From the NCBI GenBank assembly GCA_015039365.1, contig WION01000031.1, positions 62,001 through 126,000 of the forward strand: a stretch of DNA of 64,000 nucleotides. Reading direction: 5' to 3'. Below, in pieces: positions 1 through 64,000 of the stretch. The notes beneath the pieces are model-generated. The model did not search any database. It was given only the letters and a program-made list of their open reading frames with translations, and had not been told where the DNA came from. The translations under genes were made by a program, and so were the position numbers. The stretch comes from Amanita rubescens. Lineage: Eukaryota; Basidiomycota; Agaricomycetes; Agaricales; Amanitaceae. Positions within the stretch are counted from its first letter, which is position 1; each line of letters starts with the position of its first letter.

Positions 1-2206
1 CCGGAGTTGCGAGAGCTGATGCGCGTAGAGATGCACGAAGTTGATCTTGGGTGAAAACGGGTCTGTAGTTGTGTGGGTTGACTGCTGCGTAGTCGCTATT
101 CCCCTCTTTTGGGTAGACGTCCCATCGTCTAGTCAAGGAGTCCGGTTTAGTACCGAGGCGACCGGGGCGAAAGCGAATGACGAGGTTGAATTGATTGAGG
201 AACTCAGACCAGCGGACTTGTCGTCTAGTAAGTAGTTTAGTCGTCGAGAAGTATTCAAGGTTTTTGTGGTCTGTGAAAACTTCCACGGGGTCCGCGGAGC
301 CCTCAAGGTATTGTCGCCATTGCTGAAAAGCGCAGAAGATCGCCAATAGCTCTTTGTCGTGGGTGTCGTAGTTAAGTTCAGGAGGAGAAAAGGATCTAGA
401 GTAGAAGGCTACAGGGTGTATTTCGCCGTCGTTCGTGATCAAGGAAAGGATAGCGCCAAGGGCGTAGTCTGAGGCATCAGTTTCAACGAGGAGTTGAGCG
501 TCCGGAGTCCAGTGAACCAGGACCGGGGCTGTTGTGAACGCCGTCTTGAGCCGTTCAAACGCTGCGCGGCACTTGCTGTCGAAGTTCCAAGTAGTATGTT
601 TGCGTGTGAGACGTGTCAAAGGGATAGTGATTTCGGAATAGTTTTCAATAAAGCGACGATAGAAGTTGGCGAAACCGAGGAAGGATTGAATGTCTTTGAT
701 TTTGCGGGGTTCGGGCCACTCGAGGATAGTTTTGATTTTACCGGGGTCCATGGAAAGTCCGTTCGGGGAAAGGATATAGCCAAGATATTCGACCGTGTCC
801 TTGGAAAACTCACATTTCTCTAGTTTAGCAAAGAGCTTGTTCTTCCGTAGTCGTTCCAGTACTTCACGGACATGTTGTTCGTGTTCCTCGGGGTTCTCGG
901 AGTAAATGAGAATGTCGTCCAAGTACACAACAACGCATACGTCGAGCATGTCCGAGAGAACGTCGTTGACGAAACGCTGGAAGGAAGCTGGTGCATTGGT
1001 AAGTCCGAAGGGCATGACCATCCATTCGAAGGAACCATAGCGCATGCGGAAAGTGGTTTTCCATTCATCACCGGCGGCGATGCGGACTAAATGATAAGCG
1101 TGTCGTAGGTCGATTTTGGTATAGATACGGGCTTTTCCGGGGCTGTCGAGTAAGTCCGAAACAAGGGGGAGAGGGTAACGATCCTTCTTTGTGATTCGGT
1201 TAAGACCTCTAAAGTCTACACAGAGGCGGAGAGAGCCATCTTTCTTCTTGACGAATAGGACGGGTGCTCCATGGGGGGAAGAGGAAGGGCGGATAAAACC
1301 GAGAGAGAGGTGCTCGTCCAAGAACTCACAGAGTGACTTGAGCTCTGAAGGAGACAAGGAGTAGATACGTCCGGGCGGAGGCCGAGCGCCTTCTTCAAGG
1401 TCAATTTTGAGGTCGTATGGCCGATGATCAGCTAGCGTGTCCGCCTTACTCTTACTGAATACGTCTGCATATTCCCTATACTCTTTAGGTATTTCGGAAA
1501 GATCCGGTGAGTCCTCGGGGAGCGATGAACGCCCGAAGACAGAGTTAAGGGACAGCGTAAACGAGTGAGAGCCGGGCAGTCGGCAAGCACGAGCAAAAGC
1601 CACAGCGTTAATCATAGAGATAGACGGGGTAGGTTGCGGAGTGTCAGGCGGTACCGAGGTCGGGGGGATAGGTGTAGAAGTCGCGGCCTTAGCGTTGACT
1701 TTGGGCAGAGAGGATCCTGGTGGTGTTGGCACCTTAATACGCTCAGAAGTCCGGAAGCTTATGATGCCCCGTGTCCAGTCAATCAACGGATTGTGTTGGC
1801 GGAGCCATCGGTGTCCGATAACAAGTGGGCAGTTCGGGTCCAACGGAGTTACTAGAAATTCCATAAGGAATTGGTTACCTGTGGGGAAGACGACCGGCAA
1901 TTCGATCTTTCTGGTGATGAAAGTGGTGTCTGAACCATCCAGCAGGCGTAAACGGAGAGGAGATATATTTGTTGTAATGAGAGATAAGCGAGTTACAAAG
2001 GCTGAATCGATAAAGCAATGGGACGAGCCCGAGTCTATAAGAGCGGGGGTCGTCACGGAGTCCGAAACGGTAGGTAAATGTAAGGAAATGGTAAGAGAGT
2101 CCGGATCGTCGAAGGCGGCCGCGTTGAGGCGAACCATGGGTATAGCACAGCTGGAGTCGACGCAACCCTCAGCATGTGCACTCTGAGAGTTGCGGGCTAT
2201 TTTTTT
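1..2206 (-). CDS. pol: Ty3/gypsy pol polyprotein (partial)
   Basis: This polyprotein matures and copies the element. Read in codons whose low coordinate is 2 modulo 3, the minus strand appears open from the gag overlap to the window edge. An aspartic-protease site DSGSSHCFID lies at about 2007-2035. The reverse transcriptase contains MPFGLTNAPASFQ (about 972-1015) and the catalytic YLDD at 914-925. The RNase H motif ETDASDYALG is near 450-485, followed by the TDHKNLEYF signature. No own start codon is needed because the frame is entered from gag at 2200-2206. I saw no internal stop in the parts I translated (protease, RT and RNase H motifs and both ends). The integrase and any chromodomain are beyond base 1. 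The family assignment to Ty3/gypsy is firm; activity cannot be judged. Confidence 0.9.
2197..2206 (-). promoter_or_regulatory. -1 ribosomal frameshift site at gag/pol junction
   Basis: The minus strand reads TCA AAA AAA TAG in the gag frame, so the heptamer A AAA AAA sits directly before the gag stop (TAG at 2199-2197). The pol frame is exactly -1 relative to gag and is open across this point. This matches the X XXY YYZ slippery rule for -1 frameshifting. I did not identify a downstream pseudoknot. Confidence 0.75.
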
Positions 2207-3633
2207 GAGCCAGACGACTCGGAAGTCGGAGGCTGCGTTGCGGAGTCCGAGGGAGTGGAGGAAGAAGCAACTGCTGAGCGGCCACGAGCGGAGGTCGCCT
2301 TGCGGCAATCTTTTGCAGAGTGTCCGCCTGCACCGCAGTAGAGACATAAGTTCTTCTCCATACGACGTTTGCGTTCGTCGGTCCTCAGCTTTCCGTCTTT
2401 GCCCAGTTTTTCTGAGATATCCGGTTTTTTGGAGGAGGAAAATGGTTTGGAAGATGAAGGGTTGGCAGAGGTAGAAGTGTTATAACGAGAGCCGGAGGCC
2501 GAGTTGGTAGTGGGCTTGTCGGAGCCCGGGTACGGACGTTTTTTGAACGGGGCGGGCTTGGAGTCGTCCTTCTTGGAGTCCGAGGAAGAATGTTTGGTGT
2601 CTTTGCTGAGTTCGTCCTTCGTCATCCAATAGGCTTGGTCAATCTGTTGGGCTTTGAGACGCATGCGAATGAGCGTCGTAGGTTTACCGCCACGGAGAAG
2701 TTCTGTCCGGATGCGGGCTGGGAGTCCGCGGTAAAAACGGTCACGTAGGGCCGGTTCGTTCCATTCGGTACGAGAAGCAAGTTTGTTGAAGTCGACAATG
2801 TATTTAGTGATGTGGTGAAAGTCCTTCATGGCAAGGTTGCTGAGTGCGGTTTCGGCGTCGCCACGGAAATCGTAAGGCCCGAAATGGTCCGTAAGCTCTT
2901 TGACAAAAGCATTGAAATCGTAGAGCCAGTCAGGAATGTCATCAATATCACCCATAATAACGGGTTCAAACCAATCTAAAGCCGCGCCTTTGAGGTAAGA
3001 AATCACATAGCGGACCATCCTTTCATCTTTCTTGAAGGAGTCCAGACGGTCCGAGAACACGAGACTGCATGAGACCAGAAATTCACGGAGTTTGCTGGGG
3101 TTCGTGCCGTCAAATGGCTCGGGGTCCTTGACTTTGGTAGACGAAGGGCGCTGGAGTTTTTGGAGTCCGCGGTTGAGATTCAGAATGGCTTTGGCTAGTA
3201 GAAGGTTGGTATCGTGTTGCGGGTTGGGGTTGACGTTACCGCCATTGTCGTTTTGGTTGTTATCATGGTTATCATCATCATCACCACCGTCACCACCACC
3301 GCCACCACCATCGCCACCACCACCACCACCATCCCCGGAATCGTCACCCTGATGGTTTTCAATTTCGGGTTCCTCATCTCCAGGAGGTCCGGATCCTTCG
3401 GGCTGAAGCGGGGGTTCTTCGGAGTCCGGGTTGTTGTCTGAGTGGTATTCCTGGTCTGAGTCTGGGTTTGATAGGCTGGGGGCAGCCTTTGCCTTTCCCT
3501 TGCCAAGCGGCGTAGTCGTTCCTCCGCCGCGGTTCCAAAGCTGTGAGATCGAGGTGGCATGGGATAGGGCGCTGCGGCCAGTGAGGTTGAGGGTGAGTTT
3601 GTCGTTTTTGTGTTGAGCACGAGTTTTTTGCAT
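2197..3633 (-). CDS. gag: Ty3/gypsy Gag
   Basis: Structural protein of 478 residues. The N-terminal third is disordered and acidic, with a Gly/Asp-rich tract encoded around 3270-3345. The middle carries the retrotransposon Gag fold (about residues 160-300, with PFDGTNPSKLREFL and ALDWFEP). The C-terminus has a CCHC zinc knuckle from Cys430 to Cys443 (CLYCGAGGHSAKDC) and ends in a Ser-rich tail. The start is the first in-frame ATG, just downstream of the leader. Expression of pol depends on a slip at the stop codon. The coding strand repeatedly contains GGACTCC in more than one frame. Confidence 0.9.
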   Translation of the reverse strand: MQKTRAQHKNDKLTLNLTGRSALSHATSISQLWNRGGGTTTPLGKGKAKAAPSLSNPDSDQEYHSDNNPDSEEPPLQPEGSGPPGDEEPEIENHQGDDSGDGGGGGGDGGGGGGDGGDDDDNHDNNQNDNGGNVNPNPQHDTNLLLAKAILNLNRGLQKLQRPSSTKVKDPEPFDGTNPSKLREFLVSCSLVFSDRLDSFKKDERMVRYVISYLKGAALDWFEPVIMGDIDDIPDWLYDFNAFVKELTDHFGPYDFRGDAETALSNLAMKDFHHITKYIVDFNKLASRTEWNEPALRDRFYRGLPARIRTELLRGGKPTTLIRMRLKAQQIDQAYWMTKDELSKDTKHSSSDSKKDDSKPAPFKKRPYPGSDKPTTNSASGSRYNTSTSANPSSSKPFSSSKKPDISEKLGKDGKLRTDERKRRMEKNLCLYCGAGGHSAKDCRKATSARGRSAVASSSTPSDSATQPPTSESSGSKK

Positions 3634-3918
3634 GAATGACGCACGGGCGTAAGTCCGAATATACTGTAAGGACGCTGATCCTAAGTGGACGGAGTCCGGG
3701 AACCTAGTCGCAGACGGGAACGGACGGAGTAAGTCGGAGTCCGGGACGAGGTGGGGAAAGGCTCGGCTTCAGCGTATAAGCTGCGCCACGCACGTACGCC
3801 TTGCCTAAACTTGGGAGGAGCGGAGTATACGGAGTCCGAGGCTATGCCTGGGTGGAACGGAGCTCGGACAACCACGGGGGGTCAACAAAGGCGTAGCCCA
3901 CGACCTGGTAGCACGTAG

Positions 3919-4450
3919 TGTCGGAACCAAGTACGGGCTCGACGTTCACGACGATGACAACAGGAGGGTTGGTAGGGAGGATGCGTATGAGGGGATTCTG
4001 GGAAGGAATATTGGAGGGCAATCCAAGTTGATATTCGGACTACGGTATCAGTACAGGTGAGGCCTTATATACGTAGTCCGACAAGGGGATCAATGGCCGT
4101 GTTCTGATGTGAACTGGTTAAGCGAAGAAACTATGGAGATATAGAACAGGGAGTGGAGTTGAGCATATGGTACGAAGGGATGTTGATACCAGTGATGCCC
4201 GAGGCGAAACGAGATATGTAACGAGTAATGTGTCATATAGAGAATACGTAGAAAAGGAGACTTGGCGAATGTCAGAAGTATACGGAGTCCGACGCATGTC
4301 CGGGTGACGGAGTTGTGACGGGGTTCGCAGGGTTTGGATATGGAAGGATATGAGTCGTGGCACGAGTGGGGAATGGTCGAGGGGAATAGTCGGGTGTTCA
4401 CCGGAGTCCGAGATACGGGGTTTGGGTGGAGTCCGGAACGGGATATGACA
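3919..4450 (-). repeat. 5' LTR of gypsy element 1, with leader beside it
   Basis: On the minus strand this segment begins TGTCATATCC and ends GGTTCCGACA, giving TG...CA ends with a TGTC/GACA inverted terminus. A TATATAAGG promoter box lies at 4071-4063. Bases 3634-3918 between the LTR and the gag start are untranslated leader, and I recognise no convincing tRNA primer site there. The borders are inferred from one LTR only. Confidence 0.5.
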
Positions 4451-7109
4451 CCACCGGGTACATATCTTCAACCCATTTATAGATTCTAAGGTATTCAGCA
4501 CGAATGAGAAGTTGCGTCCAATTGGTGTCAATGATTGGGGGCGGCGTCGCGGGAAGGACATCACCGCCATTCTCTCCTCCATTCTCCTCGTCGTCCTCTT
4601 CATCATTAGGATCATGGACCGAATTCTTAAGAGAAATGTGCTCCTGAGGTAGAGGAACGCCCCAAAACTGCTCATAGAAACGCAAGATCATATTCGTCCG
4701 GGTGTTACCGTAGCGCAGTCGATCAAAGCCTGAAAACATTATTTAAGGCAATGACGTAAAGACCAACATAGAAACCATATACCAAAATTCATGTAACAAG
4801 GGCCATCATCCACAATTGAAGAATCTGCGAATAAATATCAGAATGAAAGACGTGAAGCTGAAAGCTAACACAACGCTCACTCACCCGCTTTGTGTCTTTT
4901 ACTCCTATCTTCATCGGAACCAATGCCATTGAGGTTACGCTTGCAGGCGGCTGTGGAGGAGGCAAGCACAGAATCGTGTTGAGCAGAACTTCAACAGGTA
5001 TGACTAATACGATGATGTGGCTTACCATGAGCGGAGATGTTGGATGTGAGGGGAGCTGTGAGATTGTGCTGACTCAGTGCCGCCTGATAGATAAACGCTC
5101 ACACTCACGGGAAGGCACAGGCTGCACTATAATGTGGAGACCCAACTTGGGTTGGTCTTTGAAGATATCCCCTATCCTAGCGCTCGACTCCAATTTGACG
5201 GCAATAGTTGAGAGATGCTCTTGTGTAGTGATGGGAAAGCTCTGCTAGGCTCGGCTCCGGCTAAGCTTAGTCACCGGAGCCGATTTTTCGGCTCAGCTCA
5301 GCTCCCAGAGCTGGCTATAGCCGGCTCTGGCTATGATTTTCAAGCAACCCCCAGGTAATGCCTCCTCAAGCCTTTTAGGCATTTAGGATGCTTCGTTTCG
5401 CTTATTACTTGCATTAAGAGGGTTGGGGGGTGGTGGCTGCATGACTGGAAGTCAGGGTAGGGTCTGGGCACAAGGTGAGTAAAGATTTGATCATATCTCA
5501 GCCATTTCTTGACAGATTCCCTTCAATATAGGATCATCTGAAAGCCCTTTCCAAGCATATTCTCGACGTCTTAACCGTTTGGCACCGCGCGCACTCGATC
5601 CTACCCGTTAAGATGATTTGATGGCAAAGCTGAGTCATATCATATGTTCTTTTCATCATATCCCCCCCATTTCTTGGCGCTTTTGCTTCAATCTTGGACC
5701 ATTTAGAAGCGATTTTGGCCCTCTTTCTCGTCGCATTGACCGCTTGATGCGGCGCGCTTTCGTTCTTTCGCTATTCATCAATCTTTCCTTCAAAACTATT
5801 TTTATCATATGCCATCCATTTCTCAATGGTTTTACCTCAATCCTGCACCGTTTAGAAGTGCTTTTCACTCTATGTCTCGACTCAGTGACCACTTTATACT
5901 CTGCAAATTCATTGTCTCATTATTCACAAATCTGTATACACAGTACTGGTTTTTCCTCATGTAGGTCCAATTTTGCATGTAATTCTATCAAATTCACATA
6001 GATTTAAGTTATTTCCATTGGAATTTCAAGCTATGAGTTGACTGTGATAAAATAGGCTAGGTATCATTATGTCTCATTACTGTGATTACCCATCCTGGCC
6101 AAAAGTGCTTGCAATGCATTAAGTTGCCTATGTGTTGATAAAATGCTTCTAAATGCGACATAATTGGAGTGAAACTGACCATAAATGAGTGAGATATGAC
6201 CCCAGAAGCATGTAAAATACAATTTGAATGAAAGATTGATGAATAGCAAAAGAACGAAAGCACGCCGCATCAAGCGGTCAATGCGACGAGAAAGAGGGCC
6301 AAAATCGCTTCTAAATGGTCCAAGATTGAAGCAAAAGCGCCGAGAAATGGGGGGGACATGATGAAAAGAACATATGATATGACTCAGCTTTGCCATCAAA
6401 TCATCTTAACAGGCAGGATCGAGTGCGCGCAGTGCAAAACGGTTAAGGCGTCGAGAATATGCTTGGAAAGGGCTTTCAGATGATCCTATATTAAAGGGAA
6501 TCCGTCAAGAAATGGCTGAGATATGATCAAATCTTTACTCACCTTGTGCCCAGACCCTACCCTGACTTCCAGTCATGCAGCCACCACCCCCCAACCCTCT
6601 TAATGCAAGTAATAAGCGAAACGAAGCATCCTAAATGCTTAAATGATGCAGGGGAGCTTTACTCGAGGCAGGGGGTTTACCTGTGCATTACTACTGGGAC
6701 CTCAGCTATAGCCGGCTCTAGCCGGCCATAGCTGGCTTTGAAAATTCGGCTCCAGCTCAGCTCCTGATCGGCTCGGCTAATGCTCTGAGCCGGCTATAGC
6801 TGAGCCGTTTTACAACACTACTCTTGTGAGAAAACACGATCATCAAGGCTTTCTTCAGGTATTAGGGATTCCTGGTTCTTGAGCTGCCGAGTTTGTGAGT
6901 GGCAACGTCTACTCCAGCCTCAAGGCTGTCCTTACCTTCCAAACAGACAGATCCGGGATATCGGTGTCACGAAGAATGCCGTTTTTGCCCTTTTCATGAA
7001 CCATTGTCTTCAAGTCATCAACGTCGTCGTCGGCAGATAGCGAGAACTCCATGGGTATTGTAGCGCCTTTGACGAGGCAGCGTAATACACGAACTGTGTC
7101 GTCAGCCAT
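4451..7109 (-). pseudogene. Crinkler (CRN)-like gene, broken by two elements
   Basis: The minus strand starts with ATG at 7109-7107 and encodes a ubiquitin-like header (MADDTVRVLRCLVKG..., ending ILRDTDIPDLSVWK), the pattern of the CRN N-terminal domain of fungal and oomycete Crinklers. Intron 6884-6935 (52 nt) follows. Exon 2 reads LKNQESLIPEESLDD and is cut by the MITE after base 6829. It resumes without a frame change at 5217 and reaches LGLHIIVQPVP, the typical CRN IIVQP motif. Further small exons appear to lead to a segment at 4460-4730 (FYEQFWGVPLPQ, IRAEYLRIYKW), which stops at gypsy element 1. Intron borders below 5100 are uncertain. An upstream in-frame ATG exists at 7133 but the shorter start fits the family. 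Confidence 0.65.
5226..6820. mobile_element. Foldback hAT-type MITE with 8-bp target duplication
   Basis: The two arms (about 5226-5800 and 6230-6820) are near-perfect reverse complements. Arm-length mirrored reading frames at 5618-5800 and 6399-6230 encode almost the same peptide only because of this symmetry. The ends read TAGTGATGGG and, reversed, TAGTGTTGTA. The 8-bp direct repeat CTCTTGTG flanks the element at 5218-5225 and 6821-6828. Terminal inverted repeats with an 8-bp duplication are the hAT superfamily pattern. There is no transposase; the centre (5800-6230) is AT-rich filler. It interrupts exon 2 of the Crinkler-like gene. Confidence 0.85.
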
Positions 7110-7598
7110 AGCGCGGTCTAAGTCTGTTTTCACGTGAAACGGGACAAGATTTCATCGGAGTTCGGAACATCACGTGCATGACCGTCGCTCCTTTCAAATT
7201 GTGGCTTGGTGACGCGTCATAACACCTCAGTTGTTTGCTCTTAGCAACTGAGTATATTGTCCAATACATAGCCCCGTGGACCTCGAGACGGTGGACTTTG
7301 GTCCGAATTCTAATCCAAGTTTTTGCGGTTTTTGGACCAAAATTTGTCCGGATTCTAAGCCAGGCTTCCAGCCTCCTCAACTGGCATTATCCCGGGTCCT
7401 GGTCCTGGTACTACGCTACTCTCAGGCACCGCCTAAGTACATTCAAAAATCCCTCATTTCACAATGATGAATCATACAACATACACCTAACCCTAATTAC
7501 ATCCCTCATGCCAATTCTGGCTACATAGCATACCTAGTACTCACGGTCAACTATTGCTTCGCAAGCAAACAAGATACTTGGCACTTCCTTGTCCACTC
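7110..7598. other. Intergenic spacer
   Basis: This lies between the Crinkler start and the end of the E2 relic. It holds a plus-strand stretch with repeated TTTGGTCC/GGACCAAA-like words near 7295-7350. I see no gene or RNA here. Confidence 0.4.
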
Positions 7599-8213
<615 letters not shown>

Positions 8214-8904
8214 GGGTAATAATTGGGTTCTACAAGTGCGGCATGCGATCAAGGGCGGCGATAGCGAGGGCGTGGGCAGATAGAGGGGATAAGAGCAGGC
8301 TGTGAGCAGCGGAGCGGCGAGGGTAGAGGAGTGGACTTACAGAGCAGGAGGAAAACGGTTGCACGGGGAGCAGTGGGCAAGTGGGGGGAGGGGGGGGAGT
8401 TATAAGTCTAGAAACGGGTGACAGAACGTTCGTGAAGGAGTAGAATCTAGATCAACCATTACGGTCATGGGTCAGGAGTACGTAAACGAGCTGTGTAAGT
8501 GGAGTGCCTTATCTATGCTTATCTTCCATGCTCCCTCATCAAGATTGCACAAAGCTGCCGATCAGAAACAGCGAGGATTTGTTCTTGACACATCTGACGG
8601 CCGGGTTGTATACCACCCTTCTTCATCCTTCCGTATCCACTTTTGTTGCTCTGATCCTTGATCTATCGTCATATCTCGTCGCGTCTTGATTAAGATTACC
8701 AGGGTTTCGTCATAATTACAGCACAATCAATCTCATTGTCGCATGTCGATTTTATTCGTTATTCCTGTTATTCCAATCGTTTTCCCGCTGTAGCGTTACA
8801 TTGACGACGTCTATATCACAGTAGATGGGAAAATTTCCGGGTAAGAATCCATCATAGGCGTGTCGAGTAGGTCTGTTAAAATGTTTTGAAATCAGCATCA
8901 TCGA
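8214..8904. other. Intergenic spacer upstream of the E2 relic
   Basis: This probably contains the former promoter of the E2 gene. A G-run lies near 8375-8400. I see no convincing reading frame or repeat. Confidence 0.35.
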
Positions 8905-8980
8905 TTAGATATAGTGCCGTCTGCACCTGAAGGTAAACCACCTGCAGCACCGCAGCCAAGAAGAATTTGGTGGAATTCGG

Positions 8981-9348
8981 TGTAACAGATGGAATCCTGT
9001 TACAGTGTGCAGCATGCTCCGAAGCTTTCTGAAGATGTCCGCCATCGATCCTCCTTCAATCCGCTTTCCGTCCGCTTTCGATCCGCTTCGATCCGCTCCG
9101 CTCCGACGCGCGGGAATTCGTCGGAGTACGTCGGATGCGCGGGAATATGTCGGATTATGTCGGACCACAAGCGCATGGTAAGCGCATGGTAGTTACTATA
9201 AGTACATGTCACATGTAGTCGTATACATCAGCTACGAACGAGAATCGGAGTTCCCTTCCCCTCAGATCAGCCTTAGCTTAAGTCTGTGCACTATTGTGCA
9301 TGGCACCTGCAGTGCTGGGTACAACCCAGAGCACATTGCAGTGTTTCA
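8981..9348 (+). repeat. 5' LTR of the TRIM element
   Basis: 368 bp with TG...CA ends. It carries a TATAAGTA promoter-like box near 9198, and the identical short frame MESCYSVQHAP occurs in both LTRs. Confidence 0.8.
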
Positions 9349-10591
9349 ACTGGAGCCCACCTTCGGCGCGAACTCGCAGTCCTTGTGTCGCTCGTCCGCG
9401 AGCATGAACGTTCTTTCTACCCCTACCAAGGCCTACGTTTCACTCCGCCTTCCATCCGCCACCATCCGCCGCCATCTGCTCCTCACACTGCTCTAGAGTC
9501 CGCTCTGATGCAGGCCGCCAATGCCATCCCCTCTTGCTGCCCAACTTGCTCAATCGCTCCGATTCTGCTCCACCTCCGCCGCTGTTCCATTCATTATGCA
9601 TGCGGTCGCTCCTTTAGCTCATCCGACACCTATACATGACCCTCTGCTGCCTCCGACGCTGCGCCTCAAATTTTGCAGCTCTGCCTCATGTATCCGCCCT
9701 TCCGCCGCATGTTGACCATGCCTCATGTTTCCCCACACCCGCCAACCCTTATCCGACATGCTGCAGTCCACCAAATGCTGTCCACACTGCTCCGACGCCT
9801 GCCCCCTGGCCAGCATTGCTCCTCCTCCTCCTTCCGACGCCAACTGCAGCTCCGACGCTCCGATTTTTTTCTTTTCTTCCCAGGAATAGGCATGTGGCAT
9901 CTGCCACATTGATGTTTTAGCTTATCTTGATTGCGATCACCTCAATTTGTCTTGCTCCGCTCCGATCGGCTCCGATCTGCCTCAATCCGATCCGACGCAC
10001 ATTTCTAAGGCCCACAGCTCCGCCGCAGTTTCGGAACCCTTTACCAGCCATTGACAGAACCTTTGCCATCGACATTCTTTAATACCGTATTGCGCCGACG
10101 GCGTCTCAGGAAACATCTTTATTAGCAGCCTCAATGCAAGGGGTCAGTGCTATTGATTGAATTACTGGGATGACCGCGATCGGGGGAGTTGCGCCCCTCC
10201 TCGCCTTGCTTTGGTATGCTTATACCGACGATTCCGCTTCCGACGATTCCACTCTTTACTGCCTCCGACTTTCTACCTCTGTCAATGATGTTCCGCCTCC
10301 ACCCTCTGCCTACAGCTCTGACGCCTCCGATTCCACTGCGATTGCACCACTTGCCTTACGCCCATATGCAAACAAGTCACGATCCATCACTGAAACACCT
10401 GTCAACACCCCTTTCCTTGCCAAACGACCGCTGACATCGATTCTGCCATGCCACCTTCGGAACCGACACCTATCATCATCGGATTGCACTGCCACAATAC
10501 TCCGCCATGTTCCGCCATCAATTCTGCCTTGTCAAGCATCTCTGCCTCTGGTCGCACTGACTGGAAGTCAGTATTCAAACTGGTGAGCGGA

Positions 10592-10959
10592 TGTAACGGA
10601 TGGAATCCTGTTACAGTGTGCAGCATGCTCCGAAGCTTTCTGAAGATGTCCGCCATCGATCCTCCTTCAATCCGCTTTCCGTCCGCTTTCGATCCGCTTC
10701 GATCCGCTCCGCTCCGACGCGCGGGAATTCGTCGGAGTACGTCGGATGCGCGGGAATATGTCGGATTATGTCGGACCACAAGCGCATGGTAAGCGCATGG
10801 TAGTTACTATAAGTACATGTCACATGTAGTCGTATACATCAGCTACGAACGAGAATCGGAGTTCCCTTCCCCTCAGATCAGCCTTAGCTTAAGTCTGTGC
10901 ACTATTGTGCATGGCACCTGCAGTGCTGGGTACAACCCAGAGCACATTGCAGTGTTTCA
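10592..10959 (+). repeat. 3' LTR of the TRIM element
   Basis: 368 bp, essentially identical to the copy at 8981-9348. The preceding bases (GGTGAGCGGA) form only a weak polypurine tract. Confidence 0.8.
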
Positions 10960-11292
10960 TCGGGATGCCTCGATTTTCTCTGCTGTTTGGGTGGATAACC
11001 TGATCCGTGAGCCTGAGGAATGAAAACTCTCCATACCCGCTTCGATATGCTCCCAGAAATATTCTTCGGTCGAAGGAAGCCGGTGATTTTCAGTGAAGTT
11101 TCCCAATAGAGCGCAGTTCGGTTGGCGAGGCGGACCATGGACTTGCCATTTCTTTAGGCTTCTGCGATGAATGATAGTCCGCGCACGTACCCGTTTAACC
11201 CTAACTAAATCCACTTGCAGACTGCCAGCCATGAATACATTAACTACAGACTCGTCTGGATCTATTGGCATATAATCTCCAACTTTGGCCAT

Positions 11293-11970
11293 GATAGACA
11301 AAAAGATTCATCTTCTGATTCTTTTCCGTACGGCTAGTGTAGATAAGCGAGAGAGGATTCAGAGACGAGAGACGGTCGCACCTCACCATTTTACTTTCGG
11401 TCGATTACATACACGTGCCGGGATTGTTGAGGGCAATTTTCTTGGACATCCTCCGTCATGGTAGGGAAGCCTAGGGAAGCCTAGGGAACGAGCTAGGATG
11501 CATTTTTCAGGCCCCCGCGACGAAAGAAAGAGTACAAATGTACCCGTTCGCCTTAGGCTCCAAGTCGCATCCTTGATGCCTTTTCAACTCTATCCACTTC
11601 CAGATTATTGGTCTTCGACCGTCCCGGTTGCCTCAGTTTTGGTAAACCCCCAAACGCGTCATTTTGGGAGATAACGCTGAGTCCCTGGGGGTCATACATC
11701 ACTTACTGGGGTCCAACACTGGGGCATTGCTCCCTGCGCTCATCCATTCCACCCCAACCAACGCACCATCACTCGACCCCGAGCCCCATACTAGTAACAC
11801 AATCCCTATATTCCATACTCAACACTCGGAACCACTGAGGCAGGCTCAATCTTCCACCCCACCTCTGTGTGACTTGAGCCAGACATACCCCCTCATGTGT
11901 TGAGCCCTTTGACTCCCTGTGCCATTGCTCAATCTACTAGTTGGAAGCCCCTATAGTACAAGCACAGACA
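11293..11970. other. Intergenic spacer before the GTPase gene
   Basis: This contains AGGGAAGCCT repeated near 11462-11485 and a CCCC-rich stretch near 11640-11900. I see no gene. The last about 100 bases should hold the promoter of the GTPase gene; no clear TATA box is visible. Confidence 0.35.
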
Positions 11971-12468
11971 ATGGCAGAGATGGCTGTTGCAGACACAAAC
12001 AGTGGGTTGCACTGATACATGTAATCAAAACCAACTCATTCATAATTACACAGATACAGAACATACAGTGATGCTCAAGGAGCAATACAAATGCCCCCAT
12101 TTCCGCATTCTAATCATAGGAAGGGCTAATGCAGGCAAGACTACCATTCTTGAGAAGGTCTGTGGTGTACAACAGGGTACAAAGCCTATCATACGTGACA
12201 AGGATGGTAAGCTAGATAAACCTCCAACTACTTTGCAGACCCACAGTAAATTTTTAGGTGAACAACTGGTGCCTTCTGAGACACATTTGATGCCATCAGT
12301 TGAGGCATAAATAATGTAAACATGTCTGGCATATGACAAGGCAATAATCATCAGAGAGGTATACATGATATTGAGCACCAGATTACATACCATGGATGCA
12401 ACTTTATCTTCCATGACTCTCAGGGTTTTGAATCTGGTGCAAGTGAGGAGTTGGAGCATGTTTGGGAA

Positions 12469-12872
12469 TGACGAAGTTATCTTATCTAATCTAAGATAAC
12501 AAGGAGATCTTATCTTATCTGCTTACTAAGCAGATTAAGGTATATATAGATAGAACCTTGTAGAAGGTTCTAGTACGCTTGCGTCATCCTTACTGCGGAT
12601 GGCGCCATATGACACCATAGCTGCGCATGACATCAGCGCAGCTCCATATCTCCATATATGAGTATGACATATGTAGTTACATATATTTACCTATGTTGTT
12701 ACCTATTAGGATACAGACAGTATATAAACCTGCCATGTACCGTAGAATAGTAACAAGCTCTCTTAACCTCATACCACCATCTTCTCAGCTGAGTGGTCAG
12801 CTACTGTACACATCGGGTAAGCTATCGCTTTAACTCCTCGACGCTGCGCTACTGGGCGTTTCCCTTTCGTCA
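12469..12872 (+). repeat. 5' LTR of the copia element
   Basis: It begins TGACGAAG and ends CTTTCGTCA. A TATATAGATAG box lies near 12541 and another TATATAAACC near 12721, either of which could serve as promoter. Short palindromes (TTATCTTATC... and CTTGTAGAAGG) lie near the 5' end. Confidence 0.9.
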
Positions 12873-12884
12873 GGTTATGGGCCC
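12873..12884 (+). promoter_or_regulatory. Primer binding site matching initiator tRNA-Met anticodon arm
   Basis: Directly after the 5' LTR the sequence is GGTTATGGGCCC. This is the reverse complement of GGGCCCATAACC, the anticodon stem-loop of eukaryotic initiator tRNA-Met. Copia of Drosophila is known to prime from a cleaved half of this tRNA, so the same half-tRNA mode is inferred here. Confidence 0.75.
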
Positions 12885-13704
12885 CGACATGGTATTGCTT
12901 GTCGACGCTATCGCCAACGACGTACGCGATGTGTGAACACAGGTATAGTATCGTGCGGGTCTGTGTACTTGTAGCACTGTTGATTACAGCTGACCCTTGC
13001 ACCTGCTATAAGAGCTAATGACATGCGCCCGGACCCTAGGGCTAAGGGGGATCTCCTAGACACCCAGGGATAAGGGTACCACCTACGTTTCTCAGGGCTG
13101 GCATGGCAACCCTGACCCCCACGGAGTTTTACTTGCCCTCCGTGACGTGATTGGGGTATTAATGCACGATATAACATCATAAGCCCATTAGAGGCTTTAT
13201 AATACAATATGGCTCGTAGATAGTCATTCTAGTATAAAGGACGTGCTGACATCCCATTTGGGGTGGTACACGCAGTCTATTGAGGATGCGCCCTTAGGGA
13301 CTCCTCTAGTCGGAATGTTCTATAGGAACATTCTAAGTTTAGGCTCTGTGGTGATCCCACAATCCTATCTAGATAGCTTCATATTGTTTACCGGTCGTGC
13401 TTACATAGCTGTCTGGGGGGTTTATGGACCAGAAGCTATTTCTATTCCTGGAACAAACTGTTCTCCCCCGTTCAAGGGGATCCAGGGGAGAAATGCCGTT
13501 TTGCGCGCTCCCAGTTCCAGGACCATATGCATGTCATCTCTTACAGGTAGCACATTCACACACACGGGTACATGTCCAAGGTGGTGGCGTCCAGGCATAT
13601 CCATGCTTGGAGCAGCTCATAAGCTGCACGAATGGGTTGTTGTCGTTTTCGTAATGACACCTCATTAATTGTTCCAATTTTAGATAAAATCTTCGCTCCA
13701 GCCT

Positions 13705-14268
13705 ATGAGCCGTCGAGCTAGAAGATATAATAGATTAGCAGAAGACCTAAATAGGCTAAACAACCTATTTCCAAGTTCATCTTCCGACAGTGAACTTGAA
13801 TCGCTGACTGCAAACTTTGCAAGCAGCTCAGCTCGAATTACTACCCGGCCCGTTAACCGGATAGTACCAACATACCCATCTGCCTCATCATCCGAGGACG
13901 AATTAGATCGTGATCCAAACGATTATTACGTCCCAAGAGCAGATACTCCGCTTCCTGTATACTTACCAGGAACAGCTCGTCATTCAGCAGGTGTACATAC
14001 CTCGCTGATAAATCGTCAGTACAGACTTGAAACTGACACATTTCGATCCGGTTTCACATTAACCGACGAAATCCAGTTCCGAAGATCTTTAATCGAAAAT
14101 CGAGGACCTGATTATAGCGAGGTAGAACCGTTCTCGCAACACAGTTCAAGTTCGTTCAGCTCATTAACTGAACCAAACCAAATCATAATCCAACAAAGGT
14201 TCCGAAGAACCTTTTTACAACTCTTTCTTGCCGCCTTCCTCGCATCACTTTCAATCTTCGTCATCTAA
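13705..14268 (+). CDS. Short first ORF of the copia element with a C-terminal membrane anchor
   Basis: 187 residues, not recognised. The N-terminus is basic (MSRRARRYNRLAEDL), the middle is Ser/Asp-rich and disordered, and the last 20 residues are hydrophobic (FLQLFLAAFLASLSIFVI), resembling a tail anchor. The stop TAA (14266-14268) is followed by AGA AAG and then the gag-pol ATG in the same frame. Only one stop codon therefore separates this ORF from gag-pol. Canonical copia elements have no such ORF. Readthrough of TAA would give a membrane-anchored N-terminal extension, and reinitiation after 6 nt is equally possible. It could also be an unused leader frame, but its length and composition argue for a protein. 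Confidence 0.6.
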   Translation: MSRRARRYNRLAEDLNRLNNLFPSSSSDSELESLTANFASSSARITTRPVNRIVPTYPSASSSEDELDRDPNDYYVPRADTPLPVYLPGTARHSAGVHTSLINRQYRLETDTFRSGFTLTDEIQFRRSLIENRGPDYSEVEPFSQHSSSSFSSLTEPNQIIIQQRFRRTFLQLFLAAFLASLSIFVI

Positions 14269-14274
14269 AGAAAG

Positions 14275-17200
14275 ATGTCCGAAGATTCAGCATCACTCTC
14301 CACTGTCCCCTTACTTAAGGGAGACAATTACCGCTTGTGGGCTCGCAAAATGACGGCCTATTTACAAGTAAAAGGAATCTACAAATACATGAGAGATTCC
14401 TTCATCCAACCGTTAGATCTCAATGCTACCGAGCAGGCAACGCTCGAAGCCCATGACTTCGATGCAATGTTACCTGCAGAAGAAGGTGCAGCTCCACTGC
14501 CGGCCCCAATACCGGCAAACATCCAAGCTTTATTAGATCAGAGAGACACATATTTAGAGTGGCTCTCTGATAACGAAAAAGCCCTGGGTTCAATTATGCT
14601 CCGTTTGAGCGATTCTATCGCGGAGATATATGATACTGGGGCTCATCTCAATGCAAGGGTCCTTTGGGTCGCCTTGCGACAGAGATATGGAGATACCGGC
14701 CGAACCGGTACCTTCAACGAATTCCAGGCTGCACTGGATTGGAAGCTTGATGAAAGAAGGGACCCCGAACAGTCCCTTAATGAAATAATCGCCAAATTCG
14801 AGCGATTAAGTGGACAGGGTTTCTCGCTACCCGAAGAACAAAAAGCGATGATAATTGTCCGCGGTGTACCGCATCGTTGGGACAATTTTGTAGGAGCCGT
14901 ACTGGCAACTGCACCAGCAGCTGGTCTAACAGTCCAGCATGTTGCGATTCAGATCAGGGAGGAATGGAGAAGGCGACACTCGGCTGTCGCACATACGACC
15001 GCACAGATGGCGCGGGGTGACCTGCAACAAAGAATTAGTGGACAGGCACCCTGGCAAGGTCGTGGGCGAGGACGTGGACGAGGCCGCGGAGGATTCCGTG
15101 GCCGTGGACGTGGTCGTGGTGGTTTTCAACCATACACACCACAAAACCAGCAACCAGTAGTGGGAGCTGGTAATGCTCCAAGGTTACCGGAGCAACAGCA
15201 GCAGTGGCAGGGTCAAATGACCAACCAAACACGTGGCCGTAATTGGCAACGTAATAGGCAACTTCGCCAAACTGCGAAGGCCAACCGAGCGGCAGCACGA
15301 GCTGACGCTCATCAAGTAACCACTGGCATGACCTATACTGGGCAAAACCAAACTCAGTATACTGCTGCACCGGCCATACTTGGCCACCATTCCATTGTAC
15401 CATTTGTACAAGGATCGTCCACAGGGAGAATAGAAGAAGTTACTCCCATGCAAGAAGAACCCCTTATAGAAGGGGCATATGATGATCAGCCGAATGATAA
15501 CTTCACGGCTTTTGACGATTATGATATGAAGAATTATGATGATTCTGCATATGATGATTACTATAACGACGAGTGGGTAAAAACTTATTTTAGTGCGGAT
15601 TGGGCTAACTCTTATTCAGTGGACGTATGTAAAACAATCTCAGATTCTGTAATTGTATATAACATGGAGTGTAATAAAAATTCATGTAAATCCAAAAACG
15701 TCCCAATGAGAGTTAGCCCTATAAGTCCAAACTATAAAAATAAGATTCATATCGCCTATCCAATGCATACAACGGGAAATCAACATCAGCACATAATATG
15801 TGCTGGTAGAACGGACAATTGCAAATGTCCTTCCTGTTGTACAGAACGGACTGGAGAAACACTATGGATGTGTGACTCTGGTGCATCTGAGCATTTTACC
15901 TTTAATCTGAACGATTTTTCAGATTATAAACCTTTTGATAAAGTGAAACTGGTAAAAACAGCAGATGGCACATCCGATCTAATTGGACAAGGCACTGTTA
16001 TTTTTATTCATAAATTATCTAATGGAACAAGCCACCTTGTGAAACTGTACCCCGTGTTATACATGCCGCGTCTTAACATACGACTTGTTTCGAACGGCAT
16101 GTTGTGTAAGCAAGGGTTACTGGCGTCACAAGACGATCAACGGATCACCTTTTCCTATAAAGATGGTAAAAAGGAAATATATCTTGAAGCAAGTTATCGC
16201 AATCAAGATACATTAACTTTATGCACAGGACGTATTATTCATAAAAACGTCCACAAAGTGCCACCATTCTTTGAAAGAGAATCTGTCAATACATATACAC
16301 ACGTTGATAAGGCTCCACCTGTTGAAACTTATACAGTAAATGAAAGTGTATCAACGTACGATATATGGCATAAACGTCTAGGTCACCCTGGTAAAGACGT
16401 GTTCCAACATCTTAAAGGACACGTAAAAGGGTTTGAAAAAGGCGATCTTCCCAAACCATCCCCAAATCTTCGATGTGAAGGATGCTTAAAAGGAAAAATG
16501 AAGGCAAAAACTTACAAAGAATCCAAAAAGCGGGCATCACGTCCGCTTGAAATGATCCACATGGACTTAAAAGAGTTTCCAACTCAGTCTTATCACAAAT
16601 ACAAGTATATACTTGTTGTGGTCGATGATTATTCATCGTATGTATGGATTGGATTCCTTAAACACAAGTCAGATACCACTGAAGTGTTCCAGCGATGGTT
16701 CACGAAAGTTTCTGCACTTAACAAACGAATACTCTACCTCCGTTCCGATCGAGGGGGGGAATTCGTAAATAAAGCCTTTAAAGATTTCCTTGACAAAAAT
16801 GGCATTCAACACCAAACATCGGCACCTCATATACATCAGCAAAATGGACGAGCTGAACGAATGATTCAGACTTTAAATGATAAGTCTGAAGCTATGCGGC
16901 TCGATGCATGTATACCGAGATCTTGGTGGGAATTTTCAATCGAAACAGCTGTACACGTATACAATAGAACCCCAATTGTGCGTGGCAACTGGAAAACGCC
17001 TTGGGAACTTTTATATAATTCCCTTCCTGACGTTCAATACTTTAAAGTATTTGGATGTGAAGCTTGGGTCTTTATCCCAGTTGAAAAACGTTCTGATAAA
17101 CTATCTCCAAAATCAGAACTTATGACCTTTGTCGGGTATGAACTAGGATCAAAAGCATATAAATTTATGGATTCCAATAACGCACTAGTCATATCCGCCC

Positions 17201-20200
17201 AAGCCACATTCTTTGAAGACAGATTTCCTCGCAAAGGAAAAAGTGATATTATTATTACTAAAGATCTTGCACCAATCCTTCTCGATAATCGAGACACTAA
17301 TAATGGTATTCCATCCCCTTCCCCTGTTAGGGGAAGACAACTTGGTCGCAGGCGCACACAATCTCCTCTACCAGCTGACTCTGTAGAGGGAGGAGATCCT
17401 GAAAGCGACTCAAGCTCCAGCTCCGGTCACTCGGGCGATAAACCGGCATCAGTAAAACGAGAATCTTTATCACCCCTATCAGATGGCCTTAAAACTCCGT
17501 CTTGGGGATTAAAATCTCGTAGTCCAACACCGGACGATGCTGATAGACCGGATAGTCCTGATATCAGAAAAGGTTCCACCATGGATGATCTTAGAAGGAG
17601 ATTCCAAGAAACCATGAGGAACATTGACGATGAACTAGAGGACCTTGAAGCAGGAGAAAGAACTCGCCTGCTGGAACAAAACAGTGGACTTCGTGACAGG
17701 CACACGAATATAGAAATTCGTAGACGCAATGCGGATGAAATCCTAAAGAAATTCATTCCTGACAGAAGTCCACCACGCACGAATACTAGAGAACAAGTCT
17801 TAGATATTAGAAGAAGACTTGCAGAAAGATTCGCGCCAGATAGGAACCTTGAACAAGGAAGTAAAGATCGTATACCAATCTCTGAATTCAAAAAGGAGAT
17901 TGATGAACGAATTCCGATGCCAGATCTAACTTTTAATAAAGTTAGAGAGGAATTTGGCAAACGATCAACCGTTCAAAAACCTATAAATCCAGCAGATTAT
18001 ATCCCTGAAACAATTAAACCATCATCCAAAACCATGGGAAAACGTAGAGAAAGATCCAAATCTTTAGATAAATCTCATAGACCTCGTAGTAGACAGAGGC
18101 TAAATGAACCCACTCCAGTGGTACCCCCACCGGCAGTAGTTCCCCGGAGATCTAATCGTGTTCCCAAACCAATTATACGTAAAGACAATGCGTATGGTGA
18201 AAAGAAAGCAGTTGAAATAGAAAAAGAAATTCTCAGACAAAGAGATCTGATCAAATATCAGATTGACAACTACGAGAATGACTTTGGTGGTCGTATCCCA
18301 AACAAGGATGCGGCTACACGCTTTAATCCAACTGCTAAAACACCGCCTTCAAGATCTATGGATATAGATCCAAAGGCAACAATAGCTAGGATGATCAAAG
18401 AGTGTGGAAATGACTTTATGCATTTCCTACTCGCAAATATGATACCGAGAGAAGAAATTCGAACGTATCAATATAGGGATATATATAAGATCAAAGGTGA
18501 AAATATTGATCTATATAAGCAGTGGCGAACTGCAATGGAAGACGAGTTCAAATCTCTACAAAATAGAGATATATGGGAATTAATGGAATTACCAAAAGGG
18601 CGTAACCCAATAAAGTGTCGTTGGGTTTATGATATTAAGTCGGATGGCCGTAAAAAGGCACGACTTGTCGCCAAAGGCTTTAGCCAACGCCCGGGATTGG
18701 ATTATGATGAAACATTCTCGCCGGTAGCGAGATATGAAACTATTAGACTTCTTCTGGCAACAAGTGCTTTAGAAAATTGGGATATTGAAGCACTTGACGT
18801 TAAAACTGCTTTCCTCTATGGCGACTTAGACGAGGAAATATATATGCAACAACCAGAAGGTTTCATCATAAAAGGACAAGAATCTAAAGTTTATAAACTT
18901 AAGAAAGCTATTTATGGCTTAAAACAAGCATCGTACGCTTGGAATAAACAAGCAGACAAATCCTTGAAGTCCCTAGGATTTAAACGATGCTTAGCCGACT
19001 CTGGCATATATGTCAGAACCACAGATAAAGATATTACCATATGTGTAATATATGTGGATGATATACTTTTCATAGGAGACAAAACCGAAACAATTTCATA
19101 TATCAAAAAGGAGTTTATGAAAATGTGGGAATGTCGTGACCTAGGAAAAGTCAAAGAATATTTGGGCATCAAAATCAATTACGACCGAGCGATTGGTACG
19201 CTTGTAATAGATCAAGCTGCCTACGCAAAGACAGTCGTAGAACGCTTTGGTTTGTTAAATTGCAAACCGGTGTCAACTCCTTTACCTGCAGGATATGTAC
19301 CTGCTAAAAACACCTCTGAAGCATCCTCCGAGGATAGATCCTATTATCAACAAATAATTGGATCGTTATTATATCTCGCCTTAGGAACTAGGCCTGATAT
19401 TGCTTATGCTGTTATTTTAATGTCGCAATTTTCTGTTAATCCATCTTACGACCACATCCAAAGGGCGCTTTATATAGTAAAATATATAGCGCACACCCTT
19501 GACACACGAATTACCTATTCCAGAAATGGGAAAGGCTTCGTTGCCTATGCAGACGCAGATTGGGCGTCTGACAGAGAGACTAGAGTCTCGGTTACAGGCT
19601 ATGCCTTAACTTTGGCAGGGGGTGCAGTTTGTTGGGTTTCTCGAAAACAGAAAACAGTTGCGTTGTCATCAACGGAAGCTGAATATATGGCAATGTCCGA
19701 TGCCTCACGTCAAATTATGTGGGTGCTAAACCTATACCAAGAATTAGGTTTCCCCTTGGGCGGCATTGACCTTCTTTGCGACAATCAGGGTGCGATATTT
19801 CTGGCATCAAACCCTGCACAACAGCACAAATCAAAACACATTTCCATTCGCTATCATTATATTAGGGAACGTGTTGAACAAAAAGAGATCAATCTTTATT
19901 ACGTTCCTACCAATCAACAAATAGCGGATTTAATGACTAAGAACCTGAATAGAGAGAAAATTCAGTTCTTTATAAATGAACTAGGAATAACCGTTAATGT
20001 TACTCCATATCCCACTATCAAAATGCATAGTGCAAGTCACTGGATACACCTTTCAGCTGAAGGGTTAAATGGAGTTGAAGCAACATTCATGTATACGAAC
20101 AAGCGACAAAATTTCATTCGTGATATGCTTGATCCGAAAGTACCAAAGGATACGTTCATGAATAGAAAAGAAGATCTTCTACCGAAACCAGTTAGAGATC

Positions 20201-20370
20201 GTATTATGAAGACATACGAACCTATAAGACAGTCGAAGATCAAAAGATCCTTTAAACGAGAAGACATTAATATGTTGGACTCGTGGAATCTTTTAGAAAC
20301 ATTAACGGATGAAAATAAATTCCTAGTAGAGTTCATTAAGAAGAAATGGCGAATAAATGTTCTAGGATGA
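14275..20370 (+). CDS. gag-pol: Copia gag-pol polyprotein, intact
   Basis: 2031 residues in one frame. The N-terminal Gag region (about 1-240) starts with VPLLKGDNYRLWARKM. An Arg/Gly-rich stretch (about 262-285) takes the place of a usual zinc knuckle. The protease DSG is at Asp534 (DSGASEHFT). A pre-integrase zinc domain (about 695-750) ends CEGCLKGKMK. The integrase core has Asp764, Asp825 and Glu861 with 35 residues between the last two. An unusually long charged linker (about 1010-1390) carries RRRN/RRRL coiled segments. The reverse transcriptase has YVDD at 1593-1596, and RNase H spans about 1755-1890 (ADADWASD, STEAEY). About 130 extra residues follow RNase H, with no domain that I recognise. 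The order integrase before RT defines copia. All catalytic residues that I can check are present. Confidence 0.95.
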   Translation: MSEDSASLSTVPLLKGDNYRLWARKMTAYLQVKGIYKYMRDSFIQPLDLNATEQATLEAHDFDAMLPAEEGAAPLPAPIPANIQALLDQRDTYLEWLSDNEKALGSIMLRLSDSIAEIYDTGAHLNARVLWVALRQRYGDTGRTGTFNEFQAALDWKLDERRDPEQSLNEIIAKFERLSGQGFSLPEEQKAMIIVRGVPHRWDNFVGAVLATAPAAGLTVQHVAIQIREEWRRRHSAVAHTTAQMARGDLQQRISGQAPWQGRGRGRGRGRGGFRGRGRGRGGFQPYTPQNQQPVVGAGNAPRLPEQQQQWQGQMTNQTRGRNWQRNRQLRQTAKANRAAARADAHQVTTGMTYTGQNQTQYTAAPAILGHHSIVPFVQGSSTGRIEEVTPMQEEPLIEGAYDDQPNDNFTAFDDYDMKNYDDSAYDDYYNDEWVKTYFSADWANSYSVDVCKTISDSVIVYNMECNKNSCKSKNVPMRVSPISPNYKNKIHIAYPMHTTGNQHQHIICAGRTDNCKCPSCCTERTGETLWMCDSGASEHFTFNLNDFSDYKPFDKVKLVKTADGTSDLIGQGTVIFIHKLSNGTSHLVKLYPVLYMPRLNIRLVSNGMLCKQGLLASQDDQRITFSYKDGKKEIYLEASYRNQDTLTLCTGRIIHKNVHKVPPFFERESVNTYTHVDKAPPVETYTVNESVSTYDIWHKRLGHPGKDVFQHLKGHVKGFEKGDLPKPSPNLRCEGCLKGKMKAKTYKESKKRASRPLEMIHMDLKEFPTQSYHKYKYILVVVDDYSSYVWIGFLKHKSDTTEVFQRWFTKVSALNKRILYLRSDRGGEFVNKAFKDFLDKNGIQHQTSAPHIHQQNGRAERMIQTLNDKSEAMRLDACIPRSWWEFSIETAVHVYNRTPIVRGNWKTPWELLYNSLPDVQYFKVFGCEAWVFIPVEKRSDKLSPKSELMTFVGYELGSKAYKFMDSNNALVISAQATFFEDRFPRKGKSDIIITKDLAPILLDNRDTNNGIPSPSPVRGRQLGRRRTQSPLPADSVEGGDPESDSSSSSGHSGDKPASVKRESLSPLSDGLKTPSWGLKSRSPTPDDADRPDSPDIRKGSTMDDLRRRFQETMRNIDDELEDLEAGERTRLLEQNSGLRDRHTNIEIRRRNADEILKKFIPDRSPPRTNTREQVLDIRRRLAERFAPDRNLEQGSKDRIPISEFKKEIDERIPMPDLTFNKVREEFGKRSTVQKPINPADYIPETIKPSSKTMGKRRERSKSLDKSHRPRSRQRLNEPTPVVPPPAVVPRRSNRVPKPIIRKDNAYGEKKAVEIEKEILRQRDLIKYQIDNYENDFGGRIPNKDAATRFNPTAKTPPSRSMDIDPKATIARMIKECGNDFMHFLLANMIPREEIRTYQYRDIYKIKGENIDLYKQWRTAMEDEFKSLQNRDIWELMELPKGRNPIKCRWVYDIKSDGRKKARLVAKGFSQRPGLDYDETFSPVARYETIRLLLATSALENWDIEALDVKTAFLYGDLDEEIYMQQPEGFIIKGQESKVYKLKKAIYGLKQASYAWNKQADKSLKSLGFKRCLADSGIYVRTTDKDITICVIYVDDILFIGDKTETISYIKKEFMKMWECRDLGKVKEYLGIKINYDRAIGTLVIDQAAYAKTVVERFGLLNCKPVSTPLPAGYVPAKNTSEASSEDRSYYQQIIGSLLYLALGTRPDIAYAVILMSQFSVNPSYDHIQRALYIVKYIAHTLDTRITYSRNGKGFVAYADADWASDRETRVSVTGYALTLAGGAVCWVSRKQKTVALSSTEAEYMAMSDASRQIMWVLNLYQELGFPLGGIDLLCDNQGAIFLASNPAQQHKSKHISIRYHYIRERVEQKEINLYYVPTNQQIADLMTKNLNREKIQFFINELGITVNVTPYPTIKMHSASHWIHLSAEGLNGVEATFMYTNKRQNFIRDMLDPKVPKDTFMNRKEDLLPKPVRDRIMKTYEPIRQSKIKRSFKREDINMLDSWNLLETLTDENKFLVEFIKKKWRINVLG

Positions 20371-20385
20371 CTTAGCGAGGGGGTG

Positions 20386-20789
20386 TGACGAAGTTATCTT
20401 ATCTAATCTAAGATAACAAGGAGATCTTATCTTATCTGCTTACTAAGCAGATTAAGGTATATATAGATAGAACCTTGTAGAAGGTTCTAGTACGCTTGCG
20501 TCATCCTTACTGCGGATGGCGCCATATGACACCATAGCTGCGCATGACATCAGCGCAGCTCCATATCTCCATATATGAGTATGACATATGTAGTTACATA
20601 TATTTACCTATGTTGTTACCTATTAGGATACAGACAGTATATAAACCTGCCATGTACCGTAGAATAGTAACAAGCTCTCTTAACCTCATACCACCATCTT
20701 CTCAGCTGAGTGGTCAGCTACTGTACACATCGGGTAAGCTATCGCTTTAACTCCTCGACGCTGCGCTACTGGGCGTTTCCCTTTCGTCA
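20386..20789 (+). repeat. 3' LTR of the copia element
   Basis: 404 bp, identical as far as I can compare to 12469-12872. It is followed directly by the GGGAA duplicate and then by the interrupted GTPase exon. Confidence 0.9.
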
Positions 20790-21603
20790 GGGAATTCATT
20801 AAGAAGCGGTCTTCTGCAGCTGAGTTGAGAGATCAGTTACATGCAATTTGGTATCTTTATATTAAACTGTTTCATGCCAAAATGGCTAATCTTTTCATAG
20901 GTATTGCATTCCCATGGACAGTCCTCGACCTCTTCTATCTGCAGAACTTGAGTTCTTTACCAAAGGAACAGGGAAAGGTGAGTCCATTATGGTTGGTGCC
21001 TCTTCCTACCATGCCTCTTGTTAATTAAATAGATAATAAAATCATTTCTTGACAGTTCCTTTGGTGGTTGTATTCACCAAATTTGATGGTCAAATAGTGA
21101 AAGAATCTATTGGCCTGAATGATGTGGAGAATGATGAAGATAAGTGGGACAAAGCCAGAAAAAATGCTGATGAAGTTTTTCAGAGAGTTTATCTTCCCAA
21201 AGTTTTAAATACCCAATATCCACCAAAGGCCTATGTGCAATTGGAAGGTGGGAATGGGAAACATTTCTTAATTTCACATAGAACTAATCCTGCACAACAG
21301 ATATGGACCTCTCTGAGAATAACTGTCCAGAATTGACTGAGAAGACTGCTAATGCAATTGATGATGCCAGTCTTCTTCAACTCTTTTTGTCAACACAAAT
21401 GAACAACCTTGATCTTTGTGTTAAAGCTGCCCTTCAGTAAGAACCAAATTGCAAATAACATTAAAATATTGACAGCTGACAGGTACATTTTGGCTGAAAG
21501 GCAATACATATGGGAATATGTTATACTCTTCATTTTCCAGAAGTTTCCACACTATTGGGTAAGTTGCAAAACACATTGATACAGGCATGGAAAAAGCTAA
21601 CAG

Positions 21604-23381
21604 CAAAACATAGATGTAGGTTTCATTTACATATACAAAAGTGCAACATGGATTAATAGTATTGCAACAGGGTGTAAGCAGTGCATCTTCATAATATCAA
21701 ATACTTGATGCAATTCCATCAAATAACAGGAACTATATTTGAGTAACTTAATTATCTTTTCTGCATCAAAGTCTAATGTCATAAATAACAGTGGGCACAG
21801 TGGGCAAGTAAAATGGAAATCATCATGGAATGTGATGAGTTCTGATCTCATAAGCTGCAGGAAGTGAGCAACAATGCAGTTTTTGCCACCAGACAGTCTC
21901 ATAGTATTGCTTCTTACAACAGACTGTGAGCAGAATAACACTATCTTCTCCAATTTGGCTCATTGCATGTCATCCCATGATTAACAGATAGTGAGTAACA
22001 TTGGGGCTTGTTCTGCCAAGAGTTGACATTGTATTTATCATTATTGCCAGAGAGTTAGTCTAACATTGAATTTTTGCACCCAAGCAGGCTTCATTACCAA
22101 TAGACAGTGAGTGCAGTTGCAGTTTGTTCTACCTGGAAGTACATTGCATGACATGACATGATTAACAGTATGTGAGTGGTAATGCAGTGATTTTCTGCAA
22201 CATAGTCTCACCATATCACATCCCATGACAAACAGCAAGCAAGTGACAGTGATTTTCTGCCAGGCAGTCTCATTATATCTAATCCCATGACCCACAGTTT
22301 GTGAGTGACAGTGCACTGATTTTCTGGCACTGAATCTCATCTCATCTCATCCTATGACCAACAGGATGTGAGTGACAGTGCACTGATTTTCTGGCAGTCA
22401 CATCTCATCCCATGACCAACAGATTGTGAGTGGTGGTACAACAATTTTCTGCCAGGCAGTCTCACCATATATTGTCCTGTGATGAATAGCTTGTGGGTGA
22501 CAGTCCAGTGATTTTCTGCCAGGAAGTCTCACCCATTCAATGACCAATAGGATGTGAGTGGCATTTCAGTGATTTTCTGCAAGGCAGTCTCACCACATCT
22601 CATCACATGACCAATAGCTTGTGAGTGACAGTCACAGTGATTTTCTGCAACCAAACCTTATCTCATCTCATCACACAACCAACAGTTGGTTAGTGACAGT
22701 GCAGTAATTTTCTCCCAGGCAATCACATCACATCTCATCCCATGGCCAACAGGATGTGAGTGACAGTGATTTTCTGCCAGGAAGTCTCATGTCCAATAAC
22801 AAACAGGCTGTGAGTGACAGTGCAGTTATTTTCTGCCAGCCAGTCTCATCGCATCTGACTCATCCCATGATGAATAGGATGTAAGTGAGAGCACAGTGAT
22901 TTTCTGCCAGGCAGTCTCACCTCATTTCATCCCATAACCAACAGTTTGTGAGTGACAGTGTAGTGATTTTCTATCAGGCAGTCTCATCACATCTAATCCA
23001 ATAACCACCAGGCTGTGAGTGTCATGGCAGTGATCCTATGCCAGGCATTCTTACCCCAGCTCATCCCATGCTGTGCAGCTGGTGAGTATATTTGCACATT
23101 GTCCAGCAGGTGTTCTGAACAACCCCATCATATGTCAAATAGCAAGTGAGTTACATATGTTATAGCCTTCTCTGAATTATCTTATCATCAATGACAGAAA
23201 GTGTGCTAACATGTATTCTTTTTCATTCTTATTTTCTGACTGATTTTATGGTCATTTACAGATTGTAAGATACTATTCATTGTTAGCCATATTGATGGCT
23301 TTTCTCATATCTTTTGTCTTCTTTAGGTGAGCAATGTAATTCAACAAATGTGAATATAAATACTCAACTTTTGTTAAGGTT
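21604..23381 (+). other. Array of single-codon micro-exons, copy 1
   Basis: After exon 8 comes a 12-nt exon (21604-21615). Triplets bounded by AG and a GT/GC donor then start at 21671 GGT, 21801 TGG, 21861 GAA, 21923 ACT, 21988 ATA, 22051 AGA, 22104 ACA, 22169 TAT, 22236 CAA, 22298 TTT, 22365 GAT, 22423 ATT, 22490 CTT, 22551 GAT, 22618 CTT, 22686 TTG, 22753 GAT, 22807 GCT, 22878 GAT, 22945 TTT, 23012 GCT, 23079 CTG, 23143 CAA, 23198 AAA, 23262 ATT and 23379 GTT. Donors are mostly GTGAGT; those after TGG 21801 and CAA 22236 are GCAAGT. Most units end TGACCAACAG or a close variant, giving branch site and acceptor together. Central units are about 65-75 nt and similar to each other, as if made by tandem duplication. 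The unit between GGT and TGG is irregular. Confidence 0.8.
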
Positions 23382-23802
23382 GTAGGTCTACTTGAATGTT
23401 GAACTTCAAACTTTTATTCTTGCTCATTTATCATTAGCCTGAGCTCTCACATTTGTTTGAAAATCCAACTGCAAAGTTTGAAAAAACAGTAACTGTGATG
23501 TCATTTCTATCATACACAACTAACATTGTGATGTAAACAGCCTGAAGCATGCCAAGTACTAGTTGGTAATGTACCTCTCTTTGTACCCTTTCCATACTAA
23601 TTGTTTAGCAGCCATGAATATCCTTGCCAAGTTGTCATTTTGGATAAGAGAGCCAATTGAAACATCCATCATGAAAGCTTTGGACCAGTTCAAGAAACAA
23701 AGTTATGTGGATAAGCTGAAGACTCAGATTACCTCTGAGGCAATACCCACTGGACATCAAGATTTAGTTCAATTCCTGTATGATCAAGTTATCAACATCT
23801 GA

Positions 23803-24339
23803 TGGCGTGTAATAGTGTAATACATTTATTATTCATGGAGTAGACAAGCATGCTCAATTTGGCCAGGGATGTGACATGGATTGGCTACCAGTCAATATTG
23901 CCAATCAAACAGCCTTACACATTTTTTCCCCTTTTTGTATTAGTACTTGACTCTTTCTTCTTGCTGAATATGCCTACTTTCCACTGTACATATATTCATC
24001 CAGGCAGTATTTTCTTTATGAAAGTTCCCTTTGGGCACAGACTTTGCTTGTAACAACAACATCAGCTAACACAGCAAAAGTCTAATTCTGTCTATCTCAT
24101 CTGACACTTCAGCATTGTTATCATATAGGATTAGACTAGTGGTAATATACAAGCAAAGCTCAGACAATCGGAAAAAGATGTGAACTTGGAATTGAGCAAT
24201 AGTCTTAGACTATTAATCAAGCAGGTACTTGTTTTTGTAGGATTAGACTAGTATATCCCCCACCCAAATCATGGACATAGACTTAGACAACAGTCCCAAG
24301 AAATATCTGGGTTAGTCTTAAGACTATCAACTGAAAATG
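23803..24339. other. Spacer after GTPase gene copy 1
   Basis: AT-rich, with two related stretches (GATTAGACTAGT at about 24128 and 24241). No coding or RNA feature is recognised. Confidence 0.3.
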
Positions 24340-25145
24340 GTGAATGACTCTACAAATGACAGTTTCCATCAGGGAAACATTAAATTTTGATTTTGGGACT
24401 TTGGGTGCTTTGCAAAGTACCCAAAGTATCCCAAAGAGCTCAAAATTCTTTGTGGGCTTTCAAAGAAAAGTATGGTTGTCTTTGGTCACTTCTGAAGCAC
24501 ATTTTTGCTTCTTTGAAAGCTTCTAATGCACTTTGCCAAATCACAAGCTTCAGATAATATTCATATTGATTAATATTATTTGCATACATATATATTAATA
24601 ATCATAAGTACATTGCACGATAGATACAAGGGATTTATGAGCAACAAAGCAACAGTAATACACTTACCTGTACCTAATTCAATGACTGGCTGAATACTGC
24701 TCCAAGTCAACGAGGGAGCGGCCATTTGCAGCGGGCGGTGCGGCACGTTGCGGTGGGGTGCAGTTGAGTGGCGATGGGCGAGGGAGGGCAGTGACCCGGG
24801 GTCAGCGACGTCGAAATATGAATTTAAACGGCTTACCTTGGGTTTGGCGGGCTACGACACGGTGCAACGGGGCGTGAATAAGTGGCTGATGGCGAGGGAG
24901 GTGGTGGGTCAACAACATCGAAATGCATGTTTATACGGCTTACCTGGGGTTTGGCGGGGTGCAGGGCGTAAGAGGATGCGGCGGAGTGCAACGGGGCGTG
25001 GTTGAGTGGCGTCCGGCAAGGGAGAGCGGATGGTAGGTCAGCAGTCTCAAAATATACATAAGTTGAGTATGTGGCTTACCTGGAATTTGGCGAGTACAGG
25101 AGGGTGCGAAAGGATGTGGTGGAGTGCAACCGAGTGGCGGAGGAA
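24340..25145 (-). repeat. Repeat element with internal minisatellite, copy 1
   Basis: A GC-rich tandem of about 120-140-bp units (24715-25145) contains GGCTTACCTGGGGTTTGGCG-like words, which on the minus strand read CCAGGTAAGC. An AT-rich tail (24340-24560) ends in CCATCAGGGAAAC. The same two parts occur in opposite orientation at 36600-37500. Family and mode of spread are unknown. Confidence 0.5.
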
Positions 25146-25818
25146 ATCAGCAATGTCAAAAACCATTGAAAAATGATATTTACCTGGGCGCGCTGAAAGC
25201 ACACGTTTTCGCCACTGGTCCATTCAAGGGTGTCGCTGCTGCTGACTGTGAACGTTGACGAACTGAGCAGCTTGGCGAAGACTTGACAGAAGGATAAATG
25301 CGCATACAGCGACAATTACTTAGTCTTGAGCAAGGTGCTGAAGCGGACCATAGGTGGTGGTGAGCATTGGTGATGAATGATGCTGGGATCTATGTGGTGA
25401 TGGCGGTGATGACGGTTGGGAGACAACGTGCACAGAGGGTCCAGCATGAGCAGGGTGTAAGTTATAACGTGGGGGAGGGGTTAAGGGGAAGAAGGCATTG
25501 TTTGGTTGCCAACCAAACGGTACAACCCAAGGTCATTAACTACGGAGTCACTTGAAGCAGGACTTCACGTGCGACTACGCTCAATGGTGAACATTAAGTT
25601 GATGAATTAGAAACAATAAACGAACTGTCAAATCGCCTCCAATGGCAGCCATAGGATCTTTCCCGTAGGAAAGCAACCAGTCGTTCATGGTCCTCGAATC
25701 ATTCACTTCCCCATCATACCAGGGTCCCAACTGCAAGGGCAAGTCACGTTCTTGCTTCTTTGCTTGAACCGAGTCTGAGAATTTTCATGAGATCGACAAT
25801 TGACTGGCGCCAATCCAG
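25146..25818. other. Spacer
   Basis: No gene is recognised. The last 15 bases (CTGGCGCCAATCCAG, 25804-25818) are repeated directly after the next element. Confidence 0.35.
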
Positions 25819-26104
25819 ACTCCTACCCAGTCCCTTGGTGCTGCGCTTGACGAGCTTAAGTAAGCATTAACGCACCGGAGGGACTGGCTTTTAACACATG
25901 TAAACAAAAGGTCTGCAATGCTGAGTGTCACACGTCGATCACATTCATTTATCTTATCTTTGCATTCGTGTATGCTCCATACAGCTTAGTAGTGATATAT
26001 AATTGTGATGAGGTCAGGAATGTTGTTGCTTCCATGCTCGTCTAGTTAAAGCTGGCCAGGGTGAGATTCGTCTATATATAAAACCTGTGATGTACAGTTA
26101 CAAT

Positions 26105-26178
26105 TGGCTGTTTGGCTGAATGGGTGTTATGATGGTTTGTTTTTGCATGGCTTGGGGTTCAAATCCGGGCAGGGTCAC
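26105..26178 (+). other. tRNA-like segment (SINE or tRNA relic)
   Basis: An A-box-like TGGCTGAATGGG and a B-box-like GGTTCAAATCC are spaced as in a tRNA gene. I could not pair an acceptor stem, so this is not called as a functional tRNA. Confidence 0.4.
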
Positions 26179-26284
26179 CTTTTTATGCCTTCAGCATTAG
26201 CCACCATAAGTCTCTGTGGCATTTTATTTGCATCTACAAGAGCATAGCACATCGTGGCTATCTGTCTCATATAGAAAAAATGTG

Positions 26285-26355
26285 GTGGGTGCTGGAATTG
26301 AACCCTCAACCATACAAAAATAATTGAGAGTTTAACCACTCAGCCACAGAGGCAA
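26285..26355 (-). other. Second tRNA-like segment, inverted
   Basis: On the minus strand an A-box-like TGGCTGAGTGGTTAA and a B-box-like GGTTCAATTCC flank a possible anticodon stem (CTCAA...TTGAG). It is related to the plus-strand segment at 26105. There is no matching acceptor stem, so a tRNA-derived repeat is more likely than a gene. Confidence 0.4.
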
Positions 26356-26974
26356 TTAAATTATGTATTCAAATGTATTACATATAGGACAATCTTGCCC
26401 CCCCAGCCCAAAAACCAGGCAATGTAGGGGAATAACAATATGTGATTTACTCAAGTCCTTTGACAATGCATGTAGAGAATACATAATGTCGAGGAAGAAT
26501 ATTTCAGCATTAGTTAAGCGACGAGGTCACGTCACGTCGTGCCGAGCGTTTTGTTTACATGTGTTAAAAGCCAGTCCCTCCGGTGCGTTAACGCTTACTT
26601 AAGCTCGTCAAGCGCAGCACCGAGGGACTGGGTAGGAGTCTGGCGCCAATCCAGCTTTTCACATTGAGATGTCAATATTTTTTGATGGTCGTACCATCCG
26701 TTGGTTACAATAAACAGATACAAACAGGATATAAAAGGCACTTCAACCGCGCGAACGTACTTACTGAACTTACTTGCTTCTTTCATTCGTTCGGAGTTCC
26801 TGCCATCGCATCTCACTCTCGATAGCGAATACACGCTCTAGTTCTGCCATCGCGCGTCTCAGTGTTTTTCCTTGTTCATTACGGGAGTTTTACACGTACG
26901 CGTTTTATTGGTGTGGGAAAACACTTGAACTTCAATTCTATATAGCTCCACGAAGACCAACTTGGCCATAAACA

Positions 26975-28015
26975 ATGGCCAAGCCGCGCGACGCTCCGAA
27001 ATATTGGGATGACTCATATGAAGCAGTCGTTGCAGGAGTTGTGAGTACTTCTTAGACTTGGGCGGGAAAAAACCCTGCAAAAGTTTCGCATGTTTCTCAA
27101 CCTACTACACAGGAAATGCGCGACACCCCCACACGGCTTGCCGACATCCTGGGCACCTACGTCTGGCTGTTCAGCGGTGACCCAGAGTGGGGCGGGGATG
27201 TCGTGGCTATGCACCACGACTACACGGACGACGCGGCTTTCATCGCGAGGCACAGCATCATGCTCGGCGCTGCAAAGCATCGTCCCGGTCAGTCAGTCGC
27301 GCCCGAGGACGTTAGCGGGCACATCACCTGGGGTACGTTCACGGTCGCGTTTGACGGCATGCGGCGTGTGCGGAAGGGGCGGTCTTCGAACGCAGCTGTC
27401 GTGGAGAGCTATTGGGAGGTGCTGCTGAATGAGAAGCAGGACGACGAGGACAGCGCAAGATGGTTGGATACGGAGGGCAATGGAGTAGGCGTTTCGGTTG
27501 TGCTGGATGATAATGGGTCCCCGTTTTTGGTGTTTGAGTGGCACCTTGGGGGAGGGGGCCACAGTTCGTGGTCCGGCTATTATCTGGGGAAGCGATTGGT
27601 GAAGGGGAAGGAGTGGCAGTTGACGACTAATGAGCAGGACCGGTTGGGGATGGAGGCCAGGTTTAGGAGTGTGGAGCGGTCGGTAAAAGGGGGGCGTCCG
27701 CGCGTGTATGAGGAAGATGAGGGGGAGGAAGATTACTACGGTCGTTCCGATGAGGATGAGATCAGTGGGGAAGAGACCAGTGGGGAAGAGGCTGTTAGAG
27801 AGAAGAGCAAAGCGAGCAGTGATGAAAGAGGCGCTAAGAAGAAGAAAGTGAGCAGCGATGAAAGAGGCTCTACTAGTAAGAAGAGGAAAGCAAGCAGCGA
27901 TGAAAGAGGCTCTACTAGTAAGAAGAGGAAAGCGAGCAGCGATGAGAGAGGCTCTACTAGTAAGAAGAGGAAAGCGAGCACTAATAAAACAGGCACTAAG
28001 AAGAGGAGGCGCTAG
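26975..28015 (+). CDS. Hypothetical protein with Ser/Lys-rich repeat tail
   Basis: Two exons, 26975-27040 and 27113-28015, join in frame (intron of 72 nt, GTGAGT...ACACAG) to 322 residues. The N-terminal two thirds look globular (MAKPRDAPKYWDDSYEAVV, YVWLFSGDPEWGGD, then a Gly/Trp-rich HLGGGGHSSWSGYYLG) and match no family that I recognise. From about residue 230 the chain is strongly acidic (EEDEGEED, SDEDE). It then holds three near-identical 14-residue repeats, ASSDERGSTSKKRK, with degenerate copies before and after, and ends KKRRR. Basic clusters suggest nuclear targeting. The direct repeats at DNA level imply recent unit duplication. GC content is higher than in the flanking repeats. Confidence 0.75.
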
Positions 28016-28474
28016 GGAGCGTCACCGCGAGCGTCGTCGACGTCATGCTTAGATGTCTCCTGGTCAGTTACCGTCCTGTTACTATTGCTATTTCTACTAC
28101 TAGATAAGGGTTGACTCCGTACGTCCTTACTAATAGTTATATCTTGTCAACACATTGTGTGATTTGTGAATTGAGCCAATGGCTGGGGTTCTACTAGGGT
28201 TACGCAAGTCCCGCGCGTGTCCACGTCCGCGTCATCCGGTAGCATGTATATTTGCAAACAGGCGATCGGAAGAATTGAAGCTTGCCACTCAAAGCGTGGC
28301 TAGACGGGGGGTTATGTGCAGGCGAACGACTCAATGAAAATGAAATGGTCGTTGGGCATGTCGTATAAATGTGGATTGCGGAAAGTAGACAATCTCAATT
28401 GAATATGTATGTAAAGTAGTGTACTAATGTCAGAGCCGTGTTTCCATGTGTGGTGCCATTTAGCATAGCTCCTA

Positions 28475-31400
28475 CTAATACCAGCGACAATCCAGTGACT
28501 TGTCCCATTCGTCCGATCCAACGCCCTCCGCAACCAAGAACAAGTCATCAGCGTCATATTTCCTCTTTATTTGCCTCAGACGATTGTAATGGGAGCCAAA
28601 AAACGTCCTTTTCGGGTCTCTCTCGTGTAAGGAAGCCTAGGTGGTCCGAACTTTAGTTTTACATTCAACTTTGCGTCAAATGTGAAGCCTCGTACCTCGT
28701 TGAAGTAGGTGCCCGAGTCTGAGGTCTTTACCCTCCCCCACTCATTCCTTATGGATTCCTTGCATTCCGTGTGGAAGTTCCATGGAATCCACGTGGATTC
28801 CTTGCAATTTCAAGATGTTCCAAATGGCCCAGAACACACTAAAAAAAGTTCATGGAATCCGTGTGGAATCCATGTGGAATCCATGCATATTCCACGGAAT
28901 CTCAGGAATTTGCCTGGAACAGGAGTGACAAGGAATCCACATGGACTCCATGGACTCCGTGGATTCCAGGTACATTTCTGCCTGGTTTGCATAATGCTGA
29001 CATACAAGGACTTTCAGCACAAGGAGTCCTCAGGAGTCCACATGGACTCCTGATTCCCATGGTCATGTGACAGGCCACTTGGTCTGTGCGCCAGCCCACA
29101 GGTATATAAGGAGAGGGCATGTACCACATATCCCCCAGCTTCCCCCCCCTTCCTCGAGGACGGGGGGGGAGGGGAGTGATAAGATTAGATAGATAGATAG
29201 TGATTAGATATATGTATGATCTCATAGGTAAGCTTAGGTAAGCTTAAATAGCAGTATGATGATGTAGATAAGATAAGATCACAGATAAGATAATATGATT
29301 TCCTTTTATAGAATTTGTGACAACATGAGGTGTGTGACATGTAAATGTGACTGTGACAGAAAAGATGCACCTAGATTGTGTGATTCAGAATATACAAGAA
29401 TGACAGTGCCAAACAAAGTCAAACATGAGATATTTACAAAACAATTTTTCAGATGTGACAGAAAATTGAAAAAATCCAAAAATTGTCAAAAATCCAAAAA
29501 CATTATGTGATCACATCTCTTCAAGAATTGCAGTGCAAAACACAACCAAACACAAGATATTTTCAAAATACTGTTTTGGTGGGAATGATGGCTGTTACAG
29601 TAATGGACTCCCACATTACACAATCATGCTTAGCAGACAAGCCTCCTCATTCATCATGCCTATCCTTGCTTACTCTACCTTGATTACTTTGCTGACACAT
29701 GCATTGTTACATATGTACCTGTGGTCAGCAATCTGATATGTATAATGTAGTGGGGTGTACACAACTTTACTGTATTTATTTCTGCAACACAATCAGGACC
29801 TAGCCTACTCTGCAACTTTGTAGTTGTTTCCCTCATTTGACTGGTGTGTTTGCAAAATGCTGTACCTACTAAGCTTCCACACTAGAACCATCTGGCAAAT
29901 CAATGGTTTAGTAAACAAGTGATACAATGAGACAGACTAGGGCTATGTAAAACTAGTATGGATACATATATTGAAAGAACACCTCAAGTTTGCAATAGTG
30001 CCCCTTAGACAGTCAGACAGTCAGACAATAAGTGTATCAGCAGCTGACAGTGCCTCTTAGATAGTCAGACAATCAGACAACTTATGCAACAGTGTCTCTC
30101 AGATAGTCAGATAGTCAGACAATTAGTGTATCAGCATCCATCAGTGTCTCTTAGATGGTCAGGCAGTCAGACAGTCAGACAATCAGTGTGTCAGACAGAA
30201 TCAGATGCAATCAGACTTTTGCTGTGTTAGCTGATGGTCATCCAGTAGGTCACTTCTGTACTACTGATAATTGAGATCCTTAAAGTCTGCTTAGATGCCC
30301 AGCCTTTTCAGCTAACAGATGTGGTTGCTGGAGGTATGCATAAGCTGGTAGGTTTGAGAGGGAGGTGGCAGGTGATTGCAAGTGGTTCCTTGTGATGGTA
30401 ATGAGGTAGACCATATAGTGATAACTTGAATTGCTGGCATGTCAGCCACCATTGATCACTAGCTGTCAATATTCTGCTAACAACTGCTCAGCAATGTATC
30501 TCCAGATAGTCATCTCCAAATTTCAAAGCCCCCCACATGATTACAGAACCCTCATGACAACCTTCTCACATCTATTCATGACCTCTGAGGCCCTGCAATG
30601 TTATGTGAGGTCATCAGCAACCACTGCCACACTCCAACTGCTAGTCTTAGATGGCAAAATGTCATATAACAATAGTCTGTGGCTTTTGTATGGTTAGCTG
30701 ATACTGATCCAAGGACTATCTTGGTATTTGGACTCTATGCATGTCCTAAGATAATAAATTTTATATAGGTTTGATCTTATGAATTTTCTATATTTTTTGG
30801 AATTTTTTCCATATTTTTTAATGCATATATTGCTACATGGAATCCACGGAGTCCACATGGATTCCAGACAGTCTACCAGGAATTCAGGTGTAAATCATGT
30901 TTTTGCCTGTTGCCAGGAATGTGCCTGGACTGAGCATGGAATCCACATGGACTCCATGGAATCCTGGTAGAATTTCCACAGAAATTTCCTTTTTGCAAGG
31001 AATCCATGTGGATTCCATGTGGATTCCGTGTGGATTCCATGGAGTCAGCCAGGATCCTGCCAGGAAGCGTGGGGGAGGGTAAAGTACTGCCGAGTCTGGA
31101 GATACCTTGTCCAGGTAATTGTTGAGTTGATCGAGGCTATCCCGTATTAACACCTCTATCTTGGCCGCTGAGGTGCCTTCATCCCACGATGCCCCGCCGG
31201 TCAGCACTCCAAGTCCCTTTCTCCATGCTGGATTAAGTCCAACATTATCAGGGTCAACACGTGCAACAGCACCCCCAGCGACAAAGCTAAGATCGACATC
31301 AGCTTAGGCTTGAACGGTAAAAAGGTGGTGACTTGCGAGAAACCGACGCCGACGGCAAGCGTCAACTCGGCAACCCTTTCAGGCTCCTCTTGGGCCTTCT

Positions 31401-32820
31401 TTCGAGACATCAACCTCGACGTCAGTTCTAATAACCCCCCAGAACCACTCGGCGTGCTGAGGAAGAGATGCTCAAACTCGTAAAACGAGCTGAAATCTCC
31501 GAATTCGAACTGAAAGTCTTTCGCAATGGATTTCGCAGGTTCGATGAACGGCGAAAACGTCTCTTTTGCCTCAAGTACTGATATGTTGGGGCCAATATAA
31601 ACATGGTTAAAGGACGTGTTGGACCAAGAAGCATAACCACCCCATCCTTTATCTGAAAGATCTGGGTGAAGGCGGATGAATTCCGTCATGAATTTCTTGG
31701 CAACTTCGGGGGTTGCAAATGTGGCGCTGGAGTTGAACGAGGCAAATGGCAGGACCTCGTGGGTGCGATAAGTAACAGTCGCGATGACACCAAATGTGCC
31801 ACCGCCGCCTCCTCGTAAGGCCCAGAAGAGGTCACTGTTTTTGTAATCATTTGCGATTGCGTATTCGCCCGAAGCAAGGACGAGTGTGAATTGAATAACG
31901 TTGTCCACACCTGCGCAGGACTTCAATTATATGCATCCGAGGCGGCAGATTTACGCACCTAGTCCGTATTTGGCTGAAAACGCGCTGTGACCACCGCCAA
32001 GAATCCATCCACCAGCAGCCCCGACTGACCCTCCGCCAGATATTCCGCCAAGTATGAAACGTCCGCTGGCGTTTGCGGCGGCATAGGCTTCTGACCATTG
32101 TACCCCAGCACCGATTGTAAGAGCTGCAAATGTCACTAAAAAAAACGTGTTTAAATCAATAAATAACCCATACCTTTATATGATTCGGTAGAAGGCACGC
32201 CGTCTGGGACAAAGTGGTCGTCGTAAGTGATGTCCTTCAGTTTATGCGTCCATAACATGAACCCGCCGCGACCGGCGCTTCGACCCAAAAAGTCATGGCT
32301 TTGGGGACAACGGCGTCAATGGCAGAGAATGTTTCGTAGGCATTCGAACATACCCAGTATTCTTGATGATCAGCTTCAAGTTGTGCTTCTTTGCAAACCT
32401 GACCGCAGCTTGAATATCGCTGACCTTCTGTGCTTCTACACCGAGGATTGGTATATTCCCCTGCTCGCATGGATATCCGAGGGTCGTGTTATAATAACAT
32501 GCATCGATGGTACCGTTTTTGAAAACGTAGCTCTCAAAGTTAAGTATCTGCATCGCCCCTGGTAGATTTGAGCGCCAAGTCGCGTCAGTCAGGTGTTCCT
32601 GGACTGCGGCGCAGTTTCCGGAGGGATGAGACGGCGGGTAGCAAGCAGAGGCCGGGGGGATGGGCTTGATCAATGGTACAGAGAGTTGAGATTCGAGTTG
32701 GGCAAAGTCGGACGTAGACGGCCAGCACGGTTGATACGATAAGCATCGACAAGACGGCGGGTGCTTGGCAGAACCATGGGAAAGCAGAATGGACAGTAGT
32801 AGCCACACAGCATACGCCAT
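28475..32820 (-). pseudogene. FAD-linked oxidoreductase (berberine-bridge type), split by a hAT-like element
   Basis: Minus-strand exons 32820-32354, 32298-32174, 32123-31959, 31910-31337 and 31286 onward join in frame. They encode a secreted flavoenzyme: signal peptide (MAYAVWLLLSILLSHGSA), a PCMH-type FAD-binding domain (NTGHDFLGRSAGRGG, LTIGAGVQW, GGGHSAFSAKYGLGV, ALRGGGGGTFGV) and the substrate half with GLNPAWRK. The His of NTGHD is present. A usual Cys of the bicovalent type is not obvious (FSAKYGLG). Intron 31336-31287 appears to be a GC-AG intron (GCAAGT donor). The insertion at 28722-31089 falls after VSPDS. Beyond it the C-terminal BBE segment resumes (SDSGTYFNEV, then FFGSHYNRLRQIKRKYDADDLF), ending TGG TAT TAG at 28477-28475. 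Near 28640-28605 the frame needs a small correction. Confidence 0.8.
28722..31089. mobile_element. hAT-like non-autonomous element rich in GGAATCC words
   Basis: The ends are inverted repeats: CTTTACCCTCCCCCAC at 28726-28741 and its complement at 31069-31084. The direct repeat CCGAGTCTG flanks it (28713-28721 and 31090-31098), an 8-9 bp duplication as in hAT elements. Both subterminal zones (28745-29050 and 30835-31050) are filled with GGAATCCATGTGGATTCC-like palindromic words. The centre has no transposase. It holds a tandem of GTCAGACA words at about 30006-30200. Confidence 0.8.
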
Positions 32821-34732
32821 CGTGGAAGGGGGACTGGAAGACAAGGAGAATGACACCGTTTCACCTAAGCATGATATTTGTATGGGGCCATACGTGAAAA
32901 AGTGCTTGCACAGGATTGCTATCAGATTAGGGCTCAGTAAAAAACGTAAGTTGGCGCTGTTGGAATGCTGAAAGAATGGATATAAGCGGAAGCTCCATAG
33001 ATTTCTGTTGATCTTGGCGTCGGTCATGCAGTATCGGCGTGTCTACACTAGACGATGCCTAACAGTGCCTAACTGCCTTTGGTCAAATTGGTGATAAGTA
33101 TAGCGCCAATATGAACTCACCTCGGGTTCCGACGTACGTATTCGCTCCAACGTGAGTTGTCTTCACACAGCCTCCAATGAATTGAGATGAGGGTTTCCAG
33201 CCTGAGCTTCGTGTAGGTCATGTCTATGTCTAAGAACGGAAAAATTACGTTTGTGGACCCTGTCAAGCGCGTTCGATTACTCACACGCGCAATCAGTTTG
33301 CATTTTCGGAGCATCTGCTTGAGGGGGAAGCTCTTGAACCGAGAGTGTTGAATGGAAGTCGTGGCGGCACTGGCAATTGTGTCACACAGCCATGACGTCG
33401 CGCCGGCCCGACAGCCCGTTTCTGCAACTTCACCCTCTAAAGTATAGTCTCGCTGCCATCAAGCAGATCATTACCAGCGTTCTTCCCAATACAGTCCCCC
33501 CCATCCACCGCGCTGCCAACGTAGCAGAACGCAGCGTCAATCGGCCCCGCGCAGCATGATGACCACGGACAAACCGGTGATTCCACGACGCAGAGGATTT
33601 CCATAACATGACATGGGGGGTGAGGCATTCTGCGGATTCTGTCATTCCGCCAAAGCATATGAGAAGTTATAATGATGGATTGAGGGCGGCGGGGTAAGAC
33701 TCTTTTCTTGTTGGTTCGATTTTTTCAATGAGACTGAGATACCAAATAAGATTGTTTATGATATGTAATAGCAAACATTTCAAGTAGCCGAAAAGGTGAT
33801 TTGAGATCATGCTTCTGAAGGAGTAGTTTTCATCCACAAAATTTACTATTGTTACATGCATTATAAGTCAACCTCCTACAGCTCGAAATCAATTGATCAC
33901 CCGTCATGCAATCACATGGTGGCCTGGAACGGGCACCTTGCATAATAACGTCTAATGCTAATCTAGAAGTCGTGGCTCCTATGGGGTGGACTGTTCCGAC
34001 TGCGCCAAGCACGTTTGGTTACACAGCGGCTGTCGAGTCCGTCCATTCGCTCAACATAAAGTACCTGATCCGAATTGGAAAGACATTCAAAGTTGTGCTG
34101 AGAAGCACATTAAATTGCACCAACTTGAACGTGCTTTGCATACCTCCATATCACGACCCAGAGAGGCTTCATGAGGTATTACTATCAGCTGATCAACAGA
34201 TGCGCCTTGGAAAGGTTCCGTTGCAGGGACGACGTTCGAAACCGTGTTTAGGTGGCGAAAAGTCCCCGAATTTTGAACGTAGCGAAAGTCGGCTGCCGAG
34301 TGCATGTTGGATTTATTGCATTAAGCACATGGCTTCCCGCAACTCCGGTAGTACAACACCGTGATAGGCATCAAGGCTATGGTACTGACGGTCAGAGAGC
34401 ACCGTGAAATGAGAACTTTCCTTTCCTCACATGCGCATTTGATCGCAATGATCCTTACATTGAGGCTGGCGCCCATCATCCCTGAATCAATGACTGGACT
34501 AGTCAAGTGCTTCGGCGTAAATGGCCATGTTTCGGCGGCAGAAATGACGGAAAAGCGCAAAAGGGGTAAGCGAGCGCGCAACCGAGTTCTGTCAAGTGAT
34601 GCTGTGGTTGTAACTGCCCGTATGTCTGTCCGATCTTACGACACCGCGTATGTGAGCTCCATGTTAAGCTAACCGCATCCTCTTTTCGTATAAAATGACC
34701 TCCAACTGAGCCATATCGTCCAAGCCCACGCA
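32821..34732. other. Long intergenic region
   Basis: This lies between the divergently arranged oxidase and cerato-platanin genes, so it should contain both promoters. I found no frame with coding character longer than chance and no repeat with clear ends. Confidence 0.4.
34689..34695 (+). promoter_or_regulatory. TATA box of cerato-platanin gene 1
   Basis: TATAAAA lies 38 bp upstream of the start codon. The paralog at 48707 has T-A-T-A-A-A-G in a similar place, 48 bp upstream (48653-48659). Confidence 0.6.
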
Positions 34733-35173
34733 ATGAAGCTCACAGTCTGCTTCGCATCTCTTCTCGTGTTCGTCGCTGTTCCCGTATTGGGTCAAATCAC
34801 CGTCGCCTACGACACTTGGTATGACGACGGTACGGCTTCTCTGAACACCGTCGCATGTTCGAACGGTCCCAACGGCTTGGAGTCGCGTGGTTATACCACT
34901 CTTGGCTCCCTTCCTAGCTTCCCGAATATCGGTGGTGCCTATGCAGTCACGGCCTGGAACTCGCCCGCCTGTGGCACTTGCTGGCAGCTCACGTATACCA
35001 ATGCACAAGGCGTGAGCAGAAGAATCAACGTAACGGCCGTTGATCACGCTGGCGCCGACTCGTTCAACATCGCGTTGAAGGCCATGAACAACATCACGAA
35101 TGGCCAGGCTGTAGCACTAGGACGTGTCCCTGTAACCGCCGTCCAAGTCCCTGCTTCTGGGTGCGGCTTGTAA
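34733..35173 (+). CDS. Cerato-platanin family secreted protein 1
   Basis: 146 residues, single exon, stop TAA. An N-terminal signal peptide (MKLTVCFASLLVFVAVPVLG) precedes a mature domain starting YDTWYDDGTASLNTVACS. The family core is complete: GYTTLGSLPSFPNIGGA, WNSPACGTCWQLTY, a VDHAG segment and the terminal VPASGCGL. The four cysteines expected for two disulfides are present. Cerato-platanins are small, abundant, expansin-like double-psi barrel proteins of the fungal surface and culture fluid. They bind chitin fragments and are often perceived by plants. The 3' third of this gene and the following 1.3 kb were copied to 43469-44783. A further full paralog is at 48707. Both have a TATA box close upstream. 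Confidence 0.95.
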   Translation: MKLTVCFASLLVFVAVPVLGQITVAYDTWYDDGTASLNTVACSNGPNGLESRGYTTLGSLPSFPNIGGAYAVTAWNSPACGTCWQLTYTNAQGVSRRINVTAVDHAGADSFNIALKAMNNITNGQAVALGRVPVTAVQVPASGCGL

Positions 35174-36463
35174 TAAGCGATGGTGAGTAAAAATATCAGC
35201 CTGAGGTGCCATGATTATAGCTCACCTAACACAGCTGCTTCGAAGGGGAATGATTACCCGCATTCGTGAGTTTCAACTAATAAAGTAAAACCTGACGGAT
35301 CTCATTTGCGTTTAGTAGATGGTCTTTTTTTGAGTATTATGGACATGAGATAGAATGGACATTGAAACGTTGTGTATGGTTTACGTGATCCTGAGAAATA
35401 TTATATGTGCTGGATACGAATCGTGAACCCGTCATTAGCAAAGAATTGTGGCTTTCGTGTAATGCACATGCCTAGTACTCGCGCGAATATCCGAACGCCA
35501 TGGGTAAGCTGGGGAGTGCTTTGTGTGATTTGATTCCAATCCCATTGAATGGAGATCTTGAATATACGTCACGAGATGGTTGATTCGCTGTGAATGGGGA
35601 ACTGCATATGGTCTTGACCAACATCCATAAGACAAGCCCAGAAACGCACTCACGTAACTTCCTCGCAACTAGTCATCCTCGATTACGTTCAGAACCGTTT
35701 GTGAAGATCCGCCACATGATCTTCGCCTAAACTTCGTTCCTTGATTTGGATTGACAAGTGAAGGCAATTGGTAACGAATCAAATATACGCAGCAAAAAGT
35801 CAGCAATCTTCGCATATAACCGTATAGAACAACAATTCACGTTCAGATCGTTCACCCGCCCACGTATACCTAGCTTGATTTCGTGGGGAAACATACTCCT
35901 GCACGTACCAAGTTCCCCTCGCGGATTCAGTGATTTCGGGCTTGGTTGACAGATGGGTACGGAAGCCGGCTTTGAGTCAAAGGTATATGAAGTGAAGCAG
36001 TGGGTACTTGATTCCTCCTGCAGTAATGAGCTCGGACGAGAATACGTTCATGAAAACAGCAACATACCCACCGTGAAGGATCAACACCATTCCGAATTCC
36101 GCTCATGCGTCCTTGATGCATCCCTTGAACACTGTGGGCCCGCCCAGAGAGTCGTGAGCTGAATCGTCGAGGAGATGGATATTCTACTAGATATCTCCCA
36201 TCGAGGAGGTGGAAGACCAGGAAACACCCCAAAAATTTCAAGCGCTGCCGATAGAGATATCTAGCAGACGTCCAATGGACCAGAGGGGGTCACATCAACA
36301 TTGCGAGCGAGTTGGCAGATTGTCCATCAGGGATAGCGGAGCAACAGCCTTTGCATATAAGAAAGGAAGGTTATTCCCAGGCGGTGCTCCGTCCACCATA
36401 CCCCGCTTCTCCACACTTGCCCCTCCGGATCCCTGGCAGCTCCGACAGCTTAAGCCGTACACG
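35006..36463 (+). repeat. Segmental duplication, source-like copy
   Basis: From GCGTGAGCAG in the cerato-platanin gene to AGCTTAAGCCGTAC this segment matches 43469-44783 at high identity with several indels. It contains the gene's 3' end and downstream non-coding DNA. No other gene is recognised between 35174 and 36600. Confidence 0.85.
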
Positions 36464-36599
36464 TAAAACGTTTGTGCTACCCGCCCAACTTCTCTTCCCT
36501 CTTCTCTTCTTTTTTCCTTATCCACCTACACGAATTCAACAAATGAATTTACAAAAGAAATGATTTGACATACGTAAGCAATCACCTTGAGGTTCGAGC

Positions 36600-37500
36600 G
36601 CATATAGCGACCTTTTTGACATTAAACCACCCTCAGGCCCTTCCCTCGCCCCTCGTCACTCAACCGCTCCCTACCGCATCCACCGCACTATCCCGCACCG
36701 TGATGCACTCGGCTGCGCCCAGGTAAGCTGCATAAAACCAAGATTTCGATGTTGCTGACCAACCACCGCCTCTCCGCCACTCATCCATGGCCCGTTTTGC
36801 CCTGCCGCATCTACCACACCATCCTGCGCCATCCCTGCACCCTATCGCACTCGGCTGCGCCCAGGTAAGCCGCATAACACCCAGATTTCGACGTTGCTGA
36901 CCAACCACCCCTTCCCTCGCCGTCCGCCAATCAACCACGTCCCGTTTCACCCCACCGCATCCATCCCACTATCCCGCACTGTGGCGCGCCCGGGTAAGCT
37001 GCATAAAGCACATATCTCAACGTTACTGACCAACCACTCCCCTTCCCTCGCCCTTCACCACTGAACCGCGCCCTGTTTCATGCCCCACCATCCCGCATCC
37101 AGGTAGGCCACATAAAATTATTTCGACGTTGCTGACAACCATCCCCTACCACACTCTCCATCATTTGATTGCACCCTTCCCATGCATCTCCGCAACTCGC
37201 TGTGCGCCAGCCAGGTAAGGCACGTGAACCTAGTAATAGCTACTTGCGTCGTGCATGCACTTGTACCATAGATAAAAATAGAATTTATTTGCGTGCCAAT
37301 GCAGGGTGAAAAAATTTAATTTATTGATACTTTTGAAAGTTACAACAGGCCTCTGAAAGTGTTAGGACTGCTTTCAAAGCACCTTTCCGACTCTTGGAGC
37401 AAATGTACGTTGTTTGGAAAGTCCCTAATGGGACTTTTGAAAGCACTGGTGCTCTGGCTGCTTTTACAGCTTTGCAAAGCAGCAAAAGCTGAACCTGGGA
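36600..37500 (+). repeat. Repeat element with internal minisatellite, copy 2
   Basis: At least four units of about 110-140 bp (36620-37215) each contain CCAGGTAAGC-like, GCATAAAA and TTTCGACGTTGCTGACCAAC words. An AT-rich tail (37310-37500) with CTTTGCAAAGCAGC ends TTTTCCTGATG. It is the same composition as 24340-25145, inverted. Confidence 0.5.
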
Positions 37501-37625
37501 TTTTCCTGATGCGTCGGCGTTGAATAAACTACTGTAGATTTGATTCATATGTATCTATTTTTTGCTTCCTATGCATAAAAATGGGAAGCGAAGGTGAAAA
37601 ACGTTAACAGAATGACCCCTCTAAA

Positions 37626-38973
37626 TCAATAATATGCAGGTGGCGGCTCGTCGGACAACCCTTGAGCCCAATCTGACGAGCGATCCATTCGCAAGTGTTC
37701 GATTTGGGTCCTAAACCGACGCATCTGCTCGCGTACGCCCTCCAACTCTTGCTCTGTTTCCGCTTGCCCTCTAGCTTCACTTAACAATGAACCAGGCCTA
37801 CGGCGCATTGTATTCTGTCTCGAATTAAAGTTGTGCATTTCTTGTTGCACAATTTGGAGACGCTGGTCTATTTCCCTTTGGCGTTCGGCGCGGACTTCAT
37901 CTCGGTTGGTGACGCTGTGCGGATGCAGTGAATGGTATTCTCGCCGAACAGGGACCAACCCCGTTATAAATTCTGATAGTATGTGGGAATTGCTAATCGC
38001 AACGTCGTCGCCATTGCCATGGGATGGTTCTTGGTGGAAGAAGGCAATGGCGGGCTTAATGGACGCTTTCTGTTTCTGCCCAAAACGTCGCATGCCAAGT
38101 ATCGACGCCCCGATTAGCACAACTACAACGACACAAGCTATGATGGTCCCTAGCTTGCGACTGGACGACAAAGAATGGGGACGGTCTTCTGCGGATCCTG
38201 AGGCCCTGGTGCTACTAGCACTGGGGCCAACGATTTCGCTGGCAGATGAAGCCGTTGAAGTCGAGGTCGCATTGTCGGGGATATCGGCCCTGGGGTAACG
38301 TTAGGGTGGCGCGCAGATGGGCGGATGATGGACTAATCATACGTGTAAATGGCATAGTCAAAGGTGAAATAGCTCGTATTTGTTAGATCCGCCGACATTT
38401 CCAGGTAATACAGAGAATTTGATAAACCGCTGGCACTGAACACGATGGCGTTATACTGCAGATCTTGAGTGCTCTGGTCAGGCTGGTGGAAAAAAGTGTC
38501 CACGTAATTGAAATCGAGGGTAAAATTGCACTGTGTACTGGCCAGGTAGGTTTCCGAGCCATTGCTTACACTGTTGGCAAGGATGAAGAATACCCAGATG
38601 GAGACGCCTGTCAAGAGATCAGTGTTGATCAGGAAAGAACAGGAACCACACCAAAGGAGAGAAAGGATTTCTAACCTGGAAATTGGAATGAAATCATCGC
38701 AGGACAAGATAATTGACTCGGATCGTGGCATGTTAGAGTCGACCATGTTCCATGAAAAGCCAAGGACGTGTTCGGCTTAATGAAGCAGGTAATTCCAGTA
38801 CAGGGGTCCTGCGTGATGTTGACCGAGGTGATTCTCGAGGTACAGGTAGGTGAGATGCCCGTTGTAGGATCTCCATAAATGTCGTCCATAGTTCTGTTAA
38901 CAAGGCGCGCCTGGGCTGTACAGAGGAAGAGGAATAGAGTTAGCAAGTCAAGCATCGCGCGACTAACCTGCAT
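37626..38973 (-). CDS. Single-pass membrane protein with PPxY tail, paralog A
   Basis: Three exons (38973-38676, 38607-38343, 38289-37626; introns 68 and 53 nt) join in frame to 408 residues. There is a signal peptide (LLTLFLFLCTAQA). The ectodomain starts LVNRTMDD and contains GVSIWVFFI and a Cys/Asn-rich part (CNFTLDFNYVDTFF, FDYAIYTAD) with several N-glycosylation sequons. A Ser/Thr stalk and one membrane helix (IIACVVVVVLIGASIL) follow. The cytosolic tail has a predicted coiled coil (RAERQREIDQRLQIVQQEM) and ends DEPPPAYY. PPxY motifs bind WW domains of Nedd4/Rsp5-type ubiquitin ligases, so ubiquitin-controlled turnover is inferred. The domain plan is common in basidiomycetes, but the function is unknown. 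It lies head to head with paralog B. Confidence 0.85.
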
Positions 38974-40051
38974 ACTATGACCCCCTCGAAGACTATGCAT
39001 CACAGTAATCAACACACGCTTCTGAAACTCAATATTTAATAAGAACCAACGCCGTGATTATGGCGGATGGAAATCACACTCACCGACAAGGTCGGCAATT
39101 ATGTCTCGATTCTCGTTCTCATCATGGTACATAAATAACACAAAGGCATCACACTCTCGTCATCCAGATGAAGAACATGACTAATGCTCTCATCCTCCGG
39201 AGCGTTCAACTGGCCTTATCCTTCATTCTATAGTCGTTTATGACGAATTCCAACCTGCGCTGCTTGAGCGGCGCCTGAACAAGAACAGGCCAGTATTACG
39301 TGCAAGGATAATTGATACGTCACAATCCCTGTCATGGTGACCAGAGTCGGAGATCAGGCAAATAATAGAGCAAACAAACTTACGGAGACCGAGACTCGTC
39401 GTTGATAGCATCATACGGCACGTTCGTTTCTGCTTCTCCTTCGCCTTTTCTTCTTCCTATATCACTGCCCAATCAAAGACTGCCACCCTCTCCGTGGGCA
39501 TTGTTTTCCATCTCTCTTACTCCTCATCTCCCGAGTCCCACGTCATCTGAGCTTTGACTTGATAAGCTCGTCAAGGCTCGCCACTTAATGTTATCAGCTA
39601 TGGAACCTGCCGCACAGCCGTTGATTGTGCATCAGGTCGCAGAACATCGCTAGGTGATAGTGTCAGACTCTGCAGTGAAGTGGGAGGCAATGTCATCTTG
39701 TCAGTTTCATCGGACGCAATACAGCTATCTTTGGATCCCAACAACCACGTCAACCGGGACGAATTCAAGTTGATCATCCCGCCCAGGGTAGCACAGGCAA
39801 AGGAACTGTGCAGGCTGTGCTCCAGCTCCTGCTGTCGCAGCAGGTAAGCAACCTTGTCCTATCCGTCGTTCGATGCTAATTATACTTGCAGTTTTAAAGG
39901 GTACTATTTGAAGCATCTATATACCCGTAGTAGTATTGCGTGTTGCACTATACATGGTATCTAAATATTGGGAGGGATACCCGCACTGAGGCCGAGTCGC
40001 GGCAAAGCCCGCAGGTAGCTCTCTTGTTTATGAGAATTCCCACTACGAAAC
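38974..40051. other. Divergent intergenic region between paralogs A and B
   Basis: About 1.08 kb shared upstream region. A possible leftover exon-like stretch with GCAGGTAAGC (39839-39848) is present but no frame is supported. Confidence 0.4.
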
Positions 40052-41350
40052 ATGTGGGTTGGCAGACGAGCTATCTGGGTCCTTGACTTGCTCTCCCTCC
40101 TCCTTGTCCACATGAGCCAGGCACGGCTTGTCAACATAAGCATCGACGACACTAATGGCGATCTTACAACGGGTCAAAAACCAGTCTACCAGCCGAGCAA
40201 CGGCGTTTGGTTTCGTCCGCCCTGCAATTACTGTCATGTTTTGCCGAACACGTCCTTGGCCTTTGACAGAACATGGACAGCTGTAAACTATGATGAAACC
40301 TTCAATAACAACATAAACATTACATTCTCCTTCACAGGTTAGAAATCCCCCTCAATGCCTGTGGTTTTCAGTCTTTGATTCACCAAATGCTGGTCTGTTT
40401 ACAGGCGTTTCGATCTGGATATTCTTCATCCTTTACAATCAAGATTATACTTTCTGCAACTTTACCATCGATGGCGATTACATGAACCCTTTCTCCTATG
40501 TGGTTAACACTTCCGCGTTACAGTCCAATGCTGCTGTGTTACAGTACAATACTACTGTGTTCAGTGTTAGCGGTTTAAGTAACTCCCAGCATGAATTGGT
40601 GATCTCGACAATCAATCCGTACATATCAGGTTACATCAACTTTGACTATGCCATTTACACGTATGTTTATTCTATGATTCCCCCGTCTTCCTGTGGTTCT
40701 AACTATGTCCCAGGGCCGACATCTCCGATAATATGACCATGCCAACTTCTCGATCTTTGACCACTTCAACATCTTCACCCACTATTGGAACCATTAAGGC
40801 ACATTTGTCATCCTTCAATAGAAAATTGAAGATCATTGTCGGTTTTGTCGTTGGAGGCCTCGCGCTTGTGTTAATCAGTGGACTGATACTCTTCCGATCC
40901 TTGGGGAAGAAGCCGATTGAAGGCCCTGGCATCAGGCCCTTCACTGCCACCTCCTTGAATCGGCGATCGTCCCTGGGCGACTATGGTGACAACCATGTTT
41001 GTAACGTGGATCATGGCTCGGGAATATTATATGACCCACATAGCCACCCACTGGACTTTGCTAACGCGCCCGCAACGCGAGGAGACCGGCCACCGTACGC
41101 ACATGTCATGAAAAATCGAGACGAACTTCGCGCCGAGTGTCAAATGGAGATCGATCAGCGTCTCCAGGCTGCGCAACAGGAGGTCAATCTTACGTCAATC
41201 CAGACGGCAATGAGCAACAGCAGGCCTGACTTGTCGTTGTCGAGCGAAGATAGAAGGCAAGAAGTGGCGAACGAGATGGAGGCCCTGCGCGGACAGATGC
41301 ATCAGCTCGGGGCGCAAATCGAACAGTTGCAAATGGAGCGGTTCGACTGA
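40052..41350 (+). CDS. Single-pass membrane protein, paralog B, PPxY tail lost
   Basis: Exons 40052-40337, 40405-40660 and 40714-41350 (introns 67 and 53 nt) join in frame to 392 residues. There is a signal peptide (LLSLLLVHMSQA), a LVNISIDDTNGD ectodomain, GVSIWIFFI, CNFTIDGDY and FDYAIYTAD. A membrane helix (IIVGFVVGGLALVLISGLIL) and the coiled-coil tail (EIDQRLQAAQQEV) follow. It stops at TGA (41348-41350) in MERFD. Just downstream another frame still reads DWVQGL, the sequence that precedes the PPxY motif in A and C. A small indel has therefore removed the PPxY end. The same intron positions and phases as A and C support common descent. Confidence 0.85.
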
Positions 41351-41957
41351 TTGGGTACAAGGCTTGTGCAAATCGATATGTATATAATTCATTGTGACGA
41401 ATATTATACATGTATGTCTTATCTTTGAGAATACTACTCGTTTGCATTTCGGGGAAATATTATCAAAATGACTTCCTCATTTCCCCCGAGCTCTGAAACA
41501 GTAAATGTTCCGTGAAATTGAATCCGGCGTGGGCAAAGCAAAGAACGGTCGGGCAATAGCCATTCCGTACACCCTCTGCAGGAGTCGCCAGTACTATTCG
41601 AGTTCCCTCCATTAGGCGTGCGCGCTAAGCTCGACAGCCGCTTTTCGCGTTTCAGAGCTCGGCACTTGACCATCAAACTTCGTCTCGAGCTGTGTGCTCA
41701 TTAGGGCTATTCCAGTGTTACATGCACCCGATACTAATGCCACGCAGCGACGTGAAATCCTCCGCAAATCCGTAGTGGTGCAACTTTCTTAAGAAATGAT
41801 AAGGGTGTGGAGGGACAGCATCGAATAACCAATCGTTTGTGACTGGTAATCGTTTCTTGCTATCTATGCGCGTAAAGAAGGAACGAGAAACATCATTTGG
41901 AATGATGTGGAAGAAGATACATCATCCGTCTGGTTGATATATGATATGTAGGAATGC
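41351..41957. other. Convergent spacer between paralogs B and C
   Basis: The two genes end toward each other here. No coding or RNA feature is recognised. Confidence 0.4.
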
Positions 41958-43340
41958 TCATGACAACAAATGATATGCAGGTGGTGGCTCATCGGACAAC
42001 CCTTGTGCCCAATCAGACGAGAGCTGCAGGAGCAATTGTTCGATTTCAGTCCTAAGTTGACGTATCTGTTCGAGCTGGATCTCAGCCCCACGCCCCCTAG
42101 CTCCATCTGCAAACGATGAGCTAGGCCCGCCGCGGCCCATCACGGTCTGCCTTGACGTAAGATTTAACATCTCCTGTTGCGCACTCTGGAGACGTCGATT
42201 GATCTCCATTTGGCGGAATGCACGGACTTCGTTCCGGTTTTTCGGATGCGGTGGCTGATCTCCTCGCCGAACAGGTACCAGCGTTGCGGATGCGTTGGCC
42301 AAGTCAGGTAAAGTCGAGCGTATAGGACTATGCAAGTCGGTTAATATTCCAGAGCCACGACTTTGGTTATGAATAGAGTTTTCCGACGGCAGGCGAGCAT
42401 CGCTCATAGCTCCGTGGTTGCCGTGGGATCGTTGATTCAAGGAGGTGAGACCTGTCCATTTCTTCCCTGAACGTCGGAAAAGAACCAGCACCGCAATTAA
42501 CGCAGCGAATGCGAGGCTTCCAACTGCACATCCGATGGCAATCTTCACTTTGCTATTGGATGACAAAACATGATGAGCATCCGCGGCGGTTCCACCTGTG
42601 GGCGAAGAACCTAAAATTGACGACAAAGTGGACAAGGATCCTGAAGTTGACGAGGTCGTAGTATTATCGGGGACATCAGCCCTAAGATAACGTTAGAGCC
42701 GCAAGAAGATGGGGCGATGATGGCATAAACGTACGTGTAAATGGCATAGTCAAAAATGATATAGGATCCGACCTGACCGGAGCTCGTCGAGATGATGAAT
42801 TCATGAAGAGAGTTGCTTAACCCGCTAACACTGAACACGGTAGCATTGTATTGCACGGTCCATGTCGCCTCATAATCAACCCAGTGAGCAAAAGTGCCTA
42901 CGTCATTGCCATCGAGGGTGAAATTGCATGATGTAGTGGACATAATACTGGCAGAGGAAGTTGTGTTGTTGATAAGGATAAAAAATACCCAAAGGGAAAC
43001 GCCTGTAAAGAGCATCAGAAAAGCTACGAAACCACAGGCACTGTGAAAGAGTCTGACCTGTGAAAGGGAATGTGATGAATACTGGGCCGTGGCCCGGGGT
43101 ATAGAATGCAGCTGACCACGTTTGGTCAAAGGCCAAGGTCGTGTTTGGCGAAGTTATACAATACACGTCTGCATCGCAGGGCGAATGTGTCCAGATGTTG
43201 TTTGGCTGATAGACTGGTATTTGACCCGTTGTATGGTCTCCGTACCGGTCATCGATGCTGATGTTGACAAGAATCGCATTGGTGATGCAAATGAGGAGAA
43301 TAAAAGAGAGCAGGTTAAAAACGGTTGGCCCGACCAACAT
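41958..43340 (-). CDS. Single-pass membrane protein with PPxY tail, paralog C
   Basis: Exons 43340-43059, 43012-42735 and 42681-41958 (introns 46 and 53 nt) join in frame to 427 residues. The signal peptide (MLVGPTVFNLLSFILLICI) leads into LVNISIDDRYGDHTTGQ. The ectodomain has CDADVYC, sequons such as NTT and NNT, and the shared CNFTLDGNDVGTF block. The membrane helix is IAIGCAVGSLAFAALIAVLV. The tail contains QPPHPKNRNEVRAFRQMEI, a coiled coil and the terminal SDEPPPAYHLLS, so the WW-binding PPxY is kept. In order along the DNA the three paralogs are A (minus), B (plus) and C (minus), a small tandem family. Confidence 0.85.
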
Positions 43341-43468
43341 AGTAGGTAGTGGTGAAAGGTCTCGTAACCAGCACAGGCTGGAAAGCTGCTCGCGAGCGCT
43401 GCCACGGCACCAGCTCAGTGTGAACCTGTTTATTTTTAGATCCCTTGTTGTAAAGATATTCAAATATA

Positions 43469-43634
43469 AGCGTGAGCAGAAGCATCAACGTAACGGCCGT
43501 TGATCACGCTGGCGCCGACTCGTTCAACATCGCGTTGAAGGCCATGAACAACATTACAAATGGTCAGGCTGTAGCACTTGGACGTGTCCCTGTAACCGCC
43601 GTCCAAGTCCCTGCGTCTGGGTGTAGCCTGTAAT
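43469..43634 (+). pseudogene. Cerato-platanin 3' fragment
   Basis: This encodes only the last third of the domain (VSRSINVTAVDHAGADSF through VPASGCSL, then TAA). It has no start, signal peptide or first cysteines. The terminal GCGL is changed to GCSL. It is a by-product of the segmental duplication, and its frame is otherwise undamaged, so the copy is young. Confidence 0.9.
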
Positions 43635-44783
43635 GAATGGCTGTAAGTAATAGCATCAAGCCCCATGATAATGGCTCATGCAACACAACTGCTTCGCAGG
43701 GAAATGGTTATCTGCATTCGTGAGTTTCAACTAATCAAGTAAAACCTGACGGATCTCATTTGCGTTTAGTAGATGGTCTTTTTTTGAGTATTATGGACAT
43801 GAGATAGAATTGACATTGAAACGTTGTGTATAGTTTATGTGGTCCTCAGAAATATTATATGTGCTGGATACGAATCGTGAACCCGTCGTTAGCAAAGAAT
43901 TGTGGCTTTCGTGGAATGCACATGCCTAATACTCGCGCGAATATTCGAACGCCATTGGTAAGTTGAGGAGTGCTTTGTGTGATTTGATTCCAATCCCATT
44001 AGATGGAGATCTTGAATATACGTCACGAGGTAATGATTCGCTATGAATGGGGAACTGCATACGGTCTTGACCAACATCTATAAGACAAGCCCAGAAACGC
44101 ACTCACGTAACTCCCTCGCGGCTAGTCAACTAGTCACCCTCGATGACGTTCAGGACCATTCGCCACATGATCTTCGCCTAAACCTCGTTTCTTCATTTGG
44201 GTTGGCGGATGAAGGCGATTGGTAACGAAACAAATATACGCAGCAAAAAATCAGCAATCTTCGCATATAACCGTATAGAACAACGACTCACATTCAGATC
44301 ATTCATCCGCCCACGTATACCTAACTTGTTATTTGTGATGTCGTGGGGAAACCTACTCCTGCACGCTCCATACCAAGTTCTCCTCGCGGATTCAGCGATT
44401 TCGGAAGCCAGCCTTGAGTCGCACACGGCAATTTCCGAAGTGAAACAGAGTGGGCACTTGGTCCCTCCTGCACGTAATGAGCTCGGACGAGAATACGATC
44501 ACGAAAACAGGAACGTGCCGCGAGGGATCAACCATCCTTTCCGTTCATGCGTCCTTAACGCATCCTTGGACTGGCAGACATCCAGCGGACCAGATGAATG
44601 TCAAATAAAGCATATTATCACCATTGCGAGCGAGCTGGGCTACAGATCATGGATTAGTGTGACAGTGGGATTCGGAAGGGAAGGTTATTCCCAGGCGGTG
44701 CTGTTATCGCTCCGCTCACCATACCCCGCTTCTCCACACTTGCCCCTCCGGATCCCTGGCAGCTCCGACAGCTTAAGCCGTAC
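43469..44783 (+). repeat. Segmental duplication, derived copy
   Basis: This matches 35006-36463. It starts abruptly inside a cerato-platanin coding sequence and ends at AGCTTAAGCCGTAC, about 170 bp upstream of the H+-ATPase start. Several small indels and substitutions separate the copies. It may supply part of the ATPase 5' region. Confidence 0.85.
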
Positions 44784-44957
44784 GCAGACCTCTCATCCAC
44801 CATTTCTTCTCGTCGACTTTGGCAAGCTTGATGCTTTTGTGCCCTGAACCCTCGCAACTGACCGATTTGCCAGCGTGTCCTAATACCCACATTGGTCCTC
44901 CAGGCTTTCATGCCGGCCTCTCTTCTTCCCATACCCGGTCTATAGGATCCAATTACC

Positions 44958-47900
44958 ATGAGTTCAAACGTTGAAAAGGAACCCAGTCCCCAGCCCAACT
45001 CACCTGCTGGAGAGCCAGAAAAGAGGAAGAGAGAATGCGGGGAGTTTGGTCACGATGAGGAGAAACATGACACCCGTAAGTCCATTCCGCCGTCTGAAGC
45101 ACCCCTTGTGACATACTTGGAACCCCAGATGCTGCCGTTGACATGTCTAAGGTTCGCCACTTTAATAAATCGCAACAAGCGCATTTTTTCACCTATCCTT
45201 TCAGATTATACTCGAGGCAGAAGATTTATACGACAAAGATAAGGTCGATTTGGAGACAATGGTCCTGGAGGACGTTTTCAAACTTCTACAATGTGATGAC
45301 GCTGGTCTCACAGTCGCGGAGGCACAGCACCGTCTCCAAATTTTCGGTCCCAACAAACTAGAGGGCAAAGAAGAGAATGCTATCCTCCAGGTTCCCTTTC
45401 GGTGCCTTCGCTTTGACATGCGGCGCTGATAACAATGTAGTTCTTGAGTTTCATGTGGAATCCATTGTCTTGGGTCATGGAAGCAGCTGCCTTAGTTGCC
45501 ATCGTCCTACCCGACGGCCCACCAGATTGGGAAATCTCCGTTGGTATCGTTTGTTTGCTGTTCGTCAACTCGGCGATTGGTTTCTACGAAGAGCGCAATG
45601 CCGGTAATGCTCTCAAGGCGCTCATGGATTCGCTTGCTCCCAAAGCAAAGGTTAAACGCGACGGCTCATGGTCAGAAATTGAATCCGCTGATCTCGTTCC
45701 TGGTGATATGATCGCATTCAAAACTGGTAACATTGTTCCCGCGGATTGTCGTCTAACCAAGGCTGTCAATGTCTCGATCGATCAGGCTGCGCTCACCGGT
45801 GAATCGCTTCCTCAGTCCAAGAAAGTGGATGACCAATGTTTCTCGTAAGTTCAACTCGTTCTCTGTTCAGCGTCTTTATTCATCCCATTCGTAGTGGTTC
45901 AACATGTAAGCAAGGTGAAGCAGAGGGTGTCGTCATCTCTACCGCTGCCAACACTTTCTTCGGTCGTGCTGCATCCATCGTTGGTCGCGATGACGATACT
46001 ACTGGTCATCTACAAAAGATTTTGGCACAAATTGGAACGTTCTGCCTTGCTAGCATCGGCATCTTTATCATTGCCGAAATTTTCTGCTTGTACGCTGGAT
46101 TCCGCTACAAGTACCGTCGTGGTCTCAACGATATTCTCGTCCTCTTGATCGGTGGTATTCCTATTGCCATGCCGACCGTCTTGTCCGTGACACTGGCCGT
46201 CGGCGCGCAACAACTTGCAAAGCACAAGGCCATCGTCACACGTATCACTGCCATTGAAGAATTGGCGGGTGTTACCATCTTGTGTTCCGATAAGACCGGC
46301 ACTCTGACGATGAACAGATTGACCATTGATCGCAGTATCCTTCGCACATACGGACCCTTCTCAGCAGAGGACGTCATTCTCCTATCCTCATACGCATCAC
46401 GCACGGAGGATCAGGATGCCATGGATGCCGCTGTCACAACCGCTTTGGGTGACTTGCCGCGTGCCCGCGCTGGCATCAAGGTTTTGGACTTCAAGCCCTT
46501 CAACTGTATTGACAGACGCACGGAAGCTACCTACCGCGAGGAAGCAACAGGTAAATTGAAGAGGGTCACGAAGGGCATGGTGGGCATCATCATTGAGCTT
46601 TGCACACGTAACAGGACCGACGAGATTGATGATCGTCTTGAGATTGATGTCAATGAATTCTCTTCTCGTGGTTTCCGTACCGTTGCCGTTGCATATGAAG
46701 AATTGGAAGGTGATGATCCGGAAGCCGAAGGCAATGGCTTTGAACTCATCGGTATGCTCCCTCTCTTCGACCCGCCTCGCGACGATACTAAGAAAACAAT
46801 CGATAATGCCCTTGCTCTCGGGGTCAAGGTCAAGATAGTCACTGGCGATCAGTTAGCTATTGCAAAGGAAACCGGACGTCGTATCGGTGTTGGCGATCAC
46901 ATGTATGCTGCCAAAGTTTTGAGAGATGGTCCAGCCCCCGGCTGCAGATTCAACACTCTCGACGACCTGATTCTTGAAGCAGACGGTTTCGCTGGCGTCT
47001 TCCCCGAGCACAAGTGTGAAATTCTCAAGCGTCTTCAAGGCCTCGGTCATCTTTGCGCTATGACTGGTGACAGTGCCAAAGATCCCCCAGCTCTCTCTTG
47101 TGCCAACGTCGGTATCGCTGTCGAGGGTGCTACGGACGCTGCCCGTGGCGCAGCTGATATTGCCTTGACGGAACCAGGTCTTTCCCCCATCATCCATGCC
47201 ATTCGCGAATCCCGTATTATCTTCCAACGTATGCGCAATTACTCCATTTATGCCTGTGCCGTCACTATTCGTGTCGTTGTCTGCTTCTCCGTCCTTGCCT
47301 TCGCTTTCAACTTTGATTTCCCACCATTCATGGTGCTGATCATTGCCCTCCTCAATGAGGGTACCACCATGACCTTTTCTGTCGATCGTGTGCTTCCGTC
47401 GAATACCCCAGACTCGTGGGACCCGATGGAGATTTTCGCTTACGCTATTGCCTATGGTCTGTACCTTGCCGCATCGACGTAAGTTTCTTGCCTTTCATCC
47501 CGAGTTGAAGTTGACGATTCCCTCTTATAGTATTGCGCTGGTTGCAATCATTCTCAAGACACATTTCTTCCAAGACAAGTTTGGCGTTACTCTTGAAAGC
47601 GATCCCCCAAAGGCCAACAATAGTCAACTTCATATGATTGTCTATGTTCAAGTTACCATCATTTCTCAGGCGCTCATCTTTGTTACACGTTCACACGGAT
47701 TCTTCTTCATGGAGCGACCTTCATATGCACTTTTGGGCGCGTTCGGCTTTTCTCAGCTTATTTCGTCCATTATTGCGGCTTATGGTAATTGGGGTTTCGC
47801 CGATGTTGCAGCCATCTCTGGTGGATGGATCGTCATTGTCTGGGTCTGGGTATGTTGTTTTCATTGAGCCTTTAGGGCAGGACTAAAAATGAGCTGGTAG

Positions 47901-48236
47901 AACATTGTCTGGCTCATTCCTCTCGATTGGATCAAGTTTGGGATGAAGTTCACTATTATCAAGTGTTTGCGTCGCCGTCACGAGGAGGCACGGATATTGG
48001 CTTTGCAAAAGGCGGCAACGCGGACTGAGAGGTTGGGCGTGCAGCAGACGGCGATGTGGGCCGCGTCGCTGTACTCTAACCGTGTTTCATTCATTCGTCG
48101 GGCTGCCCGGAAGGCTGGCTTGGGGGGCAAGGTGTCCGTCAAACCAGAAGAGTTGCGGAAATTCAGCAGTATTCAAGCACAACGTATGGGTGCGACGCTG
48201 GCGCGACGGCCGCATAAGAGAAAAGGGAAAATGTGA
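44958..48236 (+). CDS. P-type plasma-membrane H+-ATPase (PMA1-like) with altered motifs
   Basis: Seven exons (44958-45075, 45129-45151, 45205-45390, 45441-45844, 45895-47478, 47531-47849, 47901-48236) join in frame to 989 residues. The family is P3A proton pumps, which set the membrane potential of the fungal cell. Visible motifs are the actuator LTGES, the M4 motif [10 protein letters not shown], phosphorylation site CSDKTGTLT (Asp codon 46289-46291), KVKIVTGDQ and the [14 protein letters not shown] loop. Departures: the hinge motif normally TGDGVND/TGDGAND is [11 protein letters not shown] (47063-47089), and the M6 motif normally LLNDGT is LLNEGT (Glu at 47357-47359). The replaced Asp is the proposed proton acceptor of plant and yeast pumps. 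Introns are 50-53 nt. The frame is clean, so the gene is expressed or only recently lost. A divergent second pump isoform is the best guess. Confidence 0.9.
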
Positions 48237-48706
48237 TCTGATGCCGATATGACCCACTCCATCCCGGACCTTCGCTTACTAGTGCGAAACCATGTACTTA
48301 TAGTTTCTTGAATACATTCTCATACTTCTTTCCAGTTTCCGCCTAATGTATGCTGATTCAGACAAGAAAACGGAGCATGTCTGAGGAGCCGATATCGCAC
48401 TCTCAGCACAACGCAGGCCTTACCAAGACCCAACTTGAATGAACTCGGAACGCTGAGTCTCTGATTAGTGACATGACGTCATGCTTGACCTCAGAGGCCA
48501 CCGTGAACCCGAGGGCAAGGTTAGAGTTCCTGCCAGCAAACTTCGCCATGATCGGTGTCTTGAAGTCAGAGCGGCTGCTGTGCCCTTCTCTATCCGTCTT
48601 AAGCTTCCCGCCACAACAGTCAATACTGATCGCAGAGTCGTCCTCGTCCCTGTATAAAGGGGTCCTCCAGCTGAGCCATTGTCCAATCCACTTCACCCTC
48701 AGCACA

Positions 48707-49147
48707 ATGAAATTTACAGTCAACCTCGCCTCTCTCCTCGCTTTTGTCACCGTCCCTGTGCTCGGTCAAACAACCGCCGCCTACGACGCCGCGTTTGACA
48801 ACGGTGCGGCGTCTCTGAACACCGTCGCGTGTTCAAGAGGTCCCAACGGCCTGGAGTCGCGTGGCTTTACAACTTTCAGCTCTGTTCCCACATTCCCGAA
48901 CATCGGCGGGGCATACAACGTAGAAGGCTTTAACTCGCCTGCCTGTGGCACCTGTTGGCAGCTCACGTACACCGGCCCAGCGGGCGTGAGCAGGAGCATC
49001 AATATTACGGCAGTCGATCGTGCACCCGCTAATTCGTTCACCCTTTCATTGGAAGCGTTGAATACCTTGACCAATGATCAGGGTGTAGCGCTGGGACGTG
49101 TCCCTATTACGACGGTGCGACTCCCTGCGTCTGCTTGTGGTCTTTAA
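48707..49147 (+). CDS. Cerato-platanin family secreted protein 2
   Basis: 146 residues, single exon. The signal peptide MKFTVNLASLLAFVTVPVLG is followed by YDAAFDNGAASLNTVACS. The family blocks FPNIGGAYNV, FNSPACGTCWQLTY, ITAVDRAP and the terminal LPASACGL are complete with four cysteines. The chosen ATG follows CTCAGCACA and fits the paralog. An upstream in-frame extension from 48473 is promoter DNA, because TATAAAG lies at 48653-48659. It differs from copy 1 at many residues but has the same length, so the two are older paralogs. Confidence 0.95.
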   Translation: MKFTVNLASLLAFVTVPVLGQTTAAYDAAFDNGAASLNTVACSRGPNGLESRGFTTFSSVPTFPNIGGAYNVEGFNSPACGTCWQLTYTGPAGVSRSINITAVDRAPANSFTLSLEALNTLTNDQGVALGRVPITTVRLPASACGL

Positions 49148-49437
49148 CCAGGAATGGTGAGCACTACTAGTATCCAGTTGCCGTACCCATAGCTAAACGA
49201 TACACAGCTGCGCGACAGGGAATCGATTCTTTCTGAGTTCGCGAGTCGAAATTGATAAGCCGTAACACGGCGCATCTAATTCGTTCTAGCTAATTTTGAG
49301 AGTCATGAAAATTTTTACTCGTATGATAACACAGCACATGTACTGAAATCTCGTATCATTTCTATCTGTATTGATGTCGTCTACTTCCGCAATTGTCCAG
49401 ACGATATCCATCGCGATACCAATGCATGAGTTACATC

Positions 49438-50085
49438 AACTCTGCAGGGTACGCGTGATGACGACTCCTCCCGAAGCTCGAAGTTTTGCAAGAGACGAAA
49501 CCTTCTCCACGGACGAGATAAACTTCCATCTTGGCGCATAGTTCATACAATGACCTGAGGAGACTCTTAGCATGTTCCTAAGACGAGTTGAACCGATACT
49601 CACATCTTTAATCGCTCGGCAACACGTAGCGCTCTGGAAACAACACCGCACCTTCGTTGCTGCTGTGTCTGCCTCGCCTGGTCCTTGCGTTTTAGCTGGC
49701 AGGCTAAGAACTACCAAGTGGTGTAGATTTGGCCGCTTCTCCAGAAACACGGATAGCTGTCCACAAAACGAAGTCAGCCAAGTCCCGCGTATTTGCGTCG
49801 GAGCATCGAGTCATTCACCAAACATACATCTTGGGGAGGTATTGCCTACACAAGTGCGTAGGAGTCTTTGGGTGCGTGCGCTACGCCTGGACGAGAAACG
49901 GTTAATGGCACGTTCAAATCGTAGTACGCCAATACATACCTCTTCTGCCAGATGTCCTCTCTACACGACTCGGAGAAAATCGCCGCTTTCATTGTAGCGA
50001 CAGTGTGTACTGCTTGACCTCCACTGCGGCCTCGGATGTACTGGTTCTTAGGGTCATACAACTTGGTGAGGGTGTTGATTTCCAT
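49438..50085 (-). CDS. Hypothetical spliced gene, boundaries unclear
   Basis: Minus-strand segments with coding character are MEINTLTKLYDPKNQYIRGR to DIWQKR (50085-49940, ending at a GTATGT donor), DANTRDLADFVLWTAIRV (about 49800-49740) and EVYLVRGEGFVSC (about 49530-49495). They lie in different frames separated by intron-like GT...AG stretches. No family is recognised. The start may lie further right (a frame is open to 50181). It could be a decayed gene. Confidence 0.3.
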
Positions 50086-50629
50086 CTGTGTTGTAAAGAA
50101 TTCCAGACAGAATGGAAGCGTACAAATCTGTGACAGTGAGAAAGCGTTTTCCGCAACATCCAAAAAAGGATTTATTTTCACACATACTTGTGTGAAGCAA
50201 TAGCTTCGCTACCTTCATGCTCAAGCGCTCATCGCTAATGCCATCATGTTTAGAAGTACAAAGTCGTGCAATAAAGTCATCAATGAGGATCGTTTGACCG
50301 TGTAATTTTGAGCATGCCTCGATGCGATATTGCTTATGTCACACAGTCACACGCCGAACCCTAAGCCCAGCTTCGACAGGCTTCGACCCACACACTCACT
50401 CTCACTCAGTCGAGCGGCGAGCCCCAACGTTTATCCCACGCGTGCCAGCCCGAGGATATTCCACCCTGCACTTACGTCAGCGTCCTAACGTACACCAGAG
50501 CCCCTCAGTCTGCAGGACTATCAGCATCTCTCACGAGTCGAGCATAATTATTCTCACCGATCTACAGTCTCACGCTCGTACTGGCTGCAACATCTTTGCA
50601 TCTGAAACCTTTTTTATCTGAGCAGAGCA
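50086..50629. other. Spacer before GTPase gene copy 2
   Basis: No supported gene. CACTCTCACT-like short repeats lie near 50395-50410. It should contain the copy 2 promoter. Confidence 0.35.
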
Positions 50630-53600
50630 ATGGCTAAAGCTGAAGCTGCAAGTGCAGATGCAAACAGTGGGTTAAAATACTCACCTTGATTTCACCTTGA
50701 TTTCACCCAGGCATAATTTACAGGTACAGATTTTGTAATGCTCAAGGAGCGATATAGATGTCCCTGGTTCCGTATTCTTATCATAGGAAGGGCTAATGCT
50801 GGAAAAACAACTATCCTGGAGAAGATCTGTGGTGTAAAGCATGGAACAAAGCCAATCATATATGATCAGAATGGTATGCCATGAGGCAAAGCAAGTTATT
50901 TTGCATATTCAGTGATAATATAGGTGAAGAACTGGCTCCCTCTGGCACACATCTAATGCCATCAATTGAGGTAAGCAATATGATAGAAAATCAGTGCTTT
51001 TAATAATGTAATGAATTGTCAGAGAGGAATACATGATATTGAGCACCAGATCACATACCAAGGAAGCAACTTTATCTTCCATGACTCTCAAGGTTTTGAA
51101 TCTGGTGCATCTGAAGAGTTGGAGCATGTTTGGAACTTCATTGACAAGCGGTCAGCTGGAGCAGAGCTGAAGGACCAGTTACATGCAATCTGGTATGTGT
51201 CTAGTTGTATTGCTTCCTTACAACTAGGTGATAAGTAATTCAAAGGTATTGCATACCCATGGACAGTCCTCGTCCTCTTTTATCCACAGAAGTTGAATTC
51301 TTTGATAAAGGAACTGGGAAAGGTGAGTCAGAAGGCAGTCACAATAATTTTTGGTTTAGTTTGGCCACTTGCCTTTTGCATTATTTACATGTCCTACATT
51401 TCATGTGGCCCTACAGGGATCACAGTGTACTGACTATGAATATATTTTGCAGTTCCTTTGGTGGTTGTATTCACTAAATTTGATGGCCAAATAATTCAAG
51501 AAGCTGTCCACCTTAAATATTTTAATAATGAAGAAGATAAGTGGGACAAGGCCAGGAAAAATGCTGACAATACTTTTCATGCAGTCTATGTTCCTAAAGT
51601 TTTCAGTACTAAATATCCTCCAAAAGCATATGTGCGGTTGGAAGGTTGGATGGTTTGCATTTCTTTATTGCAGTCAGAGATAATGTTGTTTAACAGATAT
51701 GGACGTTGCAGAAAATAACTGTCCAGAATTGACTAAGAGGACAGCTGATGCCATTGATGATACCACACTTTATCAGCTGTTTATCTCAACACAAAGGAAC
51801 AACCTTGATCTTTGTGTCAAAGCTTCCCTTCAGTGAGCACAATGAAATGTAGAATCAGCTTCTTATTTTCTAGGAATGTTTTGGACCATGGAAACCCTGC
51901 ATGGGATATCATTACAACTACAATTTTCTGCAAGTTTCCACACTATTGGGCAAGTGAAAAAACTTTGCTGTTGATATAAAAGCTGAGTTAAGAACAGGAA
52001 GATTATACAGTAGGTTTCATGTAAAATAATGATAGCATGTATAAATAAGGTCTGTAAAAGGAGGTAAGTCTTTTATATATCATTATATGACAAACTTGTC
52101 CCAATCATCATATGTGAAGGGGGTTGTATGTAATCCTTTTTTTTGTCTGCAGGGCAATGAAATGACATGACAATTTGCATCTTGCATTGAAGGGCAAAGA
52201 ATTATATGTGAGTACTATAATATAATCTGTATGACCAGGTCTAATGCCATGTTAAAAGTGGGTAAGGTGTTTTCCAGACATGTTTAATATTTATTTGATC
52301 TCATTATACACAGAAAGTGAGTAGTCTTAGTTTTTTATGCCTCATCATATTAAATTTCATAATAATAGGGAGTGAGTGAATATGTATGTCTTCATTTTTT
52401 AATTCTGCTCACCTCATATATGACCAATAGAGAGTGAGATACATTACATTCTTCTACTATGCATTATCATGATTATGACTAACAGAGAGTAAGTAAAATT
52501 TATTTCTAGATAGTGTGATCTCAATTCCAGTATTCACAGGGAGTGAGCAATACTTCACTTTTGTATTTGTCTGATCACATCATCACATTGTGATCCATGT
52601 TTCACAGAGAGTGAGTGACATTGTAACACAGGATTATTCCCACCATGGCCAATTACATCTCATTCCACCTATAGTTTGTGAGTGAACCAGGCCCTCTTCA
52701 TTATGACAATTTCATCAAATCTTGCCCCATGATAACAGCTGGTGGGTTTATGATGCTTTTTTTTTGGTAAAGATGGTCTTACTACATAGTATCATTCCAT
52801 ATAATTAGGCAGTGAGCCACACTGCAGTTTTTCTTCTGGGCAGTTTCATCTTATGTCTTTTCATTGATCCACAGGATGTGAGTGGCAGTTGAGATATTCT
52901 TGTCAGGCAATTAATTACACACACTGTCATCATTCCGTGCCATGATGAACAGGGAGTGAGTTGAAGACTACAACATTTTCCTGCATGCTTTTGTCACATC
53001 CTATCCATTACCAACAGAGAGTGAGCAACTCTCTTCCAGGCATTCTCACTACATCTCATATAAATGACAGATTGTAAGTGATATTCTAGTTCTATCTGTC
53101 AGGTGGCTTCATCCCATGACCAACAGAAAGTCAGTGACATTGCTGTGCTCTCTGCCAGATATCTCATACATTTATATAATTGCACAACTAACAGTGTGCA
53201 AGTGTCACATCACTTCCCTCTATTGAGCAATCTCATCACACATCATACCAACAGAATGTGGGTGAAATTCAGTTTTCTTTGCTAGTAACCTACAAATATC
53301 ATGGTCAATAGGCAGTGAGTTACATTGCAGTTTCCTGAACATTTAACTCAGGCCTGTGTCTCATCTCATGACCAAAAGCCTGTGAGTGGAACTGCAGAGT
53401 TTTCATCAAGGATTTCTCATGACTATATTATCAAAGGATGTAAGTGCACTGTTACAATCAGATGAGTCTTATTACATTAAGTCATTCCTATGAACAACAG
53501 GATGTAAGCAGCCTTGTCATGGACCTGTCTTATCATGCCAAACATGATTGGGCCATAACAGTTTGTAAGCGGGTTGTTCATGTTTTACTATGCAACCCAA

Positions 53601-54678
53601 TCAGACCTTCATCACCTAACTAGCAGGTGAGTGATACTTTAGTTTTTTGGCACCATTTCAGTTTAGTTTATGTGACTTCCCATGGACAGGGTGTGAGTCA
53701 TACTCCACATTTTCTTGAGCTCCCAGATGGTCTTATCAGATCCAATCCCATAACTGGACCAGGGTGTGAGTCATACTCCACATTTTCTTGAGCTCCCAGA
53801 TGGTCTCATCAGATCCAATCCCATAACTGGACAGGATGTAAGTCATACTCCACATTTTCTTGAGCTCCCAGATGTCTCATCAGTTATTCTCACAAAAATA
53901 TTAGGACATTGTGAGTGAAATACCATGATGCTGTTGTGCAGATCCTGGAGTCATTACTTCAAATTTCTTTCTTTTCCAATAGGTTGTAAGTTATATTGCA
54001 AAGTTTCTGTCATTGAATCTCATCAAATTTCATCACATGGCTAAAAGATCGTAAGTAATAGTGCTATTTTACCAGGTTGTTCCATCAAACCTTGACTTGC
54101 CCTATGACTAACAGGATGTGAGAGGCATTTTTTTTTCTTTCTGCCAGTCCATCTCATCTTCTCCGGTGTATTAATAGCAAGTGAGTGACATTGCAGCACT
54201 TCCTTCTAAGCATTCCAAAATGTCTCATCCCATGAATAACTGCAGTTTGTGAGAGATGTTATGCCTTCCACTGTGCATAATCTTACCAAGCTCATGCCAA
54301 CAGCCAGTGAGTATTTTTTTCCAAGCAGTTCCATCTTAATCACACAGCTGACAGTATGTGGGTGACACTACAAATACTTGCTTTAAATACATAACTGTAA
54401 CCACTAATGTCCAAAAGCATGTATGTGACATTTTAGTGCTTTTATTATGCCCAGAAATTTGATAACCCCTTGTTCCATGTATAACAGGTTGTGAGTGAAG
54501 CTCAAGTGCTTTGTTCTACCACATCTTATATCTTACCCTTGACCAACAGCAGGTCAGTGAAAATGCAACTTTGCTTCTTTCATTACATCTTATTCATGAT
54601 TAAAGCAAGTGAGTGATATTGTTATTATATATTTGTTTCAGGCAGCCTAATCAATCTCACTAGCAAGTGAGTGGGATT
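50630..54678 (+). pseudogene. P-loop GTPase gene with single-codon exons, copy 2, 3' end displaced
   Basis: Exons 50630-50666, 50724-50873, 50924-50970, 51023-51192, 51246-51322, 51453-51644, 51697-51832 and 51874-51949 match copy 1 exon for exon in phase. Exon 3 has 47 nt, exon 7 has 136 and exon 8 has 76 in both. G1 GRANAGKT, G3 DSQG and G4 TKFD are conserved. Exon 8 ends KFPHYW in both. A 12-nt exon and at least 40 micro-exons follow. At 54679, inside the intron after the last triplet, an LTR element begins. The C-terminal exons, if they exist, lie beyond the window. Exon 8 uses a GC donor (GCAAGT). Whether the gene is still expressed through such a large intron is unknown. Confidence 0.75.
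51998..54666 (+). other. Array of single-codon micro-exons, copy 2
   Basis: The 12-nt exon is 51998-52009. Triplets start at 52061 GAG, 52259 TGG, 52314 AAA, 52369 GGA, 52431 AGA, 52486 AGA, 52540 GGA, 52608 AGA, 52675 TTT, 52739 CTG, 52809 GCA, 52875 GAT, 52953 GGA, 53018 AGA, 53071 ATT, 53127 AAA, 53195 TGT, 53255 AAT, 53312 GCA, 53379 CCT, 53437 GAT, 53501 GAT, 53562 TTT, 53624 CAG, 53690 GGT, 53763 GGT, 53835 GAT, 53905 (six bases, GACATT), 53983 GTT, 54048 ATC, 54115 GAT, 54178 CAA, 54246 TTT, 54304 CCA, 54355 TAT, 54418 CAT, 54488 GTT, 54550 CAG, 54606 CAA and 54664 CAA. None is a stop. Units are more divergent than in copy 1, yet the AG-triplet-GT frame is kept. The unit at 52064-52258 is irregular. 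Confidence 0.8.
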
Positions 54679-55110
54679 TGTTACAAACGTACGTCATGGC
54701 CTATCTTTTTCTTATCTTATCATCTATGTCATCTCTCCTACGTCATTGATTGCATATGCGTTCCTTCTGGAACATTCATCATTTATCATATGCTATTCTA
54801 TTTTATCACATGCATGTCGATTATCACATGTAAACCATTCCATTATCACATGTAGCTGTTTCGTTATCACATGCATTCCTATTTACTATATTTGCGTATA
54901 TACTTTGTACTATATAAACTACGCAAATATACGACTAGACCTCAGTCTAGTTTTAACAGTCAAAATCTGTCTCATTATCGTCTAAGCTCCCTTGAGGACT
55001 TATCCGATAATAACTCTTATCCTTTGAACGTTCTTAAGTGCTGGAACTCCCTTGAGGAACCTACGGTACCTGATAAGCTTGACTTATCAGTGAACGAACA
55101 AAACGTAACA
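54679..55110 (+). repeat. 5' LTR of the self-priming element
   Basis: 432 bp with ends TGTTACAAACG and CGTAACA. TATATAAA is at 54911-54918, which puts the transcript start near 54941-54947. Repeated TTATCACATG words lie at about 54800-54870. Confidence 0.75.
54944..54955 (+). promoter_or_regulatory. Inferred RNA 5' end that acts as self-primer
   Basis: AGTCTAGTTTTA lies about 30 bp after the TATA box and is a perfect 12-nt complement of the primer site at 55112-55123. In Tf1-type elements the folded-back transcript 5' end primes minus-strand synthesis. Confidence 0.7.
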
Positions 55111-55111
55111 A

Positions 55112-55123
55112 TAAAACTAGACT
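55112..55123 (+). promoter_or_regulatory. Primer binding site complementary to the element's own RNA
   Basis: TAAAACTAGACT lies one base after the LTR. There is no TGG expected of a tRNA 3'-end primer site. Pairing to 54944-54955 is perfect over 12 bases. Confidence 0.7.
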
Positions 55124-55139
55124 CCTCTCCGAGCACGAT

Positions 55140-55560
55140 AGCTTTAACGCTCTCACCTCCCATCATTCACAATTGCTCCACGACAATCTAAAAGTACCCC
55201 TCCGAATAACGCCAAAAGAAACCCCGTTGATAATCGCTATTATCTCAACGAACACTCCGTTCATTGGGATAAACGAGAAAACGGTTGGTGTTACACCGCT
55301 TCAGGAAAACCCGTACCAGGACATCAGTTTTGGATCAAGCAAAAACTCGGAAGACCACCGAATCAATCCTTCGCATTTGAAGGAGGATTATACCTAAACG
55401 AACGAAAACTTGATTACGACCAAAAAGATAAACGTTGGTACGCCACTGAATCGGAAACAGGAGAAGAACCGTACTTTATTAGAGATGAATATTTCGAAGG
55501 AGAACCCTTAGTAGGAGGAAAAGAGGAGTTATCACGAACAGCGCTACAACGTTGGAAGAA
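55140..55560 (+). CDS. N-terminal Gag segment, one frame away from Gag
   Basis: A protein-like frame without an evident ATG reads KRNPVDNRYYLNEHSVHWDK, GKPVPGHQFWIKQKLG, EEPYFIRDEYFEGEPL and LQRWKKANEPEKK. It then runs into the frame of Gag proper near 55550. A one-base indel or a frameshift must join the two. The exact 5' limit is uncertain. Confidence 0.5.
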
Positions 55561-56700
55561 AGCAAACGAACCAGAGAAGAAACCACTGGTCAAGAAACTC
55601 CTGTCGCCTCACCACACGTTCTTTACAGAGAAAGCGCCGAACCGTCAGGAGAGTCCGATAAAGAAGACGACAAAGATTCCTTCTCTGAACAAGAGAAAGA
55701 AGAAGAATCCCAAGATAAACTCGAATATGCACCTGGAACCGAAGACGTTGTTATACCCACAGTTGAACAACGAGTTGAAGACGAAACCTCAGCTCAACTC
55801 ATCGCTTCCTTATCCCTTGCAACTAAACCAAAACTTGAAGCTACACGACCCGCACCATTACCCCCTGTTGCTTTCCCATACCTGTTTGCCCCACCAACCA
55901 ATCCATTTCCCTCTAGAAAAGGAAAAGAACGAGATATGAGTGGATCAGGACCCCGGACCGAACCAAGGTCAGATCTGCCGAAGATCAAACCTCCTAAACC
56001 ATTCGAAGGAGATCGAAAATATCTCAATCCATTCATAGCGAAAGCCGAATTATTCATGAAAATGAATAAAATGACGGATGCCCAAGATAAGATACAGTTC
56101 ATTATGTATCATATTGACGGCAACGCTCAACAATGGCACGACAACAAAATAACTGAATACGACGCCGAAACGACAAAATACGCCGACTATACCGCTTTTA
56201 TTAAAGAACTGAAAGAAGATTGGGGACAAGTAGATGAAGCAGGACTAGCCATGCACAGATTACTCACATGGAGAAAACTCCCGAAGCAATCAATTAATCA
56301 ATATATCGCACGCGTCGATCGAGATATCAATTTAGCCAAAATTACCGATGATACGACGAAATGTCATCTCCTAGTTTTAGGATTACCAAACACCTTACGA
56401 GAAAAACTACGACTAGGAGGTGCCCCGACAACCTATAAATCATTACGAACTCGTATCCTTGACATAGAAGTGGCGAACACCTTATTCTCCACTTTTGGCC
56501 AAGTTAAAGAATTTGATGACAAAATGGAAGTCGACGAGGCTGTACTAGAATTAAACCGACAAGCACGACAAATGCAGATTGCGGAAACCTCCATGGAATG
56601 GGTAAAAACCGCTGTATGCTATGGATGCGGAAAAACAGGACACTTGTGTTATGATCACGTCAATCTCCACCTACAATGTGTCCACGCTACGAGCGCTTGA
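55552..56700 (+). CDS. gag: Gag of the self-priming element, truncated at the zinc knuckle
   Basis: 382 codons open from a TTG at 55552; no ATG start is evident, which fits entry from the upstream frame. An acidic disordered N-terminus (KEDDKDSFSEQEKEEE) precedes the Gag core (KPFEGDRKYLNPFIAKAELF, NAQQWHDNKI, LTWRKLPKQSINQYIARVDR). The zinc knuckle CYGCGKTGH begins normally. It loses its partner residues after base 56646, where the LTR of the next element starts; residues after GHL are LTR sequence. No pol follows on this strand. Confidence 0.85.
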   Translation: MEESKRTREETTGQETPVASPHVLYRESAEPSGESDKEDDKDSFSEQEKEEESQDKLEYAPGTEDVVIPTVEQRVEDETSAQLIASLSLATKPKLEATRPAPLPPVAFPYLFAPPTNPFPSRKGKERDMSGSGPRTEPRSDLPKIKPPKPFEGDRKYLNPFIAKAELFMKMNKMTDAQDKIQFIMYHIDGNAQQWHDNKITEYDAETTKYADYTAFIKELKEDWGQVDEAGLAMHRLLTWRKLPKQSINQYIARVDRDINLAKITDDTTKCHLLVLGLPNTLREKLRLGGAPTTYKSLRTRILDIEVANTLFSTFGQVKEFDDKMEVDEAVLELNRQARQMQIAETSMEWVKTAVCYGCGKTGHLCYDHVNLHLQCVHATSA

Positions 56701-57162
56701 CAAAGTAGACTAAGTCCAACGGACAAGTCAAACAATAGGTGAACGAATAAGCTAAGTGATAAGACGACTATGAGGAGTCTTATCCTTGAGAGCGATAATG
56801 AACGGAGTAGGAACGACGTTCTTTAGGCGAGATGAGATGTGATATTGACAAGACAGTTAAGTCGAACTTAAGGTTCGACGTTACAGTACATCGGTTTATA
56901 TACATGTACAGAAACACAGCCGTATCGTAAGTAGAACAAAGGCGATAGCAAGTATAGGTAAAACAGGGGGCATAGGGGATGGTACGCGTATGAACAAGGG
57001 GTTGGGCATAGGGTAAACGGAATGGAGATCGATAAGGGAACGAGGTGGTCCGTTTGATGAACATAATGGGGATGTGACGAAGGGGTAGGCATATACGAAA
57101 AAGTAAGCATGTCCGACGTGTCATGTAATCATAATGTAGGAGTCCGTACCGTGTTTGTAACA
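56647..57162 (-). repeat. 3' LTR of Ty3 element 2
   Basis: 516 bp; on the minus strand it starts TGTTACAAACACGG and ends CATAACA. A TATATAAA box is at 56902-56895. About 20-30 bp after it lies the perfect-looking hairpin GTCGAACC-TT-AAGTTCGAC (56879-56861). One copy of GGAGTCCG lies at 57139. Its first ten bases equal those of the LTR at 54679. Confidence 0.75.
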
Positions 57163-57290
57163 CTAGCTCTCCTCTACGTTGTTGACCGCAACAACAATAT
57201 GCGGGTATCCTCTAGGTATCGAGGTTGTGGCGGGCGTCTTCATCGTCGTAAGGATGATAGCCAGCTGAGTTGTCGACGAAGACGTCGAAG

Positions 57291-58830
57291 TCATTCGTCT
57301 TGGTTCCATCCTCCTGCGTTCCAGTCGGTGGGTGTGTCCGTATACGTTTGGACGAGTTCTTCGTTGTTGGCCTTAGGCAATGGCACAGATACTTTTACAG
57401 ATACTGTCCAGTGTATCTGTATCTGTCCCTTCAAGGGTAAGTATCTGTGCAGTCACAGATAATCCATGGATAATCCACAGATACATCCACAGATTACCCA
57501 AGGGTCTATAGCCTGGCTATTCAACAAACTTCAAAGTTTGTACCTAGACTAGTAGTAAGCTATGTCACAGTAGTTTAAGTATTCAGACAGTGTTTAGTTA
57601 ACTCTATCTCAACCTACACACCATCTAAATGTGTTAGCACTGCTTCTACATCTTCATCTCTTACAATGGCCATAAGCTCAAACATACTGGAAGTGCATGT
57701 GTTGACTTAACTGAAAGCCAATTATGGGTATGGGAAAGCACAAGATGCCCACAGCTGAAAAGCCTGCTGCTTCATACCCTTCAGGCAGAATAATAAAGTA
57801 CTAGTTATTTCAAATACCTATGACAACCCTTATGTCAATGGGTCTCCAGAACTGCTGCACATGGCAATCATCCTGTTAACATCCTGGAGGAAGACAGAGC
57901 ATCATTCAGAAATTGTATCAGTACCTACATGAATGTCATCCATCCATGATAGCTCAAGGATGAGAAGATGGTTAGCACTATCAATGGTTTTAACCTTGAG
58001 ACTGAGCCAGATGACAAAGTTGAGGTTCATCCTCAGCAGTTATTGAAGGACAAGAATTCTGAATGGGGTACTATGGCATGATCACCACCACTTCTCTTGG
58101 AATGCACTGTATCATTCATACATAGCTTAAGACACTTTTGCAAAATTCTGGTGGTGGAACCATGGAATCTGAGTCTGGTTCAAGATTTGGAAAACTGATA
58201 ATGCTGGAAGAGGTGCAGCTGGCAGATCTTTGAGAAGCTATCCTCAGCTTAACAGCTTCAACAAGAAAACAATGCTTCTGTCATGCATGCACTTGTGCAG
58301 CTACAGCCAGGCTTAGGTCACCCAAGCCATATGTAGACACCCTACTAACAAAGCTAGGAAATATGAAGAGAGTTAGCAGTTAGGGTGATCTCTATGCTTT
58401 TAGCATGAGATTTGAGGTTAACAGATAGTCACAGATTACAGATACCCCTGACCAGTATCTGTATCTGTCCTGTCAAGGGTACTTATCTGCAATCTGTACA
58501 GATTACCTGTATCTGTGCCATTGCCTAGTTGGCCTCAAGCGAGTTGAGGAGTTTGTGGAGAACCTTGAGGCGTCGGTTCTCTTCTTTGAGGAGCTTGATG
58601 ATGCGCTCCTTGGATGCGTCGTCGGGACGAGGGACCGTTGGTGGTAGGGATGTGGCGGCGAAAAGCCGGACGTGGGACTGGTAGTGGAGGAAATCCGAGA
58701 TTTCCTGATGGATGCGGGCGAGGCGTTCTCGACCGTCGAAGGCGCCGATGCTGAAGGCGGTGGGGGTGGACGTCGAAGCGCCGTTGGAGATGGTGGGGGT
58801 TTGTTGGGTCTGTTCTGCGTTCCCTTCCAT
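57291..58830 (-). pseudogene. ORF4 of Ty3 element 2, interrupted by a hAT element
   Basis: It starts ATG 58830-58828 (MEGNAEQTQQTP) and contains FDGRERLARIHQEISDFL. A leucine/basic helix follows (ERIIKLLKEENRRLKVL), likely a coiled coil. At 58528 the hAT end supplies an immediate TAG. Beyond the insertion, with one 8-bp duplicate removed, the same frame continues from 57365 for about 24 codons to TGA at 57293-57291. That continuity shows this was a real reading frame. It overlaps the end of ORF3 in another frame. Function is unknown. Confidence 0.6.
57374..58527. mobile_element. hAT-type element with 8-bp target duplication
   Basis: The ends TAGGCAATGGCACAGATAC and its complement GTATCTGTGCCATTGCCTA are perfect inverted repeats. 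The target duplication GTTGGCCT is at 57366-57373 and 58528-58535. Subterminal CAGATAC/ATCTGTA words are repeated at both ends. The 1154-bp element has no intact transposase, though spaced coding-like fragments occur at 57990-58300. Confidence 0.85.
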
Positions 58831-60083
58831 AATCGATAAAGGTTGTGCTGGGGAATGAGTGAGCGTCCGAGGTTCTTAAATCTTTCAGCGGTCTGGGCGA
58901 CAGGTGTGGAAGGTATAAGATTCTGATGGAGATCTAATTCCATCATGACGTGGGCAACTTCTTCATAGGCATTGTGAGAGAGTTGCTGCGGTTTAGCTCC
59001 TTTGGTAAACAGATCTTCTGTCCATGCGGTAGTCCGTCTAGAAGATTCGGCGATCTCCTTGATTCGATCTGCTAGATCTGCTAAGGCGATTGCTCCGATT
59101 TCGGTTCGGTTCGTAAGTTCTAAGATATGCTGTGCATCTGGTGCGATCCTATGAGAGTCAAAGCTGTGATGGATGGCGACAAGATCGTTGGGGTCGTCGT
59201 TAAGGATGAATGGAGGGTGTGCTTCATTCCTGACGTCTAGGATTGCTTGTTCGTAGAAGCGTTCTACGTCAGCGGCGAGGATTCGGCGTAAGAGGTCGAT
59301 TCCAAATTGGTGGATGGTGCATCCATGAGAGAGTTTGGTGTACCATTCCATACGATCTAAATTGGTCCAGATTTCTATAAGATCTGCGCAGTGATAGTTG
59401 TATCGTTCTCGAGCGTTGACGATGATTGCCTTGGCAAGTCTTGCGTCTGAGAGAATGCGCCAGAGTCTGGTAAGTCGTTCCAGTTCCTGAGAATTGATTG
59501 GCAGGCTGGAAAGTCTTTTAATGTCGTCAATAGTCTTTCGCATGAGAGCTGAGCTGTTATAGTCTGTGAATGTCGTAAAGATCGTCTGAGGTTCAGAGGG
59601 AGTGATGTCTGCCATGATTCGACGACTGCTAGGGCTAGTTGGGTTGTTATCATCGCTTCCGTCGCGAAGATCGCCAGTTGATTCCTTGTCGAATTCGGCA
59701 AAAGAGTCGGGGTTATGATATACCTTTCGCATGTTATCAAGTATTTTCTTAGTTCTCCTTGTATCTTCATTATGTCCTCCGTCGTCTTGATCTTCTGTGG
59801 TATCGTGAGGACTCGTAGCTCGGCTTGTTCTGGGTGAATCATCAGGTCGATTCTCTTTGTCAGAATCTGAAGCGCTGTGATAAGGAACGAGGCGTGGCCT
59901 ATTGGATTCGGTGATCGTTGTCGTTCTGCTAGCATCCTGATTACTGGATGTATCGGGGAATTCGGTGATGGTGTTGTCGTCGTTGTCTGGGTAAAGACTG
60001 AGTATATGGGCGGTTCCGGTGATGGTGCTCTCGTCGTTGTTGGCGAGATTGTTGGCGAGGTTCTTGTTGATTCCATGATTCAT
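58503..60083 (-). CDS. ORF3 of Ty3 element 2, unknown function
   Basis: 526 codons lying 39 bp after pol on the same strand. The first 150 residues are charged and disordered. The middle (about 150-400) is helical and protein-like (MRKTIDDIKRLSSLP, ERLTRLWRILSDARLAKAII, CADLIEIWTNLDRMEW). The Pro/Ser-rich end is doubtful because ORF4 occupies another frame there, and the last residues come from the hAT end. A second frame (60076-59375, starting MESTRTSPTIS) is open for 233 codons over the same DNA. There is no signal peptide or membrane span, so it is not an envelope-like gene. The expression mode is unknown. Confidence 0.65.
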   Translation of the reverse strand: MNHGINKNLANNLANNDESTITGTAHILSLYPDNDDNTITEFPDTSSNQDASRTTTITESNRPRLVPYHSASDSDKENRPDDSPRTSRATSPHDTTEDQDDGGHNEDTRRTKKILDNMRKVYHNPDSFAEFDKESTGDLRDGSDDNNPTSPSSRRIMADITPSEPQTIFTTFTDYNSSALMRKTIDDIKRLSSLPINSQELERLTRLWRILSDARLAKAIIVNARERYNYHCADLIEIWTNLDRMEWYTKLSHGCTIHQFGIDLLRRILAADVERFYEQAILDVRNEAHPPFILNDDPNDLVAIHHSFDSHRIAPDAQHILELTNRTEIGAIALADLADRIKEIAESSRRTTAWTEDLFTKGAKPQQLSHNAYEEVAHVMMELDLHQNLIPSTPVAQTAERFKNLGRSLIPQHNLYRLWKGTQNRPNKPPPSPTALRRPPPPPSASAPSTVENASPASIRKSRISSTTSPTSGFSPPHPYHQRSLVPTTHPRSASSSSSKKRTDASRFSTNSSTRLRPTRQWHRYR

Positions 60084-60122
60084 AGGTGGTTTCTGAGCGT
60101 TGTAGGTGCAGTCTTTGCTCGT

Positions 60123-63100
60123 TCAGAGTTTCCTACGTTTCTTATATTCGTCAAGGATATCCTCGGCGTTTGACAAGTTCCTTTGGGGTTCCCAAGTGTT
60201 TTCGCTTGTATCATAGCCTTTCCATTTGACGAGAAACTGTAATTGACGTCCGATCTTTCGGTGTGCGAGAATAGCTTCTATTTCGTATTCTTCTGATCCT
60301 TCTATTAGATCGGGTGGTGGACGTGTGTCGTTAGGTCCATGGAATTCTGTTTCTTTGAATGGTGATAGTAGACATGCGTGGAAAACGCTGTGTATTTTCC
60401 ATTGTTTCGGTAATTCTAATTGATAGGTGACAGGTCCTAAGACTTTCTTTATCTTGAAGGGTCCTTCTCGTTTAGGTGCGAGTTTACGTGATTGATAAGG
60501 GATGCGTAGGTTCTTTGAATCTAGCCAAACCTTTTCTCCTTCTTTGAACGGTTTAGAGTGTTTCATCGTTCGTTGTGCCATTTTGAGGCGTGCGAGATCG
60601 TGTGCTGCTAGAGCTTCTTCTCTTGCTTTGATCAGGAGTCTGATGCGTTCGTCTGCTACAGGGGTAGCTGACTGTTCTGTAACCTGGGGTAATGCCACAG
60701 GGTTAGATCCATACATGAGATAGAACGGTGATTGTTTCAGTTCTTCATGCGTTCTAGAATTATGAGCGAATTGCGCGATAGGAAGTATCTTGTTCCATTT
60801 GTCCGGTTCATAGGCGCAGAATATGCGGAGGTATACTTCAAGTACGGCGTTATAGCGTTCCGTTTGTCCATCTGTTTGAGGGTGAAAGGCGGTGCTCATT
60901 TTGTGTTTGATCTGAAGTGCGCTAGTTATCCCTTTGAAGACTTTTGCTGCGAATTGCGGTCCTCTGTCCGATATCATTATGTCTGGTAATCCGAAGTTCT
61001 TGAAAACTTCTTTGATGTAGAGGTCGGCGGTTTCGGCTGATGTAATAGTTTTATTACAGGGACATAGAATTACTCCCTTTGAAAGTCCTTGGTCGACCAC
61101 GACAAAGATAGAATCAAAACCGTCACTGGGTGGTAGATCGGTGATGAAGTCCATAGTAATCTGTTGAAATGGTCGGTGTGCATGGGATTTAATCGGCATT
61201 AAGGGTGCGGCGGTGGGGTGTGTATTAGGTTTCATCTGTTGACAGGTAAGACATCCGTCGATGAAACTTTTGACAAGTGTTGTCATTCTGGGCCACCAAT
61301 AGTGTTCTCTTAGTAGGCTAAGTGTTTTGAAGAATCCAGGGTGTCCTGCACTCGGTGCTTCGTGGTATTCTTTAATAATAGATCGGCGAAGATCGGAGTC
61401 CATTGGAACGTATGCTTTGTTCTTGAATAGAATTATTCCGTCGTCTTCGGTCCAATCGGTGATTGCTGTGCGGAGGGGCGCTGTTCCTTTCTCCTTTAAG
61501 CATCTTCTAATAGTTTCAGCAAACTCATCGGTTTGAGTTGCGTTCTTTACTTGATCTCGGAGATCTTCGGCGATGACTTGAATGAATAATGAGTCAGGGA
61601 GCATTGTGACTGTTTCGTCATCTTCTTCTCCATTAGTGTGATCAGGTCGGCGGGATAAGGCGTCCGCTTGAGTTAATTTTGCTCCGGGTACGTGAATTAG
61701 TTGGTAATTGTATCTTGAGAGATTATTCCACCATCTTGCTTGTCTAGCTGTGAGACGTTGTGGTGCGCGGTAGTAAGTTAAGTTTTTGTGATCGCAGTGT
61801 ATAGTGAGTGTGTGTTCTGCTCCAAGCAGTAGGTATTTCCATTCGTCAAGGGCGTAAATTATGGCAAAGAGCTCTCGGTCGTAGATTTGCCAATTTCGTT
61901 CAGTAGGCGTAAGTGCGTGTGAGAGATATCCACAAGGGTGTAAGTCTCCGTTTTCGTCTTTCTGCATTAAGGCGGCTCCGACAGCCCATTTAGATGCGTC
62001 CGTTTCAAGTATGAAGGGTTGATTGACATCTGGCATCTTTAGTACTGGTGCTGTTACGAAACTTTCCTTTAATGAGTCGAAGGCGACTCTACATTCTAGT
62101 GTCCATTCCCATATCTTGTTTTTCTTCGTTAAGTCGTGAAGGGGTCGTGCGAGGTGCGCGAATCCGGATATGAAACGTCTGTAGTAATTTCCAAATCCAA
62201 GAAACGAGCGTACTTGTTTAACTGTTGTCGGAGGGGGCCAGTCTCTGATTCCAGCGAGTTTTATTGGATCCATTTTTATCGTGTCTTTTGTGATTATCAT
62301 GCCTAAGAAGTCCACTTCTTCGGCGGCAAATTTGCATTTTTCAAGTTTCAGGTAAAGATCGTGTTCTTTTAATTTTGTGAGTACTAGCTTTGTTCTTTTC
62401 TCGAGTTCTTGTTTATTGCGCGCGTGTATCAAGATGTCATCCATGTAAATGGCGATCCATCCTTCGTTCATGAAGTCCCTGAAGTAATCGTCCATCATTG
62501 CTTGAAATGTTGCCGGTGAATTGCGTAATCCAAAGAACATAACTGTCGGTTCGAATAGTCCTTTATTCGTGATAAATGCGGCTTTCCATTCGTCTCCTTC
62601 TTTGATACGAACATTGTTGTATCCCCATCTGATGTCTAGTTTCGTAAAGTATTGTGATCCTTTAAGTTGTAGCATCAGATCGGATATAAGTGGTAAGGGG
62701 TAAGAGTTTGGTTTCGTATGTTCGTTCAAGTATCGGTAGTCTTGGCAGGGTCTGAGTGTTTTGCTATCCTTCTTTTCGACATAAAAGAATGGCGCTGCCT
62801 GCGGAGATTTGGATGGTCGTATATATCCTTTAGCTAGTTGTTCTTTGATCCATTCGTCAAGCGTATTTTGTTGTAATGGTGATATTGGGTAGATCTTCCC
62901 TTTCTTTGGTATAAAATCTTCGCGAAGTTCAATTGCGTGATCCCAAGATCTGCGGTCCGGGAATCGTTCTGACGCTTGTTTTTCAAATATCTCTTTCCAT
63001 TCGAGATACTCAGGAGGTAGCGTGATTTCCTTCTGATCGGTGTTGTACTTATGTTCCATTTGTTGAGCTGGTGAATAGCGATTAATTGTGATCTCGTCAT

Positions 63101-63734
63101 AATCTTCTTCAGTCCATCTTCCTAAGTCTTCAAATGGTAGTTTCCAACGTAGACTCTTCTCTTCTGGTCCTTTGTGTGACAACAAATACCGAATTACGAC
63201 GTCTTCTTCCCATTTAGGCATTGCTTCTTCATCGAGTCGATGCAAGATGCTCCGTATTGATGCCTTCCATTCGTCTTCTTTGGAGTTACGGAACTCCAGA
63301 GTTCTATTCCTCCAGCTTATGATTGGGTCATGCTTCTCGAGCCACGGAAGTCCCAGTATCAAGTTTTGATCGCCAAGCGAAGTGACCAAGAACCATTCGG
63401 TCATCTTCTTTCCATTGATATCGATGGTGATCAAACACTTGTCAGAAATTTCTCCATTTGTATTATATGTGCCGTCAATGTTTTTGACTCGGATTGGTTT
63501 TACGAGTTTCTTTCTTCTCCATTTGTGCGCGATTGATGAATTTATAAATAAACCTTCTGCACCGCTGTCGACTAGTGCAGTCATTGATTCAGTGTTGTCT
63601 TCGGTTTCAACTTCGAGGGGAATAGATAGTCGATTGCTTGAAATAGAACGTACTATTACAGGTGATATCGAAAGATCGTCCTTTGGAGTTGAATCCGAAG
63701 TTACGGGACGGGCATCCACTGACATGTGTCCCAC
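60123..63734 (-). CDS. pol: Ty3 pol polyprotein with chromodomain, intact
   Basis: 1203 residues from the first alternative start; the frame is probably entered from gag by a -1 shift. Protease Asp56 is in ALVDSGAEGLF. Reverse transcriptase YMDD is at 430-433 (Tyr430), with LPWLEKHDP upstream and FFGLRNSPATFQAMMDD before it. RNase H has ETDASKWAVGAAL. An HHCC zinc domain (HEAPSAGHPGFFKT... CLTCQQMK) precedes the integrase core Asp862, Asp923 and Glu959 with 35 residues between the last two. The chromodomain at the C-terminus (about 1143-1195) contains FLVKWKGYDTSENTWEP, whose aromatic residues suit methyl-lysine binding and targeting to silent chromatin. All catalytic residues are kept, so the enzyme could be active. 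Confidence 0.95.
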   Translation of the reverse strand: MGHMSVDARPVTSDSTPKDDLSISPVIVRSISSNRLSIPLEVETEDNTESMTALVDSGAEGLFINSSIAHKWRRKKLVKPIRVKNIDGTYNTNGEISDKCLITIDINGKKMTEWFLVTSLGDQNLILGLPWLEKHDPIISWRNRTLEFRNSKEDEWKASIRSILHRLDEEAMPKWEEDVVIRYLLSHKGPEEKSLRWKLPFEDLGRWTEEDYDEITINRYSPAQQMEHKYNTDQKEITLPPEYLEWKEIFEKQASERFPDRRSWDHAIELREDFIPKKGKIYPISPLQQNTLDEWIKEQLAKGYIRPSKSPQAAPFFYVEKKDSKTLRPCQDYRYLNEHTKPNSYPLPLISDLMLQLKGSQYFTKLDIRWGYNNVRIKEGDEWKAAFITNKGLFEPTVMFFGLRNSPATFQAMMDDYFRDFMNEGWIAIYMDDILIHARNKQELEKRTKLVLTKLKEHDLYLKLEKCKFAAEEVDFLGMIITKDTIKMDPIKLAGIRDWPPPTTVKQVRSFLGFGNYYRRFISGFAHLARPLHDLTKKNKIWEWTLECRVAFDSLKESFVTAPVLKMPDVNQPFILETDASKWAVGAALMQKDENGDLHPCGYLSHALTPTERNWQIYDRELFAIIYALDEWKYLLLGAEHTLTIHCDHKNLTYYRAPQRLTARQARWWNNLSRYNYQLIHVPGAKLTQADALSRRPDHTNGEEDDETVTMLPDSLFIQVIAEDLRDQVKNATQTDEFAETIRRCLKEKGTAPLRTAITDWTEDDGIILFKNKAYVPMDSDLRRSIIKEYHEAPSAGHPGFFKTLSLLREHYWWPRMTTLVKSFIDGCLTCQQMKPNTHPTAAPLMPIKSHAHRPFQQITMDFITDLPPSDGFDSIFVVVDQGLSKGVILCPCNKTITSAETADLYIKEVFKNFGLPDIMISDRGPQFAAKVFKGITSALQIKHKMSTAFHPQTDGQTERYNAVLEVYLRIFCAYEPDKWNKILPIAQFAHNSRTHEELKQSPFYLMYGSNPVALPQVTEQSATPVADERIRLLIKAREEALAAHDLARLKMAQRTMKHSKPFKEGEKVWLDSKNLRIPYQSRKLAPKREGPFKIKKVLGPVTYQLELPKQWKIHSVFHACLLSPFKETEFHGPNDTRPPPDLIEGSEEYEIEAILAHRKIGRQLQFLVKWKGYDTSENTWEPQRNLSNAEDILDEYKKRRKL

Positions 63735-63736
63735 CG

Positions 63737-63745
63737 TTAAAAATC
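63737..63745 (-). promoter_or_regulatory. gag/pol frame junction
   Basis: The gag frame reads GAT TTT TAA. The pol frame is -1 and open through GGA TTT TTA. Slippage of the P-site codon TTT next to the stop would connect them, but the classic heptamer is not exact. Confidence 0.45.
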
Positions 63746-64000
63746 CGGTTTATCCGCGTTGATAAGGAGGTTGATACGTTGATCTGGAGAGAGTTTCTTT
63801 AACATAGCGCGTATCGTTCTGTCGCTAGTGTCTTCTTCTTCTTCTTGTTCATGCTGGCTAGACTCTTCGACGTCTTCATAGTTACTGCCATCGTCATCCC
63901 TTTCGGTTGCTCGAATATGACGACCGTGTGCGAATTTCTTTCCTTTCTTTCCATTAAACTTCTTCTTTCCTTTGTAAGATCCTTTATCCTTCCTCATGGG
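63737..64000 (-). CDS. gag: Ty3 element 2 Gag, C-terminal end
   Basis: At least 87 codons, open to the right window edge. The segment is Lys-rich (GSYKGKKKFNGKKGKKF), then acidic (EQEEEED), ending LLINADKPDF. The Gag core and zinc knuckle would lie outside the window. It stops at TAA 63739-63737, just before pol. Confidence 0.75.
   Translation of the reverse strand, partial: PMRKDKGSYKGKKKFNGKKGKKFAHGRHIRATERDDDGSNYEDVEESSQHEQEEEEDTSDRTIRAMLKKLSPDQRINLLINADKPDF

Follow-up and report, generated by a model that had tools for sequence, protein, structure and literature searches.

The window, a stretch of 64,000 nt of Amanita rubescens DNA, contains on its + strand a GTPase gene that is broken by an LTR retrotransposon and, further downstream, a second gene of the same family. 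In the first gene, ordinary exons flank an array of predicted exons, most of which comprise a single codon:

12071..12468, + strand: intron-containing 5' portion of the GTPase gene, with the P-loop GRANAGKT, ending at the LTR insertion, from translation and homologues
12469..20789, no strand assigned: LTR retrotransposon within the coding sequence, from blastn of its two ends, its boundaries and a long ORF
20902..21558, + strand: ordinary GTPase exons 20902-20977, 21056-21247, 21301-21436 and 21483-21558, ending with FPHYW in phase 0, from the open joined frame and homologues
21604..21615, + strand: 12-nt exon QNID (CAAAACATAGAT), read in the sequence, at the place of a 12-nt exon in three paralogues
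21671..21673, + strand: predicted single-codon exon G, of lower confidence, found by the capped chain model and missing from the uncapped chain
21792..21803, + strand: predicted exon WAQW, from both settings of the chain model; a count of 26 triplets needs just its final codon W (21801-21803), from the motif list
21861..23264, + strand: 23 consecutive predicted single-codon exons, E T I R T Y Q F D I L D L L D A D F A L Q K I, from both settings of the chain model, starting at 21861, 21923, 21988, 22051, 22104, 22169, 22236, 22298, 22365, 22423, 22490, 22551, 22618, 22686, 22753, 22807, 22878, 22945, 23012, 23079, 23143, 23198 and 23262
23265..23378, + strand: double intron (63 + 51 nt) with a predicted recursive splice site at 23327/23328, conserved in relatives
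23379..23381, + strand: predicted single-codon exon V, of lower confidence by score, found by the capped chain; at this place, cDNA-supported paralogues carry an F or L exon of one codon
23438..23802, + strand: ordinary exons 23438-23488, 23541-23565 and 23609-23802 with stop codon TGA; the C-terminal residues resemble those of P0109, P0111 and P0112
51935..54679, + strand: second GTPase-family gene, with the FPHYW exon ending at 51949 and the chain prediction at 52314-54490

The protein encoded by the first gene matched PF01926 slightly below the cut-off (20.8 vs. 21.9 bits). The inserted element of about 8.3 kb, which we take to be copia as in the initial annotation, lies upstream of the array, is flanked by a 5-bp target duplication (GGGAA at 12464-12468 and 20790-20794) and has LTRs that are 100% identical, so its insertion was recent. 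With this element in the coding sequence, the normal protein is probably no longer made from the window copy. The second gene, for which the chain model predicts 30 exons of one codon and one exon of two codons at 52314-54490, is 99.8% identical to a copy on C56 up to about 54679, where the sequences diverge, and its 3' end is therefore missing or rearranged in the window. On the + strand of the window, the motif YAG-NNN-GTRAGT occurs 34 times, namely 15 times in the first array, 18 times in the second gene and once elsewhere, and the minus strand has one. A 42-bp minisatellite of about 4.4 copies is found at 27801-27980 of the window.

The initial annotation had described a 12-nt exon followed by 26 one-codon exons in the first gene. 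It gave no list of the triplets; ours were selected from 46 loose AG-NNN-GT/GC motifs in the stretch, a few of which are TGA, as a chain with introns of at least 50 nt. The resulting 26 triplets at 21671-23381 fit the claimed count and end points; each has AG immediately before it and GT or GC immediately after it, and none is a stop codon. The 12-nt exon was likewise found in the window sequence, and the joined frames confirmed that the exons on either side of the array have open frames in phase 0 and that coding continues downstream to the TGA at 23802.

For an assessment beyond motifs, a splice-chain model was trained only on the introns of cDNA-supported paralogues (see below) and then applied to the window. 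With introns capped at 130 nt, it predicted 25 of the 26 triplets to be separate exons. When long introns were allowed, 23 single-codon exons remained (E to I, 21861-23264), and G at 21671 and V at 23379 were lost. The 26th triplet, TGG at 21801-21803, was predicted under both settings as the end of the 12-nt exon WAQW. The model did not pick the QNID exon, which we retain because the three cDNA-supported paralogues have one 12-nt exon directly after FPHYW (VDRR, FRRQ and IDRE). In leave-one-out runs, 21/29, 42/47 and 56/62 exons were recovered exactly among 24, 45 and 56 predicted ones, and because this recovery is incomplete, predicted exon counts are approximate. The window chain scored 200 (long introns allowed), whereas 200 dinucleotide shuffles gave 4.0 ± 0.9 with a maximum of 10.6, and 88 other pieces of the window reached at most 6.5. 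The array is thus real and beyond chance, as the initial annotation had argued from the regular size of the units.

The capped chain in the window reads G, WAQW, the 23 residues from E to I, and V, with mostly strong splice sites and no stop codon. These features have to be considered with the possibility that the window copy is a pseudogene, its array being left over from a functional family member and no longer yielding protein. The LTR element breaks the coding sequence upstream of the array, and we consider this reading somewhat probable, although the identical LTRs place the insertion in the recent past and the array still forms a stop-free chain with good splice sites. In our preferred reading, the array of the window copy would have been free of stop codons until this insertion.

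A protein search with the window GTPase gave 1382 matches in a collection clustered at 90%, of which the best 120 were considered. Among the matches listed, the nearest named relatives come from Amanita brunnescens and A. rubescens, and seven proteins (P0002, P0003, P0004, P0024, P0109, P0111 and P0112) derive from contigs of about 1-1.5 kb and carry a linker of some 40-79 residues from FPHYW to the C-terminal domain. The source contigs of P0109, P0111 and P0112 are only 1.1 kb long, whereas the genomic loci span kilobases, from which we infer, on the basis of the protein translations, that the contigs derive from spliced RNA. The NCBI models of the family that were inspected, such as P0001, P0006, P0007 and P0027, end 0 to about 50 residues past FPHxW or, in the case of P0027, skip the array, and these are probably truncated annotations.

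Using a purpose-written protein-to-genome spliced aligner, we placed the linkers of P0024, P0109, P0111 and P0112 on genomic loci. P0112 aligned to C106 with 55/55 residues through 30 introns and 23 single-codon exons (intron penalty -6 or -5; with -7 or -9, 53/55 residues and 27 introns) and to C650 with 54/55. P0111 aligned to C328 with 84/86 residues in 49 exons, 40 of them single-codon, and the nine loci tried for this protein gave 61 to 84 of 86 residues. P0109 aligned to C46, and likewise to C124, with 92/93 residues in 64 exons, 59 of them single-codon. P0024, which comes from a more distant source, reached 51/78 on C776 and on C618, and P0003 had no close locus in the genome, the best match being 72%. 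Shuffled linkers (40 each), counted with their fixed ends, did not exceed 31/55, 43/86 and 48/93 identities, and on C46 the linker of another gene and the reversed linker gave 47/90 and 45/93. When all phases were permitted, the alignments were unchanged, with phase 0 in 63/63 introns for P0109 and 30/30 for P0112. The 141 proven introns of the three paralogues are all in phase 0 and 45-115 nt long (median 58), with 135 GT and 6 GC donors. The 122 proven single-codon exons (23 + 40 + 59) occur in longest runs of 17, 27 and 32, and, being internal, at most 30 nt long and included in spliced RNA, all 122 are microexons. Codon inclusion is thus shown at the protein level for spliced transcripts of three paralogues and predicted for the window gene.

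As a contiguous copy elsewhere in the genome could have coded for the linker, this source was considered as well and rejected: the linker peptides of P0109 and P0111 had no genomic match at E 10, a negative result that carries weight only because the flanks of both proteins match the genome exon by exon.

All internal exons between proven introns (138/138) are multiples of 3, and with phase-0 introns throughout, any subset of exons keeps the frame. The exons could therefore be real and many of them skipped at will, so that each gene yields a cloud of linker isoforms, a reading we regard as unlikely but worth keeping in mind. A candidate K codon in a 110-nt intron of C106 (22150-22259), with a strong acceptor and a weak donor, is absent from P0112 and is a possible skipped one-codon exon. 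On the other hand, a single full-length form explains the contig in each of the three cDNA-level cases, although isoforms would be hidden because the protein collection was clustered at 90%.

The array could also be a minisatellite within one large intron that is removed as a whole, its splice-like motifs coming from the repeat unit. The window array is indeed a degenerate tandem repeat (22242-23070, period 67, 12.7 copies), and the NCBI models stop near FPHxW or skip the array. However, the spliced contigs of the paralogues include the codons, and identity among the introns of C46 and C328 is as low as about 0.61-0.62 (0.55 after shuffling); a simple repeat with units this divergent would hardly have preserved the 3-nt spacing. 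Together with the stop avoidance and the constraint on GT/AG described below, inclusion at the cDNA level led us to rule out a single large minisatellite intron, which we hold to be extremely improbable. The same three lines of evidence support the claim of the initial annotation that the triplets are one-codon exons.

The arrays are a general feature of the family loci surveyed. The chain model was run on 23 loci, 22 of which have an FPHxW anchor and all of these 22 an array; C667 and C257 (L055) were added, and L045 and L050 were used in protein alignments and left out of the chain model. All 24 anchorable loci thus have arrays, with 952 predicted single-codon exons, 19-83 per gene (median 38.5), in a non-random sample, as C79, C82, C257 and C667 were chosen for their arrays and several loci are mutual close copies. 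As the loci share ancestry, counts across them are not independent. The array end of C101 is uncertain, since its C-terminal anchor looks wrong and stops come after it.

In the whole genome, the pattern YAG-N3-GTRAGT has 10,421 sites and its reversed pattern 3,009, compared with 1,799 sites for YAG-N4-GTRAGT and 3,384 for the reverse of the latter. The excess at 3-nt spacing is therefore about 7,400-8,600 (10,421 minus 3,009 or 1,799). A stricter unit core had 1,445 exact matches in the genome, and its reversed pattern had 0. Of the ten clusters among the matches listed, the eight that were compared with GTPase matches all start no more than about 3 kb downstream of one on the same strand, C3 and C12 being the other two. 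Also among the matches listed, the array of C13 (582036-583225) has two 4-nt and three 2-nt spacings instead of 3 nt. A 2-nt unit comes directly after the first 4-nt unit and would bring the sequence back into frame; these could be 4- and 2-nt exons, or decay.

The spacing, the codons and the splice sites of the arrays were then considered with regard to constraint. In the 22 array spans, YAG-N(k)-GTRAGT occurred 509 times at k = 3, compared with 14, 6, 3, 13 and 4 times at k = 0, 2, 4, 6 and 9, and 1, 5, 1, 1 and 5 times at k = 10, 12, 13, 14 and 15; k = 1, 5, 7, 8 and 11 gave none. Only 1 of the 509 raw triplets, to which no stop filter was applied, is a stop codon, versus 45.5 expected from column composition. 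Divergence was summed over five paralogue pairs, with some loci used twice. GT/AG positions differed in 2/826 cases, donor positions 3-6 in 19/815, codon positions in 33/771, intron interiors in 392/9192 and acceptor positions -3 to -12 in 106/2044. GT/AG are thus kept, the donors less strictly, and the codons change at about the intron rate. As the codons and the acceptor stretch change like intron interiors, neither the residues nor this stretch look constrained. In the pair C328b/C23a, the codons change faster (21/174 vs. 143/1737 in intron interiors). Codons ending in C were found in 0/122 proven single-codon exons and 5/509 raw triplets of the 22 loci. Among the F, D, N, H, Y, C and I codons, the T/C ratio is 50/0 in proven single-codon exons, and the window gene has 47/23 in its ordinary exons (p 7e-7). 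We read this absence of C-ending codons as a probable donor-context constraint.

Near the end of the array, the window gene has an additional element that the initial annotation had not mentioned. An AG|GT at 23327/23328 sits inside the 114-nt intron 23265-23378, and YAG|GTRAG is found 98-123 nt before the last acceptor in 16/22 loci, in many cases preceded by pyrimidine-rich sequence. Such sites number 5 in the remaining 59 kb of arrays and 14 in 91 kb of background. These sites were counted by a plain pattern that was set after the site had been noticed by eye in long introns; the weight matrix missed most of them because their acceptors are pyrimidine-rich. The site is present in the three cDNA-supported loci, with nothing included there in their proteins, and is missing in C289a, C289b, C79, C82, C101 and C31. 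At the sequence level, an acceptor directly followed by a donor at a conserved position characterizes a recursive splice site. The putative conserved zero-nucleotide exon near the array end is a new observation, made from the sequence patterns and the paralogue proteins.

The arrays code for the linker that joins the GTPase domain to the C-terminal domain. P0002 and P0003, with linkers of 62 and 79 residues, are identical in 279/293 alignment columns before the linker, 36/81 within it and 85/90 after it; in this comparison, conservation is lowest in the linker. When the C-terminal part of P0003 was used as a protein query, only P0002 and P0003 were matched. We infer that the linker is a fast-changing spacer and perhaps a recognition segment.

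How the units arose is best approached with C79, which has 83 predicted single-codon exons. Of its introns, 69 are 62 nt long, and 41 of these 69 are letter-identical. The mean major-base frequency in the 62-nt introns is 0.985 and the mean entropy 0.11 bit (maximum 0.58 bit), compared with 1.72, 1.73 and 1.42 bits at the three codon positions. Unit pairs with identical introns share the codon in 167/836 cases, compared with 0.155 over all pairs. Over 5483 intron columns, a unit-by-unit alignment of C79 and C667 had 1 mismatch and 7 gapped columns; the 82 codons compared were all the same, and C667 is without one unit (CGA). Codons of C79 repeat at lags 9 and 18. Within-gene intron identity is 0.91 in C79 and 0.82 in C82, and 0.61-0.66 in the other ten of twelve genes (shuffled, about 0.55). 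Across eight genes, introns at the same position after W are 0.591 identical vs. 0.566 at different positions (p 0.0004), which weakly suggests that intron positions shared across genes may be old. The predicted peptides contain block repeats (FMREDDRR/FMQEDDRR in C79, GVV in C82), in which several units were duplicated together.

Duplication of intron-plus-codon units would account for the spacing and for the unit that C667 lacks relative to C79. It does not explain why identical introns accompany different codons, and as the whole story for C79, it was rejected for this reason. Intron-specific homogenisation or intron mobility would explain the identical introns of C79 with their diverse codons. 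The introns could accordingly have spread as introner-like mobile introns that inserted between pre-existing codons. The low entropy of the introns next to variable codons and the rarely shared codons of identical-intron pairs speak for such a spread; random insertion, however, would not yield exact 3-nt spacing in phase 0, duplication is indicated by the whole-unit difference between C79 and C667 and by the recurrence of codons at lags 9 and 18, and eight of the ten listed clusters adjoin the GTPase family. In addition, adjacent codons of C79 are identical in no more than a quarter of cases (lag-1 identity not above 0.25), and therefore 3-nt repeats do not flank the introns as a rule, in the way a target-site duplication would. 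On this evidence, we consider an origin by mobile introns rather doubtful.

Taken together, we are highly confident that the linker of this Amanita GTPase family is split codon by codon, with about 25 exons of 3 nt in the window copy. In the proposed mechanism, each 3-nt exon would lie between phase-0 spliceosomal introns of mostly 45-67 nt, with 19-83 such exons in relatives. The introns would be spliced out sequentially through intron definition, as a donor and the preceding acceptor, only 3 nt apart, could hardly be occupied at once. Near the array end, two introns that abut without an exon would be removed recursively. As a skipped or duplicated unit keeps the frame, the linker could gain or lose one residue at a time and may thus serve as the fast-changing segment of the protein.

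Our judgement is evenly balanced on a more far-reaching, codon-by-codon architecture. According to this proposal, one mushroom genome would hold some 7,400-8,600 or more one-codon exons; linkers would be resized by intron-plus-codon units; an intron-exact process (reverse splicing, conversion or mobile introns) would keep the introns of some genes near-identical, while the single codons stay diverse under selection against stops; and a conserved zero-codon unit would stand near the end of the array.

The transcript-supported gene with 59 one-codon exons, up to 32 of them consecutive, takes the question of the smallest exon to its limit. As a natural system, the family lends itself to tests of intron definition, of splicing in sequential and recursive steps, and of how donors are recognised when exon context is missing. 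The data also suggest that public gene models of the family are cut short at the array, point to an unusual route of protein evolution with one residue per duplicated intron, and leave, in the identical introns of C79 with their diverse codons, a sharp and testable puzzle on intron multiplication.

With regard to known systems, Drosophila-type recursive splice sites are zero-nucleotide exons of the form AG|GT that subdivide very long introns. The Amanita site, in contrast, would separate a pair of introns of about 50-60 nt inside an array of one-codon exons. In a stwintron, a splice element of the outer intron is interrupted by an internal intron (PMC8469720); the Amanita double intron can be accounted for by two abutting introns.

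The statement in the initial annotation that no such array is known in fungi agrees with the open-access literature searched (subscription papers and preprints being outside its scope): among the entries and passages considered, those of PMC8831610 and PMC9860276 included, no description of one-codon exon arrays was found. That exons of 1-3 nt can be spliced is known from isolated 1-nt and 3-nt exons of plants and animals. For Arabidopsis APC11, the authors favour intron definition with two introns removed successively (PMC4674806), and RPS24 is a further example (PMC12686416, PMC11162997). Unlike these genes with one or few microexons, the Amanita genes have uninterrupted runs of up to 32. 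In a filamentous fungus, Xlr2 of Trichoderma virens has a functional microexon, which is single and regulated (PMC11121469), whereas the Amanita genes carry arrays. Introner-like elements of fungi are spliceosomal introns present in many near-identical copies per genome in unrelated genes (PMC4457414); the near-identical introns of C79 and its kin stand, in contrast, in tandem between the single codons of one gene.

A close parallel is provided by the micro-exon genes (MEGs) of Schistosoma mansoni, a family in which runs of tiny exons, most of them frame-neutral, are hard for automatic annotation (PMC10526429). Their exons are mostly 15 bp long (6-81 in the text and 3-81 in the abstract of that source), with 10-20 per gene and introns of 0.1-5 kb, and they encode secreted parasite proteins (PMC10526429). 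The Amanita genes, compared with MEGs by description only, are not members of that family, as their relatives are mushroom proteins and a GTPase P-loop is present. Like MEGs, they have runs of tiny, frame-neutral exons that annotation has missed; unlike MEGs, they have 3-nt exons by the dozen, separated by introns of only 45-115 nt (median 58), in a mushroom GTPase family.

Follow-up and report, generated by a model that had tools for sequence, protein, structure and literature searches.

A tandem array of putative one-codon exons in a GTPase gene family of the fungus Amanita rubescens

Microexons are usually isolated within their genes and are thought to need special help. In the micro-exon genes (MEGs) of schistosomes, which encode secreted products and are differentially spliced, a run of very short symmetric exons supplies a large share of the protein, and skipping keeps the frame; these exons are longer than one codon and do not form a tandem repeat. 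In recursive splicing, adjacent introns are removed by consecutive reactions. Four other systems are of relevance. The homothorax gene of Drosophila contains a single 3-nt microexon, isolated and alternatively spliced (PMC7392893). Introner-like elements of fungi are near-identical introns present in many copies in one genome, in unrelated genes (PMC4457414). Tandem genomic duplication of a segment is a source of introns (PMC4974935), and stwintrons are nested introns that are removed by consecutive reactions (PMC8469720).

The gene analysed here lies within a stretch of 64,000 nt (the window) on a 339,453-base contig of the A. rubescens assembly, which totals 75.7 Mb. It resembles the schistosome MEGs in that many very short exons, with lengths that are multiples of three, would follow one another; unlike the MEGs, it would have exons of one codon each, separated by introns that are tandem copies, and it encodes a GTPase. 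A likeness to recursive splice sites was found in 10 of the 17 modelled genes of the family (the window gene included), which carry a zero-length AG/GT or AG/GC site. With the homothorax microexon the gene would share exons of exactly one codon, arranged here as an array (PMC7392893). Unlike the introner-like elements, the copies lie in tandem and, at the places inspected, belong to one gene family (PMC4457414), and in comparison with intron gain by tandem duplication the event would have been repeated tens of times, with one codon each (PMC4974935). In contrast to stwintrons, the units lie side by side with a codon between them (PMC8469720); they follow one another, every unit has a donor and an acceptor to itself, and no intron nested in a splice element of another was observed among them. 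No description of a one-codon exon array was found in the literature searched.

Table 1. Features of the window gene and of the second array (positions in the window)
Feature	Position	Strand	Remarks
GTPase exon part with G3-like motif DSQG, broken by insertion	12355..12468	+	translation RGIHDIEHQITYHGCNFIFHDSQGFESGASEELEHVWE
LTR element, putative copia-type, inserted in coding exon	12469..20789	+	LTRs and target duplication
Coding exon continued past insertion	20795..20850	+	
Coding exon	20901..20977	+	
Coding exon with G4-like motif TKFD	21056..21247	+	
Coding exon	21301..21436	+	
Coding exon ending KFPHYW, phase 0	21483..21558	+	FPH.W conserved in homologs
12-nt exon QNID	21604..21615	+	counterpart in paralog L056 is VTRQ
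Array of 26 putative single-codon exons	21671..23381	+	joined translation GWETIRTYQFDILDLLDADFALQKIV
Putative single-codon exons 1-13, starts	21671, 21801, 21861, 21923, 21988, 22051, 22104, 22169, 22236, 22298, 22365, 22423, 22490	+	
Putative single-codon exons 14-26, starts	22551, 22618, 22686, 22753, 22807, 22878, 22945, 23012, 23079, 23143, 23198, 23262, 23379	+	
127-nt intron at the position of the paralogs' 12-, 15- or 30-nt exon	21674..21800	+	
Tandem repeat of ~67 bp (intron + codon) within array	22242..23070	+	repeat finding
114-nt intron holding internal AG/GTGAGC	23265..23378	+	boundary 23326/23327
Coding exon PELSHLFENPTAKFEKT	23438..23488	+	
Coding exon	23541..23565	+	
Last coding exon and TGA stop	23609..23802	+	
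Second array, 38 single-codon units by pattern	52061..54666	+	paralog with P-loop at 50798, FPHYW at 51935

We consider it very probable, from the sequence, that the 26 triplets listed in Table 1 are one-codon exons, spliced through about 26 short spliceosomal introns into the linker of a GTPase. A first-pass annotation of this DNA had placed 26 triplets between AG and GT or GC donors in a GTPase gene. A pattern search ([CTA]AG/NNN/G[TC]-donor) recovered all 26 at the same places, and the motifs of a P-loop GTPase are present (P-loop GRANAGKT; DSQG for DxxG; TKFD for [NT]KxD). When the 12-nt exon, the 26 triplets and the flanking exons are joined, one open frame runs to the TGA at 23802, as had also been claimed, and the product across the array reads KFPHYW-QNID-GWETIRTYQFDILDLLDADFALQKIV-PELSHLF. 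None of the triplets is a stop codon, again in agreement with the first-pass annotation; this point is weak when taken alone, since composition gives a chance of about 0.43 that 26 triplets contain no stop. Therefore, the window gene by itself cannot settle whether the triplets are exons, and absence of stops within the window was rejected as proof.

Between 21601 and 23450, 20 distances from YAG to G[TC][AG]AG[TC] measured 3 nt, one measured 0 nt and one 12 nt, with no other size up to 12 nt; the minus strand of the same region held no YAG-donor pair 3 nt apart. The sequence YAGNNNGTGAGT occurs 29 times in the window (0.79 expected; maximum of 2 in 100 shuffles), with 14 copies in the first array, 14 in the second (52311-54672) and one elsewhere. 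The introns between the triplets measure 50-68 nt, with the exception of a 127-nt and a 114-nt intron, and intron length follows no multiple-of-three rule. If the region 21559-23437 were retained, 32 to 51 stops would appear in each frame. A splice-chain search that was neutral to exon length gave 3 nt for 24 of the 31 exons of the window gene, exons of 13, 7 and 22 nt being chosen in places. The units located before 22164 and after 23070 fall outside the called repeats and have the same layout.

The architecture recurs in paralogs. The array DNA gave 161 genomic matches, several per locus and the window's own among them, and the GTPase-domain stretch gave 201, exon by exon. Twenty loci were fetched and analysed together with the window gene (21 loci). 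Many of them form near-identical pairs, as if the assembly held both nuclear haplotypes, and counts across loci are therefore not independent. In this set the nearest YAG upstream of G[TC][AG]AG[TC] lay at 3 nt in 953 of 1455 cases; the next commonest outcomes were none within 30 nt (178) and 29 nt (159), the latter probably being a motif inside the repeat. The repeat unit is made up of an intron of about 62 nt and a single codon. For a count over the whole genome, the exact flanks TATGACCAACAG and GTGAGTGA (12+8 bases) were used, with the reversed pattern as control. The gap between the flanks was 3 nt in 1161 cases and 6 nt in 11, and frame-breaking gaps numbered 23 (16 of 1-2 nt, 13 of these on contig C749, and seven of 4-5 nt); the control gave 0 at every gap size.

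Neither TAA, TGA nor TAG was present among the 1161 exact-flank units, for which about 62 TAA or TGA were expected from per-position composition, the units being related by duplication and the sample thus not independent. Only three of these triplets end in AG (two GAG, one CAG). With the regex, which was applied to the 21 loci, 7 stops were found among 1140 triplets (66 expected); six of the seven coincide in part with a real triplet 4 bases upstream, which leaves a single one, in L047, in place. TAA and TGA fit the same splicing rules as CAA, GAA, AAA, CGA and GGA; that both are missing is therefore a sign of translation.

Splice-chain models were built between the anchors FPH[YF]W and LSF, with no homology used in between and with a score bonus for 3-nt exons. 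Under this bonus they contained 931 exons of 3 nt in 17 of 18 loci, in the typical order of a 12-nt exon, one codon, a 30-nt (or 12-15 nt) exon and then single codons. No open splice chain was obtained for L039 or its near-identical partner L040, and the models of L046 and L052 span a large insertion, where they are unreliable. Locus L060 (C749:1800-7500) differs in its gaps, with 30 of 3 nt, ten of 2 nt, three of 4 nt and three of 1 nt. Homopolymer error was rejected as the source of these odd gaps, as the T-run of the repeat is normal in 45 of 46 copies; for the same reason this array is tentatively read as a decayed copy, and it perhaps serves as a natural control.

The zero-length site of the window gene (AG/GTGAGC) precedes the last codon of the array (GTT) and, judged from sequence, has the juxtaposed acceptor and donor of a recursive splice site, with no exon between them. 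Of the 16 other modelled loci, nine, which include several allele-like pairs, carry a site at the same place (L048-L051, L053, L054, where it reads AG/GCAAGT, and L056-L058), and seven lack it.

In sequence, the triplets are the most variable positions of the unit, yet nearly all copies keep them at 3 nt, and the introns are free to vary. Their three positions carry 0.13, 0.17 and 0.61 bits of information, and neighbouring bases that the pattern left unfixed (-16 to -4 and +7 to +17) carry 0.44-1.38 bits (n=1133 in both cases); the high values of the AG and donor bases (1.2-2.0) are partly imposed, because the pattern fixed or narrowed them. Codon choice in the arrays departs from that of ordinary exons, whose codons were counted in the same loci at residues identical to five query proteins. 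Glutamine is encoded by 162 CAA and no CAG in the arrays, compared with 101 and 136, respectively, in ordinary exons. Phenylalanine uses TTT 76 times and TTC once, aspartate GAT 69 times and GAC once, and arginine mostly CGA (92). Third-base C was present in 18 of 1133 array codons and in 1075 of 6278 ordinary-exon codons. Such restriction would be expected if a CAG codon created an extra acceptor where the exon ends and a C ahead of GT weakened the donor.

Comparison of allele-like pairs gave a similar picture. Three diverged pairs show 91 length differences, yet 166 of 175 triplets are unchanged and hold their place. The remainder comprises six substitutions (L049/L050), including CAA to CTT and GTT to CAA, one triplet kept with a changed donor, one L054 unit without match in L055 and one L056 unit poorly aligned in L057. 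Changes in exon length were confined to one whole unit of 66 nt and two exons of 3 versus 6 nt, all of them frame-neutral; the 3- versus 6-nt exons were found in L049/L050 and L056/L057. L039 and L040 differ by a 65-nt stretch that includes one triplet. Splice-site bases were substituted less often than other intron bases (17/1399 versus 486/12868, p 4e-8). Triplet substitutions (11/525) were slightly below other intron bases (p 0.045), the triplets being clearly constrained in two pairs (2/282) and not in the third (9/243). In the pair L044/L052 triplets change more than introns (5/147 versus 46/3301), and L052 has a 2.8-kb insertion inside the array relative to L044. The multi-base triplet changes and the excess in L044/L052 suggest exchange of units between positions or copies.

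The first single-codon residues of the arrays are alike across paralogs, as in WFEQGKKKTDREIEY (L048) and WFDKAKKEADGEREF (L057), and a contiguous motif of this kind is present in database proteins from contigs of 1.1 to 1.9 kb, namely WFEKGKKESDREIEY (P0018), WFEHGKKDTDKQIVY (P0019), WFAEAKKQADGEREY (P0036) and WFEEAKQDADDERDF (P0097). In the genome, 15 such residues span about 15 exons and more than 800 bases; therefore these short contigs, whose frame stays open through the GTPase domain, are most likely RNA-derived (cDNA). Over the first 15 residues, the best locus was identical to P0018 at 12, to P0036 at 11, to P0019 at 10 and to P0097 at 9, and none of the 2000 shuffles made for each of the four did as well, the maximum over 16 loci being taken. 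The result was weaker for P0002, P0004 and P0001 (1, 7 and 16 of 2000 shuffles as good, respectively), and P0098, P0105 and P0120 gave no match in this test (590, 670 and 1646 of 2000). The 15-residue window was picked after the motif had been noticed and is thus post hoc. When regex peptides were compared less selectively with 12 linkers, most of the results lacked significance; the best values were 0/300 for P0019, 2/300 for P0002 and 3/300 for P0018, with 16-19/300 for three proteins and 84-297/300 for six, perhaps because units with weak donors are skipped and because low-complexity linkers inflate the null. A protein search with the linker alone found nothing, and in another linker search P0022 was the sole match. 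The closest genomic matches of P0019 and P0036 reach 89% and 81%, indicating that other genes, or other species, are the source of these two; the genomic stretch retrieved for P0019 enters none of the counts.

What the motif match covers is the start of the array, its older part; the later repetitive codons rest on the size, stop and codon statistics. With the size of 3 nt kept genome-wide, the avoidance of stops and the agreement with RNA-like proteins, the first-pass view of the triplets as real one-codon exons gains support. The paralogs share the architecture; the first pass had noted neither the family-wide occurrence, with over 1000 units, nor the second array of the window. In the window copy the local structure at triplets 1 and 2 is uncertain, because the 127-nt intron occupies the position of the 12-30 nt exon of the paralogs. 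This intron may hide a lost or damaged exon, and the start of the window array may be damaged.

P0022 (319 aa, from a 1254-nt contig) is nearly identical to paralog L056 where the two were compared. In the protein, KFPHFW is followed by VTRQ D ASETTFPLLWSDQPCLYAC, and there the sequence stops. In L056 two introns flank a 12-nt exon, GTGACCAGACAG, that encodes VTRQ, and the second of these introns is followed by GAT and the donor-like GCAAGTG; the sequence downstream of this GCAAGTG translates exactly to ASETTFPLLWSDQPCLYAC plus a stop. Hence, the two introns around the 12-nt exon appear to have been removed and the next one retained. The RNA-like contig of P0022 represents a non-productive transcript, and incomplete splicing occurs; it supports the proposed model for the entrance of the array and fits removal of introns from the 5' side.

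According to the model that we propose, each intron would be recognised by intron definition, through its donor, the branch-like ATGAC and the CAACAG acceptor, over a length of about 62 nt, and neighbouring introns would be taken out one after another, given that a 3-nt exon could not hold both sets of factors. Arrays would grow and shrink by unequal exchange of whole intron-plus-codon units. As each unit is exactly one codon in phase 0, a change in copy number, or skipping, would alter the length of the linker without a frameshift, and we read the linker as a hypervariable segment that grows by whole intron-plus-codon units.

Splicing of the array may be loose, with transcripts that include different subsets of units, and the linker would then be a distribution of lengths. 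We regard this as a real possibility, somewhat less likely than not: the units are all in phase 0, so skipping would be frame-neutral, P0022 is incompletely spliced and the linkers of the RNA-like proteins vary widely in length. The conserved motif speaks against an entirely free choice, as some transcripts would seem from it to have at least their first units joined in sequence.

Another explanation concerns the window copy only, which could be a decayed pseudogene, with triplets 1 and 2 and the hidden exon of 12-30 nt already broken and the 26 exons never an active form. The uninterrupted LTR element inserted in an upstream exon is in keeping with this. It splits the exon after DSQG, is flanked by the target duplication GGGAA (12464-12468 and 20790-20794), carries LTRs identical at 405 of 405 aligned bases and contains a single ORF of 2031 aa (14275-20370); it is a recent insertion in a coding exon. 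With that exon broken, the full protein is probably no longer produced from the window copy; neither RNA nor protein of the window gene itself was found. The 127-nt intron at the site of the paralogs' short exon is a second point in favour. However, triplets 3-26 retain their size, splice sites and frame, and the identity of the LTRs leaves too little time for decay caused by the insertion. We treat this explanation as somewhat doubtful.

By homology to P0001, the array would encode the linker that connects the GTPase domain with the C-terminal helices. In the predicted structure of P0001 both the GTPase domain and the C-terminal helical domain are modelled with confidence, and the segment that joins them (about 291-340) has pLDDT values of 42-61. 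In a Pfam scan of five homologs, P0001 matched MMR_HSR1 with 18.1 bits (cut-off 21.9) and P0004 matched Arf with 16 (cut-off 22.3), while the other three gave no match at all. The best Foldseek matches were BDLP (bacterial dynamin-like protein) and Irga6-type immunity-related GTPases; TM-scores were low, 0.47 or less among the 50 matches listed, and the likeness to dynamin- and IRG-type GTPases is a lead only.

Among 120 listed homologs, 95 are annotated proteins (not jgi or ena). Sixty-three of these lack FPHxW, 31 end at most 70 residues past the motif and only P0009 continues, its annotation joining MFPHYWVMMKQ directly to LFALFT. The annotations look as if gene prediction had stopped at the array. 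As 94 of the 95 end before the array or within 70 residues past its start, databases are likely to lack the C-terminal part for many Amanita genes.

Two further explanations bear on the nature of the repeat. The intron could be a mobile introner that landed repeatedly and carried a codon with it, as the more than 1000 near-identical copies in one genome might suggest. This is very unlikely, since the copies are arranged head-to-tail and, among the matches listed (about 100 of 1161, inspected by eye), their places lie near this GTPase family; contig C12, which this inspection did not place, also has the C-terminal exon of the family. That the array is a tandem satellite in one intron of about 1.9 kb, removed whole and with splice-like sites as by-products of intron duplication, is likewise very unlikely: the array is partly a recognisable tandem repeat, so that conserved flanks could partly reflect descent, nearly all the annotated homologs lack FPHxW or end soon past it and P0009 is annotated as joining the flanks of the array directly, but the triplets are the most variable positions and yet hold their size of 3 nt with no stops, the first units spell residues of RNA-like proteins and the window units outside the called repeats share the layout, and a single large intron or non-coding satellite is thus disfavoured by triplet size, stop avoidance and motif match.

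If the triplets are one-codon exons, as we favour, the fungal spliceosome apparently handles tens of them in succession with little beyond intron signals, and in the array nature would put intron definition, and the order in which introns are removed, to an extreme test. Duplication of its units would also be a way to gain an intron along with a codon and avoid a frameshift. A broader reading, for and against which we see equal weight, takes the array as a set of codon cassettes, in which the satellite unit is an intron carrying one codon and the GTPase linkers evolve, and perhaps are shuffled by splicing, codon by codon. Every gain, loss, swap or skip would in that case be frame-neutral, and the array would represent a new route to a hypervariable protein, written in an alphabet restricted by splicing (CAG nearly excluded, C-ending codons rare).

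The second array of the window belongs to a GTPase gene of the same family (50798-54672), and its units read EKGRRGRFLADGRIKCNAPDDFQGGDVIDQFPYHVQQQ. No C-terminal exon of this gene was found up to 58000; by eye, the gene is cut off near 54680 by mobile-element-like sequence. Elsewhere in the window, a tandem repeat of 42 and 84 bp was observed at 27801-28004, within an ORF of 299 aa (27116-28015).
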